This document shows, in pieces, positions 1-64,000 of a stretch of DNA of 64,000 nucleotides. The notes under the pieces were generated by a model. It searched no databases. It was not told the origin of the DNA and worked only from the letters and a program-made list of their open reading frames with translations. Every line of letters starts with the position of its first letter. Position 1 is the first letter of the stretch. Source of the DNA: Desulfosporosinus sp. Sb-LF (GTDB lineage Bacteria > Bacillota > Desulfitobacteriia > Desulfitobacteriales > Desulfitobacteriaceae); contig NZ_SPQR01000011.1 of assembly GCF_004766055.1 (NCBI RefSeq), positions 1 through 64,000 of the forward strand. Reading direction: 5' to 3'. The position numbers and the translations under genes are program-made.

Positions 1-34
1 TGCGAGTTTCTCTCATTGGCTGTCCTTGTTGTTT

Positions 35-47
35 AGTTTTCAAAGAC
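35..47 (-). promoter_or_regulatory. boxA-like antitermination element of rRNA leader
   Basis: On the minus strand the sequence GTCTTTGAAAACT, followed by AAACAA, matches the boxA/leader element found ahead of 16S rRNA genes in Firmicutes (family pattern TGCTCTTTGAAAACT). It lies downstream of both promoters. The 16S gene itself is not in the window. Confidence 0.65.
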
Positions 48-92
48 CATGGTTTAAACTTTGTTTCCAGCACCCGTTTGGGCCGGAATCAC

Positions 93-121
93 ATCTTAGC
101 ATTTTCAACTCGCGTTGTCAA
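93..121 (-). promoter_or_regulatory. rRNA operon promoter (proximal)
   Basis: Read on the minus strand there is TTGACA (116-121), a 17-base spacer, then TAAGAT (93-98). This is a near-consensus vegetative promoter directed out of the left edge. A boxA-like leader element follows downstream, so I infer that it drives an rRNA operon whose 16S gene starts just left of position 1. Confidence 0.75.
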
Positions 122-200
122 TCACTAATTTGTTTCATACAGATGGATCCAGTTTGAAGGTATCTTCTGATCAATCTGTGCGTCGTTTAGGCGCTTTGTT

Positions 201-229
201 AGAATACCCTTTTTTACTCGTGTTGTCTA
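201..229 (-). promoter_or_regulatory. rRNA operon promoter (distal, tandem)
   Basis: On the minus strand there is TAGACA (224-229), a 17-base spacer, then TATTCT (201-206), about 108 bases upstream of the proximal promoter. Tandem strong promoters are usual for rRNA operons. No terminator was seen between the ABC exporter stop codon at 293 and this site, so exporter transcripts may run into the operon. Confidence 0.6.
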
Positions 230-292
230 CTGTTATTTTTATCCATTATCATTTATTACTCCCTTATTGGACTTTTTAAGATAGTTCTCTCG

Positions 293-2041
293 TTATATCC
301 TTGCTCCCTGCTGCATCATAAACATTTTGTGATAGAGCCCTTCTTTAACTAAAAGCTCTGGATGTGTACCCTGTTCGATAATTTTCCCATTGTGGAGGAC
401 CAAAATCAAGTCTGCATCCTGGATTGTGGAAAGCCGATGAGCAATCGCTATCGTCGTACGTCCCTTGCGCATTTTTCCTAAGGCCGTTTGAATGGCCTCT
501 TCGGTTTCAGTATCGACACTGGCGGTTGCTTCATCTAAAACAAGGATTTTTGGGTTACCAGCCATTGTCCGAGCAAAGCATATAAGTTGACGCTGACCGC
601 TCGACAAAGTAGCCCCCCGCTCCCCGATTGGTTCTGCAAAGCCCTGAGGAAGTTTTTGAATAAATTCATCGGCTTGAACAAATAGTGCAGCATCTTCCAC
701 GTCTTGCTTACTCACGACTGGCCTAGAAAGCGCAATGTTTTTAGTGATATCTCCCACAAATAAAAATGGATCTTGGGCCACAAGTCCAACTCTCGATCGC
801 AACTCATCCTCGGAAAACTCAGATAGAGATACCCCATCGATAAGTATTTCCCCACGAGTGACCTGATAGAAGCGCATGATGAGATTGGCGACCGTGCTTT
901 TACCACTTCCAGTATGCCCTACTAAAGCGACGGTCTGTCCTGGATAAGCGATAAAACTAATTTTTTTCAAGACATCTGATCGATCGTCAGATAAAACGTC
1001 GTAAGAAAAACTAACATCCTTAAATTCAATCTGGCCATTTAGAATCGAAGGAGGCTCTGGACCGCTGGGGATAATAGGAGTTAAACGGACATCATCCAAA
1101 ATCTCAAAGACCCGTTCGGCTGCTACCAACGATTGCTGAACCTGAGACAACCTCTGCATCATCATATTCACGGGTTCAAAGAAGCGATCCAGATAGTTTA
1201 TGAAGGCATAGAGTACGCCAATTTGAATCGGTCCTTTCAACGACTGAAACCCAAAGAAGTCTAAAACAAGCACGAGGGCAACGGTATAAATTAAATCAAC
1301 AGCTGGTCGGACAAACAGGCTTTCTAAGCGAATATTGTTAATGGCTGCATTGTAGTAGGCACTATTTATGACACTAAACTCTTGCCGGAAGCGCTTTTCC
1401 TGACGCATGGCCTGTACGATAGTCATCCCTTGGATAGATTCATTGAGTTTGGCATTGAGAAGACTCAGTTCTTTTCGCATAGTCCGATAAACTTTTGTGC
1501 TCAACCTTCGGTACATATACATCAAGCAAAGAATTGCAGGAAGCAAGACCAGGAAAAACGTGGCCAGTCGAACATCCAAACTAAACATGGCAATAAAAAT
1601 ACCAATTAGAAATACAAAGTTTTGCACTAAAGTCGAGAGAACACCTACGAATAATTCCTTGATCGCCTCAGTGTCATTAGTAATTCGTGAAACCAAGGCC
1701 CCGCTCGGAGTTTTGTCAAAAACCATAAGGCCAAGGCGTTGAACATGGTTAAAGATATCGACCCGTAATTGTTGGATCACCTTCAGTGCAATCATATTAA
1801 AGCTGACGAGCTGATAATAGTGTAAACCTACTGAAAGAAGATGAAGTCCCAAATACCCGCCTCCTAGGAGCACTAGCTCGCGTGTATCGAACGAACGTGG
1901 TATTAGATGACGATCAAGAAAGACTTTGACCAAGATTGGACCGATGACATCGGCAAAGGTGGCTAACAGTAAGATCACCGAGGCAACACTTAACGCTTTA
2001 TAGTGGGGTCTGAGATATTGAAGTAAGCGCCGAATCACCAT
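293..2041 (-). CDS. Heterodimeric ABC exporter subunit, BmrD/YheH type
   Basis: A 582-residue half-transporter: about six membrane segments in the first 310 residues, then an ATPase domain. Walker A is GHTGSGKST and Walker B ILVLDEATASVD with the catalytic glutamate intact. The signature is LSSGQ, not LSGGQ, which is the pattern expected of the partner that completes the degenerate site in BmrC/BmrD-type exporters. I chose the ATG at 2041 because GGGGGAG lies six bases upstream; a TTG at 2062 is also in frame. One base separates it from the stop of the upstream partner, so the two are translationally coupled. It probably exports drugs or lipophilic compounds; the substrate is unknown. Confidence 0.85.
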   Translation of the reverse strand: MVIRRLLQYLRPHYKALSVASVILLLATFADVIGPILVKVFLDRHLIPRSFDTRELVLLGGGYLGLHLLSVGLHYYQLVSFNMIALKVIQQLRVDIFNHVQRLGLMVFDKTPSGALVSRITNDTEAIKELFVGVLSTLVQNFVFLIGIFIAMFSLDVRLATFFLVLLPAILCLMYMYRRLSTKVYRTMRKELSLLNAKLNESIQGMTIVQAMRQEKRFRQEFSVINSAYYNAAINNIRLESLFVRPAVDLIYTVALVLVLDFFGFQSLKGPIQIGVLYAFINYLDRFFEPVNMMMQRLSQVQQSLVAAERVFEILDDVRLTPIIPSGPEPPSILNGQIEFKDVSFSYDVLSDDRSDVLKKISFIAYPGQTVALVGHTGSGKSTVANLIMRFYQVTRGEILIDGVSLSEFSEDELRSRVGLVAQDPFLFVGDITKNIALSRPVVSKQDVEDAALFVQADEFIQKLPQGFAEPIGERGATLSSGQRQLICFARTMAGNPKILVLDEATASVDTETEEAIQTALGKMRKGRTTIAIAHRLSTIQDADLILVLHNGKIIEQGTHPELLVKEGLYHKMFMMQQGARI

Positions 2042-2042
2042 A

Positions 2043-3794
2043 TCATGCTCCCCCTTGCTCAATTAGAGACTCTAACTGCTGACTTCGGTAAGTGGAAGCA
2101 TACCATCCCTCAACAGCCATAAGTTCGGCATGAGAGCCGTATTCAGTAATTTGTCGATTCTGTAGAACAATGATTAAGTCCGCATGTTCAATAGCACTCA
2201 AACGATGAGATGAAATCAGAGTTGTCTTTTGGGACCGTTTTTCTTTTAAGCCTTGTAAAATAGCCTTTTCAGTTCTGGCGTCTACAGCGGACAGTGAATC
2301 ATCTAAAATAAGGATTTCCGGTTCGAGTAAGAGAGCGCGTGCAATCGATATGCGCTGTTTTTGACCTCCTGAAAGGGTTACGCCCCGGTCCCCAACCAAG
2401 GTGCCATATTTATCTGGGAAATGTAGGATATCCTCGTGGATGGCGGCAATATCAGCAACTGCTTGGATTTCCTCCAGCATTGCTTCCGGTTTCCCGAAGG
2501 CAATGTTTTCAGCAATCGTCGTTGAAAACAAAAAGTGATCCTGAGGAACATAACCAATTGCTGCCCGCAAGGCTCCGAGCTTCAGGTGATAAATTGAGAC
2601 ACCGCCGATTTTAATGTCCCCCTCAGATAGATCAAATTCCCGCATAAGGAGACGGAAAAACGTGGACTTTCCACTCCCTGTTTTTCCTACGATGCCCAAG
2701 GTTTGCCCCTGCGTGACCACTACGTCAATTTTATTAAGAACCCACGAATTAGTTCCTGGATAAGCAAATGAGGCCATCTCATACGTCACTTGTCCGCTGG
2801 GAACTCGATCCATTGCCCCCTCCTGTTCACGAATTTCTTTTTTAACTTTAAGTAGCGTATTCACCCGATCATAAGACGCTCGCCCACGTTCTAGAATGTT
2901 AAAGAGCCAGCCAAAAGCTAACATAGGCCAAATAAACTGTCCGAGATAAATCGTAAACTGAGTGAGCTGGCCAAAGGTCAACTTCTCGTTCACTACTTCT
3001 CTCGCTCCAAAGGCAATGGCGAGGAAAAAGGAAATTCCAATAATCAATTGGATGGTCGGATCAAAGAGCGCATCCACTTTCGCTACGGCGATATTCTTAT
3101 CCACGACGTCGGCGGATAACGTTCGAAAGGCTTCTTTTTCCGCTTCTTCCCCCCCGAACGCTTTAACCACTCTGACCCCAGAAATGTTTTCCAGAACTTT
3201 GTCATTAAGATCGGAAAAAGCTGCCTGTGCCTGATGGAACCTTTTATGGAGCATTGTACCATAATGGCTGGTGGCCCAGGCCATTAGTGGCATAGGCAGT
3301 AAGGTTATAAGGGTAAGTTTCCAACTGATAAAAAAGGCCATAGAAAAAACGACCAGGCTCCCTGTCGTCAGGGAATCGACAAACGTCAGAACCCCCATCC
3401 CGGCCGTCATTTCGATCGCTTGAATATCGTTTGTGGCATGAGCCATTAGATCTCCAGTTCGATGCTCCTGATAAAACTGCGGCGATAAGCAGGTAAAATG
3501 TTCAAAAAGCTGCTTCCTTAGCAACCGTCCGAGCCGACTCGACGCCCCGAAAATTAGCAAACGCCAGATATATCGTAATCCGTAAGATGTTAACCCCGCA
3601 GTTAAAAGAAGCAAAGACCACTTGTACAAAATTCCTTGGGTAAGATTTTCTTTACTCATTCCGTCTACGATAACCCGCACCGAATAGGGAGGAAACAGAT
3701 TGATTAGAGCTACACTTACCAACACTAAAATACCTATACAGTAGCTTTTCTTTTCTTGTTTGAAAAACCACATTAGCTCTCTAAAAAGAAGCAT
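2043..3794 (-). CDS. Heterodimeric ABC exporter subunit, BmrC/YheI type
   Basis: A 583-residue half-transporter with an N-terminal membrane domain and a C-terminal ATPase. Walker A is GKTGSGKST and the signature LSGGQKQR, but Walker B reads ILILDDSLSAVD: aspartate replaces the catalytic glutamate, as in BmrC. With the next gene it should form a heterodimer with one consensus and one degenerate ATP site. The start is the ATG at 3794, preceded by AAGGGGAGAG; the longer open frame to 3875 has no ribosome site. It is the first gene of a two-gene operon. The substrate cannot be told from sequence. Confidence 0.85.
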   Translation of the reverse strand: MLLFRELMWFFKQEKKSYCIGILVLVSVALINLFPPYSVRVIVDGMSKENLTQGILYKWSLLLLTAGLTSYGLRYIWRLLIFGASSRLGRLLRKQLFEHFTCLSPQFYQEHRTGDLMAHATNDIQAIEMTAGMGVLTFVDSLTTGSLVVFSMAFFISWKLTLITLLPMPLMAWATSHYGTMLHKRFHQAQAAFSDLNDKVLENISGVRVVKAFGGEEAEKEAFRTLSADVVDKNIAVAKVDALFDPTIQLIIGISFFLAIAFGAREVVNEKLTFGQLTQFTIYLGQFIWPMLAFGWLFNILERGRASYDRVNTLLKVKKEIREQEGAMDRVPSGQVTYEMASFAYPGTNSWVLNKIDVVVTQGQTLGIVGKTGSGKSTFFRLLMREFDLSEGDIKIGGVSIYHLKLGALRAAIGYVPQDHFLFSTTIAENIAFGKPEAMLEEIQAVADIAAIHEDILHFPDKYGTLVGDRGVTLSGGQKQRISIARALLLEPEILILDDSLSAVDARTEKAILQGLKEKRSQKTTLISSHRLSAIEHADLIIVLQNRQITEYGSHAELMAVEGWYASTYRSQQLESLIEQGGA

Positions 3795-4314
3795 ATACTC
3801 TCCCCTTAAATTTTCTAAATCAAAATGCCAACCTATTCTAACGTAGGGGCTCTTAAGTACAAACTTATGCGACAAAACCTACCTACTGTCGTGAGTTTTT
3901 ATAAGCAAGAAAATAATTATACAACGATGTATAAACAAAACATACCAGTGTACATGTTCAGCACTTGGATATATTAGAATCACAATGGTTTAAATTAACT
4001 TCTTGTTGTTAGTAGCAACCTTTACAAGTAGTTAAACTAATCCATTGTTTGAAATATATGAGGGGGAGCTTAAACACTCTCCCTTTTAAATCCCGAATTT
4101 AATTCAAAGATCACGCTTATTAGCATTTAAAAATAATGTTTTTATTCCCATGTCATAATTTCGAAAAATGTTTTCGACTTTACGACAGGTATCTGATCAA
4201 TGAAACTTGTTAATTTGGAGAATATCTAAAAGCCTAGTTTTCAAACGCTAATTTGATCATTAATCTTGTTACTTTTTAATACGTTAGGGATGTGAAATTA
4301 GGAGGAGAGCTTTC
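3795..4314. other. Intergenic region between exporter operon and cphA
   Basis: An AT-rich divergent spacer with no convincing gene. It holds a terminator-like hairpin on the plus strand (about 4061-4088: AGGGGGAG, eight-base loop, CTCTCCCT, then TTT) with no plus-strand gene before it, and a weak plus-strand promoter candidate, TTGATC (4253-4258), 17 bases, TTAATA (4276-4281), just ahead of cphA. A minus-strand promoter for the exporter should also lie here but was not fixed. Confidence 0.45.
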
Positions 4315-6924
4315 GTGAAAATTATTAGTTCTAAGGTCTTTCAGGGTAGAAATATATATTCACGCAAAAAGTGCATAAGATTAAACCTAGATTTAGAAGG
4401 TTATAGTGAAATTCCAAGTAAAGAAATTAATGGGTTTAATCAAAATTTAGTAAGTATGTTGCCAGAGCTTACTAAGCATCGATGTGGAATAGATGAAGAT
4501 CTAGGCTTTATTAAAAGACTTACTGAGGGAACTTATTTGGCACATGTATCAGAGCATATCATAATAGCACTCCACAATATGCTTGGTTTAGAAATAAGTT
4601 ATGGAAAAGCTCGGGAGATATCCGGAGAGAATTATTATGTCATTTATCAATATGAATATATGAATACAGGGCTAGAGGCTGGGAATATAGCAGTTGATCT
4701 CATTAACTCGTTAGTAAATAAAGAGCCGTTCGATTTAGACTTGAGATTAACTAGGTTAAAGGAACTATTATTAAGTGAACAACTGGGATTAAGTACACTC
4801 GATATTTGTAACGAGGCAAGGAAACGGGGAATTCCTGTATTAAAGATCGGCGAAGAAAGCATATTTCAATTAGGTTATGGAAAACACTCAAAAACGATAC
4901 AAGCAACCTTGGGTAGTGATACAAAGGAAATAGCTGTAAGTATTGCACAGGATAAATTATTAACGAAAGAATTACTGAGCTTGCATTGTATACCTGTAGC
5001 AAATGGCATCAAAGTAGGGCGAAAAATCGATGCCATTTTAGGGGCTAAGGATATTGGTTATCCAGTGGTACTTAAACCTCAGTTTGGAAACCAAGGCAAG
5101 GGAGTTATTGCCAATATAAAAGATGAGATAGCGTTATCAAATGCTTATGAACGTTTAATTAAAGATTACAAATGCCTAATAATCGAAAAGCATATAAGTG
5201 GGAAAGACTATAGAGTATGCAGTGTTTATGGTGATATAGTTGCAGTTTCAGAAAGAATTCCTCCACATATCATAGGAGATGGAATAAATTCTATTGAGAA
5301 GCTTATACGTAATACTAATGAGGATATTCGCAGAGGTGAGGGCCACGAAAAGGAATTAACTAAGATTAAAATAGATGAGATACTTATAGCCCACTTAGAT
5401 CAAAAGAATTATTCATTAGAGTCTGTCCTTCCCAAAGATGAAACGATAACTTTAAAAGATAATGCAAATTTATCGACGGGTGGTTTTGCTATAGATTGTA
5501 CTGATTTAATATGTGAGGAGAATATTGAACTATGCAAAAGGGCTGCGAGTGCTATTGGACTGGATATTTGTGGTATAGATTTACTATGTCAAGATATTAG
5601 TAAACCTCTGAATGAAGGAGGAGCCATTATAGAAATAAATGCTGCACCTGGTATTCGAATGCATCATAATCCATATAGTGGAACAAAACGCAATGTAGCA
5701 GGACATATTGTTGATAAATTATTTAAGGATAGCGCAGAAAAAACTCCCTTAGTATCAATCACAGGTACAAATGGGAAAACCACGACCACTAGACTTATTG
5801 CCCACATACTTTCAATTGCAGGATACACGGTTGGCATGACCACAACTGGTGGAATTTATATTGGTGGGAAATGTATCTTTAAAGGTGATACCACCGGTCC
5901 AAAGAGCGCTTTAGCTGTACTCATGAATAAGGATATTGATGCAGCAGTCCTGGAAACTGCCAGGGGGGGGATAATAAAAGGAGGATTAGCCTATGACGTT
6001 GCCGATGTCGGAGTTATCACAAACATAACTCAGGATCACCTTGGAATAGATGAGGTGGAAACTATGGAAGACTTGGCAAAAGTTAAGGCGCTGGTGGGAG
6101 AAGCAGTTAAGGACGATGGCTATGTTGTTATTAATGGGGATGATAAGATGAGTATACGTATCTTGCCCCGCTTAAAGGGTCATCCTATTATATTTTCTCA
6201 TGACAAGGATAATGTAGTTCTGCAAGCTTACATGAGAAACGGTGGGTATGGTGTCTATGTCGATGAGGGTAATATAATCATCCAGAAAGGCTCTCATTCT
6301 GAAGCGTTAATCGAAATAAAAAATATAGGGATTACGTTAAAAGGCATTCTCAAATATAACATTGAAAATGCAATGGCTTCCTGTGCTGCTGCAATAGGAC
6401 TAGGTATTGATTATAAGACGATTAGACAGGGCTTAATGTCCTTTTACTGTAATCAAAACCCGGGAAGATTCAATATGTATCTTGTCAATAATAAAAGGGT
6501 CATATTAGACTATGGCCATAATAAAGAAGGCTATAATTGTGTGCTAGATGGACTTAAGTATATCGAACATAATAAACTTATAGGAGTCATTGGAGTACCA
6601 GGCGATAGACCAGACAGCGATATAGTCGAAGTCGGTAAATGTGCCGGAGAGAACTTTGATTATATTTTTATAAAGGAAGATATGGAAAGAAGAGGCCGAG
6701 CTAAGGGTGAGGTAGCAGATCTCCTGGAGAAAGGTGTCATGGCATCAAAATTTCACAGCAAGAACATTAGAAAAATTCCAGAGGAGACGGAAGCCTTTAA
6801 AGCAGCTTTAGATCTTGCAGATCCTGAAGATATTGTCATTGTCTTCTTCGAGAAGTCTGAACCTCTTATTGATATAATGAGAAGCAAACTTGATGAAACA
6901 AATCTCGTTGCATTAGCTAAATAA
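4315..6924 (+). CDS. cphA: Cyanophycin synthetase
   Basis: An 869-residue protein of the usual CphA length. It polymerises aspartate and arginine into cyanophycin (multi-L-arginyl-poly-L-aspartate), a cytoplasmic nitrogen and carbon store, using two ATP-dependent ligase centres. Domain order: a CphA-specific N-terminal region (about 1-160), an ATP-grasp domain (about 215-480; GYPVVLKPQFGNQGKGV, and EINAAPGIRMH near its end), and a Mur-ligase-like domain whose P-loop GTNGKTTTTR lies near 484. The GTG start has AGGAGGAGAG seven bases upstream. No cyanophycinase (cphB) is adjacent, so degradation must be encoded elsewhere or be absent. It is a single-gene unit convergent with the next gene. Confidence 0.92.
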   Translation: MKIISSKVFQGRNIYSRKKCIRLNLDLEGYSEIPSKEINGFNQNLVSMLPELTKHRCGIDEDLGFIKRLTEGTYLAHVSEHIIIALHNMLGLEISYGKAREISGENYYVIYQYEYMNTGLEAGNIAVDLINSLVNKEPFDLDLRLTRLKELLLSEQLGLSTLDICNEARKRGIPVLKIGEESIFQLGYGKHSKTIQATLGSDTKEIAVSIAQDKLLTKELLSLHCIPVANGIKVGRKIDAILGAKDIGYPVVLKPQFGNQGKGVIANIKDEIALSNAYERLIKDYKCLIIEKHISGKDYRVCSVYGDIVAVSERIPPHIIGDGINSIEKLIRNTNEDIRRGEGHEKELTKIKIDEILIAHLDQKNYSLESVLPKDETITLKDNANLSTGGFAIDCTDLICEENIELCKRAASAIGLDICGIDLLCQDISKPLNEGGAIIEINAAPGIRMHHNPYSGTKRNVAGHIVDKLFKDSAEKTPLVSITGTNGKTTTTRLIAHILSIAGYTVGMTTTGGIYIGGKCIFKGDTTGPKSALAVLMNKDIDAAVLETARGGIIKGGLAYDVADVGVITNITQDHLGIDEVETMEDLAKVKALVGEAVKDDGYVVINGDDKMSIRILPRLKGHPIIFSHDKDNVVLQAYMRNGGYGVYVDEGNIIIQKGSHSEALIEIKNIGITLKGILKYNIENAMASCAAAIGLGIDYKTIRQGLMSFYCNQNPGRFNMYLVNNKRVILDYGHNKEGYNCVLDGLKYIEHNKLIGVIGVPGDRPDSDIVEVGKCAGENFDYIFIKEDMERRGRAKGEVADLLEKGVMASKFHSKNIRKIPEETEAFKAALDLADPEDIVIVFFEKSEPLIDIMRSKLDETNLVALAK

Positions 6925-6972
6925 ATTTAATACAAACATAATAGCTTATTATGCTTCGCATTAATAAATAAG

Positions 6973-7647
6973 TTATTTGCGGACTTTAGCCAATAACTGT
7001 GATCGCTTTGCGGACTTAGCTTTTTCATAGTTACTCTTAATAGCACCTAGGATATCGGTAGAAAGATTATTTGCAACAAGTTCAGCCTGCATAGCATTTA
7101 GGGTACTGTAAAATTGACTGTCTATGCTAGCCTCAAGCATAGTTCCTGCTTGAAGATATTTTTGAACCAGCTCTGGACGGTTCAATGTGCCTGCTTTACT
7201 GCCCTGCACATACTCCTGAATTGCCGTTGAATACAAAGTATCTAAACGGCTCAAGGCTACACTCTGCAAATGGTTAAACTGAGGCTTATACTTATTGTTT
7301 AGTTCGTCTTGCGTAATCGACTTCGCAACAATAGTTTCATTCTCAGGAGCTGAAGTTGTCACTATTTTGGCTTCCTCCTGCTCTTTTGACTTTTTCATCA
7401 TAGAAACAATCGTTGGACTATCAATCTTCTTTGCTAAATCCCCCACTGATTTCACATTATTAACGGGTCCTGAATTATTAACTACGTTCTCATCATCAAA
7501 CGAACTAAAAAAATCAGTCCCAAACTGATTATTAAGTTGTTGTTGAATTTTCGGGTCAGGCTTAAAATATTTATTGTATCCCCAAAAGCCGACCAGAGCT
7601 ATAAACAGGACCAAGATACCTGTAATTTTCAGAAACTTCTTTTTCAT
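6973..7647 (-). CDS. Membrane-anchored hypothetical protein
   Basis: A 224-residue protein starting MKKKFLKITG with one hydrophobic stretch (about residues 9-25) that looks like an uncleaved signal anchor. The rest is charged, helix-rich and predicted to lie outside the membrane: an N-terminal part rich in Asn, Asp and Ser (about 30-65), then helices rich in Gln, Leu and Lys up to the basic tail KRSQLLAKVRK. No cysteine is present and no family was recognised. GGGAG lies five bases before the ATG. The gene stands alone and converges on cphA. A role at the cell surface is inferred only from the anchor. Confidence 0.6.
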   Translation of the reverse strand: MKKKFLKITGILVLFIALVGFWGYNKYFKPDPKIQQQLNNQFGTDFFSSFDDENVVNNSGPVNNVKSVGDLAKKIDSPTIVSMMKKSKEQEEAKIVTTSAPENETIVAKSITQDELNNKYKPQFNHLQSVALSRLDTLYSTAIQEYVQGSKAGTLNRPELVQKYLQAGTMLEASIDSQFYSTLNAMQAELVANNLSTDILGAIKSNYEKAKSAKRSQLLAKVRK

Positions 7648-7838
7648 AATTTCTCCCTACAAATTAATGTTTAATGCTTATCAGATATCTCTTAAATTAT
7701 ATACTCTCAGACTTTGTTTTGGAAAGACTAGCAGATAGAATCTTTGATTAGGAAATTTTCTGGTTGTCGGCAAATACTTGATGAAGAAGAAATTTCAAGT
7801 ATTGTGCCGTACGGAATTAAGAAGGAGTGACGCGATCT

Positions 7839-7928
7839 GTGTCGAATAATGCAAATAGTATTGTAACTTCAAAACGATTAACTGATGCTCATATGGTAAT
7901 GAAACAAACAGCAAGATTTAATATATGA
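7839..7928 (+). CDS. Possible 29-residue small ORF or leader
   Basis: A GTG start with AAGGAG eleven bases upstream opens a 29-codon frame that ends in TGA at 7926-7928, 24 bases before the hydrogenase-GGDEF-EAL gene. The peptide is polar (it starts MSNNANSIVTSKRL) and has no known motif. It may be a real small protein, a translated leader, or chance. It sits in the only gap (7648-7952) ahead of the sensor gene, and I saw nothing else there. Confidence 0.3.
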   Translation: MSNNANSIVTSKRLTDAHMVMKQTARFNI

Positions 7929-7952
7929 GTAAATGGAGATAAGGGGCTTTCA

Positions 7953-10553
7953 ATGAATGTCGAAGTTTTATTTACTAATAAGAAACTATGTGTAGGTTGT
8001 AATAAATGCATTGCTAAATGCCCTGTCAAAGCAAACGTAGCGTTCTTATATAAAGGTGAAAATAGGGTTAAAATTGATCATTTGAAATGCATTCACTGTG
8101 GGGCATGTATAGATGTATGTGATCATAATGCCCGAGACTTCACGGATGATACTGAGAGGTTTTTTGCTAACTTAACACGGGGTATTGGTATTTCTGTCAT
8201 CGCCGCTCCGTCGATCCGATTTAATTTTCCCAATTATAAACGGTTATTTGGTTATTTAAAGTCTTTAGGGGTAACGCTTATTTACGATGTGTCGATCGGT
8301 GCAGATATCACGACTTGGGCTTATCTGAAAACCATTGATGAGCTGAAACTAGATTCAATTATTGCTCAACCCTGTCCTGTGATCGTGAATTACATTCAAA
8401 AATACCACTCTGAATTAATTAAATACCTTGCCCCACTCCAAAGCCCCATGATGTGCACGGCAATTTACTTAAAAAAATACAAAGGGATCGTCGATAAGAT
8501 AGCCTTCTTGTCTCCTTGCATCGGCAAAATCGATGAAATCCAAGAAATAAATACCATGGGGCTTGTTAACTATAACGTTACCTATCAAAAAATGGAGGTT
8601 TATTTTGAAAAGAATCATATTAACCTCAACGATTACCCAGAGGTAGATTATGAGGATAGTGGGTGTGGGATTGGGTTAACCTTTAGTCGCCCAGGTGGAC
8701 TCCGAGAAAACATAGAATTACAATTTGGTGGCGCGTGGATACGACAAGTAGAAGGTCCAGAACCTGCCTATCGTTATCTAGATGAATACGCCAAACGAGT
8801 TCAGGAAAGCAAGTCATTGCCACTGATTGTCGACATACTGAACTGTACGGGAGGGTGCAATATTGGTACTGGAACGTGTAAATTAACGACTATTGATGAT
8901 GTGGATTATAAAATGAATGAACTAAAAAAGGCCAAATTGGCCAAGCATATCAAAAATCTGCCTAAGGGAGAAATCCCGTTGGTTTTTGAGTTGTTTGAAT
9001 ATAAACTCCGACTTCCGGACTTTACCAGGCAATATGAAGATAAGTCGCATCTCATAATCCATGAAGAGACAACTAATCTCGAACCGATCTTCACACAGTT
9101 ACATAAAACGACAGAAGCATCCCGGAATGTGAATTGTTTCTCCTGTGGTTTCGGCAATTGCCACGACTTCGCAAAAGCAGTGGCATTAAGGACAAACCAT
9201 GTAGGCAATTGCATTGACTTTAACCGTCAAGAGTTAGTGAGCGAAAAAGTACACCTTTCTGAAACGAACAAGGAAGTTAAGCAACTTCATTACTTAGCGA
9301 CCCATGATTTCCTGACGAACATACCCAATCGCTATTACCTAGAGGAATACCTAAATATGTTGATTCATAGCGAAGGGGGATTTCAAAATGAGAGCGCACT
9401 CCTATTTATAGATCTTGATAACTTCAAAGTCGTTAACGACTCGTTTGGACATTCAAGTGGGGATCAGATACTCCTTGATTTTGTGGCTAGATTAAAGCAG
9501 AATTTGGGACAAGACGCTTTTCTGGCTAGACTTGGTGGCGATGAATTTGCTGTCGTGTTGAGAGATACAAGACTAGAAAAAGCGCGTGCAGTCGCCAATC
9601 AATTAGTACAGGCTTTGCAGATCGATGAATTTATCGTAAAAGGCCATCAGGTGACGATTAAAATCACAGCGAGTATCGGAATTATGATGATTGATGGCAC
9701 ACAGGATACACAATCACTTTTTTCATATGCTGACGTCGCCTTATATACCGCCAAGGACGAGGGTAAGAATCGGATTAGTATAATTCATTCTGATGACGAT
9801 ATTGAACACTTATCAGAGTCCAATAATAAAATTCTGCAAATAAATGCTGCTTTAAAAGAAAATAGGTTTACGTTATACTTTCAACCCGTTTTTAAGATGG
9901 ATGGAACAACCATCATTCATTACGAGGCCTTGTTAAGGATGATCGATCTCGAAGGAGGCCTTATTTTACCCAACGATTTTTTACCGATTGCTGAGCGTTT
10001 TGGACTGATGTCCCAAATTGATCGCTGGGTTGTTGATTCAGCGATTGAGATATTAGGCAAACATCCTGACTTATCAATTTTCGTAAACATCTCGGCATCG
10101 AGTCTTGGAGATATAGAATTACTGAAATTTATCGAGGGTAGAATTGAAAAGAGTGATCTTCAGCCCTTCCGAATCGGGTTTGAAATCACCGAGACGGCAG
10201 CAATCAGGGACTTAGATCAAGCAGAACATTGGATTAAGAGGTTAAAACTAATGAGTTGTAAGTTCGCCTTGGATGACTTCGGAGTCGGCTTTCTGACATT
10301 CACTCATCTACAAAGGTTGCCAGTAGATTATCTTAAACTAGATGGAACCTTTATTCGAAATCTCGACACTAGTCCCACTAATAATGCATTGGTCCAAGCC
10401 ATCAATGCTGTTGCTCATGCCCTTGGTAAAGCGACCATTGCTGAATACGTTGAAAATGAGGATATATGGACAATTTTGCGTGAACTAGGGATAGATTATG
10501 GTCAAGGCTATTTTTTAGGAAAACCTCTCCCCTTCAATACACCAAGAAGTTGA
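7953..10553 (+). CDS. [FeFe]-hydrogenase-like sensor fused to GGDEF and EAL domains
   Basis: An 866-residue multidomain protein. Residues 14-60 carry two ferredoxin-type [4Fe-4S] motifs (CVGCNKCIAKCP and CIHCGACIDVC). Residues about 70-330 are a hydrogenase large-subunit core in which all four H-cluster cysteine positions are kept: QPCP (near 140), SPCIGKIDE (near 188) and the two cysteines of NCTGGC (near 297 and 301). The proton-shuttle cysteine of the TSCCP motif is proline, as expected for sensory rather than catalytic forms. An extra FeS domain, CFSCGFGNC, lies near 395. The GGDEF motif (near 528) is exact, but the inhibitory RxxD site reads LGQD. The EAL domain keeps EAL (near 656), DDFG and the late glutamate. 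I infer a redox or H2 sensor that sets cyclic-di-GMP levels. It is monocistronic, followed by a strong terminator. Confidence 0.88.
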   Translation: MNVEVLFTNKKLCVGCNKCIAKCPVKANVAFLYKGENRVKIDHLKCIHCGACIDVCDHNARDFTDDTERFFANLTRGIGISVIAAPSIRFNFPNYKRLFGYLKSLGVTLIYDVSIGADITTWAYLKTIDELKLDSIIAQPCPVIVNYIQKYHSELIKYLAPLQSPMMCTAIYLKKYKGIVDKIAFLSPCIGKIDEIQEINTMGLVNYNVTYQKMEVYFEKNHINLNDYPEVDYEDSGCGIGLTFSRPGGLRENIELQFGGAWIRQVEGPEPAYRYLDEYAKRVQESKSLPLIVDILNCTGGCNIGTGTCKLTTIDDVDYKMNELKKAKLAKHIKNLPKGEIPLVFELFEYKLRLPDFTRQYEDKSHLIIHEETTNLEPIFTQLHKTTEASRNVNCFSCGFGNCHDFAKAVALRTNHVGNCIDFNRQELVSEKVHLSETNKEVKQLHYLATHDFLTNIPNRYYLEEYLNMLIHSEGGFQNESALLFIDLDNFKVVNDSFGHSSGDQILLDFVARLKQNLGQDAFLARLGGDEFAVVLRDTRLEKARAVANQLVQALQIDEFIVKGHQVTIKITASIGIMMIDGTQDTQSLFSYADVALYTAKDEGKNRISIIHSDDDIEHLSESNNKILQINAALKENRFTLYFQPVFKMDGTTIIHYEALLRMIDLEGGLILPNDFLPIAERFGLMSQIDRWVVDSAIEILGKHPDLSIFVNISASSLGDIELLKFIEGRIEKSDLQPFRIGFEITETAAIRDLDQAEHWIKRLKLMSCKFALDDFGVGFLTFTHLQRLPVDYLKLDGTFIRNLDTSPTNNALVQAINAVAHALGKATIAEYVENEDIWTILRELGIDYGQGYFLGKPLPFNTPRS

Positions 10554-10573
10554 ACCACTTAGAAACATTTCGC

Positions 10574-10608
10574 TAAAAATAGCCGCCGCGTATGCGGAGG
10601 CTATTTTT
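10574..10608 (+). terminator. Terminator of the sensor gene
   Basis: AAAAATAGCC and GGCTATTTTT pair, with an inner CCGC/GCGG stem and a four-base loop (one unpaired base on each side). The hairpin begins about 20 bases after the sensor stop codon and ends in a T-run. Confidence 0.85.
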
Positions 10609-10627
10609 GATTGGGCCCTCTTATAGT

Positions 10628-10758
10628 CTAGTATTCAAAAACATCGACTGGAACATCAAGAACTTAGGTGTCTCTATCGATTACGATCTCTACAACTGCC
10701 ACAACATCAGGAACAATATTGCGCACGTAGTACCTAGCGGTAGCTACTTTGCCAGTAT
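10628..10758 (-). pseudogene. Decayed copy of the 3' end of an acyl-CoA dehydrogenase gene
   Basis: About 130 bases align with 12135-12266, the last 40-odd codons of the intact acyl-CoA dehydrogenase gene, at roughly 87 percent identity by eye. Read on the minus strand it gives TGKVATARYYVRNIVP, then VEIVIDRDT, an in-frame TAA, and VLDVPVDVFEY followed by the original stop codon. Similarity ends abruptly near 10758, just 15 bases before the stop codon of the DAHP synthase gene. It is therefore a truncated, nonsense-interrupted relic, not a gene. A plus-strand open frame through it (10592-10777) is a shadow. Confidence 0.85.
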
Positions 10759-10773
10759 TGAAATCTTCTCCGT

Positions 10774-11802
10774 TTAAATATTTTCTGCGACATAATAAAT
10801 TAGTTTTTCAGTACTCTCCCATCCAAGACAGGCATCCGTGATTGATTTTCCATAAATATTCTCCCCTATGCCTTGCTTACCTTCTATTAGATAGCTTTCA
10901 ATCATGAGACCCTTGATCATCTTCTTAAGTAACGTATCATATTTCCTACTCATTAAGACTTCTCTTGCGATTCTTGGCTGTTCAGCATAACACTTCATAG
11001 AATTTGCATGGTTTGTGTCCACAATAATAGACGGATTTGACAATTGTAGTTTTTCATACTCGTTAGAAATGCGTATTAAATCCTCATAATGATAATTCGG
11101 GATATTTCTAGCATTAGAATCTACTGCACCTCTTAAAATAGCATGGGTGAGAGGATTACCGGTTGTTTCAATTTCCCAGCCATTATAAATAAAAGTATGA
11201 CCCTGTTGTGCAGCTATGATCGAGTTCAACATAACTGAAAGGTCACCACTTGTAGGATTTTTCATACCTACTGGAGTATCGACACCACTCACTGTTAATC
11301 TGTGTTGCTGATTTTCGACGGAACGAGCCCCAATTGCAATATACCCTAAAACATCTGAGAGATAGGTATAGTTTTCCGGGTAGAGCATTTCATCCGCAGC
11401 GGGCATGTAAAATTCACATAATGATCTTAAATGCATTTTTCTGATGGCTTTTATTCCTTCAAATAAATCTGGCTTTTTGCTTGGGTCTGGTTGGTGCGCC
11501 ATGCCTTTATACCCCTCACCCGTTGTTCGGGGCTTATTGGTATAGATTCTTGGAATAATTATAATTGAATCGCTTACTTTTTCCTGAACCCCAGCAAGTT
11601 TTTCAATATACTCGCAGACAGAGTCTTCATTATCCGCTGAACATGGACCTACTATAAGGATAAATCGATCATCCTTATCTTCAAAGATATTGCTTATTTC
11701 TATGTCTCTTTTTTCTTTAATATCTTTAATGTGCTTTGGCAAAGGAATTTGCTCTATAATCTCATCGGCAGTTGGGATTCGTTTCAGGAATTTAATACTC
11801 AT
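10774..11802 (-). CDS. 3-deoxy-7-phosphoheptulonate (DAHP) synthase, class I AroF/G/H type
   Basis: A 342-residue enzyme for the first step of the shikimate pathway, condensing phosphoenolpyruvate with erythrose 4-phosphate. Recognisable blocks are LIVGPCSADN, PRTTGEGYKG, SVENQQHRLTVSGVDTPVGM, KNPTSGD and VDTNHANS, all typical of the E. coli AroG-like (type I alpha) form. I chose the ATG at 11802 because AAGGAG lies eight bases upstream; the frame is open to 11844. It stands alone, about 11 kb from the trp operon that uses its product. No regulatory element was fixed upstream. Which allosteric class it belongs to cannot be told from the sequence alone. Confidence 0.92.
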   Translation of the reverse strand: MSIKFLKRIPTADEIIEQIPLPKHIKDIKEKRDIEISNIFEDKDDRFILIVGPCSADNEDSVCEYIEKLAGVQEKVSDSIIIIPRIYTNKPRTTGEGYKGMAHQPDPSKKPDLFEGIKAIRKMHLRSLCEFYMPAADEMLYPENYTYLSDVLGYIAIGARSVENQQHRLTVSGVDTPVGMKNPTSGDLSVMLNSIIAAQQGHTFIYNGWEIETTGNPLTHAILRGAVDSNARNIPNYHYEDLIRISNEYEKLQLSNPSIIVDTNHANSMKCYAEQPRIAREVLMSRKYDTLLKKMIKGLMIESYLIEGKQGIGENIYGKSITDACLGWESTEKLIYYVAENI

Positions 11803-12024
11803 TTTCATTTCTCCTTCGTAAAACCACCTATAGCTTCGCGGCATTGCTTGACTAGTATAACTTCAGTATAGAATTTTTCTCCTAGACTATCAATGTACTC
11901 AGTAAAGTATATTGTATTTGTTAAAGTAGTGCTTAATGTTACTTTTGCGATTTAGACATATTCTTAGAGAGTCTCGCACTACGTGGTGATGAACTGAGAC
12001 ATATCCCGGACACAACACTAAAGA

Positions 12025-12061
12025 GCCCTCCCACGGTAGAATGAATCTACTGAGGGAGGGC
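12025..12061 (-). terminator. Probable terminator of the crotonyl-CoA operon
   Basis: GCCCTCCC (12025-12032) pairs with GGGAGGGC (12054-12061), with further pairing GGTAG/CTACT inside. It lies about 75 bases after the acyl-CoA dehydrogenase stop codon on the minus strand. The run after the stem (CTCTTTA) is only moderately T-rich. The rest of 11803-12134 holds no gene. Confidence 0.6.
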
Positions 12062-12134
12062 ATTGACATGTTATGGGAATTTCAAAAGATCACATTTGCC
12101 GTGTTCTTATCCCCTTGTTTCGATTCGTTTTGCT

Positions 12135-13970
12135 CTAGTACTCGAAAACATCGATTGGAACATCAAGAGCTGAGGTGTCACCATCGATTACGATCTCTGC
12201 AACTGCCCATACATTAGGAACTACATTGCGCACGTAATACCTAGCGGTAGCTACTTTGCCGGTATAAAACTTATAATCAAAATGATCTGATCCCACGTCT
12301 TTGGCTTTTTTATCTGCCAATATAGCCTGATCAAGAATTTGGCGACCACAGAATAGTTGGGCTGTAGCCGTAAGGACACGGTGGGAATAGAGGGGAATCA
12401 TGCTCATGTTAGTCTTGGAATATCCAGCCAGAGCCTTTAGCATCTCTTTGTAAGCATCAAGAGCCTTGCCCAAGTTAGCAAATTCCTTGTTTAAGGCTTC
12501 ATTGCCTTTATTAGCTTCATAGAAATCGACGATTTCCTGTACCCAAGCGCCGAATATAGAGCCACCCTTCATATTCATTTTGCGGCCAACCAAATCTAGC
12601 GACTGTATAAAGTTAGTGCCTTCCCAGATGGAGTAGATCTTCATGTCGCGAGCGATTTGGGATACGGGATACTCTTCACAGTAACCATACCCGCCATAGG
12701 ATTGGATCGCTTCGCCAATGAGCCACCAGCCTTCATCCGAAGGATAGGCCTTGCAAAGTGGGGTGGCTATTTCAATCAGATCGTTGGCAGCTTGCCTTAC
12801 GGCCGGATCGGGATCACGATGCCTCTGGTCAAACGCGAGATAAACCCTATACATCATGGCTCGTATGGCTTCAATATGAGCTTTACCCATCATAAGAGTG
12901 CGCTTTATATCTTCATGGTTAATGATGGCAACCCGACCAGCCTTGGGATTCGTTAGAAGGCGACCCTGAACTCTTTCTTTAGCATTATCGCGGGCATTAG
13001 CAAAGGCGTTGATAATACAGGATAGAGCCATATGGCCGGTTTCCATACGGGCCATGTTCATCATTTGGAACATCTGAGCCATACCTTCGCCCTTGCCTTC
13101 GTTTTCGCGAGGGTCAATACCCAGCAACCAGCCGCGACAATTTCCGTTTTCCCCGGCAGCTAAAGCGGCCGTGACAGAACCATGCTGTCCCATCTTATGC
13201 TCTACTCCAGTGTTCTCGAAATCGTTGTCTTCAAAGCTACCATCTTCGTTGACCCATAACTTAGGAACAACAAACAGTGAGATGCCGCTTGTACCCGGTT
13301 TGGCACCTTCAATACGAGCCAAGTAGAGGTGGATGATATTTTCAGTAAAATCATTATTTCCGCCAGTGATAAATATCTTATTCCCTTTGATTTTAAAAAT
13401 CCGCGAATCGTCGGTCGGATAAGCCTTGGAAGAAATATCCCCTACATCAGTCCCAGCGCCAGGCTCGGTCAGACACATCGTTCCTGACCAGGTTCCGTCC
13501 ATCATCTTAGGTAGAAACATCGCCTTCACTTTATCATCGCCAAAGCTCTGGATCAATCCGGCTGCCCCACTGGTCAGCAAAATGTAGGGCATAAAGGTTG
13601 GATTAGCAGCACCTATCAATTCCCATACGGCGGCATATAACATTTCCGGTAAGACCATAGCATCGGGTGAATTATCGATATTGCTAGTACCCCAGCCATC
13701 TTCCTGCAACTTATGGAAAAGAGGTCCAAAGCTAGGCGGGGTCGTTACTTTACCGTCATCAAAGGTCACTGGGTGAGTTTCGTTTTCATCGTTAGTCGGC
13801 TCAATGACTTCCTTGCACATTTTTAGAACGGGCTCCAGGATTGATTTAATATCATCTTTCGAATAGTAGTCAGCAAACTGCGGGTAGTTAAAAACTCCCT
13901 CAGTCGGAAGCCATTCTTGAATGATAAATTCAAAATCTCTAATATTATTCACGGCAAAATTAGAAGCCAT
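12135..13970 (-). CDS. Acyl-CoA dehydrogenase, long (about 600-residue) form
   Basis: A 611-residue flavoprotein, longer than classical butyryl-CoA dehydrogenases (about 380), because of an extended C-terminal domain as in the DMSP-CoA-dehydrogenase-like branch. Visible blocks: CLTEPGAGTDVGDISSKA (flavin and substrate contact), FITGGNND, the YGGYGYCEEYPVSQIARDMK block and IWEGTN, whose glutamate is the probable catalytic base. It should oxidise a short acyl-CoA to the enoyl-CoA, passing electrons to an electron-transfer flavoprotein; no etfAB is adjacent. GAAGGAGATG precedes the ATG. It is the last gene of the sigma-54 operon, 116 bases after the thiolase. A decayed copy of its 3' end lies at 10628-10758. 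Confidence 0.88.
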   Translation of the reverse strand: MASNFAVNNIRDFEFIIQEWLPTEGVFNYPQFADYYSKDDIKSILEPVLKMCKEVIEPTNDENETHPVTFDDGKVTTPPSFGPLFHKLQEDGWGTSNIDNSPDAMVLPEMLYAAVWELIGAANPTFMPYILLTSGAAGLIQSFGDDKVKAMFLPKMMDGTWSGTMCLTEPGAGTDVGDISSKAYPTDDSRIFKIKGNKIFITGGNNDFTENIIHLYLARIEGAKPGTSGISLFVVPKLWVNEDGSFEDNDFENTGVEHKMGQHGSVTAALAAGENGNCRGWLLGIDPRENEGKGEGMAQMFQMMNMARMETGHMALSCIINAFANARDNAKERVQGRLLTNPKAGRVAIINHEDIKRTLMMGKAHIEAIRAMMYRVYLAFDQRHRDPDPAVRQAANDLIEIATPLCKAYPSDEGWWLIGEAIQSYGGYGYCEEYPVSQIARDMKIYSIWEGTNFIQSLDLVGRKMNMKGGSIFGAWVQEIVDFYEANKGNEALNKEFANLGKALDAYKEMLKALAGYSKTNMSMIPLYSHRVLTATAQLFCGRQILDQAILADKKAKDVGSDHFDYKFYTGKVATARYYVRNVVPNVWAVAEIVIDGDTSALDVPIDVFEY

Positions 13971-14086
13971 GTTTACATCTCCTTCAGTTCGAATCGTTAT
14001 TTTACACCCTTTTTAACTTCATTTACTCAAAAGAGGTAAGGCCTAAAAAACCATCACTCTCACGATAGATTTATAGAGGGGAAGCT

Positions 14087-15316
14087 CTATATATCTCTAG
14101 TCCACAGGGATGCCATCGCTGCTCCGCCACCTACGCAAAGCGAAGCTCCGCCTGTTGTCTTTCCAAGTCTTTCCAGTTCGTAGTAGAGACTGACAATGAT
14201 GCGCAGTCCAGTAGCACCCACCGGATGTCCCAGCCCAATTCCAGAACCATTTGTGTTAATGTTGCCATCCTGCTCAAAGGTACCGATGTTCAACATAATA
14301 CCTGCTTCATCTTTAATTTTTTTACCAACGCCAAGGACTTGGGCCGCAAAGGCTTCGTTAATTTCCCAGTAATCAACGTCTTCATACTTCATGCCTGCCT
14401 CTTTCAAACATTTAGGTATGGCAACCGCGGGGCCTAAACCCATGACGCGAGCTTCTACCCCTTCATCACAGACATTGATAAGTTTCATCAGAGGTTTAAT
14501 TCCCAGTTCTTCAGCTTTTTTCTTAGTCATTAAGACGACTGCAGCTGCGGCGTCATTAAGACCAGAAGCGTTGGCAGCAGTGACCACTCCGTCTTTTTTA
14601 AAAGCGGGTTTAAGTTTAGCCATACTTTCGAGACTTGCTCCCCGAATAGGATGCTCGTCATGCGTGAACACGTACTCTTTCTTCCCCTTTTTGACGGGAA
14701 CAGGAACAATCTCTCTCTCGAAACGACCTTCATCACTAGCCCTTACTGCTCTCTGATGGCTGAGAAGTGCTAAGGTATCGCATTCTTCTCGTGTAATTCC
14801 ATACAGTTCAGCAATATTTTCAGCAGTTCCGCCCATGTGGGAACCGGCCAGTTGACAAACAAGTCCATCGGCTAACATGGCGTCCTGAAGTTTGACATCC
14901 CCCATTCTTGCACCCCATCTAGACGTCGTAGAGATATACGGGATATTACTCATACTTTCTGTACCGGTGACTAGGGCAATATCGTATTTACCCAGTTGCA
15001 GTTTCATAGCAGCAATTTCCACCGCTCTCATGGCTGATGCGCAATTCTGGTTGACCATGCAAGCACTCGATTTGGGATCCATTCCTATTTCCATAGCCAC
15101 AATACGGGGTGGACAAGAGCCATTACCATGACCTAAGCACATTCCAGACACGATTTCATCCACCTGTTTCGGCTCAATTCCCGCACGCTTAATAGCCTCA
15201 GCAGCAACTATCTTTGTCAATTCATTGGCCGATACTGGTTGGAGCGAACCTCCATAAGCACCAATCGGTGTTCTACAAGCGCTAACCATTACAACATCAT
15301 TAAGTTCGATTGCCAT
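14087..15316 (-). CDS. Acetyl-CoA C-acetyltransferase (thiolase)
   Basis: A 409-residue thiolase that condenses two acetyl-CoA to acetoacetyl-CoA or runs in reverse. The acylated cysteine lies in NQNCASAM (about residue 91), the histidine in GLGHPVGATG and the second active cysteine in SLCVGGGAAM, where family members usually read CIGGGxG. NEAFAAQ is also present. AAAGGGGT precedes the ATG. It lies 54 bases after the CoA-transferase gene in the same transcription unit. Its neighbours supply every other step between acetoacetyl-CoA and butyryl-CoA, so a role in butyrate-type synthesis or oxidation is well supported. Confidence 0.93.
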   Translation of the reverse strand: MAIELNDVVMVSACRTPIGAYGGSLQPVSANELTKIVAAEAIKRAGIEPKQVDEIVSGMCLGHGNGSCPPRIVAMEIGMDPKSSACMVNQNCASAMRAVEIAAMKLQLGKYDIALVTGTESMSNIPYISTTSRWGARMGDVKLQDAMLADGLVCQLAGSHMGGTAENIAELYGITREECDTLALLSHQRAVRASDEGRFEREIVPVPVKKGKKEYVFTHDEHPIRGASLESMAKLKPAFKKDGVVTAANASGLNDAAAAVVLMTKKKAEELGIKPLMKLINVCDEGVEARVMGLGPAVAIPKCLKEAGMKYEDVDYWEINEAFAAQVLGVGKKIKDEAGIMLNIGTFEQDGNINTNGSGIGLGHPVGATGLRIIVSLYYELERLGKTTGGASLCVGGGAAMASLWTRDI

Positions 15317-15370
15317 AAATCAATTACCCCTTTATTAAGTTTATACTTAGAATTTGGGTGATCTACTGTC

Positions 15371-16714
15371 TTAGGATATCTTGTTGGATCTTACCCAAAT
15401 TTTATTGGCCTCCGCTTCTTTGATGAGTTCCTCGCGTAAATCAGGATGAGCAATATTTATCAAAGCTTCGGCTCTTTCCCACGTACTCTTTGCCTTAAGC
15501 ATGGCTATACCGTATTCAGTGACCACATAATAATTGATACTCCTAGGAACGGTCACAATCGCCCCCTGCGTCAGAGTGGGCTTGATACGTGATTGCATCT
15601 TTCCCTCTTTATCCGTGAAGGTAGAGGTAAGACAGATCAGGCCCTTACCTCCCTTGGATTTATAGGAGCCATAAATATAGTCTAACTGGCCGCCGGTTCC
15701 TGAAATATGCCTAATTCCTGATGACTCTGATGCGACCTGACCAAAGAGATCCACTTCTATCGCGTTGTTAATGCAGATCATGTTGTCATTTTGACAAATT
15801 ATATCTGGATCGTTAGTATAATCGACCGGGTAACTTGCACAATTTGGATTATTATTTAAAAAATTATAGAGCTTATTGCTACCCATGGCAAAGGTATAGA
15901 CCATCTTACCTTTGTCTAATTGTTTGCGCAGGCCATTAATTCTTCCAGCTTCGTACATATCCACAAATGAATCTACTAGCATTTCGGTATGAACGCCTAG
16001 GTCTTTTAAATCTGATTGGGCTATCATGGCACCCACTGCATTAGGCATAGCTCCAATCCCTAACTGCAGGCAGGCACCATCCTCGATTTGTCCTAGAATT
16101 ATTGAGGCGATTGTTTTATCCACATCGGATATCGATGCTGCAGGAAGCTGAATCAGGGGTCGATTGTCGCCCTGAACAAAATAGTCTATTTCGGATACAT
16201 GTAAGGTCTCCCTTGAGCCACCCAGGCATCTCGGTACGGACTCATTGACTTCGGCAATCACTATTTTAGCAGCGTCACAGACAGCATGAGTAATGGAATT
16301 AGAGGTCCCCAAGTTCACATAGCCATGTTGATCGGGAGGCGTAACCTTGATCAAGGCTACGTCAACAGGGACATAACCCCGGTCATAAAAACTGGGGCCT
16401 TCGTGATAGTTGAGCGGTATATAGTTGCACAAATTTTTATCATGGAGCTTTCTACTCGCTCCACTGAAGTGCCAGTCATTATAAATGAAATGCTTTCTTT
16501 CCGGATCATTGATAACCGTTTGCGGTGGAAAAGGACAGGTAACGGTTCGAATGATGACCCCTTCTAATTCATCTTTTCTCTTGGCCAAAGCTGCATCCAA
16601 CACATGAGAAGCCATCATAAATTCTCCGTAATGAACAAGATCGCCTGATTTAACAACCTTTACCGCCTCATCAGCCGAGACGAATTTGCGCTCGTACTCG
16701 CTCTTATAATCCAA
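15371..16714 (-). CDS. Acetyl-CoA hydrolase/transferase family CoA-transferase
   Basis: A 447-residue protein of the acetyl-CoA hydrolase / 4-hydroxybutyrate CoA-transferase family. The probable catalytic glutamate is in VHTEMLVDSF; GIGAMPNAV, GTGGQLDYIYG and VVTEYGIAML match family blocks. It should move CoA between acetate and butyrate, or a related acid, at the end or start of the pathway. The start is TTG at 16714 with AAGGAGGGG five bases upstream. About 265 bases without a gene separate it from the crotonase gene, the largest gap in this operon, where a second promoter could lie. Exact substrate preference cannot be read from sequence. Confidence 0.85.
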   Translation of the reverse strand: MDYKSEYERKFVSADEAVKVVKSGDLVHYGEFMMASHVLDAALAKRKDELEGVIIRTVTCPFPPQTVINDPERKHFIYNDWHFSGASRKLHDKNLCNYIPLNYHEGPSFYDRGYVPVDVALIKVTPPDQHGYVNLGTSNSITHAVCDAAKIVIAEVNESVPRCLGGSRETLHVSEIDYFVQGDNRPLIQLPAASISDVDKTIASIILGQIEDGACLQLGIGAMPNAVGAMIAQSDLKDLGVHTEMLVDSFVDMYEAGRINGLRKQLDKGKMVYTFAMGSNKLYNFLNNNPNCASYPVDYTNDPDIICQNDNMICINNAIEVDLFGQVASESSGIRHISGTGGQLDYIYGSYKSKGGKGLICLTSTFTDKEGKMQSRIKPTLTQGAIVTVPRSINYYVVTEYGIAMLKAKSTWERAEALINIAHPDLREELIKEAEANKIWVRSNKIS

Positions 16715-16979
16715 GTCAACCCCTCCTTATGAATGAACGATTTCCAAGAATCCCCCGCCAAAGCTTAAGTCCCAATATTCAGTCTTTTCTTGTCAAATTC
16801 ACGTTTCGAAGATTTGGACTATATCACCCTATGACCATTCTTTTCACTTAGTCTGTTCCCTTAACTATCTGTATGCGCTTGGTTGGCACCACAGAAATAT
16901 TGTTCGACCAATAAATCATCCATGAATCAGTCGCATCACGCTATTTTTGCCTCTACTAGGCTGTAGCATGATTTAAGTG

Positions 16980-17762
16980 TTACTTACCCATAAACTTCGG
17001 TTTTCTTTTTTCAACAAAAGCACTCATTCCTTCAGACTTATCAGCGGTAGCACAGCACATCCCGAACATATCCGACTCAATGCTCATAGCAGTTTCAATA
17101 TCGACCTGCAAGCCTTTATTGATGGCAAATTTGGCATAACCAACTGCAAGTGGAGCCTTGGCGGCAATTTTCCTGGCAAGTTTCTTGGCTTGGTCCATCA
17201 ACTGGTCGAGAGGATAAACATGGTTGACCAAACCTAAGCGGTACGCTTCTTGGGCATTGATTACCTCGGCGGTGAACGTAAGTTCTTTAGCACGCCCTTC
17301 ACCTATCAAACGCGGAAGCCTTTGTGTTCCTCCAAAGCCGGGTATAACGCCAAGCCCTACTTCAGGTAAAGCAAAAACTGCAGTTTCCGAGGCTAGTCTC
17401 ATGTCGCAAGACATGGCCAATTCACACCCCCCGCCCAGTGCAAAGCCGTTGACAGCTGCGATAACAGGTTTTTCCAGAAGTTCAAACTGCCGCATTACTC
17501 GTTCTCCTAGATCTGAGAAGAATCTTCCCTCAGCTGGAGAAAGTGGAAGTATAAACGAGATGTCAGCCCCGGCCACAAATGATTTGTCCCCCATTCCAGT
17601 CACGATCATAACCTTGACGTTTGGATCCGCTTTTACCTCTTTAATAGCTTCTTCCAACTCGTATAAGGCTTCAGCGTTGAGAGCATTCATGGCTTTAGGT
17701 CGGTTAATATAAAGTATGGCTAGATCATCTTCTTTTTCCAAAATGAGGTTATCGAATTGCAT
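16980..17762 (-). CDS. crt: Enoyl-CoA hydratase / crotonase
   Basis: A 260-residue crotonase-fold enzyme that interconverts crotonyl-CoA and 3-hydroxybutyryl-CoA. The oxyanion-hole blocks FVAGADI and ALGGGCELAM and the segment ALPEVGLGVIPGFGGTQRLP are intact, including both catalytic glutamates (in CELAM and PEVGLG). GGAGGGAAGG precedes the ATG. It lies between the 3-hydroxybutyryl-CoA dehydrogenase and CoA-transferase genes, which fits crotonase rather than a general enoyl-CoA hydratase. Assignment of the symbol rests on operon context. Confidence 0.88.
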   Translation of the reverse strand: MQFDNLILEKEDDLAILYINRPKAMNALNAEALYELEEAIKEVKADPNVKVMIVTGMGDKSFVAGADISFILPLSPAEGRFFSDLGERVMRQFELLEKPVIAAVNGFALGGGCELAMSCDMRLASETAVFALPEVGLGVIPGFGGTQRLPRLIGEGRAKELTFTAEVINAQEAYRLGLVNHVYPLDQLMDQAKKLARKIAAKAPLAVGYAKFAINKGLQVDIETAMSIESDMFGMCCATADKSEGMSAFVEKRKPKFMGK

Positions 17763-17834
17763 AGTTAGACCTTCCCTCCGTGCGCACTCGTGTGTCGCTC
17801 GAATTATCCATCTATAGCTCGCTGATTCTACCTA

Positions 17835-18689
17835 CTAATTGTAGTCATAGAAGCCCTTGCCAGTCTTCTTGCCTAGGTGTCCAGCCCGTACTTTTTGTCT
17901 AAATGCCAACGATGGACGGTATTTGGAATCGGCAAATTCTTTGACGAAAAATTCGCAGACTGCCAAAATAATATCGATTCCAACCAGGTCTGCCAACTCC
18001 AAGGGACCCATAGGCATTCCTGCACCCAGTTTCATAGCCTTATCGATTTCTGCAGCTGAAGCGATACCTTCCTGGAAAACGTTAGCAGCTTCATTTATAT
18101 AGGGAACCAAGATACGGTTAACAATGAAGCCAGGACTTTCTTTAGCGAGTACTGGTTCTTTGCCAATTTTCTTGGCCAATTCTATGACTGTTTGCACAAC
18201 ATCTTCGGTTGTTACAACGCCCGGAATTACTTCCACTAATTTCATCATGACTACCGGATTGAAGAAATGCATTCCCAACACTTTGTCAGGTCGGTTGGTA
18301 GCTGCCGCGATTTCCGTAATACTTAGCGCTGAGGTATTGGTCGCTAAAATGGCATCAGCCTTACAAATATCACCCAGTTGCTTTTGGACTTTTTTCTTTA
18401 TCTCAATGTTCTCTACAATCGCTTCGATGACAATATCGACATCGCTAAAATCGTTAATATCTGTACTGCTTACGAGCAGAGCCTTATAATCAGCTACGGT
18501 TTCGGCGGTCAATTTCCCTTTTTCCACCGCTTTAGCCCATGCTTTGTTTAACCCATTAACGGCCTTTTCCACTATTTCTGGTACTACATCTATTAAAACC
18601 ACACTATATCCTGCTTGAACGCTTACTTGAGCAATTCCCGCGCCCATGGTGCCAGCCCCTAATACGCCGATTTTCTTAATTTTCACCAT
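17835..18689 (-). CDS. hbd: 3-hydroxybutyryl-CoA dehydrogenase
   Basis: A 284-residue NAD(P)-dependent dehydrogenase of normal Hbd length. It has the dinucleotide-binding motif GVLGAGTMGAGIAQ at the N-terminus, NTSALSITEIA, the catalytic histidine block GMHFFNPVVMMKLVEVI, and ESPGFIVNRIL. The start is either ATG 18689, with GGAGGAG almost touching it, or the next codon, GTG, which has better spacing; the first is reported. It is the first gene of the crotonyl-CoA operon. The -24/-12 promoter lies about 85 bases upstream. Confidence 0.93.
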   Translation of the reverse strand: MVKIKKIGVLGAGTMGAGIAQVSVQAGYSVVLIDVVPEIVEKAVNGLNKAWAKAVEKGKLTAETVADYKALLVSSTDINDFSDVDIVIEAIVENIEIKKKVQKQLGDICKADAILATNTSALSITEIAAATNRPDKVLGMHFFNPVVMMKLVEVIPGVVTTEDVVQTVIELAKKIGKEPVLAKESPGFIVNRILVPYINEAANVFQEGIASAAEIDKAMKLGAGMPMGPLELADLVGIDIILAVCEFFVKEFADSKYRPSLAFRQKVRAGHLGKKTGKGFYDYN

Positions 18690-18772
18690 TCTCCTCCTCT
18701 ACATCCTTGATAGAAACGTAGCCTCCTAGCGTGTTACCTCTCACCTCCTTAGCTCTTCTTGTACAGTTTATT

Positions 18773-18790
18773 AAGCAATAAGCATGCCAA
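18773..18790 (-). promoter_or_regulatory. Sigma-54 (-24/-12) promoter of the crotonyl-CoA operon
   Basis: On the minus strand the sequence reads TTGGCATGCTTATTGCTT. It matches YTGGCACG-N4-TTGCW with the invariant GG and GC exactly ten bases apart. It sits between the hbd start and the divergent end of a sigma-54 activator gene, so the activator probably acts here. Confidence 0.85.
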
Positions 18791-18812
18791 CCACGCCAAG
18801 ATTATTTTAAAA

Positions 18813-18857
18813 AGCTAAAAAGCCGTATTCTCGGCCATGCGAAGATACGGCTTAGCA
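18813..18857 (-). terminator. Terminator of the sigma-54 activator gene
   Basis: AAGCCGTAT (18820-18828) pairs with ATACGGCTT (18845-18853), with GCTAA/TAGC outside. On the minus strand it ends in TTTTTAGCTTTTT. It isolates the activator transcript from the hbd operon, leaving the operon dependent on its own -24/-12 promoter. Confidence 0.8.
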
Positions 18858-18884
18858 TTAATTCAGAGATAATAAATTGCTAGG

Positions 18885-18899
18885 GTCCCAAAATGAGAC
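18885..18899. promoter_or_regulatory. Candidate upstream activator site
   Basis: An imperfect dyad, GTCCCA-AAA-TGAGAC, about 100 bases upstream of the -24/-12 promoter and within the usual distance for a sigma-54 activator site. One position of six mismatches between the arms, and only one copy is clear. The remainder of 18858-19018 shows no gene. Confidence 0.3.
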
Positions 18900-19018
18900 T
18901 ATTTTTATCAGAACCAGGGTTGCAAAAAGCGACTATAGTACCAATCGCCGCTATGATAGGCTAAGGAAACCGAAAGAAAAATATAAGTTTGTAATGTTGA
19001 AAATTGGGGATAAAGCCC

Positions 19019-20428
19019 TTAGTAATCAGAGATTAAATTATACTTTCTTAATTTACGGTACAAAACCGATTTATTTAGACCTAGAATTTTAGCGGTTTGA
19101 GCCTTGTTATTGTAAGTATTCTGTAAAACCCTCCGGATGGTTTCCTCTTCCAGTTTTCCCACCGCTTCACCGAGGTTATCAACGCTCTTAACGCTAATGG
19201 GCTCGATGCTTGGCACAGGTCGCAACACTGTTCTCGATAACGAAGGAAAAAACTCAGGGGTAAGACAAGAGTCTTGATTCAAGTCTGCCAGGTTAATGGC
19301 CCTCTCCAGTAAATTTTCCAACTCCCGTACATTACCCGGCCAATCATAGCTACAAAGTAGCTGTAATGCTTCTTCAGATACGTTCTCTACTTGGGTATGT
19401 AAACGCTGGTTCAATTTAGGCAAGAGGTAGTTTATCAATAAATAAATATCCCGCGGTCGTTTACGCAGGGATGGAACATTTAGAGTTACCACATTCAAGC
19501 GATAATAGAGATCTTCTCTGAATGTACCTTTTTTCATCATCTCTTCCAGATTACGGTTGGTGGCTGCTATTACTTGAACATCCACCCGAATGGGTTTGGT
19601 CCCTCCCACCCGCTCAACTTCACGCTCCTGCAAAACGATGAGCAATTTGGCTTGCATGGCCAGAGGCATATCCCCAATTTCATCCAGAAATATCGTACCA
19701 TGGTTGGCTATTTCAAATTTGCCCAGTTTTCCTCCCTTCCGCGCTCCCGTAAATGCTCCTTCTTCATAGCCAAACAACTCTGATTCCAAAAGATTGTCCG
19801 GCAACGCAGCGCAGTTCACCCTAACAAAGGGGCGATCCTTCCGCGGACTGGCCTGGTGAATGGCATTGGCGAAAAGTTCCTTGCCTGTACCACTTTCCCC
19901 CATGATTAGAACCGTCGATCCAGTATTCGAAGCTCGCTGGGCTATGGATTTTACATTACGAATGGTTTCATCCTCACCTACAATATTATTGAAACAATAT
20001 TTAGAACTATATATACAACTGACTACATCCTTATATACAGTCAGTTCTCTTTCTAACTCTTTCAACTTTTTGGAAAGAATTTTTGCTCCCGCAGCTCCTA
20101 ACACTAGGCTTTGCCCCATGGCTCCGATCAGTTTTTCATCTTTATATAAAGGCATACGAAAGACAATGGTATCATGACCATTTACCGGCCAATAATCAGC
20201 TAGATGTACCCCTCTGGTCCTTAATACCTCCGGAAGTCTAGAGTGAGGCGTAACCTCTAAGATGTGCTTGTTCAATACATCTTCTTCCTTCAGACCCAGT
20301 ATTTCTAGATAGGTCTTGTTAACTTTGCTAATTCTGCCCAAGGTATCGACCAAAATGATTCCAATGTAGGGATTTTCCAGAATTCCATCCAAAATCTCAA
20401 TAAATACCTCGTTTTTCAAGTCTTCCAT
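19019..20428 (-). CDS. Sigma-54-dependent activator with PAS sensor
   Basis: A 469-residue bacterial enhancer-binding protein. A PAS-type sensor fills residues about 10-115, a linker with a short coiled coil follows, then the AAA+ domain with Walker A GESGTGKE, the sigma-54 contact loop GAFTGA, and Walker [13 protein letters not shown] Fis-type helix-turn-helix ends the protein ([21 protein letters not shown]). The start is ATG 20428, with GAGGGGG seven bases upstream; the frame is open to 20467. It lies directly upstream of the crotonyl-CoA operon and its -24/-12 promoter, so it is the probable regulator of that operon. The signal sensed by the PAS domain is unknown. Confidence 0.9.
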
Positions 20429-20948
20429 CGGTCTACCCCCTCGTATCTTCTCCGATTCGTCCAACAATCACTTAGACATGCAAATGCATTATTAGCGTTA
20501 TACAGTATTCAGGAAATGAGCGTTGTGAGAAATAATATATGAATTCAGTTAATTATCATTTAGTCTATTTTACCCTAGACTTATATCTCTATATAATTTG
20601 ACAGAAATGCAATACATTCCTCTATTTATTCATGATTAATCTTGAACTATATATCATAAAGATCCATTCATTCAAGATAAATAACATAGAAACTGATCAT
20701 AATCTCTTAGAGACATTATATATTTTTAACCAATATATTCCGTACCAGTATGCAGCCCTAACCATTAAAGAGTTTCACCCTAGCGACAGCGCCCATGCAG
20801 TCGCACCAAAAAAGCACAACCTCCTAAAAATTAGGGCCGTGCTTGAACCGTTGTGCAAATACCCTTGTGCCGTTGTTTATAATATCTTAGACTTCATTGA
20901 AAGATTAAATCGACCTTAAAGAGATCCGTTGCATCCTCGGTTCAAGAT
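20429..20948. other. Intergenic region, no supported gene
   Basis: AT-rich sequence. A 95-codon plus-strand open frame (20632-20919) has no ribosome site and no recognisable product, so I do not call it. Nested inverted repeats lie at 20812-20857: CCTAA/TTAGG inside AAGCAC/GTGCTT, and GCACAAC (20814-20820) against GTTGTGC (20851-20857), which could fold two alternative ways. Confidence 0.4.
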
Positions 20949-21380
20949 CTATTTACCTATTAATTGACTCTCGACATTAAAAATAATCTCACAATCACAA
21001 ATCCCACCATTTTTCCTAAGCACCTCTAAAATCTCGTTTATTTTTCCACGACTGAACTGCATCTGAGTAAGTATTTGACGGCTCAGGCGGAGGGTATGGT
21101 CGCATGTTAATCCTGAGAGTTTTTCATTCAACCTATAAAAAAACATTCTATGAAAAAGAAGGCTCAATAAATCAGAGTCCTTGTTTAAACTTGCCTTCTC
21201 ATAGTTATACAGAGAGTCATAGTCTAGAGTTATTGTTTGCAATCCTGAGATAATTCTACGATTTACTTCTTCTTTAATTAATTTTCGGTCTTTTAATACT
21301 TCATTTTCTGGGGTTACTTGTTCTCTGAGCTCTCTTCGTTTTTCTTTCTTGGCTATTTTTTTACCCCTAGCTAATGGCAT
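20949..21380 (-). CDS. Hypothetical protein with DUF2695-like C-terminus
   Basis: A 143-residue soluble protein. The first 40 residues are strongly basic (MPLARGKKIAKKEKRREL). The C-terminal part NGGICDCEIIFNVE resembles the short GG-CDCEV signature of DUF2695 proteins, whose function is unknown. GGGGGC lies seven bases before the ATG. It stands alone between the activator gene and the tRNA cluster, and nothing in the context suggests a role. The family call rests only on the C-terminal motif. Confidence 0.6.
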   Translation of the reverse strand: MPLARGKKIAKKEKRRELREQVTPENEVLKDRKLIKEEVNRRIISGLQTITLDYDSLYNYEKASLNKDSDLLSLLFHRMFFYRLNEKLSGLTCDHTLRLSRQILTQMQFSRGKINEILEVLRKNGGICDCEIIFNVESQLIGK

Positions 21381-21557
21381 GAATATTGCCCCCTGTTTGT
21401 TTAGTTGGTGTACCTCATTATATAGGTACTATGAAGTATCATTTGTCCAAAGTCCTATTATAATACTTACTTCGTTGGTTAAAAAAATGAAAGCAGATTT
21501 TCATGGGAGCAACATTTAACATCTTCAATTAAAGGATATCCTGGTAAAAAAATCCCT

Positions 21558-21586
21558 TTGACCTATAGCATATTTTTGTGTATACT
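21558..21586 (+). promoter_or_regulatory. Promoter of the tRNA cluster
   Basis: TTGACC (21558-21563), a 17-base spacer and TATACT (21581-21586), about 80 bases before the first tRNA. No other promoter was seen within the cluster, so all nine tRNAs are probably one transcript. Confidence 0.8.
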
Positions 21587-21664
21587 AATAATCGTCTGTT
21601 GGAGATAATCAGCTGAGTTGCTAGAGCCCCTGCCATACAAGCATAATAAGGTTTTTATCTCAAA

Positions 21665-21749
<85 letters not shown>

Positions 21750-21753
21750 AAAC

Positions 21754-21830
21754 GGGCCATTAGCTCAGTCGGCTAGAGCACCTGACTTTTAATCAGGGTG
21801 TCCCGCGTTCGAGTCGCGGATGGCCCACCA
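21754..21830 (+). tRNA. tRNA-Lys (TTT)
   Basis: Acceptor starts GGGCCAT, anticodon loop CTTTTAA centred on TTT, T-loop GTTCGAGTC, encoded CCA. Four bases after tRNA-Tyr. Confidence 0.95.
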
Positions 21831-21838
21831 ATCAATTT

Positions 21839-21913
21839 GCGGGTGTAACTCAGTGGTAGAGTGTCACCTTGCCAAGGTGAAAGTCGCGAGTCCGAATCTC
21901 GTCACCCGCTCCA
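21839..21913 (+). tRNA. tRNA-Gly (GCC)
   Basis: Acceptor GCGGGTG with CACCCGC, anticodon loop TTGCCAA, encoded CCA. The T-loop reads GTCCGAATC rather than the usual GTTCGAATC, a minor departure. Confidence 0.93.
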
Positions 21914-21918
21914 AAAAC

Positions 21919-21995
21919 GCGCTCGTAGCCCAGCTGGATAGAGCGTCTGACTACGAATCAGAAGGCCGGGGGTTCGAATCCCTCCGAGCGCACCA
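21919..21995 (+). tRNA. tRNA-Arg (ACG)
   Basis: Acceptor GCGCTCG with CGAGCGC, anticodon ACG (position 34 A is expected to be read as inosine), T-loop GTTCGAATC, encoded CCA. Confidence 0.95.
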
Positions 21996-22034
21996 AGATT
22001 TCCAGTTCAATCGAGGTTAATGGCATTATCAAAT

Positions 22035-22119
22035 GCGGGAGTGGCGAAATTGGCAGACGCGCACGCTTGAGGGGCGTGTGGGTAACACCGTACGGGTTCA
22101 AGTCCCGTCTTCCGCACCA
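22035..22119 (+). tRNA. tRNA-Leu (GAG)
   Basis: Acceptor GCGGGAG, anticodon loop CTTGAGG, long variable arm typical of leucine tRNAs, encoded CCA. Confidence 0.95.
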
Positions 22120-22133
22120 ACTTTAAAGGATTT

Positions 22134-22224
22134 GGAGAAGTACTCAAGTGGCTGAAGAGGACGGTTTGCTAAACCGTTAGGGTGGGTAACTGCCGCGAGG
22201 GTTCAAATCCCTCCTTCTCCGCCA
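22134..22224 (+). tRNA. tRNA-Ser (GCT)
   Basis: Acceptor GGAGAAG with CTTCTCC, anticodon loop TTGCTAA, long variable arm (class II), discriminator G and encoded CCA. Length 91. Confidence 0.95.
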
Positions 22225-22232
22225 TCATACAT

Positions 22233-22307
22233 TCCTCGATAGCTCAATGGTGGAGCAACCGGCTGTTAACCGGTAGGTTGTAGGTTCGAGTCCTACTCGG
22301 GGAGCCA
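22233..22307 (+). tRNA. tRNA-Asn (GTT)
   Basis: Acceptor TCCTCGA with TCGGGGA (one G-T pair), anticodon loop CTGTTAA, encoded CCA. Confidence 0.95.
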
Positions 22308-22308
22308 T

Positions 22309-22385
22309 GGCAGGGTAGCCAAGTGGTCTAAGGCAAGTGGTTCATACCCGCTCATTCGAGGGTTCAAATCCCCCCCCTGCTACCA
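22309..22385 (+). tRNA. tRNA-Met (CAT), elongator
   Basis: Acceptor GGCAGGG with CCCTGCT, giving a G-U first pair; anticodon loop TTCATAC; encoded CCA. It lacks the three G-C pairs of initiator tRNA in the anticodon stem. A CAT anticodon could also belong to a lysidine-modified isoleucine tRNA, which sequence alone does not exclude. Confidence 0.85.
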
Positions 22386-22390
22386 CATAT

Positions 22391-22464
22391 GCGGGTGTAG
22401 CTCAATGGTAGAGCACTAGCCTTCCAAGCTAGCTACGTGAGTTCGATTCTCATCACCCGCTCCA
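22391..22464 (+). tRNA. tRNA-Gly (TCC)
   Basis: Acceptor GCGGGTG with CACCCGC, anticodon loop CTTCCAA centred on TCC, encoded CCA. It is the second glycine tRNA of the cluster and its last member. Confidence 0.95.
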
Positions 22465-22513
22465 TCATCAATATTCTCGCTCATGACAAAATAACAATTT
22501 TATAAGATACTTG

Positions 22514-22547
22514 AAAACACCCTATTGAAATCAATAGGGTGTTTTTT
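22514..22547. terminator. Bidirectional terminator between tRNA cluster and trp operon
   Basis: AAAACACCCTATTGA and TCAATAGGGTGTTTT form a near-perfect stem with a T-run on the plus strand and a shorter one on the minus strand. It lies 50 bases after the last tRNA and 43 bases after the trpF stop codon, so it can end both transcripts. Confidence 0.88.
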
Positions 22548-22589
22548 GATAACTATGAAACGAGAAAGACATGCGTTCCGGTCCCATTT

Positions 22590-23204
22590 CTAGCCAATAG
22601 ATCTAATTGCTTCAATGATCCGTTTGATCTTAGTTTCATCTTTCAAGCCGTCAGTTTCGGCACCGCTGCTTACATCCACGCCAAAGGGATGACATTCCTC
22701 AACTACCTGAGCGATATTGCCACTTTCCAACCCGCCAGCTAGAAAAAACGGTTTATGCAGCGTAGGAATTAATGCGCGATCGAAGGTTTTTCCGCTGCCG
22801 CCGTATAGCCCTTTTTGGTAAGTGTCCAGTAAAAGCAGGTCGCAGGACAGCTTCTGTGCCTGAAGAATCTGTTCCGTACTCTGTACTCGTATTGCTTTGA
22901 TCACGAAGCACGTGGTTTTCTGTTTGAGCGCCCGGATATACTCTTCGGTTTCATTGCCGTGAAGCTGTACTACTTCGATGACTCCCGTCTCACATAGTTC
23001 GATAATGGATTGCACCAGTGCATTAGTAAAAACGCCCACTGATTTAATATGAGGATCTAACCCAGCTTTGAGATGGCGCGCCTGTTCAGGCGTCACCTGC
23101 CGGCGGCTGTTTGCAAACACAAAACCAATATAGTCAGGCCGCCATCGGTTGACGGCGGCGATGTCCTCTTCCCTTGTTAGTCCGCAAAGTTTGATTTGTG
23201 TCAT
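22590..23204 (-). CDS. trpF: Phosphoribosylanthranilate isomerase
   Basis: A 204-residue (beta-alpha)8 barrel that converts N-(5'-phosphoribosyl)anthranilate to CdRP, the third step from chorismate. KLCGLTREED carries the catalytic cysteine, VGVF and VQLHGNE are core strands, and LLDTYQKGLYGGSGKTFD holds the catalytic aspartate. The phosphate site is LAGGLESGNI near the C-terminus. Its ATG overlaps the trpC stop by four bases. It is the last gene of the operon: no trpB or trpA follows before the terminator. Confidence 0.95.
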   Translation of the reverse strand: MTQIKLCGLTREEDIAAVNRWRPDYIGFVFANSRRQVTPEQARHLKAGLDPHIKSVGVFTNALVQSIIELCETGVIEVVQLHGNETEEYIRALKQKTTCFVIKAIRVQSTEQILQAQKLSCDLLLLDTYQKGLYGGSGKTFDRALIPTLHKPFFLAGGLESGNIAQVVEECHPFGVDVSSGAETDGLKDETKIKRIIEAIRSIG

Positions 23205-23986
23205 AGGGCTCCTCCCCGCAGTTCTTCGAGCATTTTCCCCTTGTCCGGACTGCGCATCAGGGTTTCCCCGATCAGCACGCCGTTGACGTTGGACTGACGT
23301 AGTACATCTATGTCTGCAGCTGTTTGAATTCCGCTTTCCGCCACAAAGAGGATGTTTTCTGGAACGAGTTTTCGAAGGGCCATGCTGTTGCGGATATCCA
23401 CGGTGAAATCCTTGAGATTGCGGTTGTTAACCCCGATTATTCGCGCCCCTGCTTCAAGGGCTGATTCAATTTCCCTCTCGTCGTGAGCTTCTACCAGCGC
23501 GGACAGACCAAGATCGTCACAGAATGAAATATAGTCGCGGATGGTCTGTGTGTCGAGTAGGGCACAAATGAGAAGGACTGCAGACGCACCGATTGTTTTT
23601 GCCTCATAGATCTGATAAGCATCCACCGTAAAGTCCTTGCGCAGGACAGGAATGGAAACCGCTTTTTGTATTTGAAAAAGATAGTCATCTCTACCTAAAA
23701 AATAGTCTGGCTCAGTTAGCACGGAGATTGCGGCGGCTCCAGCCTGCTCATAGTCTTTGGCAATTTGAAGGTAAGGGAAATCTTGTGCGATTAGCCCTTT
23801 GGAAGGGGATGCTCTTTTGACTTCACAGATGAAATTGATGTCCTGTCTATGCAACGCCTTTTCAAACGGAAAGCCTGTCTCTGAACCAATGTTTCTGGCT
23901 GCTTTTTTGATTTTTCTAAGAGGGATCTGTGCTTTGTTCTGCTCCACCCTAGTACGGGCGGAAGCTGCAAGTTTATCGAGTATCAT
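23201..23986 (-). CDS. trpC: Indole-3-glycerol-phosphate synthase
   Basis: A 261-residue barrel enzyme that closes the indole ring to give indole-3-glycerol phosphate. FICEVKRASPSKG holds the catalytic lysine and glutamate, VLTEPDYF and VLRKDFTVD follow, and IIGVNNRNL and AESGI are the later conserved strands. It overlaps trpD by four bases upstream and trpF by four downstream, indicating tight translational coupling. Confidence 0.96.
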   Translation of the reverse strand: MILDKLAASARTRVEQNKAQIPLRKIKKAARNIGSETGFPFEKALHRQDINFICEVKRASPSKGLIAQDFPYLQIAKDYEQAGAAAISVLTEPDYFLGRDDYLFQIQKAVSIPVLRKDFTVDAYQIYEAKTIGASAVLLICALLDTQTIRDYISFCDDLGLSALVEAHDEREIESALEAGARIIGVNNRNLKDFTVDIRNSMALRKLVPENILFVAESGIQTAADIDVLRQSNVNGVLIGETLMRSPDKGKMLEELRGGAL

Positions 23987-25008
23987 GGCTGCACCTCATG
24001 GGTCAGTTTGGAAAACTCAGCCAGTTTGGCAGCAGCTTTTCCGCTGTTGATCAGTTCCTCTGCCCTTTGGATGCAGTCCTCGACAGTGCAGTTGTCAATG
24101 CCAAGATAGAGCGCCATAGCTGCATTGAGCACCACTACATCACGTTTTGCTCCCTTTTCCTTGCCGCTTAGAATGTCCCGTGTAATTTGGGCATTGTCTT
24201 CAGGCATGCCGCCCGCCAGATCCGGTAACTTGCAGCGATTAAACCCAAACTGTTCAGGAGTGATATCGTAGGTCGTTAGTTCACCATGGCGAATCTCGCA
24301 GACGTGAGTTTCACCGGTGAGTGTCACCTCGTCCATGCCGTCACAGCCGCTGACCGCTAAGCCGCGCACCACGCCAAGATTCGAAAGCACTTGGGCAAGC
24401 GGTTCCACCAGCTTCCGATCGTAAACGCCCATGAGTTGCATGGTGGCTCCTGCTGGATTAGATAGTGGTCCCAAAACGTTGAAGATGGTACGCACTCCCA
24501 TCTCCCGGCGAACTGGTGCTGCGTATTTCATAGAAGAATGATAGAGCTGAGCGAACATAAAGCAGATGTTACTGTGCTCCAGGATTTTTTCACTCTGTTC
24601 GGGGGAAAGGTTCAGGTTGATTCCAAGACACTCTAGTACATCAGCCGCGCCGCTTTTGCTTGATACGCCACGGTTGCCGTGTTTTGCCACTGGTACCCCG
24701 CCTGCCGCGACCACAAAAGCAGATGTAGTGGAGATGTTGAAGCTACCCACCCCATCGCCGCCTGTTCCGACAATGTCGATGACCTTGCGCACCGGGTTAA
24801 TCTTCAGCCCATTTTCACGCATGACGGTCGCGCAGGCCGTAATCTCATCGACTGTTTCTCCCTTCATCCGCAGTATGGCCAGTAAGGCACCCATCTGAGC
24901 TTGGGTAGCTGTACCGTCCATCATTTCTCTCATAACCACTTTTGCGGTCTCAAAGTCAAGATCTTTTCCATTTAGTACTTCTTGTATTGCTTGCTGTATC
25001 ATTTTCAT
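23983..25008 (-). CDS. trpD: Anthranilate phosphoribosyltransferase
   Basis: A 341-residue enzyme that transfers phosphoribosyl from PRPP to anthranilate. The PRPP-binding loop GTGGDGVGSFNIST, AKHGNRGVSSKSGAADVLE and GPLSNPAGA are all intact. AAGGAGG lies just upstream of the ATG; the trpG stop codon is eight bases before it. It is a stand-alone trpD, not fused to trpG. Confidence 0.96.
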   Translation of the reverse strand: MKMIQQAIQEVLNGKDLDFETAKVVMREMMDGTATQAQMGALLAILRMKGETVDEITACATVMRENGLKINPVRKVIDIVGTGGDGVGSFNISTTSAFVVAAGGVPVAKHGNRGVSSKSGAADVLECLGINLNLSPEQSEKILEHSNICFMFAQLYHSSMKYAAPVRREMGVRTIFNVLGPLSNPAGATMQLMGVYDRKLVEPLAQVLSNLGVVRGLAVSGCDGMDEVTLTGETHVCEIRHGELTTYDITPEQFGFNRCKLPDLAGGMPEDNAQITRDILSGKEKGAKRDVVVLNAAMALYLGIDNCTVEDCIQRAEELINSGKAAAKLAEFSKLTHEVQP

Positions 25009-25016
25009 TTTCCTCC

Positions 25017-25583
25017 TTATAATTCCAAAAAGTTTTCTAGAATTACATGCCCCATCGGGGTCAGAATGGATTCTGGATGAAACTGCACCCCGTAAACGTC
25101 ATAGTCTTTATGTTTAACTGCCATAACTTCGCCTAGTTCGTCCTCTGCGATTACTTGCAGCTGAGTGCTCATCGTCTCTTTCCGAGCGATCAGGGAATGG
25201 TAACGTGCCGCGTCGATCTGTTGCGGAAGCCCTCGGAAGATGGAAAAGGTGTTGTCAATTTGGATGTGACTTTTCTTTCCGTGCATGAGTTGTCTTGCGT
25301 GACAGATTTCGGCTCCGTATACTTCACAAATCCCTTGATGTCCTAGACAGACCCCGAGGATCGGGGATTTTCCTGCCAGCTTACGGACGACATCTTCGCA
25401 GACGCCGGCGTCTTTCGGGTAGCCCGGCCCGGGTGAAAGAATGATGTGGGAGGGATTTAGAGCTTCGATCTCTTCAACCGTCAGTTCGTCGTTTCGTACA
25501 ACTCGAATATCTGAGTTAATGCCGCCTGCAAGCTGGACCAGATTATAGGAAAAGCTGTCGTAATTGTCGATCAGTAAAATCAT
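25017..25583 (-). CDS. trpG: Anthranilate synthase, glutamine amidotransferase subunit
   Basis: A 188-residue class I amidotransferase that feeds ammonia to TrpE. The triad is visible: cysteine in GVCLGHQGI, and histidine and glutamate in GVQFHPESI. LSPGPGYP, the oxyanion loop, is present. Its start overlaps the trpE stop codon by one base (TAATG). It could also serve para-aminobenzoate synthase, as in other Gram-positives, but nothing here shows that. Confidence 0.95.
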   Translation of the reverse strand: MILLIDNYDSFSYNLVQLAGGINSDIRVVRNDELTVEEIEALNPSHIILSPGPGYPKDAGVCEDVVRKLAGKSPILGVCLGHQGICEVYGAEICHARQLMHGKKSHIQIDNTFSIFRGLPQQIDAARYHSLIARKETMSTQLQVIAEDELGEVMAVKHKDYDVYGVQFHPESILTPMGHVILENFLEL

Positions 25584-27046
25584 TAGTCATCCACCTCCCC
25601 TGCATTGCGGATGGCATTCATCACGGCCAGCGCTTTATTGGCGGATTCCTCATACTCGTTTTCGGGTATGCTGTCCGCCACAATGCCGCCGCCTGCCTGA
25701 ACATATACTTTTCCATCTTTCTTTACAGCCATGCGAATGGCAATACAGGTATCCATATTCCCTGTGAAATCCAGATATCCCAGCGCACCTCCGTAGATTC
25801 CGCGGGGTTCCTTTTCCAACTCCTCAATAATCTCGCACGCCCGGATCTTCGGTGCGCCGGAAAGAGTACCTGCAGGTAACACTACCTCAATGGCGCTGTA
25901 TCCGTCACGTTCGGGCAGAATGTTGCTTTCTACCCGAGAACAGATATGCATGATTTTTGAGTAACGGTGAATCATCATATATTCCGTGACCTCGACAGAA
26001 GAGTACTCAGAAATTTTCCCCAGATCGTTTCTACCCAAATCTACCAGCATATTATGTTCAGAAAGTTCCTTTTCATCAGCCAAAAGCTCCTGTTCCAGTT
26101 TCTTGTCCTCTTCCTCCGTTCTCCCCCTCGGGCGGGAGCCCGCCACTGGAAAAGTAGTAAGCCGACCATTTTGCAAGCGCACAAGCGTCTCAGGAGATGA
26201 ACTCATAATCTCATCTCCGTCGATATTCATATAGACCATATAGGGGGAGGGATTGGTCGTTCTCAATACGCGGTAAGCATTCATGAGGCTTCCTCTGTAA
26301 GGCGTGACAAACTGCCTGGAGATAACAGCCTGGAAGATGTCCCCATCCCTGATGTATTCTTTTACCCGCCCCACGATGGAGCAGTATTCTTGTTTGCTCA
26401 TATTGCAGGTAAATTGCACATTTTTTTCACTCTCGAGTTTTGGCAACGGCTGTGTATCACGTATGATGCCAGCGATGACTTCGAGTTCAGCCATAGCCCG
26501 TCCGTAGTTTTTCAGGACATTGTCAGTTCTCATATTGACTACAATGCAGATCTTTTGTTTTAGATGATCATAGGCGATCACCTTGTCAAACAGCATAAGA
26601 TCAAAATCGTTACAGTCGCCTCGTTTTATATTTAATTTCGGTTCCGTATAACCAATAATGGCATAAGCGAAATATCCTACAAAACCTCCAGTAAAGGGTG
26701 GCATATCAGGCATCTTCGGGGATTTATAGTCCTTCTGAATTTCCCGCAGCACTTCCAAAGGGTTATTGGTTTGTATTCTGGTGATATCACCATTCCGCTC
26801 GATCGTAACCATTTGTTCCTTACAGGACACTCGCATCAGCGGATCGAATCCCAGAAAGGAGTAACGACCCCACTTTTCTCCCCCCTCTACGCTTTCCAAC
26901 AGATAGTAGCGTTTGCTAATACCGGACAACTTGCGCAGCAGTGTAATAGGAGTGATAATATCAGCATAGATTTCCCGACATATGGGTATTATGCTGTACT
27001 CCTTAGCTAATGTCAGTATTCTTTCACAATCCGGTTTATTCATCAT
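25583..27046 (-). CDS. trpE: Anthranilate synthase component I
   Basis: A 487-residue chorismate-using enzyme that commits carbon to tryptophan. LLESVEGGEKWGRYSFLG near residue 50 belongs to the tryptophan feedback site; the chorismate domain carries DIFQAVISR, SSSPETLVRL, PVAGSRPRG, DLGRNDLGK and GTLSGAPKIRA. Three starts crowd behind AAGG: GTG 27052, ATG 27046 and ATG 27043; I report 27046. The operon is controlled by two T-boxes upstream, and probably by feedback inhibition. Confidence 0.95.
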   Translation of the reverse strand: MMNKPDCERILTLAKEYSIIPICREIYADIITPITLLRKLSGISKRYYLLESVEGGEKWGRYSFLGFDPLMRVSCKEQMVTIERNGDITRIQTNNPLEVLREIQKDYKSPKMPDMPPFTGGFVGYFAYAIIGYTEPKLNIKRGDCNDFDLMLFDKVIAYDHLKQKICIVVNMRTDNVLKNYGRAMAELEVIAGIIRDTQPLPKLESEKNVQFTCNMSKQEYCSIVGRVKEYIRDGDIFQAVISRQFVTPYRGSLMNAYRVLRTTNPSPYMVYMNIDGDEIMSSSPETLVRLQNGRLTTFPVAGSRPRGRTEEEDKKLEQELLADEKELSEHNMLVDLGRNDLGKISEYSSVEVTEYMMIHRYSKIMHICSRVESNILPERDGYSAIEVVLPAGTLSGAPKIRACEIIEELEKEPRGIYGGALGYLDFTGNMDTCIAIRMAVKKDGKVYVQAGGGIVADSIPENEYEESANKALAVMNAIRNAGEVDD

Positions 27047-27133
27047 CTTCACCTTATTTCATCGATTACCCTTATTTCAGAAGATAATAGGATGAAACTC
27101 CTTCTTTTCAGATTTTAAAGGGTTTTTGAGCAA

Positions 27134-27402
27134 TAAAAAAAGCTATTGCCCCCGTTAAGGGACAAAAGCTTTTAGCTTCTGCGATACCACCCAAATTGGT
27201 AAATAAATTACCCACTCGTTTTACACACTATCATGCGCACCCCACTGATAACGGGAGGGTTCCCGTCGACGTCTACTCCCTTTCGGTTTCAAGTCGCCCT
27301 CGCAAGTCCATTCAGTGAATTCCTGTATACCGCCTTCCCACCAACCGGCGGCTCTCTGTAATACGTTCCTAAACCTACTTGTCTTGCTCATCGGTTTATA
27401 TA
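27134..27402 (-). promoter_or_regulatory. Tryptophan T-box riboswitch, promoter-distal copy
   Basis: A T-box leader read on the minus strand: specifier codon TGG at 27308-27310 (in GAATGGACT), the T-box core TGGGTGGTATCGC at 27181-27193, and a terminator with stem AGCTTTTGTCCC / GGGGGCAATAGCT and a T-run near 27134-27171. It should let RNA polymerase through to trpE only when uncharged tRNA-Trp is bound. It is the second copy met by polymerase. Confidence 0.92.
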
Positions 27403-27437
27403 TTTAGTTTTTCGGATTATAAAGCGTATTTGACGCA

Positions 27438-27708
27438 TTAAAAAAGCCTTTGCCCCTGTCAAGGGACAAAAGCTTTTAGCTTCTGCGATACCACCCAAAT
27501 TGGTAAATAAATTACCCACTCGTTTTACGCACCATCATGCGCACCCCACTGGTAACGGGAGGGTTCCCGTCGACGTCTACTCCCTTTCGGTTTCAAGTCG
27601 CCCTCGCAAGTCCATTCAGTGAATTCCTGTATACCGCCTTCCCACCAACCGGCGACTCTCTGTAATACGTTCCTAAACCTACTTCTCTTGCTCATCGGTT
27701 TATCTAAT
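27438..27708 (-). promoter_or_regulatory. Tryptophan T-box riboswitch, promoter-proximal copy
   Basis: It matches the other copy over about 260 bases with only about five differences and is displaced by exactly 304 bases: specifier TGG at 27612-27614, T-box core at 27485-27497, and terminator at about 27439-27473. It is met first by polymerase. Near identity points to recent duplication or gene conversion. Confidence 0.92.
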
Positions 27709-27725
27709 GTAATAAAGAATAAACG

Positions 27726-27754
27726 TTATAGCATTATTTGTCAACCTATTTTCA
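27726..27754 (-). promoter_or_regulatory. trp operon promoter
   Basis: Minus-strand TTGACA (27749-27754), a 17-base spacer and TATTCT (27726-27731), just ahead of the first T-box. The -35 is consensus, and transcription should start near 27719. Confidence 0.8.
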
Positions 27755-27818
27755 ACTTTTATGATGCAATTTTAACGCAGGGCTCCGCACAATTTCCCCG
27801 GATATCTGTGCGAATTTT

Positions 27819-28625
27819 TCATGGCTTAATGTGCCTGGAAGTAATCTTTTGAAACATCACCAATAGCCCAACGCTAAGTCTATAAATAGAATCAATGTTG
27901 AGATTGCCCTCCGCAGACGAATCGAAAAAAACGTTAAGCTTGGATTCTAGTTCCTCTTCTGGTTTAGTGTAACAAAGGAGCATTGGAAGCTTTGGGAGAG
28001 GGTGTAACACAAGGGAAATATCAGAAGAGAAACTAGTCTCCACTGGCTTTCCGCTAAAAATACAAATCATGTCCTTAATAAGATCAGGATGGTTATCAGT
28101 AAGTTGTTTTAAAGGTTTTTCAAACTTATGTTCGAAATATGAATCCCATATTGTCTTATTACTAAGTTCCCTGAACGGAACCCATTTCATGGAAAGATCA
28201 TTTCCTGCACTGTCAATAATATAGTTGAGTAATGGTACCGTCACCCATTCATTAATATGGCAGTCAGATGTAATATTCCCCTCAGGATCAACCTTAAAGT
28301 CCTTTCCAAGACACTTAATGGTCAACTTATTACCAGAAAGCGTAGCCCCCAATCGTTCCACAGATGCAGAAAAATCAATGGTAGCAACTTTTCGTTTCAA
28401 CGGCTCGAGTATTTGCTTCAGTTGCTCCTCAGGGGTCGCTTGTTTGATAATTTTCCCATCAAGTTCCTCAATGATCTTGCTCTCCATATGAGGGCATTCG
28501 TTGAGCCGTTTTTCTCCCTTTATTACCGCAGCGGCAAACGCCAAGCAGGTCGCCACCCCACACAGTTTACAATTTGTTTTTGGAAGTAACTTGTAAATTT
28601 CCAGAGGATTATCTAGTTGTGACAT
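27819..28625 (-). CDS. DUF3786 protein with N-terminal FeS domain
   Basis: A 268-residue protein. Residues about 10-50 carry a corrinoid-protein-type [4Fe-4S] motif (TNCKLCGVATCLAFAAAV with a later ECPHM). The remainder matches the layout of DUF3786, often found with this FeS domain in anaerobes with C1 metabolism. GGAAGGGG precedes the ATG. Its function is unknown; electron transfer or cofactor-linked chemistry is an inference from the FeS motif. It stands alone, just upstream of the trp promoter. Confidence 0.75.
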   Translation of the reverse strand: MSQLDNPLEIYKLLPKTNCKLCGVATCLAFAAAVIKGEKRLNECPHMESKIIEELDGKIIKQATPEEQLKQILEPLKRKVATIDFSASVERLGATLSGNKLTIKCLGKDFKVDPEGNITSDCHINEWVTVPLLNYIIDSAGNDLSMKWVPFRELSNKTIWDSYFEHKFEKPLKQLTDNHPDLIKDMICIFSGKPVETSFSSDISLVLHPLPKLPMLLCYTKPEEELESKLNVFFDSSAEGNLNIDSIYRLSVGLLVMFQKITSRHIKP

Positions 28626-28735
28626 ATCGCATTACCCCTTCCAATAGATTCACTGATAAAGCATTTGGGGCATAAAACTTTGTTATAATTCAACGCTAAA
28701 CGTCTGACAGCGCCAGCGGGGTTGCTTAGCTTGTG

Positions 28736-29320
28736 TTAACGATTATGAGTAAATATTAAGTCATCTAGGGCACGTTTGGGCACATGATGAATTCCTTGCT
28801 GATCTCTCCAGTATTTTATGTCTCCGGATTCACCTAATTTTTCTATGACTACCACCTCTTTTGGTTTACCCAAAGCAATCACAGATACGATTTCAAAATG
28901 ACCGGGTAAGTTCAGTTCTTGGGCTAGAGCGACACGATCAATCGCATTAAATTGGCAGCCTCCTAACCCTTTTTCGGTTGCACCCAACAAAATGCTCTGA
29001 ATGGCAATTCCATGGTCCCAGAAGAAACCTTTACTGATTTTTTGATCATGAAGCACGATCACGTAGGCACTAGGCCTCTCCCCTTCTTCTGGCCCGTCCC
29101 AGTCTTTTAAGTAACCAGCCCATTTTAATGTTTTGAAAATCCGTTGATTTGTTTCGAGCCTTTGAGATAAAAAGAACTTTAACGATTGGTGGTTCCCACC
29201 TGTTGAAGAAAGTCTTGCAAGATCAATAAGTTCTCTTAAGGTCTGCTGACTGACATCTACGTCTTGATAAAATCGGCGATAGGTCCGGTTTTTTTCAATA
29301 AGTTCACGAATCATTATCAT
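28736..29320 (-). CDS. Nitroreductase family FMN protein
   Basis: A 194-residue nitroreductase-fold protein. MIRELIEKNRTYRRFYQDV is the N-terminal phosphate-binding segment for FMN, STGGNHQSLKFF follows, and ATEKGLGGCQFNAID is the second FMN-contact block. AAGGAGG precedes two in-frame ATGs (29320 and 29314); the first is reported. Members reduce nitro compounds, quinones or flavins with NAD(P)H; the substrate is unknown. It is a single gene. Confidence 0.85.
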   Translation of the reverse strand: MIMIRELIEKNRTYRRFYQDVDVSQQTLRELIDLARLSSTGGNHQSLKFFLSQRLETNQRIFKTLKWAGYLKDWDGPEEGERPSAYVIVLHDQKISKGFFWDHGIAIQSILLGATEKGLGGCQFNAIDRVALAQELNLPGHFEIVSVIALGKPKEVVVIEKLGESGDIKYWRDQQGIHHVPKRALDDLIFTHNR

Positions 29321-29384
29321 AGTCCTCCTTGTTTAGCCAAGAGTTACATTTTACATTATTTCTTAGCTTTTGCCTTGAAACCCA

Positions 29385-29428
29385 AAACCTGCTAAGAGAC
29401 CCATACTAATATGACTCTTTAGCAGGTT
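29385..29428 (-). terminator. Terminator of the amidohydrolase gene
   Basis: AACCTGCTAAGAG (left) and CTCTTTAGCAGGTT (right) pair with one bulge. The stem begins inside the amidohydrolase stop codon and ends in GGTTTTGGGTTT on the minus strand. Confidence 0.75.
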
Positions 29429-30593
29429 ATCTTAAGTCACTCACAAGTTGAAGTAAACTCATTGGGGTTCCGACGTCTAACCTCCCCAATTCAGGGCTAC
29501 CGAGAATCTGAGCATTTTCATGAGTGGCCATTCGGTAGACTTCCAACTTCGGAATCCCGGCTTGAACCATCCAGTCCATTTCATCATAAAAGCTCTGTGC
29601 GTGCGGTACTCGATAAGCACCAGCATCTGTGCCTACACCCAGTCGGACTTTTAAATGATAGGCCTCGCGGATTTTAGTAAGTTGCACCTCCAGAATGCGT
29701 TTCAACGTATCGATTTCATGGGAAGAGTAACGATCCGTGGGATATTTCAAGAGATTTCCGATTGGTGCGACCGTTGGGACCCAGGCAATTCCTTTTTCTT
29801 TCATACGCTCAAGTTGTCCGGTCTTCATATAATATCCGTGTTCAATCGAATCAACCCCAGCCGTTATGGCCACGGAAATTCCCTCTTCCCCACTAGCATG
29901 AGCCATGACGGGTATTCCACGTTTATGAGCCGCCTCGACGACCTCTCCTAACTCCTCAACCGTCCATTGAGTTGGACCTACCCCCTGAAAATCATCAAAC
30001 TTGATCAATCCTGTCACGACGACTTTGAGTTGATCTATGCCTTGGCCGAAGAAATCAATCTCCTTCTCCCGCCACTCTAAAAGATCTTTGAAGCCACGAC
30101 CCAAAAAACGACCATACATTCCCGCTCGATTCACAGCCTCATGTACAGATATGACCCTAGGTCCAGACCATACTCCTTCCTTGACCTTTTTTTTTGCCCT
30201 CCAAGAAAAGCCGGGTAAGTCACCACCATCTCGAATAGCCACAATTCCCATCTCAAGATAATGCTGCAAAAAACCCTTGATGTTTTCCTCAATCAAGAAA
30301 GGCTGAGCCCAATTCTCCAAGCACTGATAAAAATCTAGGCTATCTAACGCTAAATGCACATGGGCATCTATCCATCCAGGCAACAGGAAATAGGAATCCC
30401 AAAGCAGTGTCGTTTTAGGGTAACTTTCTAAATGGTCTAAAGGCTGCAAGGAGTTGACCTTACCCTCCTTCCATTTCAGAAGCACCGATTGGGAGCACAA
30501 GCCCAGCTCGGGGCTCCAAAACCCTGCGACGACCGCTTCTCCTTCATAAGGAATCTCGAAAAATTTTTGTTCTGCACTGCACGAAATATTCAT
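29427..30593 (-). CDS. Metal-dependent amidohydrolase
   Basis: A 388-residue member of the imidazolonepropionase/prolidase-like amidohydrolase group. The metal site is HVHLALDS near the N-terminal third, a lysine in QLKVVVTG is a likely carboxylated metal bridge, MAHASGEEG and IEHGYYM give two more histidines, and LGVGTDAG the catalytic aspartate. It has no signal peptide, so it should act in the cytoplasm. No start has a good ribosome site: ATG 30593 (AGGG two bases away) is preferred over TTG 30608. The substrate is not known. Confidence 0.8.
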   Translation of the reverse strand: MNISCSAEQKFFEIPYEGEAVVAGFWSPELGLCSQSVLLKWKEGKVNSLQPLDHLESYPKTTLLWDSYFLLPGWIDAHVHLALDSLDFYQCLENWAQPFLIEENIKGFLQHYLEMGIVAIRDGGDLPGFSWRAKKKVKEGVWSGPRVISVHEAVNRAGMYGRFLGRGFKDLLEWREKEIDFFGQGIDQLKVVVTGLIKFDDFQGVGPTQWTVEELGEVVEAAHKRGIPVMAHASGEEGISVAITAGVDSIEHGYYMKTGQLERMKEKGIAWVPTVAPIGNLLKYPTDRYSSHEIDTLKRILEVQLTKIREAYHLKVRLGVGTDAGAYRVPHAQSFYDEMDWMVQAGIPKLEVYRMATHENAQILGSPELGRLDVGTPMSLLQLVSDLR

Positions 30594-31144
30594 TACCCTA
30601 TACGTCAAGCGTGTATTTCAAGGTTGTTGTTATAACATCCATGTTCATAATCTGCTTCCTTTCATGAGCGTAAAAATCTCTCAACTATCCCCTTGATTTT
30701 TCATAGGTAGACCCAATGCCCTTTGCCATGCTCCCTTCCATCATAGATATCTCAGATGGATAGAGATGGCTCCCTAAATAAAGGTATTCGCCATATACTT
30801 CAATTTTCCTACTCATTTTTCTATTAAAACCTGCTTTTGTGTGGGCTCTTAATTAGATGCGAGTATTCGGTTGTTTTTCTGATTGGTGAACCTGCTTCAC
30901 TTGATGATTCAATGGGGGTTCATGAATTGTGCTGAATTAAAAGTAATCTGTAAGGGGTGGAATACATGTCCGAACAATCGATCTTATCGTTAACCAATCT
31001 AGATAAACAATATGCACAATTTCTCACCTCAAGATTAATGATAAAGACTTCCCTAATATAAGAATCAAAACTTTAATGATTTTTGATGTTTTTGATAAAG
31101 AGCCACCATTTTAAACGTGGCTTTTATCCCACAGTCTCGTCGTC
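30594..31144. other. Intergenic region with one possible small ORF
   Basis: The region upstream of the amidohydrolase is AT-rich. A 31-codon plus-strand frame (30966-31061, MSEQSILSLTNLDKQ...) has a clear AAGGGG site six bases before its ATG, and a hairpin follows at 31094-31128 (GATAAAGAGCCAC / GTGGCTTTTATC) that may end both it and the convergent MerR-family gene. Nothing else was recognised. The small frame may be a relic of a longer gene. Confidence 0.4.
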
Positions 31145-31909
31145 TTATTTTTTCGTACCCGTATAAATGAAGACCGCATCTCTTAGGAATTCTGCAGCGC
31201 CCGGTTGTTTTTCATCATAGTATGCCGTAAATCTTGGATCATCCACATACATTTGAGCAAGTCCAGCATGGGCGTCTTTTGAATAGCTATCCCAATAATA
31301 GCATAGCCACTGACGATGGAGATCTGCTGTTTTTTGAGCGAGTTTTCCAGCAGGGTCGCCCGTTTTAAAAGCAGAATGTAGGGTTTCGATAACCTCATTA
31401 GCAAGCTTCGTTACTTCGTCGTATTGCTCTCGCGACATACTCGCAACTTTTTGATTTGACTTCTTAATCGTTTCATCGTCATATTTCTCGCGAATTTCCT
31501 TGCCATACTTTGCTTCATTGTCATCCACGAGTTTTTGCTTAAAGCCTTCAAATTTTTCTTTATTCGACATGATAATTCTCCCTTCGGTTAGCGAAATAGT
31601 CTTATCAATATTGGAAAGTAACACATTCAACTGCACTCTTTTTTCAAGAAGCTTCTCACGATGTTCTCTCAGTGCCTTTGCACCGTCGAAAGAAGGTGCT
31701 GTCATAATAGCTTTAATAGTTTCTAAGCCCACGCCTAACTCTCTATAAAAAAGAATTTGTTGCAACCGATCAACTTCAGCTTGACCATAAATTCGATACC
31801 CTGACGAGCTAATTCTTGCCGGCTTAAGAATTCCTATCTCGTCATAATATCTCAGAGTACGAGTACTTACACCCGCCATTCGACCTAATTTTTGCACCGT
31901 GTATTCCAT
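31145..31909 (-). CDS. MerR-family regulator with TipAS domain
   Basis: A 254-residue TipA-like activator. Residues 1-70 are a MerR winged helix (YTVQKLGRMAGVSTRTLRYYDEIGILKP), about 75-115 a dimerising coiled coil, and about 125-250 a TipAS ligand domain rich in aromatic residues (HRQWLCYYWDSYSKDAH). TipAS domains bind thiopeptides or other antibiotics and switch on their own promoter or resistance genes. The ATG at 31909 follows AGGAGGTGATCAC; an earlier in-frame codon (31927) lacks a site. It probably regulates itself through the 19-base-spacer promoter just upstream. No efflux gene is adjacent. Confidence 0.88.
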   Translation of the reverse strand: MEYTVQKLGRMAGVSTRTLRYYDEIGILKPARISSSGYRIYGQAEVDRLQQILFYRELGVGLETIKAIMTAPSFDGAKALREHREKLLEKRVQLNVLLSNIDKTISLTEGRIIMSNKEKFEGFKQKLVDDNEAKYGKEIREKYDDETIKKSNQKVASMSREQYDEVTKLANEVIETLHSAFKTGDPAGKLAQKTADLHRQWLCYYWDSYSKDAHAGLAQMYVDDPRFTAYYDEKQPGAAEFLRDAVFIYTGTKK

Positions 31910-31931
31910 GTGATCACCTCCTGACAAAATT

Positions 31932-31968
31932 ACTATACACCTTTACGCTGCGTCAATGTAAAGAGGTG
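31932..31968 (-). promoter_or_regulatory. MerR-type promoter and operator of the TipA-like gene
   Basis: On the minus strand TTTACA (31957-31962), a 19-base spacer and TATAGT (31932-31937). The dyad CACCTCTTTAC / GTAAAGGTG (31938-31968) fills the spacer. A 19-base spacer with a centred dyad is diagnostic of MerR-family control. Confidence 0.85.
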
Positions 31969-32073
31969 TTTTAGATGTTTCTTTAAACTTAAGAGAAATT
32001 GACTTTTAATAAGGATTCGTTTATAGGTAAAAAGTATGATAGATTAGTCTTTCCTAATATGGCTTCTAAGAAA

Positions 32074-32093
32074 TCCGCCCAGAACCGGGCGGA
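32074..32093 (-). terminator. Second of two terminators after the MutL-like gene
   Basis: TCCGCCC and GGGCGGA pair around a six-base loop. It lies 22 bases beyond the first hairpin on the minus strand and is followed by TTTCTTAG. Confidence 0.7.
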
Positions 32094-32114
32094 AAACAAG
32101 TTTGCAAAGACAAA

Positions 32115-32138
32115 ACCGCTGGCATAAAGTCCAGCGGT
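32115..32138 (-). terminator. First terminator after the MutL-like gene
   Basis: ACCGCTGG and CCAGCGGT pair around an eight-base loop, just past the stop codon, followed by TTTTGTCTTT on the minus strand. Confidence 0.85.
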
Positions 32139-32144
32139 CTACTT

Positions 32145-33092
32145 CTAATTCTCCACTCCTAAGGATTCACGCAATAACTGCCAAGCTCCTTGCCGAAAGG
32201 GCGTTGTTAAAACTCCCAAGGATGCCATTATACAATCTTTATCTAACAACATAGCTATGCTCCCTTGAGGAAATAAATCATCCTTCATTCCTTGAATGCT
32301 TCCCCTCATAATTTCAAGGCCATTCGGTAACTGAGTCAGTGCCACACCTGTTCCAACGATCCATCGAATCTTTGTTAAATCCCGTCCCGCGACGCTCGTA
32401 ACTTTACCACCCGCCTCATTATCATTATAAGATCGTCCACTATGCCGTTGTAACACAATGGTCACTGCCGCTGCAGTTAACTCCGCGCTAAGGGCTATTT
32501 CTTCCGGCGTCTCAGGCCTAGATTTTAAGAGTTTTTCCCAGTCTTGACCATGATGCTCCTTAATCTTATTTTCACCTATGAGTTTAACTAACGCCAAAGC
32601 GTTAATAAAAATGCCTAGATCTTCTCCTACCGTTCGTTGCGCTAATGGTTCCGACATCAAGGTTACCGAGTATACATCCGTAGATTCACTTCCAACATCA
32701 AGGACTAAGACATCTCCTACTTCTTCATAAATCAGTTGAACAGCCTTCATGATTGCTCTTGGAGTTGGCAATATCCTACCAGTGACAATCTGCAAACTAT
32801 CCTGAATTTCCAGAGCATTAAGAGTATTTTGTCCATTGCCCTCCTGAACGTTGCGCCATGTCGATGCCGAACTCGTAGCATAAAATGGAATTTTACCTAA
32901 AGAACCAACTGGCCCAATATCTTTTTCTAAATCTGTTACAGCCAATCTTATTCCAATTTCGACATCCCCATCGAGTAGTGTCGTCGGAGAAACCCCTTGG
33001 CCAAGTAACCTAGGATTCTCCGTATCTAAATCACTAAAGGCATTTACAACCGTCATCTCACTCCCAATTTCGGACACTAAAACCTTTTGCAT
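32145..33092 (-). CDS. Short MutL/GlmL-like ASKHA-fold protein
   Basis: A 315-residue protein whose ends match the MutL family that accompanies B12-dependent glutamate and ornithine mutases: VSEIGSEMTVVNAF is the N-terminal ATP-binding block, QGVSPTTLLDGDVEIGI follows, and VLVLDVGSESTDVYSV is the second phosphate block. Typical MutL proteins have about 450-470 residues; here the segment between ATSSAS (about 74) and ILPTPRAIM (about 107) is very short, so about 140 residues of the usual middle are missing without a frame break. No mutase subunit is adjacent. GAGGGAG precedes the ATG. It may be a compact variant with another partner. The function is unknown. Confidence 0.7.
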   Translation of the reverse strand: MQKVLVSEIGSEMTVVNAFSDLDTENPRLLGQGVSPTTLLDGDVEIGIRLAVTDLEKDIGPVGSLGKIPFYATSSASTWRNVQEGNGQNTLNALEIQDSLQIVTGRILPTPRAIMKAVQLIYEEVGDVLVLDVGSESTDVYSVTLMSEPLAQRTVGEDLGIFINALALVKLIGENKIKEHHGQDWEKLLKSRPETPEEIALSAELTAAAVTIVLQRHSGRSYNDNEAGGKVTSVAGRDLTKIRWIVGTGVALTQLPNGLEIMRGSIQGMKDDLFPQGSIAMLLDKDCIMASLGVLTTPFRQGAWQLLRESLGVEN

Positions 33093-33365
33093 ATTTCTTC
33101 TCCCTCACTTTGGCAATTTCTAGGTAGATATTATAGTGCCCTGAAAATTAAAAAGCTTGCAAATACTATTAAAGACTGTGAGGATGCCATTCTTGACTTT
33201 TCGAGCGCCTTTTGCGCGGTGTAAACCAATTTTAATATAAAATTCCAGGAAAGTTTATAACCGGTATTTTATCCAACAACTTGTACTATTTTTCTAGGTA
33301 GTTAGCATGTATACTTCACTTTGCGGGCCTTGAAAGCAACTAGTAACATGAAAGGGGTCTTTCAA

Positions 33366-34022
33366 GTGAAAAAATGCATTATTTTAATGACGTTAGTCTT
33401 AACAACTATAATCTCCTCATCTTCAGTAACCCAAGCCGCAACATTAACGGTTGGGACAACCGGTACGGAAATCCGCATTTTGCAATCAGAGCTCCAAACC
33501 TTAAATTATGATCTTGGGTCAGTGGACGGTATTTACGGAAGTAAAACCAAAGTTGCTGTTCAGAAGTTTCAACAGGATAACCATTTATTAGCAGATGGAA
33601 TTGCCGGGCCACAAACACAAGAAGCCTTAAAAAAAGCAACTATTTCACCTCAGGAAAAAACTACTACGCAAATCATTAGTACTGCCAAAGGTTTCTTAGG
33701 CGTTCCCTATAAATGGGGAGGCACTACTCCTGAGGGCTTTGACTGCTCTGGCTTTACACGTTATGTTTTTGCTAGCCATAATATTTCTTTGCCACGTGTT
33801 AGCCTTGATCAATACGGAGTCGGTACCCCAGTGGCCTTTAGCGATCTCATTCCAGGTGACCTGGTTTTCTTTAACCTTACCTCTGGAACGCAAATTAGTC
33901 ATGTAGGCATCTATATTGGGAATAATCAATTCATCAGTGCAACTAGTAGTAAGGGAATTGCTATTTACAGCTTTACTCCTTATTGGGCCAACGTATATGT
34001 CGGGGCCAAACGTATGTTGTAA
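33366..34022 (+). CDS. Secreted NlpC/P60 endopeptidase with peptidoglycan-binding domain
   Basis: A 218-residue exported wall hydrolase. A signal peptide (to about residue 25, ending VTQAA) is followed by one peptidoglycan-binding domain (TEIRILQSELQTLNYDLG, DGIYGSKTKVAVQKFQ) and a C-terminal NlpC/P60 domain. The catalytic cysteine is in GFDCSGFTRYVF and the histidine in SHVGIYIGNN. It should cut cell-wall peptides, as in spore or vegetative wall turnover. I chose the GTG at 33366, eight bases after AAAGGGG, because the longer frame would put a charged tail before the signal peptide. It is a single gene. Confidence 0.9.
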   Translation: MKKCIILMTLVLTTIISSSSVTQAATLTVGTTGTEIRILQSELQTLNYDLGSVDGIYGSKTKVAVQKFQQDNHLLADGIAGPQTQEALKKATISPQEKTTTQIISTAKGFLGVPYKWGGTTPEGFDCSGFTRYVFASHNISLPRVSLDQYGVGTPVAFSDLIPGDLVFFNLTSGTQISHVGIYIGNNQFISATSSKGIAIYSFTPYWANVYVGAKRML

Positions 34023-34111
34023 AGCCCATTACCTGAAATAAATTCAGAAGACATGCTCTAAGATATTAGAAACTTTAGCAGGCAGCATTTACCCTCTCTT
34101 TAATTTTTTAG

Positions 34112-34154
34112 AAGAGGCCCATAATCCATTTTAGTAGTGGATTATGGGCCTCTT
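34112..34154. terminator. Long perfect hairpin between convergent genes
   Basis: AAGAGGCCCATAATCCA (17 bases) pairs perfectly with its complement around a nine-base loop, between the NlpC/P60 gene and the convergent nitroreductase gene. Neither side has a long T-run, so termination would rely on the very stable stem. Confidence 0.7.
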
Positions 34155-34220
34155 ACATCAGTTTTAATTCACCCTTGTCATAAACTTCAAGAGCTTTAAC
34201 CTTTATATAAAATTATCTCA

Positions 34221-34841
34221 TCAGAATTTGTCGTAGACCAAAATTTGTTCTACGGGAAAACGGCCACTTCCATGAGCCGGCTCTGAAGCATAGCCCAACG
34301 TGACCAATAAAGTAGGAATATATCGATCGGGAATTTCTAATATAGTCCGGACGGCTTGAGAATCATAGCCGGACATCGGGCAAGAATCAATCCCTTCCGC
34401 TTTGGCAGCAAGCATCAATTGCATCGCCGCATACGAGGAATTCTGAAGGGCGAGTTGAACGCCCGCATTTGGAACATTATCGTAGACGTTTTTAATATTA
34501 TCCATGATATTTTTCCCGGCTGATTCAGGCATATATCCAGCATTTACCGCCGCCGAGTATATTCCCTCAGCGTTCAAGTTGGCTTGGGTATCTCCTAAGA
34601 TGACGATAGAAGCTGCCGCATCTTTTACTTGCTGTTGGCCATAGGCTGCTTCACATAATTTGTCCTTGAGTCTTTGATCCTCCACTACAATGAATTTCCA
34701 ATGCTGGAGATTCCAAGCAGATGGAGCACTACCGGCAACTTGAATGATCTTTTTCAATACGTCCCTTGTAATTTTCTGATTCGTATACTTTCTTACAGAA
34801 TGACGTTCATACATAATATCAACGATTGACGGGGTTGACAT
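34221..34841 (-). CDS. Nitroreductase family FMN protein
   Basis: A 206-residue nitroreductase. YERHSVRKYTNQKI is the FMN phosphate segment, SAPSAWNLQHWKFIVV the substrate-side block, and AAKAEGIDSCPMSGYD the second FMN block. AAGGAGGAG lies just before the ATG. It is only distantly similar to the family member at 28736-29320, so it is not a recent duplicate. The substrate is unknown; NAD(P)H-dependent reduction of nitro or quinone compounds is the family norm. Confidence 0.88.
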   Translation of the reverse strand: MSTPSIVDIMYERHSVRKYTNQKITRDVLKKIIQVAGSAPSAWNLQHWKFIVVEDQRLKDKLCEAAYGQQQVKDAAASIVILGDTQANLNAEGIYSAAVNAGYMPESAGKNIMDNIKNVYDNVPNAGVQLALQNSSYAAMQLMLAAKAEGIDSCPMSGYDSQAVRTILEIPDRYIPTLLVTLGYASEPAHGSGRFPVEQILVYDKF

Positions 34842-35188
34842 GTTTTAACTCCTCCTTGAGATTTCTCGTCGAAAAAACCTTTCTATAGTCTTCCATCGTT
34901 TGTCAGATTTAATGCTTAAATATTCATAACTAGGGACGTATCAGCGGTTTATATTGATGAGTGAGCTTCTTATTGGCTTCAAAAATCTAGTGGTCACTTT
35001 GCTTTCGAGTAAAGACCCTTGTATACTATATTTCAATACAACTGTACTCAAAGCGGTAAGGTTTGAGCATCGACGAAACAATTCTTCTTTGAACCGGATC
35101 AATTTAGAAATGGTGCGCTAATCGCTGTTTACTACGGAGTCAGTACATACATAGACGATTAAATGTTAAACAAAAGGAGAGTGGTGTT
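34842..35188. other. Divergent intergenic region
   Basis: No gene is seen. It separates the nitroreductase and flavoredoxin-like genes and must hold both promoters. An inverted repeat, TTGTAT (35019-35024) and ATACAA (35036-35041), separated by 11 bases, is a possible operator. Confidence 0.3.
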
Positions 35189-35698
35189 ATGTCTAAATTC
35201 AATGAACTCAAACCAGAACAATTTGAGCAAAGTCCGTTTAAGCTTATAGGTAAAGATTGGATGCTCATTACCGCCGAAAAGGATGGAAAGGTGAACACAA
35301 TGACAGCCTCGTGGGGCGGTTTTGGTGTAATGTGGAATAAAAATGTCGCCTATATTGTAATCCGTCCACAGCGCTTCACCAAGGAATTTATAGATAATTC
35401 CAACACATTTTCATTAACGTTTCTTGATAACAGTTTTAAAAAACAGTTAGGTTATCTTGGGACTGTATCGGGCAGAGATGAAGATAAAATCGGAAAATCG
35501 AACTTAACAATTCTCCATATGGACGATACTCCGTATTTTGAAGAAGCAGGTATAGCGATTTTCTGCAAAAAATTATATGCGCAAGAGTTCAAACCAGAGT
35601 CCTTCATAGCCCAAGAACTAAACAGAGAATGGTATCCGGATGTTGATCATCACACTTTATATATTTCCGAAATCACAAAAATACTTGTGAAGGAGTAA
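35189..35698 (+). CDS. Flavin reductase-like / flavoredoxin family protein
   Basis: A 169-residue FMN-binding split-barrel protein. KLIGKDWMLITAEKDGKVN with TASWGGFGVMWNK and VIRPQRFTKEFIDN are the FMN-contact strands of the flavin reductase-like family. AAAGGAGAG precedes the ATG. It should bind FMN and carry electrons or reduce flavin. It is transcribed divergently from a nitroreductase, a pairing that suggests shared redox or detoxification use. A terminator follows. Confidence 0.85.
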   Translation: MSKFNELKPEQFEQSPFKLIGKDWMLITAEKDGKVNTMTASWGGFGVMWNKNVAYIVIRPQRFTKEFIDNSNTFSLTFLDNSFKKQLGYLGTVSGRDEDKIGKSNLTILHMDDTPYFEEAGIAIFCKKLYAQEFKPESFIAQELNREWYPDVDHHTLYISEITKILVKE

Positions 35699-35756
35699 CA
35701 AAGTAGCTGATGCCAGCACTAAAGGACATAAGTCGATTCCGACAACTTATTTTATG

Positions 35757-35792
35757 AAAAGGGGCTGTAACTTAACTGTTACAACCCCTTTT
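35757..35792. terminator. Bidirectional terminator
   Basis: AAAAGGGGCTGTAAC pairs with GTTACAACCCCTTTT, with one extra base on the right arm. It lies between the convergent flavoredoxin-like and ATP-grasp genes and has A- and T-runs on both sides. Confidence 0.85.
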
Positions 35793-35884
35793 GTTCGAGA
35801 ATTTCGTCGTTTCAATGCCAATTTATCATCTTATAGATGTTGTTCTTCGGTATACTTACCTAATGCGATAAATACGTAAAAGTG

Positions 35885-36943
35885 CTATCCAAGGTCTGTA
35901 AGCTCATAGTTCTCGATCGTGCGTATTTGAAAATCCCAACGTATCGCCTCTCGATTAGTGACAGCCTCCCCCATTAGGAGCTTAATGGCAAGATAGAGAA
36001 AATTAACCCCCGCTAAACTAGACTTGTGAATCCCGCCGGACATTCGGGTGTTAATTTCAATAAGGTAGACTTTTCCTTTGTGATATTTGAGCTGAATATT
36101 ATACAAATAGTTTAAGTTGAACTTTTTAGTAAGTTTCTGAGCTATAGCTATCAAATCTTCTCTATGTTCAATGTTTTGGCGGTAAAAGTCTAGCTTTCTT
36201 CTAGGTATGGCCCTGATCAGTTCTCCCTTATTCGCCAAACAATCAATACTAAATTCGTCCCCCTCTAGGTATTCCATCACGATAAACGGCTCCACATTTT
36301 GAGAATCCTTTAAGATTCGTGCTATCCTATCCTTCGAAATCGTGGAACCTGTCGATTGATAAAGCTCATCGATCTCGGTCATAGTCTCTATGATTTTCTT
36401 GAAGCCATTTCCGCCAATCCCGGAGATAGGCTTCATACAAGCGCTGCTCCCAATTTCAATTATTTTAGTGTATGCGATTTGAAAGTCCTCATAGTTTTTA
36501 ACGCAAAATGTCTTTGGAATCGCCACAATATCGATATTACTCAAAACCTCGTAAGTTTTTATTTTACTCTCCAGAAGTTGATAAATCTCAGAAGATCCGA
36601 TAAACATCACTTTGACCCCAATACGATCAAACTCTTCCTTGTAGTTGATTAACGTGGTTACATTATATCTCGGCACAAATAATTCGATCTCATGTTTAAG
36701 ACAAAAATTCAGGCAGTAGTCAACATAGTTCTTCCCATCTAGTGACGGTTCCACTTCGAAATAATCCGCAACCTCTTGCAAGTAGTTATTTACGCAGCCA
36801 TGCGAAATGTAAATCTTAAATCTATGAATGTCCGAAAAACTTAGAAGTCGCTGAATGATTTTAGGAGTCGTAGAAAAACAACGATTAAAATAGACTCTAA
36901 TTGGTTTTTTAGGATTTCGAATGACTTTGGTCTGATTAGGCAT
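35885..36943 (-). CDS. ATP-grasp ligase of unknown substrate
   Basis: A 352-residue protein with a pre-ATP-grasp Rossmann-like half (about 1-120) and an ATP-grasp domain. ACMKPISGIGGNGFKKII is the glycine-rich loop, FIVMEYLEGDEFSID the hinge and lid region, and VYLIEINTRMSGGIHK the Mg-binding block. The family joins a carboxylate to an amine or thiol with ATP; it resembles short carbamoyl-phosphate-synthase-like ligases. ATG 36943 overlaps the stop codon of an 80-codon upstream frame by eight bases (ATGCCTAA), suggesting translational coupling; GGGAGG is 14 bases away. The substrate cannot be told. Confidence 0.75.
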   Translation of the reverse strand: MPNQTKVIRNPKKPIRVYFNRCFSTTPKIIQRLLSFSDIHRFKIYISHGCVNNYLQEVADYFEVEPSLDGKNYVDYCLNFCLKHEIELFVPRYNVTTLINYKEEFDRIGVKVMFIGSSEIYQLLESKIKTYEVLSNIDIVAIPKTFCVKNYEDFQIAYTKIIEIGSSACMKPISGIGGNGFKKIIETMTEIDELYQSTGSTISKDRIARILKDSQNVEPFIVMEYLEGDEFSIDCLANKGELIRAIPRRKLDFYRQNIEHREDLIAIAQKLTKKFNLNYLYNIQLKYHKGKVYLIEINTRMSGGIHKSSLAGVNFLYLAIKLLMGEAVTNREAIRWDFQIRTIENYELTDLG

Positions 36944-37178
36944 GGTTAGCTTGTTTACCTCCCTTTGATTCCTTAGTAGGATAAACAAAAATGCCTAAAG
37001 ACATACCCCTATTGTGTATATATTCTTTCACATCACACCACAGGTCACTTAGAATCCCTTCTTGGTAACCCGCTAACAGAAGAAACAAACCTACTTCTGA
37101 CGTTAAATTCAAGACCAAACAAGCCTCATTAAGACATGATGAAAAAGAATTACCAAAATCATAGTTTGTTACATTCAT
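36936..37178 (-). CDS. Small 80-residue protein coupled to the ATP-grasp gene
   Basis: An 80-codon frame starting ATG 37178 (MNVTNYDFGNSFSSCLNEAC) that ends inside the ATP-grasp start. The middle is hydrophobic (SEVGLFLLLAGYQEGIL) and the end basic (KESKGGKQANHA). The ribosome site before it is poor. It matches no family I know. The overlap of its stop with the next start suggests it is translated; the two proteins may act together, for example as substrate and ligase, but nothing in the sequence proves that. Confidence 0.5.
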   Translation of the reverse strand: MNVTNYDFGNSFSSCLNEACLVLNLTSEVGLFLLLAGYQEGILSDLWCDVKEYIHNRGMSLGIFVYPTKESKGGKQANHA

Positions 37179-37234
37179 ACTAAAGTCTTTAAGAAACCCA
37201 TAGAGTATACAAATAAATCATTGGGGGGCTTGAT

Positions 37235-37768
37235 GTGACTTATATTGTTCAAACAGGTGACACCCTTTATAAAATTGCACAAAACTTCAATACTTCCATT
37301 AATTTCATTCTCTCCACTAATCCTCAAATCACTAACCCCAATTTAATTTATCCAGGTCAGATCATAGTAATCCCAACGGGTACTGATAAATGTCCACTTC
37401 TACGCCAAGGAGATCGTGGTTCAGCGGTAAGTAGGTTCCAAACACTTCTCCTGATTGCCCGCTTTGACCCTGGTGCCATTGATGGTATACTTGGTCCTAG
37501 AACCCAAGCTGCTCTTGTGGCCTTCCAAGAAAGTCAAAAAGAGCTTGAGAGAACAGGTGTAGCGGATGAGGAAACTTGGGTTGCTTTAGATGCTGAATGC
37601 GAGCCAAGAGTAGAAATTACTAGCTATACTGTAAGACCAGGAGATTCGTTGTTTATCATTTCGACACGGTTTAACGTTTCGATTCAAAGTATATTGATGA
37701 TCAATCCAGAGATAACTAATCCTAATGTTATTTCTGCCGGTCAAATTATAAGAATTCCAGCAAGTTAA
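37235..37768 (+). CDS. LysM - peptidoglycan-binding - LysM protein
   Basis: A 177-residue protein with a LysM domain at each end (YIVQTGDTLYKIAQNFNTS, and YTVRPGDSLFIISTRFNVS) and a peptidoglycan-binding domain between (LRQGDRGSAVSRFQTLL, DGILGPRTQAALVAFQ). It has no signal peptide and no catalytic domain. LysM-only proteins without a signal peptide are common in spore-formers, where they bind cortex or wall glycan; a spore role is an inference. The start is GTG 37235 after GGGGGG. Confidence 0.85.
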   Translation: MTYIVQTGDTLYKIAQNFNTSINFILSTNPQITNPNLIYPGQIIVIPTGTDKCPLLRQGDRGSAVSRFQTLLLIARFDPGAIDGILGPRTQAALVAFQESQKELERTGVADEETWVALDAECEPRVEITSYTVRPGDSLFIISTRFNVSIQSILMINPEITNPNVISAGQIIRIPAS

Positions 37769-37811
37769 CCGATACCAACGGACAAAAACGTTAAGCAATA
37801 TCTATAGGCTG

Positions 37812-38031
37812 TTAGCCAATCTCGGAAAGACTTTGAGCCGGACACAATGTTAGAGGACGATTATCCGACCGGGCACCAGGTGCAAGCAGGCACCTACTCC
37901 AACTATTTTCGTGACTGGTCTTTTCCTTATTTCGGCTTTTTCATGAATTGGATAGGTAATCCTAATGCGTCCCCAACAACCACTCCTATGATTCCACCAA
38001 CTATTGCATCCTCTTTCAAATTAACACCCAT
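37812..38031 (-). pseudogene. N-terminal fragment of an ADP-ribosylglycohydrolase gene
   Basis: From ATG 38031 (AAGGAA upstream) the minus strand encodes MGVNLKEDAIVGGIIGVVVG, then DALGLPIQF, the usual N-terminus of ADP-ribosylglycohydrolases, but stops after 34 codons at 37927. Other frames continue the family pattern: PVTKIVGVGA, then ARSDNRPLTLCPAQSLSEIG, where intact proteins read GTWSDDTSMTLCLAESL. At least two frameshifts and a missing C-terminal three quarters show it is dead. A plus-strand 67-codon frame over it is a shadow. Confidence 0.75.
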
Positions 38032-38077
38032 ATATTTCCTTACAACCTAACCTTTTGCCTCTTTGACTAGGATCTGT

Positions 38078-38254
38078 TCAATATTTTAACATTGTAGTCT
38101 GGAGTAGGGGTAAACCGAAATGAACAAGTGCAATAATGACCGCAATTGTCAGGGCCAATTTAAATAACTTTTTAAGAATAGATACTACAACAACAACCCC
38201 AAAAACAGCGACCAAGATTCCTTTTAACCCAAGTCCCGCAAAAAAAGTTAACAT
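38078..38254 (-). CDS. Small membrane protein
   Basis: A 58-residue protein, MLTFFAGLGLKGILVAV..., with two hydrophobic stretches (about residues 8-27 and 34-53) joined by a KKLFK turn, so a helical hairpin in the membrane. GGAGGGAG lies about nine bases before ATG 38254; an in-frame codon at 38278 is less likely. The family is unknown. It stands alone beside the glycohydrolase pseudogene. Confidence 0.6.
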   Translation of the reverse strand: MLTFFAGLGLKGILVAVFGVVVVVSILKKLFKLALTIAVIIALVHFGLPLLQTTMLKY

Positions 38255-38596
38255 TTCTTTTTCTCCCTCCTGTTTCAATCATTTTAAGATGCTACTTCAG
38301 TTTTCTCGTTTAGTACTTCTCTGCCTAACTCACCTTTTATATCATTTCCTTAATTATTCTAGAAAACGGTATTTAAATCCTCTAAGAGGGGCAGGAGTAG
38401 GTCAATTATCTTCAAAGCCTTTAATTACTTCTGATATAAAAGTTGATACCCTACTTTAATCGGCAGCCACTACATATTCTAGGGATTCACAGCAAGAGAT
38501 AGCCCACTCAGAATATCACATTCATATGTTATCAGGCTAGAACAGTGACACTAAACCACTAATAAGCGAGATGAATTTAACAAATCATATTATTAG

Positions 38597-38639
38597 AAAA
38601 AGCTCGTGACCGGTTACTCACGATACCGGCCACGAGCTT
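38597..38639 (-). terminator. Terminator of the methyltransferase gene
   Basis: AAGCTCGTGGCCGGTATCG pairs with its partner CGGTTACTCACG side through AAGCTCGTG/CACGAGCTT and CCGG; the minus strand then reads TTTTTCT. It begins five bases after the stop codon. Confidence 0.85.
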
Positions 38640-38643
38640 CAAT

Positions 38644-39528
38644 CTACGATGGTTTTCGTCTCAAAACACTGCTGAGTAGTTGTGCACCTTTAAGCTTACG
38701 CTCGTAAAATACCTTGCGAATCCAATCGTTGAAGGTTACTTTTTCAGGAGTAGGTTTTCGTCCATAGACAAGACCAAATCCAAAATAACCCACGTTTCTC
38801 TTCATAAAACCAGCATTTTTCTGTAATCTGGGCACTAATCCGGGTTGCTTAGCGACTTTGTCTGTAAGCTCTTTTATTAGTAGCCAATCCTTTTTGAGTG
38901 CGTTCAATATTACATTGCCATTATTCCTCAAGCGCTGCGCGTTCTTGATGTCCACATCTTGAAACCCCGCTTGGGTCAATGCATTGACCCATTCTTCAAA
39001 GAGTAATGGATTGGTGCCTGAACCGAAACACACTTCCATCTGCTTTCTAAGATGAGCTGGCAATTCCCCCAGCAAGGCCATTTCAAGATCAGCAACTCTA
39101 CCCTCGGGCTTTAGGATTCGATAGAACTCCTTATATATTTTGACTTTATCTAAGAAGACCGTTATTGACTCAGCAAATACCCAATCAAATTGGTTATCGG
39201 CAAAGGGTAGTTTATAAACATCGGCTACCCTAAACTCCACCAAATCAGAAACTCCTTCTTTTTGCGCCCTTAAGGTTGCTTTTTCAATCATCTGGGGATT
39301 TAAATCTACGCCCACGATTTTACAGCCAGTGGTTTTAGCTAAGTGACAAGCGGTTAGGCCACTTCCACACCCGGCGTCAAGCACATAATCTTCGGTCTTT
39401 ACTTGCATTGCGTTCAGATTTTGTAGGGTAGCCGGGAAGCCTCCCGGATGTGAACTGCCGATGCCTAACCAAGCCAACAATTCAAAATAGTTCATTTCCT
39501 CTACTCTCTTGATTTCACCTGAAGCCAT
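38644..39528 (-). CDS. Class I SAM-dependent methyltransferase
   Basis: A 294-residue methyltransferase. Motif I is VLDAGCGSGLTACHLA, followed by IVGVDLNPQMIEKA, then FRVADVYKLPFADNQFDWVF (motif II/III), and EFYRILKPEGRVADLE. The C-terminal 100 residues are extra and basic. AGGAGGGG lies before ATG 39528; the open frame to 39570 is upstream of the site. The order of motifs resembles ubiquinone/sterol-type methyltransferases, but the substrate is not shown. It is a single gene with its own terminator. Confidence 0.85.
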   Translation of the reverse strand: MASGEIKRVEEMNYFELLAWLGIGSSHPGGFPATLQNLNAMQVKTEDYVLDAGCGSGLTACHLAKTTGCKIVGVDLNPQMIEKATLRAQKEGVSDLVEFRVADVYKLPFADNQFDWVFAESITVFLDKVKIYKEFYRILKPEGRVADLEMALLGELPAHLRKQMEVCFGSGTNPLLFEEWVNALTQAGFQDVDIKNAQRLRNNGNVILNALKKDWLLIKELTDKVAKQPGLVPRLQKNAGFMKRNVGYFGFGLVYGRKPTPEKVTFNDWIRKVFYERKLKGAQLLSSVLRRKPS

Positions 39529-39742
39529 ATATAACCCCTCCTCTCTTGGGCCTATGGTATTATATTCCATATGTGCTTTTTTGACAGTTTTGTCATTTCC
39601 AAATAGACGCGCTTATTAGAAATGTTATTCCATTATTGTGAAGGCCGTGAAGCGAAACGTTTTGAAGAGAGGATTTATTCAAGGAGTATTTCCTGCTATA
39701 ATGAGGGTGCAAGCACAAATACATAAATGGAGGATTATCAAA

Positions 39743-39916
39743 ATGAAGTTTTTAACTCAAGTAAAGGGCGAGGACACCTGGCAAGAGATTACTTTAGAAG
39801 AGTGTTTATTTAAAACTGAAAAAGCAGGTTTTTATTCACACGGAACGGTGCAGAAAATGTTAGAAGATGGTTTAACCGTGGATACGCCTTGGTCACTTTT
39901 TAAGAAAGCTGAATAG
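39743..39916 (+). CDS. Small hypothetical protein
   Basis: A 57-residue acidic protein, MKFLTQVKGEDTWQEITLEE..., containing FKTEKAGFYSHGTVQKML. The start is ATG 39743 with GGAGG nine bases upstream; the longer frame from 39638 has no site. A strong terminator follows, which supports it being a real gene. The family is unknown. Confidence 0.65.
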   Translation: MKFLTQVKGEDTWQEITLEECLFKTEKAGFYSHGTVQKMLEDGLTVDTPWSLFKKAE

Positions 39917-39930
39917 CAGGCCTTCTAATT

Positions 39931-39969
39931 ACATAAAAGAGCCCGTCCTTTGGACGGGCTCTTTTATGT
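39931..39969. terminator. Strong terminator between convergent genes
   Basis: ACATAAAAGAGCCCGTCC pairs perfectly with GGACGGGCTCTTTTATGT. It serves the small gene at 39743-39916 on the plus strand and can also serve the rsgI operon on the minus strand. Confidence 0.9.
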
Positions 39970-40030
39970 AAGTTAGGGGGACGCAGTATTTCGCCTTGTA
40001 TTGAAAAAAACCTTGAAGATGTTTTTAAAT

Positions 40031-41059
40031 TTATCTTGAGCGCTTATCGTGCTGCTCCTCCATATCGTTGCCACGTTTCAGTTGACCTGTATTATCGTTT
40101 TTACCTTTGACCACAGTACCTGGTTTTTCTTCATGTGCTGAGTCGGTACTTTGTTTTGTTTCAGATGAATTTTGCTCGCCAGACTTTTTCTGAGCGGGTC
40201 GTTTGTCTTTAGTCTCATCTTCCTTGTGACCTGGCGTTGTCTTTACTTCCCGATTTGGCTGCTCCATCACGTTCCCTGTATCAATCATATTTCTATTATT
40301 TGTAAGCTCATCCTTCACAACTGGCACTTCCAAGAGGTTAGACCGTTCTGTGGGATTCTTTACGCTTTGCGATTGTATGGAAAGCCCAGCTTTTTCTGCG
40401 GTCTGCCAAAGAGCATATTCACCCATACTCAAACCTGCATTTTTTGCTTCTGCTACTTCTTGAGAAGTCAACTTGAAGAAAACGACTTGGAGACCTAAAT
40501 CCTTAGAAATTGCTACTTCATTCAAACTGTTTTGCAAAGCTTGGGCATCCACTGTGGCAAGATCATTTAGCTTCGAAGCTTTATCGTCGGATCCCTCGTT
40601 TAGCCCCAATATAATAGATTTGTGATCAGTATTTAAAAATCGCAGCTCAATGGCCCGGGTGACAATCTTGTTCATTGCGACTGCTAGGGGCTCCCCCTTA
40701 AGATTAACCCCTTCGAGTAACTGCACAGCGTCATTATTCTGAGCCTTGGTACTCACGATATGAGCTTCTTTATCCAATGCGATTTCTATACTAGGATTAA
40801 TATCAACCGAAAGCATAGCTACAGCCACCGGAGTTTGCCAGTAGGACCATCCTAGAGTCGACAGAATTGTGAAAAGGAATAGCGCCGCTATCGAGAGCAG
40901 AGCTCTATACGATCTCATTTTGTTTTCTAAGACAACCTCAATCTCTTCACCGACTTCAGCATTTATACGCGAACGTACCCGACGGAAGGCTCCGCTCGGA
41001 TCTAAAACAAGATAACTACCACCGTTTTTTTCTAAGACAATTGCTTTAGCTTTACTCAT
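40031..41059 (-). CDS. rsgI: Anti-sigma factor RsgI-like
   Basis: A 342-residue membrane protein. The N-terminal 50 residues (MSKAKAIVLEKNGGSYLVL, then FRRVRSRINAEVGEEIEV) form the cytoplasmic RsgI anti-sigma domain that holds SigI. A membrane segment lies at about 55-75. The next part, VAVAMLSVDINPSIEIAL, starts the conserved external RsgI domain. The C-terminal 100 residues are low-complexity, rich in Lys, Glu, Asp and Asn, with no carbohydrate-binding domain. Its start overlaps the sigI stop codon by four bases. Pairing with sigI makes the function secure; the signal it senses is not known. Confidence 0.88.
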   Translation of the reverse strand: MSKAKAIVLEKNGGSYLVLDPSGAFRRVRSRINAEVGEEIEVVLENKMRSYRALLSIAALFLFTILSTLGWSYWQTPVAVAMLSVDINPSIEIALDKEAHIVSTKAQNNDAVQLLEGVNLKGEPLAVAMNKIVTRAIELRFLNTDHKSIILGLNEGSDDKASKLNDLATVDAQALQNSLNEVAISKDLGLQVVFFKLTSQEVAEAKNAGLSMGEYALWQTAEKAGLSIQSQSVKNPTERSNLLEVPVVKDELTNNRNMIDTGNVMEQPNREVKTTPGHKEDETKDKRPAQKKSGEQNSSETKQSTDSAHEEKPGTVVKGKNDNTGQLKRGNDMEEQHDKRSR

Positions 41060-41769
41060 GAGATACGGCTCCTTCCCTGTGGGTATACATATTCGCGCAA
41101 ATAAATGTAGTCGTGACTACGAGCGATTAAAATGGCTACTGCAAGAATATATTTACGACCTCGCTCCAAAACCTTTAGATGGAGTCCTGTTTTTTCGGAT
41201 AATTGTTGCATAGGCAGCCTTTTTGTCCGTTCCACCTGGGACCAGAGGCTAGAATCATGAGCTAGTTCCCGGGCCGCTCGAAGCAAGCTTTCACGAGTAT
41301 CCCGATGTTTTGGGGAAACCTCCACCAAATTCGCAAAAGTTAGCCCCCATTTTGCTAATTCCTCAGAATAGTCCTGAACCTCCGCCGCCCGTTCTCGGTT
41401 CTGTTCTTGTTGATAGAACTCCGGTACGCTGATATAAGTCTCCACGACGAACCCCACTTCTTCTTCATCCAAAGGAAGGGAAGCAGGTTTATTATGCCGT
41501 CTAAAATAGTCGATCAACTGCCGCTTGATCAGGAGGCGCGCGTAAGCTAAAAAAGGCACTCCCTTATCCGGTTGGAATAGATTAAGCGCCTGGTTGAAAG
41601 CTAAGAAGGCCTCCGAAAGTTCCTCGTCCCTTCCCCACTCCAAACTTCGCTTCACCACTCGGGAAGCAACATACCGAATGAAGGGCTGAAAGTGTTCAAG
41701 AAAAGCTTCTCTATCTGAAGCATCAGTCTTTAGGCGTTCCCATGGCCAATTCTCTTCCCATTCAGGCAT
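41056..41769 (-). CDS. sigI: RNA polymerase sigma factor SigI
   Basis: A 237-residue alternative sigma factor of the SigI group. FLEHFQPFIRYVASRVVKR with DEELSEAFLAFNQAL and FQPDKGVPFLAYARLLIKRQ form region 2, including the -10-binding helix; the C-terminal helices (EKTGLHLKVLERGRKYILAV) replace a normal region 4, as in the family. ATG 41769 is chosen because GGGAGG lies upstream and the next upstream codon is GTA; the frame is open to 41829. It is co-transcribed with rsgI. SigI controls heat or wall stress genes in Bacillus and polysaccharide sensing in clostridia; which applies here is unclear. Confidence 0.88.
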   Translation of the reverse strand: MPEWEENWPWERLKTDASDREAFLEHFQPFIRYVASRVVKRSLEWGRDEELSEAFLAFNQALNLFQPDKGVPFLAYARLLIKRQLIDYFRRHNKPASLPLDEEEVGFVVETYISVPEFYQQEQNRERAAEVQDYSEELAKWGLTFANLVEVSPKHRDTRESLLRAARELAHDSSLWSQVERTKRLPMQQLSEKTGLHLKVLERGRKYILAVAILIARSHDYIYLREYVYPQGRSRIS

Positions 41770-41948
41770 TACTCTATTTCCCTCCCTGTCAGCATGCAAT
41801 TGTTTACTACCATGTCCACCTCCATTCATACTAATACTTTTGATGTCAGAAAGGAAGTCCTCAAGCCTTAGCTGCAGGACTCCCCATCCTTGAAATCTGA
41901 CTTACTGTTACCTAATTTACTATCTAAACTAATCTAGGGCGACCTGGA

Positions 41949-42917
41949 TTAGTTATGTTGTTTTTTCTGTTGTTCGTGCTGTTTCTCGCCCTCTTGTTGT
42001 TTACTAGAATCCTTTGGCGAAATCACGTCTTTATGGTCTTCGTTCGAACTTTGATTTAGCTGGGGATGAGTGGAGGAAGCTGGATTAGGTGTTTCCTTTT
42101 GCTCCAAATCATGGCGTAGTTTTTCCAAGGCACTTTTTATCTCCTTGTTAATTTTAACCTTATCTTTATCGTTGTCTTGGTCTTTATCTTGCTCAGGGTT
42201 TATTTGACTAGGATCATTTGACACAGGAACTGGTGTTGTTGTTGAATCAGGAGTCGGAGTTGGCGCAGGAGTTGGCGTAGGAGTTGGCGCAGTCGTGGGT
42301 GTCAGTGCTTTTTTTGCTACTGCTTTTTCCATGCTGCGAACGATATTAAGAGCTATCTTTTGGGCAGCCTGCGGTGGTAATTTATCTAACAAACCCGTCA
42401 ATACCGAGATGTTTGCTGCCTGTGTTTTGTTTAATGCCTCTATCAATACTTGACCTTCTGCCGAGGCTGGATCTTTAACAAGATTTAAAAATTCCTGAGC
42501 TGCTGAAATCTTATTGGTATAGCTTTCCAGGGCCTTTTGTGCTTCTTCTTGATTTCCTTTTTTAACTAATTCCTGAGCGTCCGCTAAATTTACTAAAGCT
42601 TGTCGTTCAACAAGATCAGCCTTTTTAGCGGGATTAAAGGCCAAAGCTATTTGTAGTTTTTCAATGAGACTTGTAAACCAGTACAACGGAGAATCCGGCA
42701 ATGTCCCAGCGGTCACCGTTTGTCCATTACTGTCCACAACGATCGCGCTTCCTGTTGTGTCAGTAGAATTCGTACTTCCTGTTGTGCTATTAACCGTTGC
42801 CGTATTACTAACACTAGTCTCGGCGGAGACGCCCGCGTCAGCCAGTACTGGGGCCGCTGTCACGACAGGAATAAGTACAATTGCACCACTTAGTACCCAA
42901 GAAATTAATTTTTTCAT
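41949..42917 (-). CDS. Secreted DUF5667 protein with Pro/Thr linker
   Basis: A 322-residue exported protein. A signal peptide ends near residue 28 (APVLADAG). A Ser/Thr-rich stretch follows, then a DUF5667 domain (about 72-180; PDSPLYWFTSLIEKLQIAL, KADLVERQALVNLADAQELV). Residues about 210-235 are a TPTPTPAP-type linker, and the tail is rich in Gln, Lys, His and Glu. ATG 42917 has GAGG nine bases upstream; TTG 42923 is an alternative. It lies just ahead of sigI on the same strand, so it may be part of, or controlled by, the SigI system. The function is unknown. Confidence 0.75.
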   Translation of the reverse strand: MKKLISWVLSGAIVLIPVVTAAPVLADAGVSAETSVSNTATVNSTTGSTNSTDTTGSAIVVDSNGQTVTAGTLPDSPLYWFTSLIEKLQIALAFNPAKKADLVERQALVNLADAQELVKKGNQEEAQKALESYTNKISAAQEFLNLVKDPASAEGQVLIEALNKTQAANISVLTGLLDKLPPQAAQKIALNIVRSMEKAVAKKALTPTTAPTPTPTPAPTPTPDSTTTPVPVSNDPSQINPEQDKDQDNDKDKVKINKEIKSALEKLRHDLEQKETPNPASSTHPQLNQSSNEDHKDVISPKDSSKQQEGEKQHEQQKKQHN

Positions 42918-43047
42918 TTTCAAACACTCCTCTTAATAATTATGTTGCGAAAGCTTTTTGCCTTGTCCTTACTAAGTACGTAGTTTCAAATTTTTTTTAG
43001 AGGGTATCTCTAAACTGATTCTTATCAACGTGAATTTCCGCTACAAA

Positions 43048-43092
43048 AAAGAGACTACAACAACACTTTATCTGGTTTGTTACAGTCTCTTT
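43048..43092 (-). terminator. Terminator of the SbcD/SbcC-like operon
   Basis: AAAGAGACT and AGTCTCTTT pair, extended by ACAACAA/TTTGTTACA. The minus strand ends in CTCTTTTTTG. It lies 93 bases past the 63-codon ORF. Confidence 0.75.
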
Positions 43093-43184
43093 GTATTTTG
43101 TTTCTTTTGTTTCAATGAGTTCATATTAACTTCCATGTAATTTGAGGAAAACTATATAAAATATTTAGATTTATATGATACTTT

Positions 43185-43376
43185 CTAATAATCATCCATT
43201 AATAGCCTATAATGACATTTAGACACACAAGTTGAACTGGACGAGCCGCATTCGAAACCCACTAATTCACCTTCTAGCTGCGAGACCCCTTCAACTCTTG
43301 TGCGAAAAAGCTTGATCTTAACGATCTTACTGACAACCGAACACGATTCTTGTCTTTCTTCTACGATTTGTTCCAA
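43185..43376 (-). CDS. Possible 63-residue cysteine-containing protein
   Basis: A frame starting TTG 43376, with GGGG seven bases upstream, and overlapping the end of the SbcC-like gene by 16 bases. The product ends GFECGSSSSTCVSKCHYRLL, where three cysteines, in a C-x6-C-x3-C pattern, could bind a metal. The first 40 residues are charged (MEQIVEERQESCSVV). It resembles no family I recognise. The terminator that follows it, rather than the larger gene, supports a real third gene in the operon. Confidence 0.45.
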   Translation of the reverse strand: MEQIVEERQESCSVVSKIVKIKLFRTRVEGVSQLEGELVGFECGSSSSTCVSKCHYRLLMDDY

Positions 43377-45832
43377 TCTAATGCCCCCAGTCTTTGCCAG
43401 CCAACGTTCCCCATCATCTCACTCAGCTTGGAATCCGACGTACATAGGACAACCTGTCTGGAAATGGAGAGTTTCTGAAGATAAGTTGTAACATCGTCCC
43501 AAAAACCTTGATCCTCATGAATTTCTCCTATTGAGAAAAATAACGGAACTTCAGCATAATTGCGCTGATTGCGCAGGGTTAACTGGACCATGGCCATACG
43601 ATAAGCGAAGTAATTCTTCTTCACATCTGCCATATCTCGTTCTGTCTTCATTTGCGCATGTAAAGGAGAAATCTGACTGAATATCCACTGTGATTCTTCT
43701 TCTAAGACCTTTCCGTACTCGGTTTGCCATTCCTTGAACGAAGCTTCTAATAAAGCCAGCGCATCGTCCAAGGCACAATTTAAGGTTTCATAAGCCTTCA
43801 ATCGCCCTTTAACTGCTTCGATTTTCCTCTCCAGAACAGACAATATTGGGAATCCTTGGTTGTACTGGAGTTGTCGTTCCGCCTTCACCCGTCGAAGACA
43901 AGTTTCCATTAGTTCGTTGTTCCAAGCTGCTAGTTCGGCTAACCTTTCTTCATCCGTAAAATAAGTTTCACGTTCCAACTCTGCCAAAGGTTCCAAACTT
44001 TTAGAAAGTCGATCCATAGTTCGATCTCCGAGTAATTCTGAAAATCTTCGAGAAGATTCCGCAAATTCCCTCTCCGTCTTATCTTTTTCACGCAGTTGGC
44101 TAGCAACACTCAAAACTGCCGCAAGGACTTCGTCTCTGTCTGTTGCAGATACCCCCCAATTCTCTAACTTTCCGTGCAGTTGTTCCGCACACCCTTGTAA
44201 CTTCGTTTCTTCCACTCGCTGTTGTTCAAGTGCTAGCTGCAGCTCATTATTCCAAAGGGCCAGTTGGTCGTCTTTTGCCCAGTAGTCGTTCCACCCGTTC
44301 AACCAAGCCGGGTAGTCAGCCGTATTAGTTGAGATAAACGCTTGTTTTAGGATTTTAGTGCGAGAATGAACGACCCCGAGTAGTTTCTCCCCACGCCTGA
44401 CGCTTTCCTGGAGCTTCTCTAAGTCTGTTCGCATTCTCTCGACCCTTTGCTGCTGGCCACGAAACTCCTTAATCTTCCTCTTGAATTCCTTGAAGTTTGA
44501 AACACGGTATTTTTGGTAGTATTTAGTAAGACGAAACACTAACCTTTTATTAATACTTGTCATGCCCAACAATTCCTGTAATGCAAAGTCGAAAAAGCCG
44601 CTGATTTTGGAGCTTTGCCACTGAGTTAAACGCCTTTCTCTATGCTCAATCTTAAGTTCGTCAGCCTCCGTAATTTTGGCAAAATCCTCTAAGTTCTGAA
44701 GAATCGCTAGTTCTTGCTTATAGGCTATTTCAACCTTTTGAAGTTCGCTGTTGGTTAAGGTTAGCCTGTTCAGTTCTTCTTGAGCCGTATGCATTTCTTC
44801 TTGCGCTCGGTGCAGGCGTTGATCCTCATCCTTCGATAAGCCCTGGTACCCAGATGTTTGCAAGGAATTTGTCACCTCTATAATTTTCCGTGCCCACGTT
44901 TGGGCTTTAGCGCCTATTCGTTCAACATTTTCTTGAAGACGTGCCCACTCCATGCAGCCTTCACGTAACCCTTCAATCACAGTCCAATCCACTTGCGACT
45001 CAGAGGTAAGCGCTTTCACATTTCCCTCTAATACCTGGAATCGTTCTTCCAAACGGGTCAGCTCACCTTGGAGCCGGCGTAATTCACGGTAGTCGGGGTT
45101 TTGACGAAGAATTGTCAAACGATCCTGTAATTTGGAAGTGGAACCAATTCTCGTAGCTAAAATTTTCTCTTTTTCGCGCAGATTCTTCATCTCAATCTGA
45201 AGCAATCGTTCTTCTTCCTGTCGGCGATGTGCTGCCTCCCACTCCCCTCGCAGTGCGTCATACTCTGCCTTAGTCTCAGCTATACTTTCTTTTTGGTCTT
45301 CCACTCTTCTTTGCGCCCCAGCTATTGATGCCAGCACTTTAGACAGGGAGAGCCCTTCATCCCCTCCTTGCCGCAGGTTGCGAATACGCCGAAAAAGAAG
45401 GTCCCTTTCTTCTCGTTCCGGCCATTCCACAAACCCGCCCTGGCAAAACGCCTGGAGGTTCAGCTGAAATAAATAGGCTCCCAGTGTCATCGATTCCGGC
45501 AGAGACACGCCCTGTCCAGTTTCATCCTCGATCACCAACGTTGAAAATCCAATCTGTCCATCATCGTCATGGAGAATAAATTCGCGACGTATTTGCAAGT
45601 GGGTGCTTTCGCTGGTCATCCAAACTTCAGCTAAACCCTTGCTACATTGAGCCTTAGAAACATCCAGTGGCTCTAGATCATTGAGATCGTATAAAAATCC
45701 CCGGACTAACTTGGCAAACATCTTTTGCTGACTCTTCTCCGCAACAAAGACCACACCTGGGCCAACCGGAAATCTCCAGTCAACATTTCCTAGCCCTGTT
45801 AGATTAGTGGTTCTGATCCGTTCAATCTTCAT
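43361..45832 (-). CDS. SbcC/YhaN-like coiled-coil protein with lost ATPase motifs
   Basis: An 823-residue protein laid out like YhaN/Rad50-type ATPases: N-terminal lobe (MKIERIRTTNLTGLGNVDWR), long coiled coils (about 170-700), C-terminal lobe. The P-loop position, GPNEAGKST in YhaN, reads VFVAEKSQQKM here. No LSGGT-type signature occurs near the C-terminus, and the Walker B site (PLILDD in the family) reads PLFFSIGEIHED. It therefore probably cannot hydrolyse ATP in the usual way. The start ATG 45832 overlaps the nuclease-like gene by 11 bases, so the two proteins are made together. An intact frame of this length argues that it is still selected. Confidence 0.8.
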   Translation of the reverse strand: MKIERIRTTNLTGLGNVDWRFPVGPGVVFVAEKSQQKMFAKLVRGFLYDLNDLEPLDVSKAQCSKGLAEVWMTSESTHLQIRREFILHDDDGQIGFSTLVIEDETGQGVSLPESMTLGAYLFQLNLQAFCQGGFVEWPEREERDLLFRRIRNLRQGGDEGLSLSKVLASIAGAQRRVEDQKESIAETKAEYDALRGEWEAAHRRQEEERLLQIEMKNLREKEKILATRIGSTSKLQDRLTILRQNPDYRELRRLQGELTRLEERFQVLEGNVKALTSESQVDWTVIEGLREGCMEWARLQENVERIGAKAQTWARKIIEVTNSLQTSGYQGLSKDEDQRLHRAQEEMHTAQEELNRLTLTNSELQKVEIAYKQELAILQNLEDFAKITEADELKIEHRERRLTQWQSSKISGFFDFALQELLGMTSINKRLVFRLTKYYQKYRVSNFKEFKRKIKEFRGQQQRVERMRTDLEKLQESVRRGEKLLGVVHSRTKILKQAFISTNTADYPAWLNGWNDYWAKDDQLALWNNELQLALEQQRVEETKLQGCAEQLHGKLENWGVSATDRDEVLAAVLSVASQLREKDKTEREFAESSRRFSELLGDRTMDRLSKSLEPLAELERETYFTDEERLAELAAWNNELMETCLRRVKAERQLQYNQGFPILSVLERKIEAVKGRLKAYETLNCALDDALALLEASFKEWQTEYGKVLEEESQWIFSQISPLHAQMKTERDMADVKKNYFAYRMAMVQLTLRNQRNYAEVPLFFSIGEIHEDQGFWDDVTTYLQKLSISRQVVLCTSDSKLSEMMGNVGWQRLGALDWNKS

Positions 45833-46985
45833 CGTCAACCCGTCCCTGCCCTAGTGCCGCCAACCCAATTTTTTGGACTAGCTCCCAGTGTTCGTGGTTC
45901 TTAGCACTCCCTGCAACTGCAAGGCATTCTTGTAGTTTCGCAATGAAAACTTGTGTTACATTAGGAATTCCATCCTTTTCTATATACACGGATTCTCTTG
46001 AAAGAACGACATCTACCCCAATTCCAGAGCCCATTGTCCCTACAAAGGGTACCACTTGGACGTAGCGAAATTCGTCTGCTAACTGTTTTCGAAGCAATAG
46101 GACCTCTCCATCCTCTTCATGTAGAGTTCCCATCAGCTTAATCCTAAACAAATCGTTTAGCCGTCCTTGTGGACTTGTTTCTGCCAATAACTGTGCAACA
46201 AACGTTTCCATGTCCGATTGAGACAGAACCTTTTCGTGATAGCGGCGTTGTCCCAGTTCCCGAAATTCGAGCTGGACTGATCCGTTCTCGATCTCTCCCA
46301 AAAGCACACCATGTGGGCCGCTCTCGTGAAAACTTCGGGCTTCAGGCGAACCACAATCAGCCCATAACGTCTCCCCGGCTCGCTGAATCCCACTCCAAAC
46401 TCCCTCATGACCCAAGGCCAGGTAATTCAAACCACTCAAAGCAATCTGTTCTGGAAGAATCTTGCTAAAGCGTTCCGAATTCTTCTCTGAGCTGACCTCG
46501 GCATGGAGAAGCATGAGCGAAATTGTTCCATCCATTTTCGCCCGAAAACCGTCAAGAAACGAACCCTCCTGACGATAGGCAGTCCATCCCGCTCCATATA
46601 CGATGACGTTTTGGGCAGGGAGTTTCACACTACTGATACCTCCGGAAAATATATGTACATTGCTTGGCCAGACGGTTAGACGATACGCGGACGTAATAAT
46701 CAGTGGGTCAGTTTCACCTGGAACGATGAAAATTCTCGTCCCCTCCACCTTCGCTAATACGCTAGCAACTCGCTCGACAGTCTCCTTACTAACATACTCC
46801 TGATCGAATAGATTTCCGACCAAAAACAGGAAATCAACGTTTTCCGACCGACAAAGAGCGATGGTTGCTTCAAAGGTCTGCCACAGATCTTGATTTCGAA
46901 GGGTCGCCCACGCCTCCAGCCCTTCCCAAGAGGGGCTGCCAAAACGAAATCCTGCACAATGCAAAAATCGAACGCACGAAGCCAT
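45822..46985 (-). CDS. SbcD/YhaO-like metallophosphoesterase fold with lost active site
   Basis: A 387-residue Mre11-type protein. The family pattern is recognisable but metal ligands are replaced: HxADxHxG becomes HCAGFRFG, GDLFD becomes GNLFD, GNHD becomes GETD, and GHxH becomes GHEG. Only the histidine in LLHAEV and that of GHEG remain. The rest (WPSNVHIFSGG and a C-terminal cap) is intact. It should fold like YhaO but lack nuclease activity. The ATG at 46985 lacks a strong ribosome site (GTGAG nine bases upstream). It is the first gene of the operon with the SbcC-like partner. The role is unknown; a structural or regulatory DNA-binding complex is a possible reading. Confidence 0.8.
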   Translation of the reverse strand: MASCVRFLHCAGFRFGSPSWEGLEAWATLRNQDLWQTFEATIALCRSENVDFLFLVGNLFDQEYVSKETVERVASVLAKVEGTRIFIVPGETDPLIITSAYRLTVWPSNVHIFSGGISSVKLPAQNVIVYGAGWTAYRQEGSFLDGFRAKMDGTISLMLLHAEVSSEKNSERFSKILPEQIALSGLNYLALGHEGVWSGIQRAGETLWADCGSPEARSFHESGPHGVLLGEIENGSVQLEFRELGQRRYHEKVLSQSDMETFVAQLLAETSPQGRLNDLFRIKLMGTLHEEDGEVLLLRKQLADEFRYVQVVPFVGTMGSGIGVDVVLSRESVYIEKDGIPNVTQVFIAKLQECLAVAGSAKNHEHWELVQKIGLAALGQGRVDDED

Positions 46986-47073
46986 GTACTTTACTCACCT
47001 CACCAACCATCACTAATTTAATCCGAACTAATGGATGTTAGGCATTTCGACAATACAGCTTTGATTTCCTGCT

Positions 47074-48261
47074 CTAAGCACTCTTACTAACTCGCTTTAA
47101 GATAGAGGCGATCGGAAGTTGACTGAGTCCAAGACCCCACAGAAGCCACACTGCAGGCCAACTTCTGTTTATGAAATAGATTAAAAGTAAAATCCCAAGA
47201 ATTCGCCCGATATTTAGAGGTATCTCGCGAAGACTCAAGAATTCTACCTGATAATCCGCAGTTCTCAAATTATTACGAATAACATTATAGGAAATAGTGG
47301 TTAGTGGTACAAAAATTAGAGGATAAAACAAACTATTAGCGATCCCAAACAGCCAAAATGACTTTAGACTTGGCTCCCAAAGCACCATCGTAGTGAAAAG
47401 AGCCAATAAAATTCCCCCAAGAAACATGAAAAGAAAGCGCCGATCTCTCGAAATGAACCGTCCCACAAAATAGTAACTTAAAAAGGTTATTATCGATAAA
47501 ACGAAGTTGAAAAAACCCAATTGAAGTTCATTCTGAGAAAATTCATAGAAGATAAGAATCAACAAGAAAGACATCACACCTTCGCGTAAGCCTCGTAAGA
47601 ACATGGACCAATTCACCCGTCGCCACTCTGCTCCGATCAAAACCCTGGCTTGGGTGAAATTGCACCGTGGTTTTCCAGTACGGGCAACAAACGTTCCCGT
47701 GATCATCGTCGCTAAAATGAAGCAAATAACCATGATGCTAAAAACTGCAATATACCCGGTGGTAGTCCCCAATTTCCGGATGATAAACCCACCGACTAAC
47801 GGAGCCACCATTCCAGCCAAAGCATTGGCCGCACCATTAAAACCGGAAAATCGATCTCTATTCTGATTATTGGTCCAGTCATACGTGGACACATTATATC
47901 CAAAGTAATATAAACCCTGTCCCAACCCCATTAACACCCCAAACAAAGGCGTTAGGTGGGTGATTTTGTCTTTCAATAAGAGAACTAATAGAAAAAAACC
48001 TACATGGACAAGCAAACCTAAACGCATACTTAGAATGATTCCTTTTTGCTTAAAAAGATGAGTAGCCATAAAAAAGACGAATGGAACCATTATAAACTGA
48101 AATAAATTAAAAATCGCTGCTATTTCAAGATTTTGCGATAGTTTCCATAGATAAATGTTGAAGAAAATATTTGAAAGACTCACCCCGGTCAAAAACAAAG
48201 TATGGACTACCAATAACCTGCTTGCTTGTGAATCTATAACAGTGGAATTTTTAGAACTCAT
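47074..48261 (-). CDS. Major facilitator superfamily transporter
   Basis: A 395-residue protein with about 12 hydrophobic segments, no signal peptide and short loops. Features: LRLGLLVHVGFFLLVLL and MGLGQGLYYFGYNVSTYDW in the first half, VAPLVGGFIIRKLG as a motif C-like glycine-rich helix, and a second half starting FLRGLREGVMSF. AGGGAGG precedes the ATG. The substrate is unknown. It lies between the SbcD-like operon and the sugar cassette with no sign of belonging to either. Confidence 0.8.
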   Translation of the reverse strand: MSSKNSTVIDSQASRLLVVHTLFLTGVSLSNIFFNIYLWKLSQNLEIAAIFNLFQFIMVPFVFFMATHLFKQKGIILSMRLGLLVHVGFFLLVLLLKDKITHLTPLFGVLMGLGQGLYYFGYNVSTYDWTNNQNRDRFSGFNGAANALAGMVAPLVGGFIIRKLGTTTGYIAVFSIMVICFILATMITGTFVARTGKPRCNFTQARVLIGAEWRRVNWSMFLRGLREGVMSFLLILIFYEFSQNELQLGFFNFVLSIITFLSYYFVGRFISRDRRFLFMFLGGILLALFTTMVLWEPSLKSFWLFGIANSLFYPLIFVPLTTISYNVIRNNLRTADYQVEFLSLREIPLNIGRILGILLLIYFINRSWPAVWLLWGLGLSQLPIASILKRVSKSA

Positions 48262-48325
48262 CCTAAATACCTCCCTACAATGCTTAGATTACATCATCAC
48301 ACGAGCAGGAAAACAAAAACAACGT

Positions 48326-48360
48326 AGACCTAAGATTATCACAAGGATAGTCTTAGGTCT
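48326..48360 (-). terminator. Terminator of the sugar cassette
   Basis: AGACCTAAGA pairs with TCTTAGGTCT around a 15-base loop, 20 bases after the deoC stop codon on the minus strand, with T-rich sequence a few bases further on. Confidence 0.7.
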
Positions 48361-48380
48361 AGAATTTGAGATCGTTTAGT

Positions 48381-49058
48381 TTAGAGCGCTAGTTCCTTAA
48401 CAATATCTACGCCAGCACTAGCCCCAATCCTTGAAGCACCGGCTTTGACCATTTCGAGGACTTGTTCAAGGTTTTTAATGCCGCCAGAGGCTTTAACACC
48501 CATTTCAGGTCCCACCGTTTGACGCATGAGAGAAATGTCATGAGCGGTTGCACCGCCTGATCCGAATCCTGTGCTGGTTTTTACAAAATGTGCTCCAGCT
48601 TTTTTGGCTAACTGACAAGCTAGTACTTTTTCTTCATCTGTTAAATAACAGGTTTCAATAATAACCTTAGTAATTGCCTCAGGATTAGCTCCTTTAGCCG
48701 CTTCTACAACTGCCGAAATGTCCTGGAATACGACGTCTTCACGGCGTTCCTTCAAAGCACCAACATTAATAACCATATCCACTTCTAAGGCTCCATTTTT
48801 CACAGCCTCTTGGGCCTCAAAGGCCTTAGCTGCCGTAGAGGTGCTGCCCAGTGGGAAGCCTATAACAGTGCATACTAAGACTGACGAATCTTTCAGAAGG
48901 TTAGCAGCAAGTGGTACAAAAGACGGGTTGATGCAAACTGATGCAAACTCGTATTCTAGCGCTTCGTTGCATAGTTTTGTAACATCTTCCTGAGTAGCAA
49001 TAGCTTTTAGTATGGTATGATCAATCAGTTTAGCTAGTTCGTTCTTAGTCATGGTCAT
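48381..49058 (-). CDS. deoC: Deoxyribose-phosphate aldolase
   Basis: A 225-residue class I aldolase. Blocks: [46 protein letters not shown], and [15 protein letters not shown] with the Schiff-base lysine. It normally splits 2-deoxyribose 5-phosphate into glyceraldehyde 3-phosphate and acetaldehyde. Its place at the end of an ABC importer, kinase and dehydrogenase operon suggests that it cleaves the phosphorylated product of that pathway, perhaps not deoxyribose 5-phosphate. AAAGGGG precedes the ATG. It lies about 33 bases after the binding-protein gene. Confidence 0.93.
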
Positions 49059-49091
49059 TTCGATTACCCCTTTAATACTAACATATAGCGA

Positions 49092-50081
49092 CTATTTAGA
49101 TGCTGCAAATGTTAGTTTGTCATTAATAAATTGTGCAGCGTTGTCTTTATTAATCAAGTTAGTACCTGCATCAATGAATGCATCGTATTTCTTGCCATCT
49201 AGAACGCCTAGAGCAGTATCAACGACTGTTTTACCCAGAAGTTGTGGGTCATTCATCACAGTAGCATCATACTTTCCAGTCGGGATTGCTTTAACAGCTT
49301 CCATTAAGCCGTCAACACCAACGATTTTAACTTTACCAACCAGCTGGTTCTGTTCCAGAACTTGTAACGCACCTAAAGACATATCGTCATTATGGGAATA
49401 CACCAAGTTTACATCAGGGTTAGCTTGTAGTAAGTCTTGGAATGCTTTGACTGCTTTAGAACGTGTGTAGTCGCAATAAGGTCCTTGTATTACTTTAATG
49501 CCAGGCTCTTTGTCTACTGCTAAGTGGAAACCGTCGCGGCGATCCATCATAACCTTGCCACCAGCATCCCCTTGAAGTTCAATGATTTTACCTTTAGCCT
49601 TACCTTCGCCGCCCAGCAATCGAACAGCTTCTTTTCCTGCTAACTCACCCATTTTTTTGTTATCCCGACCAACAAACGTAGCAACTTTACCATCTGTCGG
49701 GCGATCAACGGTAACTACAGGAATATTCGCCTGTTTAGCTGCCGTGAGTGAAGGAGCAACTGCCGTAGGATTGGAAGGGTTAAGAATCAGCACATTGATT
49801 CCTTTTGTGATTAAATCTTGAATGTCTTTATTTTGTTTTTCGATATTATTTTGAGCATCTACATAAACGAGTTTAGCACCCTTGGCTTCAGCTTCAGCTT
49901 TAGCTGCATCCATCAAGGATACGTAAAATGGCGAATCCAAAGTTACTTGGGAAAATCCGATCACGACTTGTTTAGGAGTTTCTTTTGGAGCAGCAGTTTC
50001 AGTTTTTGCAGTACCACATCCAGCAACCCCTATCAAAACAGACACCATTGTTAATGCTAACAAACCTCGTAATTTTCTCAT
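49092..50081 (-). CDS. Sugar ABC transporter, substrate-binding lipoprotein (RbsB-like)
   Basis: A 329-residue lipoprotein with lipobox VAGC at about residue 22 and a periplasmic-binding fold of the ribose/autoinducer-2 type (VVIGFSQVTLDSPFYVSLMD, VTVDRPTDGKVATFVG, VYSHNDDMSLGAL, KIVGVDGL). GAGGAGG precedes ATG 50081. It catches the sugar outside the membrane for the permease and ATPase encoded just upstream. The binding-site residues do not let me name the ligand. Confidence 0.9.
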   Translation of the reverse strand: MRKLRGLLALTMVSVLIGVAGCGTAKTETAAPKETPKQVVIGFSQVTLDSPFYVSLMDAAKAEAEAKGAKLVYVDAQNNIEKQNKDIQDLITKGINVLILNPSNPTAVAPSLTAAKQANIPVVTVDRPTDGKVATFVGRDNKKMGELAGKEAVRLLGGEGKAKGKIIELQGDAGGKVMMDRRDGFHLAVDKEPGIKVIQGPYCDYTRSKAVKAFQDLLQANPDVNLVYSHNDDMSLGALQVLEQNQLVGKVKIVGVDGLMEAVKAIPTGKYDATVMNDPQLLGKTVVDTALGVLDGKKYDAFIDAGTNLINKDNAAQFINDKLTFAASK

Positions 50082-50175
50082 CCTAAATCCTCCTCTAATT
50101 TTTATCATTTTAAGTGGGTTAAGAACTAATCTATCTTACAATTTAATGACGCACCCCCTTTCCAATAGAACTATT

Positions 50176-51159
50176 TCAATGAGCGTTTTTGCCCATAACA
50201 AACTTATTTAATACTAGAGCAAGCACGATGATTAGACCCATAAAGATTTGCTGATAATAGGAAGCCAATCCAACTAGATTGAATATGTTGGTAATAATAC
50301 TCATCAACAGGACACCTGCAAATGTTCCTAGCACTCCACCGACACCACCGGCTAAACTGGTTCCGCCCAAAACAACCGCTGCAATAGCATTAAGTTCTGC
50401 CCCACTCGATGCAGTGGGTTGGCCTACCGTTAACCAAGATGTTAATACTACGCCAGCTAAGCCCGAAAGAATTCCAGAAATAACGAACACAGAGATGAGA
50501 TGTCGATTCACTCGCACCCCGGAGAGATGCGCCGCTTCAGGATTTCCTCCAACAGCGAACAAATTTCTACCATAAGGGGTGTATTTTAGAGCAAGTGCTG
50601 ACACAATGGTGAGCACGATCCAAACTAACCCACTCACTGGAACCCTACCGATAAACCCAGCTCCCAAGAAACTAAAGGACTCGGGTAGACCGTAAACCGG
50701 TTGACCATTTGTGACCAACAATGCCAACCCTCGCGCGGAAACCATCATGGCTAACGTGGCAATAAAAGCTGGAATACTGAATTTAGTGGATAAGAAACCA
50801 CTGACGAAACCTAATACCCCACCTGCAGCTAGCGCTAGGATAATTGCGAGGGGGATTGACCACCCTGCGGAAATTAACATGGCTACCACCATACCTGACA
50901 GGGCCGCAATAGATCCTACCGAAAGATCAATCCCTGCAACCAAGATGACAAACGTCATTCCGATCGCCATAATCCCCGTGACAGAAGACTGTTGCAGAAG
51001 ATTTAGAAAATTTTGTACAGTGAAGAACCTGGATGACAAGGTGGATGCAATGATAATAAAAACCACTAATAAAATTAATAAGTTATACTTCCCCAAAAGA
51101 TAGCCAATATTTAGCTTTTTAGTCTTTTTCTCACCAGTGCCAATGCTCATATTACTCAT
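50176..51159 (-). CDS. Sugar ABC transporter, permease (RbsC-like)
   Basis: A 327-residue membrane protein with about nine to ten hydrophobic segments. LVAGIDLSVGSIAALSGM is the family signature, with YGRNLFAVGGNPEAAHLSGV as the cytoplasmic coupling loop and LGGTSLAGGVGGVLGTFAGV near the end. GTAGGAG precedes the ATG, six bases after the ATPase stop. It works as a homodimer with the ATPase encoded upstream. Confidence 0.92.
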   Translation of the reverse strand: MSNMSIGTGEKKTKKLNIGYLLGKYNLLILLVVFIIIASTLSSRFFTVQNFLNLLQQSSVTGIMAIGMTFVILVAGIDLSVGSIAALSGMVVAMLISAGWSIPLAIILALAAGGVLGFVSGFLSTKFSIPAFIATLAMMVSARGLALLVTNGQPVYGLPESFSFLGAGFIGRVPVSGLVWIVLTIVSALALKYTPYGRNLFAVGGNPEAAHLSGVRVNRHLISVFVISGILSGLAGVVLTSWLTVGQPTASSGAELNAIAAVVLGGTSLAGGVGGVLGTFAGVLLMSIITNIFNLVGLASYYQQIFMGLIIVLALVLNKFVMGKNAH

Positions 51160-51165
51160 AAACTC

Positions 51166-52662
51166 CTACCCTCCCGTGACCGCACAATGAAGTATGGCGT
51201 CATCTTTAAATTCTTCCTGTTGAAATTCCCCAGCAATATTACCATTGAACATAACGACCATGCGATCACACAATTGTACAAGTTCAGCCAATTCTGAAGA
51301 GGCAACGATGACACCGAACCCCTTGTCAGATAAGTTTTTAATAATTTTGTACACTTCTTCTTTAGCGCCAATATCTATCCCTTGAGTCGGTTCATCAAAG
51401 AGCAAAATGTTCGAGTTCTTAAGAAGCCATTTAGCAATAACGACTTTTTGCTGGTTGCCGCCACTTAAATTTTTCACGGATGCCCGAATGGATGGAGTTA
51501 CTACTTTTAATTGTTCAACTTGTTCGTTCACATGTTTGAACATTGTGGGATACTTCAAAAATCCAAACCGAGTATATTTCTTAAGCGAGGGAACAACTGC
51601 GTTCTCCCAAACAGAAAGATTTAGCAGTAACCCTTGCGTCTTCCGACTTTCCGGAACCAAGGCAATACCCTTTTTCATAGCTTCTGCAGGAGATCGAAAC
51701 TTAACTTTCCCACCGTTTATATACAATTCTCCCTTTTGTAAGGGATCCGCTCCATAAATGGCCCGTAAAATTTCAGTCCTTCCTGAGCCTACCAAACCAT
51801 AAAGACCCAGAACCTCTCCTTTATATAAGGAAAGATTAATGGCATTCAACTTATTAGTGTGAATATCTTTCAAGCTTACCAGTTCTTCTGTGTAGGAGAC
51901 AGAAAGCTTAGGTTTCTTTTCTTTGGAAAGAGGATGTCCGATAATCAATTCTACTAATTGATCTTGAGTGATCTCATTTAACTGTTTCGTGGCAACATAT
52001 TGACCATCTCTTAAGACAGTGACCTTATCCCCCACCCTGAATAACTCTTCCAAGCGATGAGATATATAAATGATACTGATCCCTTTATTTTTCAACTCTT
52101 GAATGACCCGTACTAATGTTTCAAACTCCTCGCTCGATAAGGTTGCCGAGGGTTCATCCATGACGATCAACTTTGCATTCGACGCTAAAGCCTTAGCTAA
52201 TTCCACAATTTGCCGATGCCCAATACTTAAGTTGCTGATCGGTTCCATGACATCAATCTTAATACCTAAGCTATCAATTAAGGCACGCGCCTTCTTCGTC
52301 AGTTCTGCCCAATCTAATAAGTAGCGGTATTTCCTTGGGTATTTTCCAATAAATATATTTTCCGCAACGGATAAATTGGGTAAGAGCGATAATTCCTGGT
52401 ATATGACAGAAATCCCCATTTTGGTGCTGCTAATAGGATCTATAATAGTGGCTAGTTTTTGGTCAAAGAGTATTTCGCCCTCGTCCATGGAATATACCCC
52501 TGACAGAACTTTCATTAACGTCGACTTGCCAGCTCCATTTGCCCCTATCAGACAGTGTACCTCCCCAGATTCCACACTCAAATTAACCTTCTTGAGTGCT
52601 TGTACCCCTGAAAAGCCTTTGGAAATACCCCGCATTTCCAGGATCAACTTGTTTTCACCCAT
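51166..52662 (-). CDS. Sugar ABC transporter, double ATPase (RbsA-like)
   Basis: A 498-residue ATPase with two nucleotide domains. The first has GANGAGKST, LSIGHRQIVELAKAL and LIVMDEPSATL; the second has the Walker A remnant GLVGSGRTEIL and LSGGNQQKVVIAKWL with LLFDEPTQGIDIG. The degenerate second Walker A is usual for this family. Its start overlaps the end of the FGGY kinase gene by eight bases. It powers import of the sugar. Confidence 0.93.
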   Translation of the reverse strand: MGENKLILEMRGISKGFSGVQALKKVNLSVESGEVHCLIGANGAGKSTLMKVLSGVYSMDEGEILFDQKLATIIDPISSTKMGISVIYQELSLLPNLSVAENIFIGKYPRKYRYLLDWAELTKKARALIDSLGIKIDVMEPISNLSIGHRQIVELAKALASNAKLIVMDEPSATLSSEEFETLVRVIQELKNKGISIIYISHRLEELFRVGDKVTVLRDGQYVATKQLNEITQDQLVELIIGHPLSKEKKPKLSVSYTEELVSLKDIHTNKLNAINLSLYKGEVLGLYGLVGSGRTEILRAIYGADPLQKGELYINGGKVKFRSPAEAMKKGIALVPESRKTQGLLLNLSVWENAVVPSLKKYTRFGFLKYPTMFKHVNEQVEQLKVVTPSIRASVKNLSGGNQQKVVIAKWLLKNSNILLFDEPTQGIDIGAKEEVYKIIKNLSDKGFGVIVASSELAELVQLCDRMVVMFNGNIAGEFQQEEFKDDAILHCAVTGG

Positions 52663-54214
52663 CGCTTCCTCCCCTTTGCTGAAATCTATACATCTGGTGC
52701 ATCTGGGGCGCTAATAATTCATACGTCTTCTTATACTGATTAAAATAAAATGAATACAGTTCATAGTTCGCAGGATCAGGGTAGATTTCTTCTCCATAAC
52801 AAACCATCGCCTTAGACGCTTCCAATAAGTTTGAATACAGGCCTAATCCACTCGCAGAACATATGGCACATCCTAAAATTCCAGCCTCACTAAAACTCGG
52901 TAGACGAATCGGGAGACTCGTTACATCCGCAATGATTTGTAGCCAGAGTCGATTCTTTAAGGCTCCCCCACTCGCAATAAGTTGTTGAATCTTAAAGTTT
53001 GTTGCTGAAAAGCTTTCCAAAATGTTGCGCGTCCCGTAGGATACGGATTCGAGTAGGGCACGGTATAAATGAGCACGGGTATGGCTCAGCGTTAATCCCC
53101 AAAAGCTTCCTTTGACCAGTGGATCGCGATAGGGTGTACGATTGCCTTGCCATGTATCGAGGACAACTATGCCTTCTGAACCGGGTGGAATCTTGGCTGC
53201 CTCATCAGCAAGTACTTGATAAGGTTCCTCCTCTGGGTGAGTATACTTGAGATCAGCAGCAAAATGATCTTTAAACCATCTTGTCAATGACCCACAGGAC
53301 ACTTGCCCTCCCTCTAGTAGCCACAACCCCTCCACCAAAGCATTAGGATATGGACCCCATAATCCAGGACGATATATGGCGTCGGGTAGTTGCGCTAGGT
53401 GCACAAAGCTAGTACCCATGATAATTCCCATTTGACCTGGTTCTACTGCCCCCATACCCAAGAGGCCGATATGCGCATCGATCCCCCCCTGAAATACCAT
53501 TATATCCTCCGGAATACCCAGTTCCTTCGCGGTTTCAGACCGAATTTTCCCTATATGCTGACCGACAGGAATAACATCTATGGGTAATTTTTCTGCATAA
53601 TCCTCTAGGCCAATTTCGCTCATGAAATCCGGCGACCAACCACCCTCCACATCGGCGTAATTCCACTTGCAAGTGGCCGTGCAGCGTGAAGCTACCCAAC
53701 GCCCTGTTAACCGAAAATTAAGCCAGTCTTGTTCTTCAACAATCAAACTTGAACGATTGTATAGATCTGAACAATTTTCTTTTAACCAGAGCACCTTAGG
53801 GATCATCCACTCCACAGAATCCGATCCACCGGAGTATTGAAGGCGCGAATGACCTGATTGATTGATTCGTTCAGCCTCTTTGACCGCACGGTTATCCATC
53901 CAAAGAATTGCTTGGATCAGCGGCTTGCCGGTATCGTCAACCGCCAGAACCGTGGAAGATGTTGAACAAATGGTTAGGCCCCTTAATTGATTAACATCTT
54001 CCACGCTTCCCAAGCATATCGCCAGTGCTTGTTTAAAGGCCTGCCACCAATTCTGTGGGTCTTGCTCAGCCCAGCCGGGTTGAGGGTAAGATGTCGGGTA
54101 TTCGGCAAAGGCCATCTTTACTAAAGCGCCGAATTGATTCATGACAGCCACCCGAACACCTTGTGTGCCAAAATCAGCCGAGAGCAACAGAGTATCACTG
54201 GCATCCATTAGCAT
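52655..54214 (-). CDS. FGGY-family carbohydrate kinase
   Basis: A 519-residue kinase of the xylulokinase/LsrK superfamily. LSADFGTQGVRVAVMNQ is the N-terminal ATP-binding block, QPGWAEQDPQNWWQAF the family sugar-site block, VFQGGIDAHIGLLGMG the catalytic aspartate, and LIASGGALKNRLWLQIIADV the C-terminal ATP block. It should phosphorylate the sugar or polyol that the adjacent ABC importer brings in. The start ATG has AGGAGGGG upstream. It could not be placed with a named substrate; it is no closer to xylulokinase than to other members by eye. Confidence 0.87.
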   Translation of the reverse strand: MLMDASDTLLLSADFGTQGVRVAVMNQFGALVKMAFAEYPTSYPQPGWAEQDPQNWWQAFKQALAICLGSVEDVNQLRGLTICSTSSTVLAVDDTGKPLIQAILWMDNRAVKEAERINQSGHSRLQYSGGSDSVEWMIPKVLWLKENCSDLYNRSSLIVEEQDWLNFRLTGRWVASRCTATCKWNYADVEGGWSPDFMSEIGLEDYAEKLPIDVIPVGQHIGKIRSETAKELGIPEDIMVFQGGIDAHIGLLGMGAVEPGQMGIIMGTSFVHLAQLPDAIYRPGLWGPYPNALVEGLWLLEGGQVSCGSLTRWFKDHFAADLKYTHPEEEPYQVLADEAAKIPPGSEGIVVLDTWQGNRTPYRDPLVKGSFWGLTLSHTRAHLYRALLESVSYGTRNILESFSATNFKIQQLIASGGALKNRLWLQIIADVTSLPIRLPSFSEAGILGCAICSASGLGLYSNLLEASKAMVCYGEEIYPDPANYELYSFYFNQYKKTYELLAPQMHQMYRFQQRGGSDG

Positions 54215-54229
54215 AATCCCCTCCTGTGT

Positions 54230-55276
54230 TTAGGGTAAAAATAATACTTTATTGAAGAAGAAATTCTTATCCATCAACTTCTTGAAGATCTCAGGCCCCT
54301 CATCCAAACTTAGTCGATGACTAGTTATCACGTCTGTTTGGAGTTTTCCCTCAGACATTAACTCTAGGCTATAAGTCCATTCACGACCTGGAAACGGATT
54401 AGAGAAAGAATTCCAGGAACCTTTAACAGCCAGCTCATGTCTGAGAATCGTGTTGACTGCTTTTTCGCTGAGTTCTAATTTATCGTGAGATATTCCAACA
54501 AACACGACCCTAGCTAATTTTCCAGCAGAACAAACCGCCTGGTTCTGAGCAATGCGCGATCCAGCAGTTTCAATGACTAAATCAACGCCTTTTCCCCCAG
54601 TGAGCGTGTTGAGCTTCTCAATTGGGTCCTCTGTCAAGCCATTAATGACTTCATCAGCACCAACCGCTTTGGCAACCACTAATTTGTCATCTTTAATATC
54701 GACCGCTATCACCCGACTAGCACCCAGAATTTTGGCAAATTGTATGGCAAAGAGTCCTATCGGCCCGGCACCAAAAACAGCAACAGTTTCTCCTGAATTT
54801 AAGCTCCCATTCCAAATGGCATGAATAGCATTAGCAGCAGGGTCTGTCATCGCGCCTGCTTCAAATGAAACATTGTCCGGCATTAATAACAAATTATCCA
54901 CGGGTACATCGACATATTCTGCCATGGCCCCATCACGCCTAGAACCGAAGTAATCGTAAGTTTCACAGAGAGAATAATGCCCTGAAGCACACCACTGACA
55001 CGTTTTGCAAGGAATCAACGGAGCAACTACGACTCTATCTCCAACGTTCCACGCTCCAGCTTCGTTAACAGCCACGATTTCTCCACTAAATTCATGTCCA
55101 ACGGTAAGGTTTGGACGGTAAGCACCGAAGACATTGACTCTACCAATATCTGAACCGCAAATACCCACTGCTTTAACCTTGACTAATACGTTTCCCGCTT
55201 TTAGTTCAGGTACTTCAACATCTTCTACTCGAACATCTCCAGGTGCAAACAATTTAATCGCTTTGATAATGAACAT
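54230..55276 (-). CDS. Zinc-dependent polyol dehydrogenase (galactitol-1-phosphate 5-dehydrogenase-like)
   Basis: A 348-residue medium-chain dehydrogenase. Catalytic zinc ligands are in GICGSDIG and VGHEFSGE; the structural zinc site is the four-cysteine block PCKTCQWCASGHYSLC; NAD is bound by AVFGAGPIGLFAIQ. The block KGSWNSFSNPFPGREW resembles galactitol-1-phosphate dehydrogenases. It probably oxidises a polyol or polyol phosphate to a ketose or its phosphate. The ATG at 55276 is very close to its GGGAG, so the true start may be a few codons later. It lies between the SorC regulator and the kinase. Confidence 0.85.
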   Translation of the reverse strand: MFIIKAIKLFAPGDVRVEDVEVPELKAGNVLVKVKAVGICGSDIGRVNVFGAYRPNLTVGHEFSGEIVAVNEAGAWNVGDRVVVAPLIPCKTCQWCASGHYSLCETYDYFGSRRDGAMAEYVDVPVDNLLLMPDNVSFEAGAMTDPAANAIHAIWNGSLNSGETVAVFGAGPIGLFAIQFAKILGASRVIAVDIKDDKLVVAKAVGADEVINGLTEDPIEKLNTLTGGKGVDLVIETAGSRIAQNQAVCSAGKLARVVFVGISHDKLELSEKAVNTILRHELAVKGSWNSFSNPFPGREWTYSLELMSEGKLQTDVITSHRLSLDEGPEIFKKLMDKNFFFNKVLFLP

Positions 55277-55290
55277 CTCCCATCAGATTA

Positions 55291-56244
55291 TTATTTAGTT
55301 ATGTTTAAGAGTTCAAGACACTTTTGAGCAGAAACCTCATCAATAAACAAAGTGTTAATATACTTTCCTCTCAGGGCCCCAATGATAGCCTCTGCTTTCT
55401 CTTCGCCATTTGCAACACCAATGGTATACTCCTTAGCACTGAGATCGTCTAAGGTAATTCCCACAGTTCTTTGGTTTAATTCATCATCAGCAATTGATCC
55501 ATCAAGGCGGAAATAGCGGGAACATATATCCCCAACTGAGCCATTTTTTAATAATTCGTCGTATTCTTCATGTTTGAAATATCCAGCCTTTACTAGGATA
55601 GACTCTTCTGAAACTCGCCCAATTCCGAGAAGGGCGATTCGTGCCTCTCGACCTAAATCAAGAGATTGTTTTACATTCGAATCAGCTACGAGCGCTCTGG
55701 CTAAATCGATACTATCAACGATCGCTGGAACGGGTAGCATGTAAGGCACAGCATGAAAGGCTTGAACAAATCGTTCCATGATGGTTGTCGATTGGGTAGA
55801 AAGATAGTTCTTGGTAACCCCACCGTTCAGCTGGACAACTCTAATATTTTCAGCTGGGTATTCTTCTAAATGCTTGACCACAAAATGTAAGGTTGTTCCC
55901 CAAGATACTCCAATCACATCACCATCTTTGACGATCTCACCAAGAAAGTTACTGACAGCGCGCCCCAAATCATTGAGAATCGCATCAGGGTGATTAACTG
56001 TTACTGGTACAACGTAAACTTTTTTTAGATCAAAGTACTCTCGCAGGGTATCCGCTAATTCGTCTATTGACTGCAGAGAATAGACGACTTTGATTTCGAC
56101 AATTCCTTCTTTATGGGCCTTATCAAGAAGACGACTTACTTTTGCCTTCGAAATACCTTCCATTTTAGCTATTTCATCTTGTTTATAACCAAATTCATAA
56201 TACATTCGAGCTATTTTAACTAGTAATCTGACTATAAACTTCAC
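55291..56244 (-). CDS. SorC/DeoR-type sugar-binding transcriptional regulator
   Basis: A 317-residue regulator. The helix-turn-helix is EFGYKQDEIAKMEGISKAKVSRLLDKA (about 17-43). The remaining 260 residues form the SorC sugar-phosphate-binding domain: VIGVSWGTTLHFVVKHL, VVQLNGGVTKN, ALLGIGRVSEESILV, GDICSRYFRLDG. Proteins of this group, including DeoR and LsrR, bind an operator until a phosphorylated sugar releases them. The GTG start has GGGGAGAAG almost touching. It is the first gene of the cassette, and two 12-base palindromes lie about 95-125 bases upstream. Confidence 0.9.
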   Translation of the reverse strand: MKFIVRLLVKIARMYYEFGYKQDEIAKMEGISKAKVSRLLDKAHKEGIVEIKVVYSLQSIDELADTLREYFDLKKVYVVPVTVNHPDAILNDLGRAVSNFLGEIVKDGDVIGVSWGTTLHFVVKHLEEYPAENIRVVQLNGGVTKNYLSTQSTTIMERFVQAFHAVPYMLPVPAIVDSIDLARALVADSNVKQSLDLGREARIALLGIGRVSEESILVKAGYFKHEEYDELLKNGSVGDICSRYFRLDGSIADDELNQRTVGITLDDLSAKEYTIGVANGEEKAEAIIGALRGKYINTLFIDEVSAQKCLELLNITK

Positions 56245-56337
56245 CTTCTCCCCAAATCATTGACTATTCTTATTTATTTTGAATCTTTTAATTTGCAATA
56301 ATATTCGACCTAAGATCCCAAAATCCTGCTAAGAAAT

Positions 56338-56369
56338 GAAATTAATTTCTTAGTTGTGAAACTAATTTC
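56338..56369. promoter_or_regulatory. Paired palindromic operators upstream of the SorC gene
   Basis: GAAATTAATTTC (56338-56349) is a perfect palindrome and GAAACTAATTTC (56358-56369) differs at one base. Their centres are exactly 20 bases apart, two helical turns, on the same DNA face. That suits a tetrameric SorC-type repressor. The rest of 56245-56490 holds the operon promoter, which I did not fix. Confidence 0.6.
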
Positions 56370-56490
56370 AACGTTGTTTAAAGAAATATATTCTTTCGTA
56401 TTAAATTTTAGAAGGTGTTTGACAAAGATTGTTTGTTAAATGCCTTCTAGCCAACGCTGTTCAAAGTTTGGAAACCTGCTAAAAAAGAAA

Positions 56491-56512
56491 AAGCGAGCCA
56501 AAGGCCCGCTTA
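56491..56512 (-). terminator. Terminator of the MFS efflux gene
   Basis: AAGCGAGCC and GGCCCGCTT pair with one mismatch around a short loop, and the minus strand continues TTTTTCTTTTTT. It lies 29 bases after the stop codon. Confidence 0.8.
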
Positions 56513-56541
56513 ATTTATACGCAATATACGTTTCTATACTT

Positions 56542-57978
56542 TTAATTCTCTATCACTAAATTCGGCGAAGTATCGCTCCCTCTCATGTAGGAAATTGCTG
56601 CACCTATAAGGCTTATAACAAATGAAATTGCAAATGCCGTTCTTAAGCCCCCTATAAACTGTGCTATCGCAATGCCTTGAGACCCTACCTGTGTACCAGC
56701 AAAAAGACCTTGAAACGCTTCAGGAGTTATGCTTGATGAGATAATAGCCATTGACAGTGCAATACTAATTACATTTCCTGCATTATTCATCATGGTCCTT
56801 ACCCCACCAGCAATTCCTCGTCTTTCAGCAGAAACGGCCCCCATGATAGCACTGGTATTCGGTGAAAAAAATATGCCAGATCCCATTCCTGAAATGAACA
56901 TCCAAATCACCAATTCTGTAATTGAAGTAGTTTCTTTTATTTCCATTAGTCCGATAAGTCCCACGGCCGATATTAAGAGTCCCAGGGAACTCAGCATCCT
57001 CGAACCATATCGGTCCGACAGTCTTCCACTAATCGGAGCCATGATCATCATAGAAATTGCAAAAGGAGCGAGAAGGATTCCAGCAACGACGGGATCAAAA
57101 CCTTTTATTCCCTGAAAGTAAAAGACTAGCAGAAAGGTAATGGCCCCCCGAGCAATTCCATTCAAAAGATTACTACTAAAAGCAAACGTAAGCATTCGAT
57201 TTCTAAAAAGGCTCAGGTCCAGCATGGGCTGATCTACTTTGTTTTCAATGTAAACAAAGGCAGCCATAAAGATTATTGCGAGTGCAAATAATACTAGGGT
57301 CGAGAGGTTCAACCATCCCTTAAATCCGCCAAAGGTAAGGGCAACCAATAGAGATAGCATACCAATTGTAAATAACAGTGTCCCTAACCAGTCAAATTTT
57401 TGTTTTTGAGGAAGCATTTCCACTTCCCTCAGTTGCATCCATGCCCATATCGCACCAAAAACTCCTATAGGAAGATTGATATAAAAAATCCAGCGCCAAC
57501 CTATAGAAATTAAGGCTCCCCCAAGAATTGGGCCGACTACTGAACCAACACTGAGGATCATACCATTAATACCCAAAGCCTTTCCAAGCTCCTCCCTGGG
57601 AAATGCGTCTGCCACCATAGGTGTACTCACTGCTAAGAGTAATGCCCCTCCAATAGATTGGACGAACCTAAAAAGAATCAGCTGCAATGCCGTTTGTGAA
57701 AAACCGCATAATAGGGAGCCAATTGTAAAGACGATAAACCCGCTCACAAAAAGTTTTTTCCTTCCTATCATATCGGCAATCCTGCCGATCGAAGGAACTA
57801 GAATTGTTATAGCTAGCATATAAATCATGACTGTCCACATGATGGTGTTCATACTAGCATGTAATTCCTTCATGATATCAGGAAGTGCTATGATTAAGGT
57901 GTTGCTACTAAGCACTGAGAATAGGACACCTAGTGAAGTACACGAGAGTGCAATCCACTTGTACTCGATTTTTTTCAT
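56542..57978 (-). CDS. DHA2-family (14-helix) drug efflux transporter
   Basis: A 478-residue major facilitator with 14 predicted helices. GRIADMIGRKKLFVSGF is motif A, GSVVGPILGGALISIGWRW motif C of exporters, and NLPIGVFGAI the next typical EmrB/QacA segment. AGAGGAG precedes the ATG. It should expel drugs or toxic organics with proton exchange. It is preceded by a promoter bracketed by two 14-base palindromes, so it is probably repressed. No repressor gene is adjacent. Confidence 0.9.
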   Translation of the reverse strand: MKKIEYKWIALSCTSLGVLFSVLSSNTLIIALPDIMKELHASMNTIMWTVMIYMLAITILVPSIGRIADMIGRKKLFVSGFIVFTIGSLLCGFSQTALQLILFRFVQSIGGALLLAVSTPMVADAFPREELGKALGINGMILSVGSVVGPILGGALISIGWRWIFYINLPIGVFGAIWAWMQLREVEMLPQKQKFDWLGTLLFTIGMLSLLVALTFGGFKGWLNLSTLVLFALAIIFMAAFVYIENKVDQPMLDLSLFRNRMLTFAFSSNLLNGIARGAITFLLVFYFQGIKGFDPVVAGILLAPFAISMMIMAPISGRLSDRYGSRMLSSLGLLISAVGLIGLMEIKETTSITELVIWMFISGMGSGIFFSPNTSAIMGAVSAERRGIAGGVRTMMNNAGNVISIALSMAIISSSITPEAFQGLFAGTQVGSQGIAIAQFIGGLRTAFAISFVISLIGAAISYMRGSDTSPNLVIEN

Positions 57979-58213
57979 TCTTCTTACTCCTCTATTTCTA
58001 CTTTTAAATCACACGCAGAATCCGCCATCTTGCGTGAAATTTTTTCAACTCATAGACTCTCTTTTTCAACAGGTATAACTCCTCCTGACAATTCCATTAC
58101 TAGTTTGAGTAACATCATTAAAAAAAATAATGTCCCTTCCATATCTATGGGGTATGGAAATATTTGATTGTTACTCAACCCATCATCCTTTTAACTTGCT
58201 GAGAATACAACAA

Positions 58214-58267
58214 GTTGCATATGCAACTATATTATTCATTATAGTATCCATTGGTTGCAAATGCAAC
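58214..58267 (-). promoter_or_regulatory. MFS promoter bracketed by two palindromic operators
   Basis: On the minus strand TTGCAT (58261-58266), a 17-base spacer and TATAAT (58238-58243). GTTGCAAATGCAAC (58254-58267) covers the -35 element, and GTTGCATATGCAAC (58214-58227, a perfect palindrome, 16 bases with its flanks) lies just downstream of the start point. Centres are 40 bases apart. The layout suits a MarR- or TetR-type repressor. The rest of 57979-58448 holds no gene. Confidence 0.75.
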
Positions 58268-58448
58268 TATCTAAATTTTAGATAAAATTGTTGTCCATCA
58301 CTTTTTCTGAAGTATTGTATTGCTTTCATTTATGTAATTAGCACCCAAGATTCATGTTTTAGACTCAATAAATGGTAATACTACACTAGTCGGATAGCAG
58401 TCTAACAAAAACTACTCAGCTTTTTATCACACAAGGAGATGAAATCAC

Positions 58449-59084
58449 ATGTCAACTATTTACCAAGACCTAATTCAATTTAGTATCCACATCCCTCAAA
58501 TTGACCTGTCATTCCACCAGTATTTAATCCCCGCTAAGGAGCCTCTTCTAATCCATACTGGCAATGTCCAGCAAGCCAATGCTTTGGTGCCCCAACTCAA
58601 GGCCACACTCAACGGCGAGAGCCTCAAGTATATTTTCATTTCTCATTTTGAGGCGGATGAATGCGGAGGGCTATCTTATATTTTAGAACAATTTCCTGAA
58701 GCTAAGACCATCTGTTCAGAGGTAACAGCGCGTCAGTTAAGCGGTTTTGGTTTTACCAATGAAGTTATTATTAAGAAAGCCGGCGAAAAGATCACTACAG
58801 ATAACTATGAGCTGGAATTCATCAGCTATCCTTCAGAAATGCATCTCTGGGAGGGCTTACTAGCCATGGAAAACCGTCGGGGTATTTTCTTCAGCAGTGA
58901 TTTAATGATCCGCTTTGGCGAAGCTACAGGTCTCGTTGTTGATGCCGATTGGACCACAGAAATTAAGAACATTAAACCCGAACAAGTACCTGACCCAGAA
59001 AAACGAAAGCAACTTCAAAATACTCTAAGTCAATTAAACCCCAAGTTTGTAGCAACAGGTCATGGACCTTGCTTGAACACTTGA
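58449..59084 (+). CDS. Stand-alone di-iron metallo-beta-lactamase-fold (ODP-type) protein
   Basis: A 211-residue protein of the fold found in flavodiiron proteins, without the flavodoxin half. All ligand positions are in place: SHFEADECGG gives His, Glu and Asp; PSEMHLWEG the next His; FFSSDLM the bridging Asp; and ATGHGPC the last His. An oxygen- or NO-binding sensor or reductase is likely from the family. AAGGAG precedes the ATG, and a strong terminator follows. There is no linked rubredoxin or regulator. Confidence 0.85.
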   Translation: MSTIYQDLIQFSIHIPQIDLSFHQYLIPAKEPLLIHTGNVQQANALVPQLKATLNGESLKYIFISHFEADECGGLSYILEQFPEAKTICSEVTARQLSGFGFTNEVIIKKAGEKITTDNYELEFISYPSEMHLWEGLLAMENRRGIFFSSDLMIRFGEATGLVVDADWTTEIKNIKPEQVPDPEKRKQLQNTLSQLNPKFVATGHGPCLNT

Positions 59085-59210
59085 AGCCAAAAATTATCTA
59101 GACAATCTTTCCTTCATTATTGCAGCCACATCAGCTCCTATAAAAAGGAATGTTCAAAACACCACCTTAATAATGTTCCGACTCAAATCTTTAATACTCA
59201 TTCCAAAAAA

Positions 59211-59238
59211 ATTAGGCCACTCATTCGAGTGGCCTAAT
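59211..59238 (+). terminator. Terminator of the di-iron protein gene
   Basis: ATTAGGCCACTC pairs perfectly with GAGTGGCCTAAT around a four-base loop. A-runs lie on the left; on the right the sequence is moderately T-rich. It also borders the inverted repeat of the satellite region. Confidence 0.8.
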
Positions 59239-59251
59239 ATCTAAAATTAAA

Positions 59252-60116
59252 TCCCGCAAAGTTCCTCATGAATTAATGGATACACGGCTCGAGATTAATC
59301 TTCCACTGATCTTTACCAAATTACTATTATTAACTGGAGTAACTAGATTTTTAGTTTTAGCTAACACACCTTACGATTCACACGCATTACTAAATATTAA
59401 CATATCGAGATAAATAAACTAGTAAGGGAGTAAATACTTTGACCTAAACTGAAACTCTAACCAGTCAAAATCTAAATTAAGGTAAGGAAACTAATCTGGA
59501 CAAATCCTCCATTATTTCTTCTGTTTAACTTTAAGGGTATTATGATAGTCTATTAGAGTGAACAGCCCTGCTGAAACGGAAACATTTTAGTTTTAATTGT
59601 TTAATTACCTGATTACGAACTCAAATTTCCTACTAACTAACCGACCTAACCAACTGATCTAACTAACTAACTAACTAACTAACTGAACTAACTAACTGAT
59701 CTAACTAACTGATCTAACTAACTGAACTAACTAACTGATCTAACTAACTGAACTAACTAACTGATCTAACTAACTGAACTAACTAACTGACCTAACTAAC
59801 TGACCTAACTAACTGACCTAACTAACTGAACTAACTGACCTAACTAACTGACCTAACTAACTGACCTAACTAACTGACCTAACTAACTGACCTAACTAAC
59901 TGACCTAACTAACTGAACTAACTGACTGACCTAACTAACTGAACTAACTAACTGATCTAACTAACTGACTTAACCAACTGACCTAACTAACTGACCTAAC
60001 TAACTGACCTAACTAACTGACCTAACTAACTGACTTAACCAACTGACCTAACTAACTGACTTAACCAACTGACCTAACTAACTGATCTAACTAACTGAGC
60101 GAGGAACTTTGCGGGA
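59252..60116. repeat. 16-bp inverted repeat bracketing a satellite
   Basis: TCCCGCAAAGTTCCTC (59252-59267) and its exact complement GAGGAACTTTGCGGGA (60101-60116) face each other over 833 bases. The right arm follows the last satellite unit directly, whereas about 360 bases of non-repeated AT-rich sequence lie between the left arm and the first unit. The whole block has no gene. I saw no target-site duplication beside the arms. Confidence 0.85.
59630..60099. repeat. 13-bp tandem repeat array (satellite)
   Basis: About 35 units of the consensus TGAYCTAACTAAC, where the fourth base is C, T or A, with a few 9-base and variant units (TGACTTAACCAAC). Stretches of identical variants alternate, as after repeated slippage or unequal exchange. 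Stop codons occur in every frame on both strands, so it is not coding. The copy number probably varies between strains. Confidence 0.95.
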
Positions 60117-60422
60117 AATCTTTCTACTTAATGCTGATTGGATGGTTTCGTAGGATGAACTAAAAACCAAACAACAAAAACCACCCTTCTAGGTGGCTCC
60201 AATTCTTCGAAATTCAGCACCGCTTAACTGATTGCAATGCTCAAACCTTCGACGAATCGAAACTTTACCTAGCACGCGACCAACAAATTTCTGATAAACT
60301 GAATCTTACTTTTTAGTGTCTATGTCTTTATTATACTTAAATTCTGCTTCTTGTCAAGTGTCCTAAAGAAAATATCGCGAGGTCCTTCCCGCAATGGAGA
60401 AGGACCTCCCTCCTAGAATCCA
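60117..60422. other. Spacer between the satellite and the SGNH hydrolase gene
   Basis: No gene. A hairpin at about 60180-60197 (CCACC/GGTGG) is followed on the minus strand by TTTTTG. A second, stronger inverted repeat at 60379-60408 (GAGGTCCTTC / GAAGGACCTC) lies just beyond the hydrolase stop codon and is probably its terminator. Confidence 0.6.
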
Positions 60423-61571
60423 TCATTCCACGATAAAATCCATTCTCATGCTTCGATCCAATTTCAGACCCAATTTAGCGGGCAATCCACTCTTTATATA
60501 AAGGCTATAAAGCCCTGGAGGATAGCCGTCATGAGGAGGCGACACAATCAGGGAATCCGACCATAGCCCTCCTTGTTTCAGCGAAACGTTCACTGGGAGA
60601 CCTGTTGCCGTATAGACTTGAATAAATTCCCCAGCCGATTCTGCTAAACTCGTGCTAAATTTAATGGTCCATGTCTTGTTAGCCACTACTCCTGTTTTAC
60701 TCTCCCAAGGAGAAGCCTCGGCAAGATCAAATAAGATCGATAGAGTCTGAAAAATCATCTTGTGACCTTGCTGCGTAGGGTGTGGATCAATGTGGCCTTG
60801 TAAGAAATCGAAGTTCAGAGGTTTTAGATCAAATCCCTGCAAAAAACACGAATATATATCCGCGACAGTATACCCTTGTCCAACTCTAATCGTCGTGTTA
60901 ATCTGCTGGACAAAAGGATCGAATAGAGAAAACATAATGTCCCCTGGAGAAAACGGGTTATATACGGTCAATGCAAAAATCTGAGCTTCCGGGGTTGATG
61001 TTTTAATTGTTCCTATTATTTGCGGCCAATTCGCCTCAAACTCAGCCACACCACTATTTAACTCCGTTTCCAAGGTTCCAGAAAGAGCGATGTCATAAAA
61101 TGTTTTATTCAGTTCTTTGTCCGTTTGTAGAGCTTTTACTAGCTGCTCTCCCAGTTGCGGGCTATTGAGATCAAGATGGTAAGCGGTTGCTACCGCCCGA
61201 ATCACAGGTTCAAGTAGATTGTTTCCGCCAATGCTGACGGTCACGACACGCGCATGTGCTAAGGGGTCTTTCAGAGTCCCGTCGTCTCTTAATTGATTTA
61301 GGAGACCGCTACTCTTCGCACCAGGTTTCGATAAATTAAAGAGCTGAATACCCTCTTCATCCTGCTTACTTTGCAAGTAAGAAAAAAAGAGATCTGTATA
61401 TCCTAGCCCAGTAGGAGCGCCTGTGCCATAGGCAATCGAATCACCTAATGAGACCAGATTACTGACTGATACTGGGCTTGCTACCACGTCCCTAGGGATG
61501 AGCATAGTTAAGATAAGTAAAACCATGAGGTTTATTATAAACACCGAGATGCTCGTATTGCGCAATCTCAA
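60423..61571 (-). CDS. Secreted SGNH/GDSL-type hydrolase
   Basis: A 382-residue esterase or lipase-like protein. The start is TTG 61571, seven bases after GGAGG; the open frame continues to 61799 but that part overlaps the SDR gene and has no site. A signal peptide or anchor spans about residues 7-30. The nucleophile is in VSLGDSIAYGTGAP, block III is SIGGNNLLEP, and the catalytic pair is in DPHPTQQGHKM. The C-terminal 120 residues form an additional beta-rich domain. The substrate is unknown; family members deacylate lipids or polysaccharides. Confidence 0.85.
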   Translation of the reverse strand: MRLRNTSISVFIINLMVLLILTMLIPRDVVASPVSVSNLVSLGDSIAYGTGAPTGLGYTDLFFSYLQSKQDEEGIQLFNLSKPGAKSSGLLNQLRDDGTLKDPLAHARVVTVSIGGNNLLEPVIRAVATAYHLDLNSPQLGEQLVKALQTDKELNKTFYDIALSGTLETELNSGVAEFEANWPQIIGTIKTSTPEAQIFALTVYNPFSPGDIMFSLFDPFVQQINTTIRVGQGYTVADIYSCFLQGFDLKPLNFDFLQGHIDPHPTQQGHKMIFQTLSILFDLAEASPWESKTGVVANKTWTIKFSTSLAESAGEFIQVYTATGLPVNVSLKQGGLWSDSLIVSPPHDGYPPGLYSLYIKSGLPAKLGLKLDRSMRMDFIVE

Positions 61572-61633
61572 GGGTTTCCCTCCCTTTAAACAAATACTGG
61601 CTTGTCTATGAGGCTTCAAATTACTGGTCAATA

Positions 61634-62371
61634 TTAAATAAAGTTTCCTCCGTCGACGACAATGGTTTGTCCAGTAACGAATCCTGCATTTGCAATTAAA
61701 GAATAGACTACTTCGGCGATATCCTCTGGGCCTGCAACACGACCGAGCGGGGTGCCGGCCGCTAGATGCGCGATATGGTCTTCCTTCCCCTCCACCCAAC
61801 GTGTCTGAACGATTCCGGGAGCCACTGCATTAACCCTGACCTCTGGGGCCATGACCCTAGCCAACGATTTGGTAATACTAATTCCCGCCGCCTTTGAAGC
61901 CGAGTAGGCAATAGAACTCCCTAATCCAGTGAGTCCTGCAATGGAAGCGATATTAACGATACACCCTCGATTCTTCTTAAGTTCAGCGGAAACAGCCCTG
62001 CAGCAAAAGAACAGGCCCTTGACATTAACGCCCATAATATCGTCCCAATACTCCTCTTTCATTCCCTCTAGATCTGCATGCTCTACGAAATGAGTCATTC
62101 CTGCATTATTAACTAAGATATCCAGTTTTCCAAAATCAGCCACTACTTGACTGATCATCGCCCTAATCTCAACATCTTGCGAGACATTAGCTTTATAGGT
62201 CAAACAGCGAACTCCTAAACCTTCGACCTCTCGGGAAGTCTTTAAGGCCTCTTCTTCAGAACGAGAATAATTAATGGCAATATTTACTCCGGATCGGGCT
62301 AACATTAAAGCAATTGCCCTTCCGATCCCAGTTCCGCCTCCTGTAATCAGTGCGATTTTTCCTTGTAACAT
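61634..62371 (-). CDS. Short-chain dehydrogenase/reductase (FabG-like)
   Basis: A 245-residue SDR. ALITGGGTGIGRAIA is the NADP(H)-binding motif, LVNNAG is present, and the catalytic Ser, Tyr and Lys are in NIASIAG and AYSASKAAG. ATG 62371 follows GAGGGGG; an upstream in-frame codon at 62428 has no site. It could be a 3-oxoacyl-ACP reductase or another alcohol dehydrogenase; the lack of fab genes nearby argues against a housekeeping role in fatty acid synthesis. Confidence 0.85.
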   Translation of the reverse strand: MLQGKIALITGGGTGIGRAIALMLARSGVNIAINYSRSEEEALKTSREVEGLGVRCLTYKANVSQDVEIRAMISQVVADFGKLDILVNNAGMTHFVEHADLEGMKEEYWDDIMGVNVKGLFFCCRAVSAELKKNRGCIVNIASIAGLTGLGSSIAYSASKAAGISITKSLARVMAPEVRVNAVAPGIVQTRWVEGKEDHIAHLAAGTPLGRVAGPEDIAEVVYSLIANAGFVTGQTIVVDGGNFI

Positions 62372-62460
62372 TCTAAATTCCCCCTCAATAACTTTTACAT
62401 AGTCATTATGCTTTCTAGTATAACCCACACACCAAAACGCGACAAGAAATAATGAACAAA

Positions 62461-62500
62461 TCGAACAAGGGACCCCTGCTTGAGTGGCCCCTTGTTCGAT
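62461..62500 (-). terminator. Terminator of the thiM-thiE operon
   Basis: TCGAACAAGGGACC pairs with GGCCCCTTGTTCGA with one mismatch around a loop of about 12 bases. It begins eight bases after the thiE stop codon and is followed by TTTGTTC on the minus strand. Confidence 0.75.
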
Positions 62501-62506
62501 GATTGT

Positions 62507-63139
62507 CTAAATAGATTGTTTGATGATATCTTGCAATTGCTTTGCAGCCCCTTGGATATTTTCCTTAGCCAAAATGGCAGATACAACGGAAATTCCGTCA
62601 ATACCTGTTGACATAACTTGTAGCGCGTTTGTTAAATTGATTCCCCCGATGGCAACAACGGGGATTTTCACGGAATTTTTGATAAGCTTTAATTGCTCGA
62701 AGCTAACCTCGGTGGCATCGGTCTTGGTAGATGTTTTAAAAAGAGCCCCAACTCCTAAATAGTCAGCACCCTGTTCTTGGGCTAAAAGAGCTTCTTCTTG
62801 GGTGCTAACGGAAACACCAATAATTTTATTGGGAAAGAGTTCTTTCGCTTTAATCATTGGGAGATCGTCTTGTCCCACATGTAATCCCTCGGCATCGACC
62901 GCAAGTGCAATATCCAGTCGGTCATTAATAATCAAAGGGATTTTGTAACGAGAGGTTATCTCTTTTACCCTAAGAGCCAGTTGTAAGAATTCTCGAGTAG
63001 AGACCGATTTTTCACGCAGTTGTACCAGGGTAACTCCACCCTTAATAGCTTCCTCAATACAATCACACAAATCCCGTTCTCCAAGCAGTTCACGATCCGT
63101 AACAAGATACAGACTGTAGTCTACCTCAATCTCACTCAT
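62507..63139 (-). CDS. thiE: Thiamine-phosphate synthase
   Basis: A 210-residue barrel enzyme that joins the pyrimidine and thiazole halves of thiamine phosphate. LYLVTDRELL, VQLREKS, LIINDRLDIALAVDAEGLHVGQDDLP and YLGVGALFKTSTKTD are the expected blocks; VVAIGGINLTN closes the phosphate site. It overlaps the thiM gene by eight bases. GAAGGG precedes the ATG. Confidence 0.95.
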   Translation of the reverse strand: MSEIEVDYSLYLVTDRELLGERDLCDCIEEAIKGGVTLVQLREKSVSTREFLQLALRVKEITSRYKIPLIINDRLDIALAVDAEGLHVGQDDLPMIKAKELFPNKIIGVSVSTQEEALLAQEQGADYLGVGALFKTSTKTDATEVSFEQLKLIKNSVKIPVVAIGGINLTNALQVMSTGIDGISVVSAILAKENIQGAAKQLQDIIKQSI

Positions 63140-63944
63140 ATCTAATTTTCCCTTCTTGAGCCAAGATCTCGGGGGTTAGGTTATAAATACTATCTAACAG
63201 CCTGGCTCGAAAAGTTCCTATTCCCTCTCCATGGTGCAACGAGGCCTGAGCGATTTCTCCTGCGAGGCCCATGCTGATAATTCCTGCTACAACTGCTGCA
63301 TAGTAATCGTTTGTGACACCGCAAAAAGTACCCACGAGGGATGTTGTCATACACCCGGTGCCCGTGACATCTGACAAAATTCGGTGTCCATTATCCAGTA
63401 AACAAACTTGAAGGCCATCAGAAACGACATCCGTCTTTCCTGTAATGCCGATAACGCAATTTAATTCGGACGCTAGTTTCTTGGCGACGATGGAACTATC
63501 TTGTTCGTCCGCGAGCGAATCAACTCCCTTAATGGCCACATCTAAGCCCGCCAAGACTTTGATTTCGGACATATTACCCCGGATCACATCGGGTTTAACT
63601 TCTCTGATCAGTCTTTCAGACGTATTGGTGCGCAGCTTTGTTGCTCCTACCCCTACCGGATCTAGAATGATTGGAACGCCTAATTCCTTCGCCTTTAACC
63701 CCGCAACCAGCATGCTCTCAATCGTCCTAGAATTGAGTGTGCCAATATTAAGGACTAAGGCTGAAGCAAAGCCGACCATTTCTGCGACTTCCTCCAGGTC
63801 ATCCGCCATTACAGGCGAACCACCGATCGCCAAGACAATATTGGCGCAATCATTGACGGTAACATAGTTCGTAATATGGTGAATCAACGGGCTCTTTTCT
63901 TTAACAGCCCTTAAGTTCGCAGAGATTTTCGCACGTAATTCCAT
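63132..63944 (-). CDS. thiM: Hydroxyethylthiazole kinase
   Basis: A 270-residue kinase that salvages the thiazole half of thiamine. PLIHHITNYVTVNDCANIVLA is the substrate-binding start, LDPVGVGATKLRT and VTGTGCMTTSLVG the core and catalytic blocks. ATG 63944 has GGAGG eleven bases upstream; a TTG at 63962 is an alternative. With thiE it makes thiamine phosphate from salvaged precursors; thiD is not in the window. The promoter and any TPP riboswitch lie beyond the right edge. Confidence 0.93.
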   Translation of the reverse strand: MELRAKISANLRAVKEKSPLIHHITNYVTVNDCANIVLAIGGSPVMADDLEEVAEMVGFASALVLNIGTLNSRTIESMLVAGLKAKELGVPIILDPVGVGATKLRTNTSERLIREVKPDVIRGNMSEIKVLAGLDVAIKGVDSLADEQDSSIVAKKLASELNCVIGITGKTDVVSDGLQVCLLDNGHRILSDVTGTGCMTTSLVGTFCGVTNDYYAAVVAGIISMGLAGEIAQASLHHGEGIGTFRARLLDSIYNLTPEILAQEGKIRYE

Positions 63945-64000
63945 TTGACTGTCAACCTCCAAGTTATAGAATGTAGTAAGCTAATCAACACCATAACCGG

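Follow-up and report, generated by a model that had tools for sequence, protein, structure and literature searches.

A gene pair derived from YhaO/YhaN in anaerobes around Desulfosporosinus, in which catalytic residues lost on both sides suggest a scaffold

Homology of the pair to YhaO/YhaN

The described systems closest to the gene pair reported here are YhaO/YhaN (SbcE) of Firmicutes, SbcD/SbcC and Mre11/Rad50. ATP-driven opening and cutting are the usual explanation of how Mre11-Rad50 works. In our comparison set, all eight two-metal ligands (P. furiosus Mre11 numbering) were found in 27 of 28 YhaO rows, and a GK[ST] P-loop was present in all 25 YhaN partners examined (25 of 28 were located by position and three were missed). 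One YhaO row, probably that of the split ORF L157, had six of the eight ligands. For the Mre11/Rad50 fusion of Mimivirus, Yoshida et al. 2011 (PMC3175470) describe almost all of the nuclease residues as well as motifs for ATP binding.

In the window (the whole 64,000-nucleotide stretch of Desulfosporosinus sp. Sb-LF DNA that was analysed), two long ORFs, here called D and C, were intact and overlapped by 17 bases as listed, as had been reported from the sequence alone:

45822 to 46985, minus strand: D, YhaO-derived pseudo-nuclease, 387 residues (hhalign to YhaO, AF2 model, VIA)
45846 to 45959, minus strand: two C-terminal helices of D, residues 343-380, predicted in the AF2 model
43361 to 45838, minus strand: C, YhaN-derived pseudo-ATPase coiled-coil protein, 825 residues from TTG (hhalign to YhaN, overlaps in relatives)
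44939 to 45463, minus strand: conserved coiled-coil segment 1 of C, residues 126-300 (conservation profile, fusions)
43739 to 44191, minus strand: conserved coiled-coil segment 2 of C, residues 550-700 (conservation profile, fusions)

The likelier start of C is the ATG at codon 3 (45832, giving 823 residues), not the listed TTG: M(R/K)IERI also opens the proteins of relatives, and the 11-base overlap with D that results is the one seen most often (16 of 31 pairs).

D aligned with YhaO at an hhalign probability of 100 (E 7.5e-62, 371 columns), indicating near full-length profile homology, and the fold predicted for it by AF2 (pLDDT 85.5) is that of Mre11 (VIA Z 25.5, rmsd 2.6, 282 residues aligned to 1ii7_A). 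The corresponding probability for C and YhaN was 99.5 (E 1e-22); the coiled coil may inflate this score, yet both ends align too. The profile homology and the predicted fold of D bear out the Mre11/Rad50-type origin that the original prediction gave both halves. It had left the choice between SbcD/SbcC and YhaO/YhaN kinship; the latter held, and SbcD/SbcC is not the nearest family. Both proteins fell below every Pfam and NCBIfam cut-off, the SbcD model TIGR00619 scoring 11.5 bits on D against a cut-off of 77.65, and no match to an SbcC model was found for C among the curated models. The alignment ranges of 7yzo_B and 7yzp_B extend to residues 379 and 382 of the D model, and W367, within the C-terminal helices, is invariant in 12 sequences. 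In the model these helices appear to sit where Mre11/SbcD has its Rad50-binding helices, and may share their role.

Catalytic motifs and constraint

The motif strings quoted previously (HCAGFRFG, GNLFD, GETD and GHEG in D; VFVAEKSQQKM and PLFFSIGEIHED in C) are correct, and the regions concerned are as follows:

46932 to 46961, minus strand: former motif I of D, HCAGFRFGSP, D8 replaced by G and H10 by R (ligand tally)
46803 to 46817, minus strand: former motif II, GNLFD, D49 replaced by N in the window protein (ligand tally)
46704 to 46721, minus strand: former motif III, PGETDP, N84 replaced by E and H85 by T (ligand tally)
46497 to 46511, minus strand: motif IV, LLHAE, H173 retained (ligand tally)
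46401 to 46412, minus strand: former motif V, GHEG, H206 retained and H208 replaced by G (ligand tally)
45719 to 45751, minus strand: former Walker A region of C, VFVAEKSQQKM (alignment and P-loop scan)
43574 to 43636, minus strand: former signature-motif region of C, about residues 735-755 (alignment with two YhaN)
43511 to 43546, minus strand: former Walker B region of C, PLFFSIGEIHED (alignment and motif scan)

The ligand tally covered 43 degenerate D rows, with one gap per column and fragments entered as gaps. D8, N84, H85 and H208 were each retained in 0/43 and H10 in 1/43, while D49 was retained in 26/43, H173 in 35/43 and H206 in 31/43. The motif-I Asp and the Asn-His pair were gone from all 42 readable rows (43 rows in all), and the 41 complete rows kept between zero and four of the eight ligands, so that none holds the two-metal set. 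Among 35 long C proteins, a search that also covered displaced sites found no GxxxxGK[ST] P-loop, and the C-end alignment lacked the signature motif and the Walker B Asp-Glu of YhaN. A loose pattern scan of these 35 proteins gave Walker-B-like strings in one and signature-like strings in three, the positions of the strings being unchecked. Comparison of the sequences thus supports catalytic loss in both proteins well, and this loss is clade-wide; the earlier statement that both active sites were erased goes too far in that some ligands stay (H173 and H206 in most rows, and often D49).

Both genes are still under selection, as had been argued from their integrity: dN/dS lay far below 1, at 0.14-0.28 in 26 non-independent pairs of D and at 0.15-0.29 in 14 pairs of C. 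In unfused C, the N-lobe gave omega values of 0.12-0.19 in seven pairs, indicating purifying selection, and the C-lobe (736-800) had a mean identity of 0.50, above the 0.46-0.48 of coil segment 561-700; the heads therefore matter in unfused members, though they are absent from the mini-fusions described below. Thirty-eight of the 47 invariant columns of C (12 sequences) lie between residues 126 and 735, compared with 0/16 between residues 77 and 793 of L067 for YhaN (11 more divergent sequences). A hydrophobic mid-coil stretch, which to our knowledge is not a published YhaN criterion, occurred in 25/25 YhaN (19-residue mean at least 1.78) and in none of the 35 long C proteins, whose maximum was 1.71, near the N-terminus.

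Distribution, fusions and neighbourhood

Degenerate D was found in 41 of the 82 genomes searched within the class. In a set of 60 genomes that includes its own, 40 had D matches, two of them canonical YhaO, leaving 38/60 degenerate; D stood without C in three, namely in the two genomes with a canonical YhaO and in G005, whose contig ends there. After rows shorter than 240 residues had been dropped, 67 were kept for the tree, and all 40 degenerate rows among them fell into one clade with branch support of 100/100. Orthologues with the same substitutions thus occur across the clade, which argues against sequencing error. D and C are adjacent in the order of the YhaO/YhaN operon. Their genes overlap in 30/31 unfused pairs, the odd one out being L043, whose D was recovered as a fragment.

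Eight members are single ORFs. Six are full fusions without the start of C or without the entire N-terminal ATPase lobe, the N-lobe being absent in 5/6; the other two are mini-fusions, consisting largely of the pseudo-nuclease domain plus the two coiled-coil segments that are best conserved, and offer a minimal unit that is directly expressible and testable. The differing junctions (C residue 34 versus 127-139) indicate at least two fusion events. On the tree the fusion label changes four times, at least three by starred branches, the number of events being uncertain because two rows labelled unfused, L131 and L135, are fragments at contig ends. The model of a fused protein had a pTM of 0.38, with weak Rad50-type matches (TM-score 0.17-0.25).

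MutY adjoins the pair in 5/36 loci (two lineages, two arrangements), and Fpg lies 1.1-2.5 kb upstream in 9/36. The comparison of these genes with YhaO loci is biased, as the queries came from degenerate loci and the YhaO loci from other taxa, and the linkage may reflect chance or inherited synteny; many neighbours are not repair genes. SOS control was set aside: a perfect match to the LexA core occurred in 3/49 upstream regions (duplicates included; 0.7% expected per shuffled region), all in the close relatives L117, L118 and L121, about 217 bases upstream, and was not relied on. None of the 49 regions had a convincing LexA box. Nor did a defence system (PADLOC E 0.019 for D, nothing for C) or a mobile element find support: phage records yielded nothing for C and viral contigs nothing for A1, and the 130 plasmid records matched by D gave partial matches, all below 80% coverage (motifs uninspected). 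The 63-residue cysteine ORF, once suggested as a partner, was dropped, since its one good relative, in L136 (63% over 62 residues), is not behind C; beyond it, no match was better than E 1.9 in the loci examined, own loci excluded.

Proposed function and comparison with known systems

That both partners have lost catalytic residues, yet are selected together and sometimes fused, suggests a scaffold rather than an enzyme. On balance we lean towards D and C being an ATP-independent, nuclease-free scaffold pair derived from YhaO/YhaN and still functional. Homology, the Mre11 fold, the ligand and P-loop tallies, purifying selection, pairing, the single clade and the fusions favour this reading, as do the invariant columns of C, placed unlike those of YhaN, and the MutY and Fpg neighbours; the constrained N- and C-lobes of unfused C and the D rows with a possible metal weaken it.

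A function of the pair outside DNA metabolism, as a scaffold in, for example, envelope or sporulation biology, is unlikely. In 9/36 loci a lipoprotein gene (Germane domain in the one member checked) is found 17-103 bases upstream, and an M23/G5/LysM protein (domains from the member tested) lies 134-266 bases downstream in 8/36, but such neighbours are limited to Desulfosporosinus loci, other genera having different ones, and no clear transmembrane stretch was seen in C. It is similarly improbable that D keeps a remodelled single-metal site (D49, acidic 84, H173, H206), either as a hydrolase with another substrate or with a structural metal. Position 84 is E or D in 29/43 rows and all four possible ligands are present in 15/41 complete rows, which qualifies the predicted loss of nuclease catalysis; however, D8, H85 and H208 are absent from all readable rows and H10 from all but one, the window protein has N at 49, and 3/41 complete rows have none of the eight ligands. 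We also doubt that the pair regulates or antagonises the cell's own SbcCD through mixed complexes or occupied DNA ends. Canonical SbcD and SbcC, which the original prediction had proposed to look for, are present in the same genome, and SbcD is above cut-off in 53/60 relatives, but it is common with or without the pair, so that co-occurrence says little; moreover, the two pairs lie on separate contigs (D/C on C11, SbcCD on C13), and the ancestry of D and C is that of YhaO/YhaN, not SbcCD. Gene decay or a sequencing artefact is very improbable: G037 has C as two separate ORFs, but the gene is open in all the other genomes whose contigs hold it whole, and the substitutions are shared, with dN/dS of 0.14-0.29.

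Under the scaffold reading, catalysis would have disappeared from a YhaO-type nuclease and a YhaN-type ATPase in an ancestor belonging to the order of Desulfosporosinus, a single loss being the simplest account. D would still dimerise, its C-terminal helices gripping the base of the C coiled coil, and the work, at any rate in the mini-fusions, would fall to the pseudo-nuclease domain and to the coil beside the heads. The complex might bind DNA or repair proteins, serving as a clamp or platform with neither cutting nor ATP cycling. The tethering or regulatory function put forward in the original prediction is likewise a proposed one. We consider it probable that the whole Mre11-Rad50-type complex is a pseudoenzyme on both sides, its work having moved to the pseudo-nuclease surface and the coiled-coil neck, so that some lineages fused the genes and shed one or both ATPase lobes. 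Given the ancestry and some neighbours, the most likely setting is the repair of DNA with oxidised bases or breaks, although the missing LexA box and the many non-repair neighbours weaken it. A lineage with the architecture but neither activity would, if true, split the structural from the catalytic role, and within the open-access literature searched, the earlier statement that no doubly inactive version has been described stands.

The pair resembles YhaO/YhaN in near full-length profile homology, gene order, adjacency, an Mre11-type fold and a coiled-coil partner. It differs in having lost most of the ligands that YhaO keeps and the P-loop that YhaN keeps, and C differs further in lacking the hydrophobic mid-coil stretch. 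With SbcD/SbcC and Mre11/Rad50 it shares the fold of D and a two-gene organization in which a pair of head lobes flanks a coiled coil, whereas most nuclease ligands and the ATPase motifs are lost and both proteins score far below the family cut-offs. As in the Mre11/Rad50 fusions treated in PMC3175470, a nuclease-like domain lies N-terminal to a Rad50-like part and fusion is recurrent; unlike the Mimivirus protein as described there, the D-C fusions lack the catalytic motifs, and five of the six full fusions lack the N-lobe.

Descent of the pair and loss of catalytic residues

The pair consists of D, a YhaO-derived pseudo-nuclease, and C, a YhaN-derived Rad50-like pseudo-ATPase coiled-coil protein, whose coding sequences overlap in the window:

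45822-46985, minus strand: D, 387 aa
43361-45838, minus strand: C, 825 aa

C probably starts at the ATG at 45832, because a start there would give the 11-base overlap that is commonest among relatives (16 of 31 pairs). Neither protein reached the cut-off in Pfam and NCBIfam searches, and the nearest named records carrying relatives are from Desulfosporosinus. In profile comparisons, D matched YhaO at E 7.5e-62 and C matched YhaN at E 1e-22; the coiled coil may help the second value, but both ends of C also align with YhaN. When D was modelled with AlphaFold2 (pLDDT 85.5), its best structural match was Mre11 (Foldseek E 9.3e-14; VIA Z 25.5, rmsd 2.6, 282 residues); general phosphoesterases scored lower (VIA Z up to 19.8), and alignments with two E. 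coli SbcD chains extended to the C-terminal helices of the model.

The original prediction held that both active sites had been erased. For D, this stood for D8, N84, H85 and H208, which are gone in the degenerate rows (relatives of D with lost ligands), but not for H173, H206 and D49, which are often kept.

Mre11 metal-site ligands kept in degenerate D and canonical YhaO rows
Ligand: degenerate; YhaO
D8: 0/43; 28/28
H10: 1/43; 28/28
D49: 26/43; 28/28
N84: 0/43; 28/28
H85: 0/43; 28/28
H173: 35/43; 28/28
H206: 31/43; 27/28
H208: 0/43; 27/28

Among the 41 complete degenerate rows, none of the eight ligands was kept in 3, one in 5, two in 15, three in 17 and four in 1. All 38 full rows have G at the former D8 position, whereas positions 84, 85 and 208 vary more than average (column entropy percentiles 57th, 69th and 71st). 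For C, the prediction was borne out at the P-loop, with GxxxxGK[ST] in 0 of 35 long C proteins. Whether the same genome also has a canonical SbcCD pair was answered by contig C13, where SbcD (441 aa, with all four motif blocks looked for) adjoins SbcC (1204 aa, P-loop GSTGSGKS); no YhaN was found in this genome above the limit of an AAA_27 search that scored 42 of the 67 first-look candidates.

Selection and distribution

Both genes are still selected, as originally claimed: dN/dS for D was 0.14-0.28 across 26 pairs, and for C it was 0.15-0.29 across 14 pairs. In seven genome pairs, the values were 0.15-0.28 for D, 0.15-0.26 for C, 0.08-0.16 for SbcD and 0.10-0.20 for SbcC; D and C are constrained, somewhat less than SbcCD.

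Of 60 genomes, including the one that holds the window, 40 had a match to D and 37 a match to C; a class-level search matched D in 43 of 82. Because two of these 43 (G038 and G040) encode a canonical YhaO adjoining a P-loop-bearing YhaN, degenerate D occurs in 41 of the 82 class genomes searched, in seven genera and two families. A wider scan of 84,980 species (one genome each), which was seeded with two peptide patterns and may therefore overlook members, gave 56 loci: 30 form the degenerate group (L109-L137 and L155; 40-72% identity), several of them in genomes already counted in the earlier searches, and the remaining 26 all have GNHD. All 40 degenerate rows in the tree lay on one side of one branch (support 100/100, midpoint root).

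Fusions and gene neighbourhood

Six members are single ORFs of 1061-1165 aa (G020, G055, G056, G057, G059 and G072, the last on the same contig as L155). The C match begins at residue 34, within the former P-loop region, in G020 (D. metallidurans) and at residue 127-139 in the five other full fusions, where the N-terminal lobe is therefore gone. The fusion label requires four changes on the tree; Mre11/Rad50 fusions are already known, according to an excerpt of one paper (PMC3175470). For one fused relative, the predicted model (pLDDT 76.8, pTM 0.38) matched an Mre11-Rad50-Nbs1 entry at E 4.5e-12, yet with TM-scores of just 0.17-0.25; the matched chains should be Rad50, judged by length. Against Mre11 chains, its TM-score reached 0.69.

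Mini-fusions of 563 and 571 aa in two MAGs (G048 and G052) match D 1-246/248, C 166/184-298/299 and C 550/551-680, and are 83% identical with a dN/dS of 0.265. The G048 contig stops 24 bases past the ORF; on the G052 contig a further 178 bases follow, and they contain no C-lobe coding sequence. The coil segments kept are the best conserved parts of the C coil (mean identity 0.54-0.56 for 126-270 and 0.46-0.48 for 561-700, compared with 0.36-0.43 for 271-560), but the C-lobe (736-800), absent from the mini-fusions, is conserved at 0.50 in other members. Separately, C of G037 is broken up into one ORF of 413 aa and another of 340 aa, beside an intact D (L069:5150-7415).

The gene context of the pair differs between loci. 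In 5 of 36 loci, MutY overlaps the pair or is at most 81 bases from it, on the downstream side in one lineage and on the upstream side in a second; loci with a MutY-like gene directly adjoining the pair are L133 (= L063), L137, L061, L069 and L070. At 9 of 36 loci, Fpg is located 1.1-2.5 kb upstream. Pfam domains confirmed two MutY and one Fpg, the remainder being assigned by similarity, and neither was found at 28 canonical YhaO loci at E 1e-15. This neighbourhood is suggestive only. One paper places B. pumilus yhaO, yhaN and yhaM in the LexA/SOS group and reports that they were raised after peroxide (PMC3896406), and another terms SbcE (YhaN) a double-strand-break repair protein (PMC4205851). 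In the window, a 63-aa cysteine-bearing ORF (43185-43376; 63% identical relative at L136:4304-4489) overlaps the end of C, and genes for a SigI sigma factor and an RsgI-like anti-sigma factor (40031-41829) lie downstream of the pair.

Reading of the pair and comparison with YhaN

The pair has lost catalytic residues and kept its predicted fold, its pairing and its selection, and it is very probably non-catalytic in the Mre11/Rad50 sense. D may bind the base of the C coil and may dimerise, and the complex would bind DNA or protein without ATP; we lean slightly towards a DNA-repair scaffold. The prediction had known of no described doubly inactive version, and we likewise found no report of such an Mre11/Rad50-type pair in searches of an open-access library.

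In all 25 YhaN partners found (from L067, L068 and L138-L164), GK[ST] occurs close to the N-terminus, and 21 of them match the strict form GxNxxGK[ST]. All 25 also carry a strongly hydrophobic stretch in mid-coil, possibly a membrane hairpin at the coil apex, whereas the C proteins are without one; the ranges are close (YhaN from 1.78, C up to 1.71), and the 1.71 of C sits near its N-terminus.
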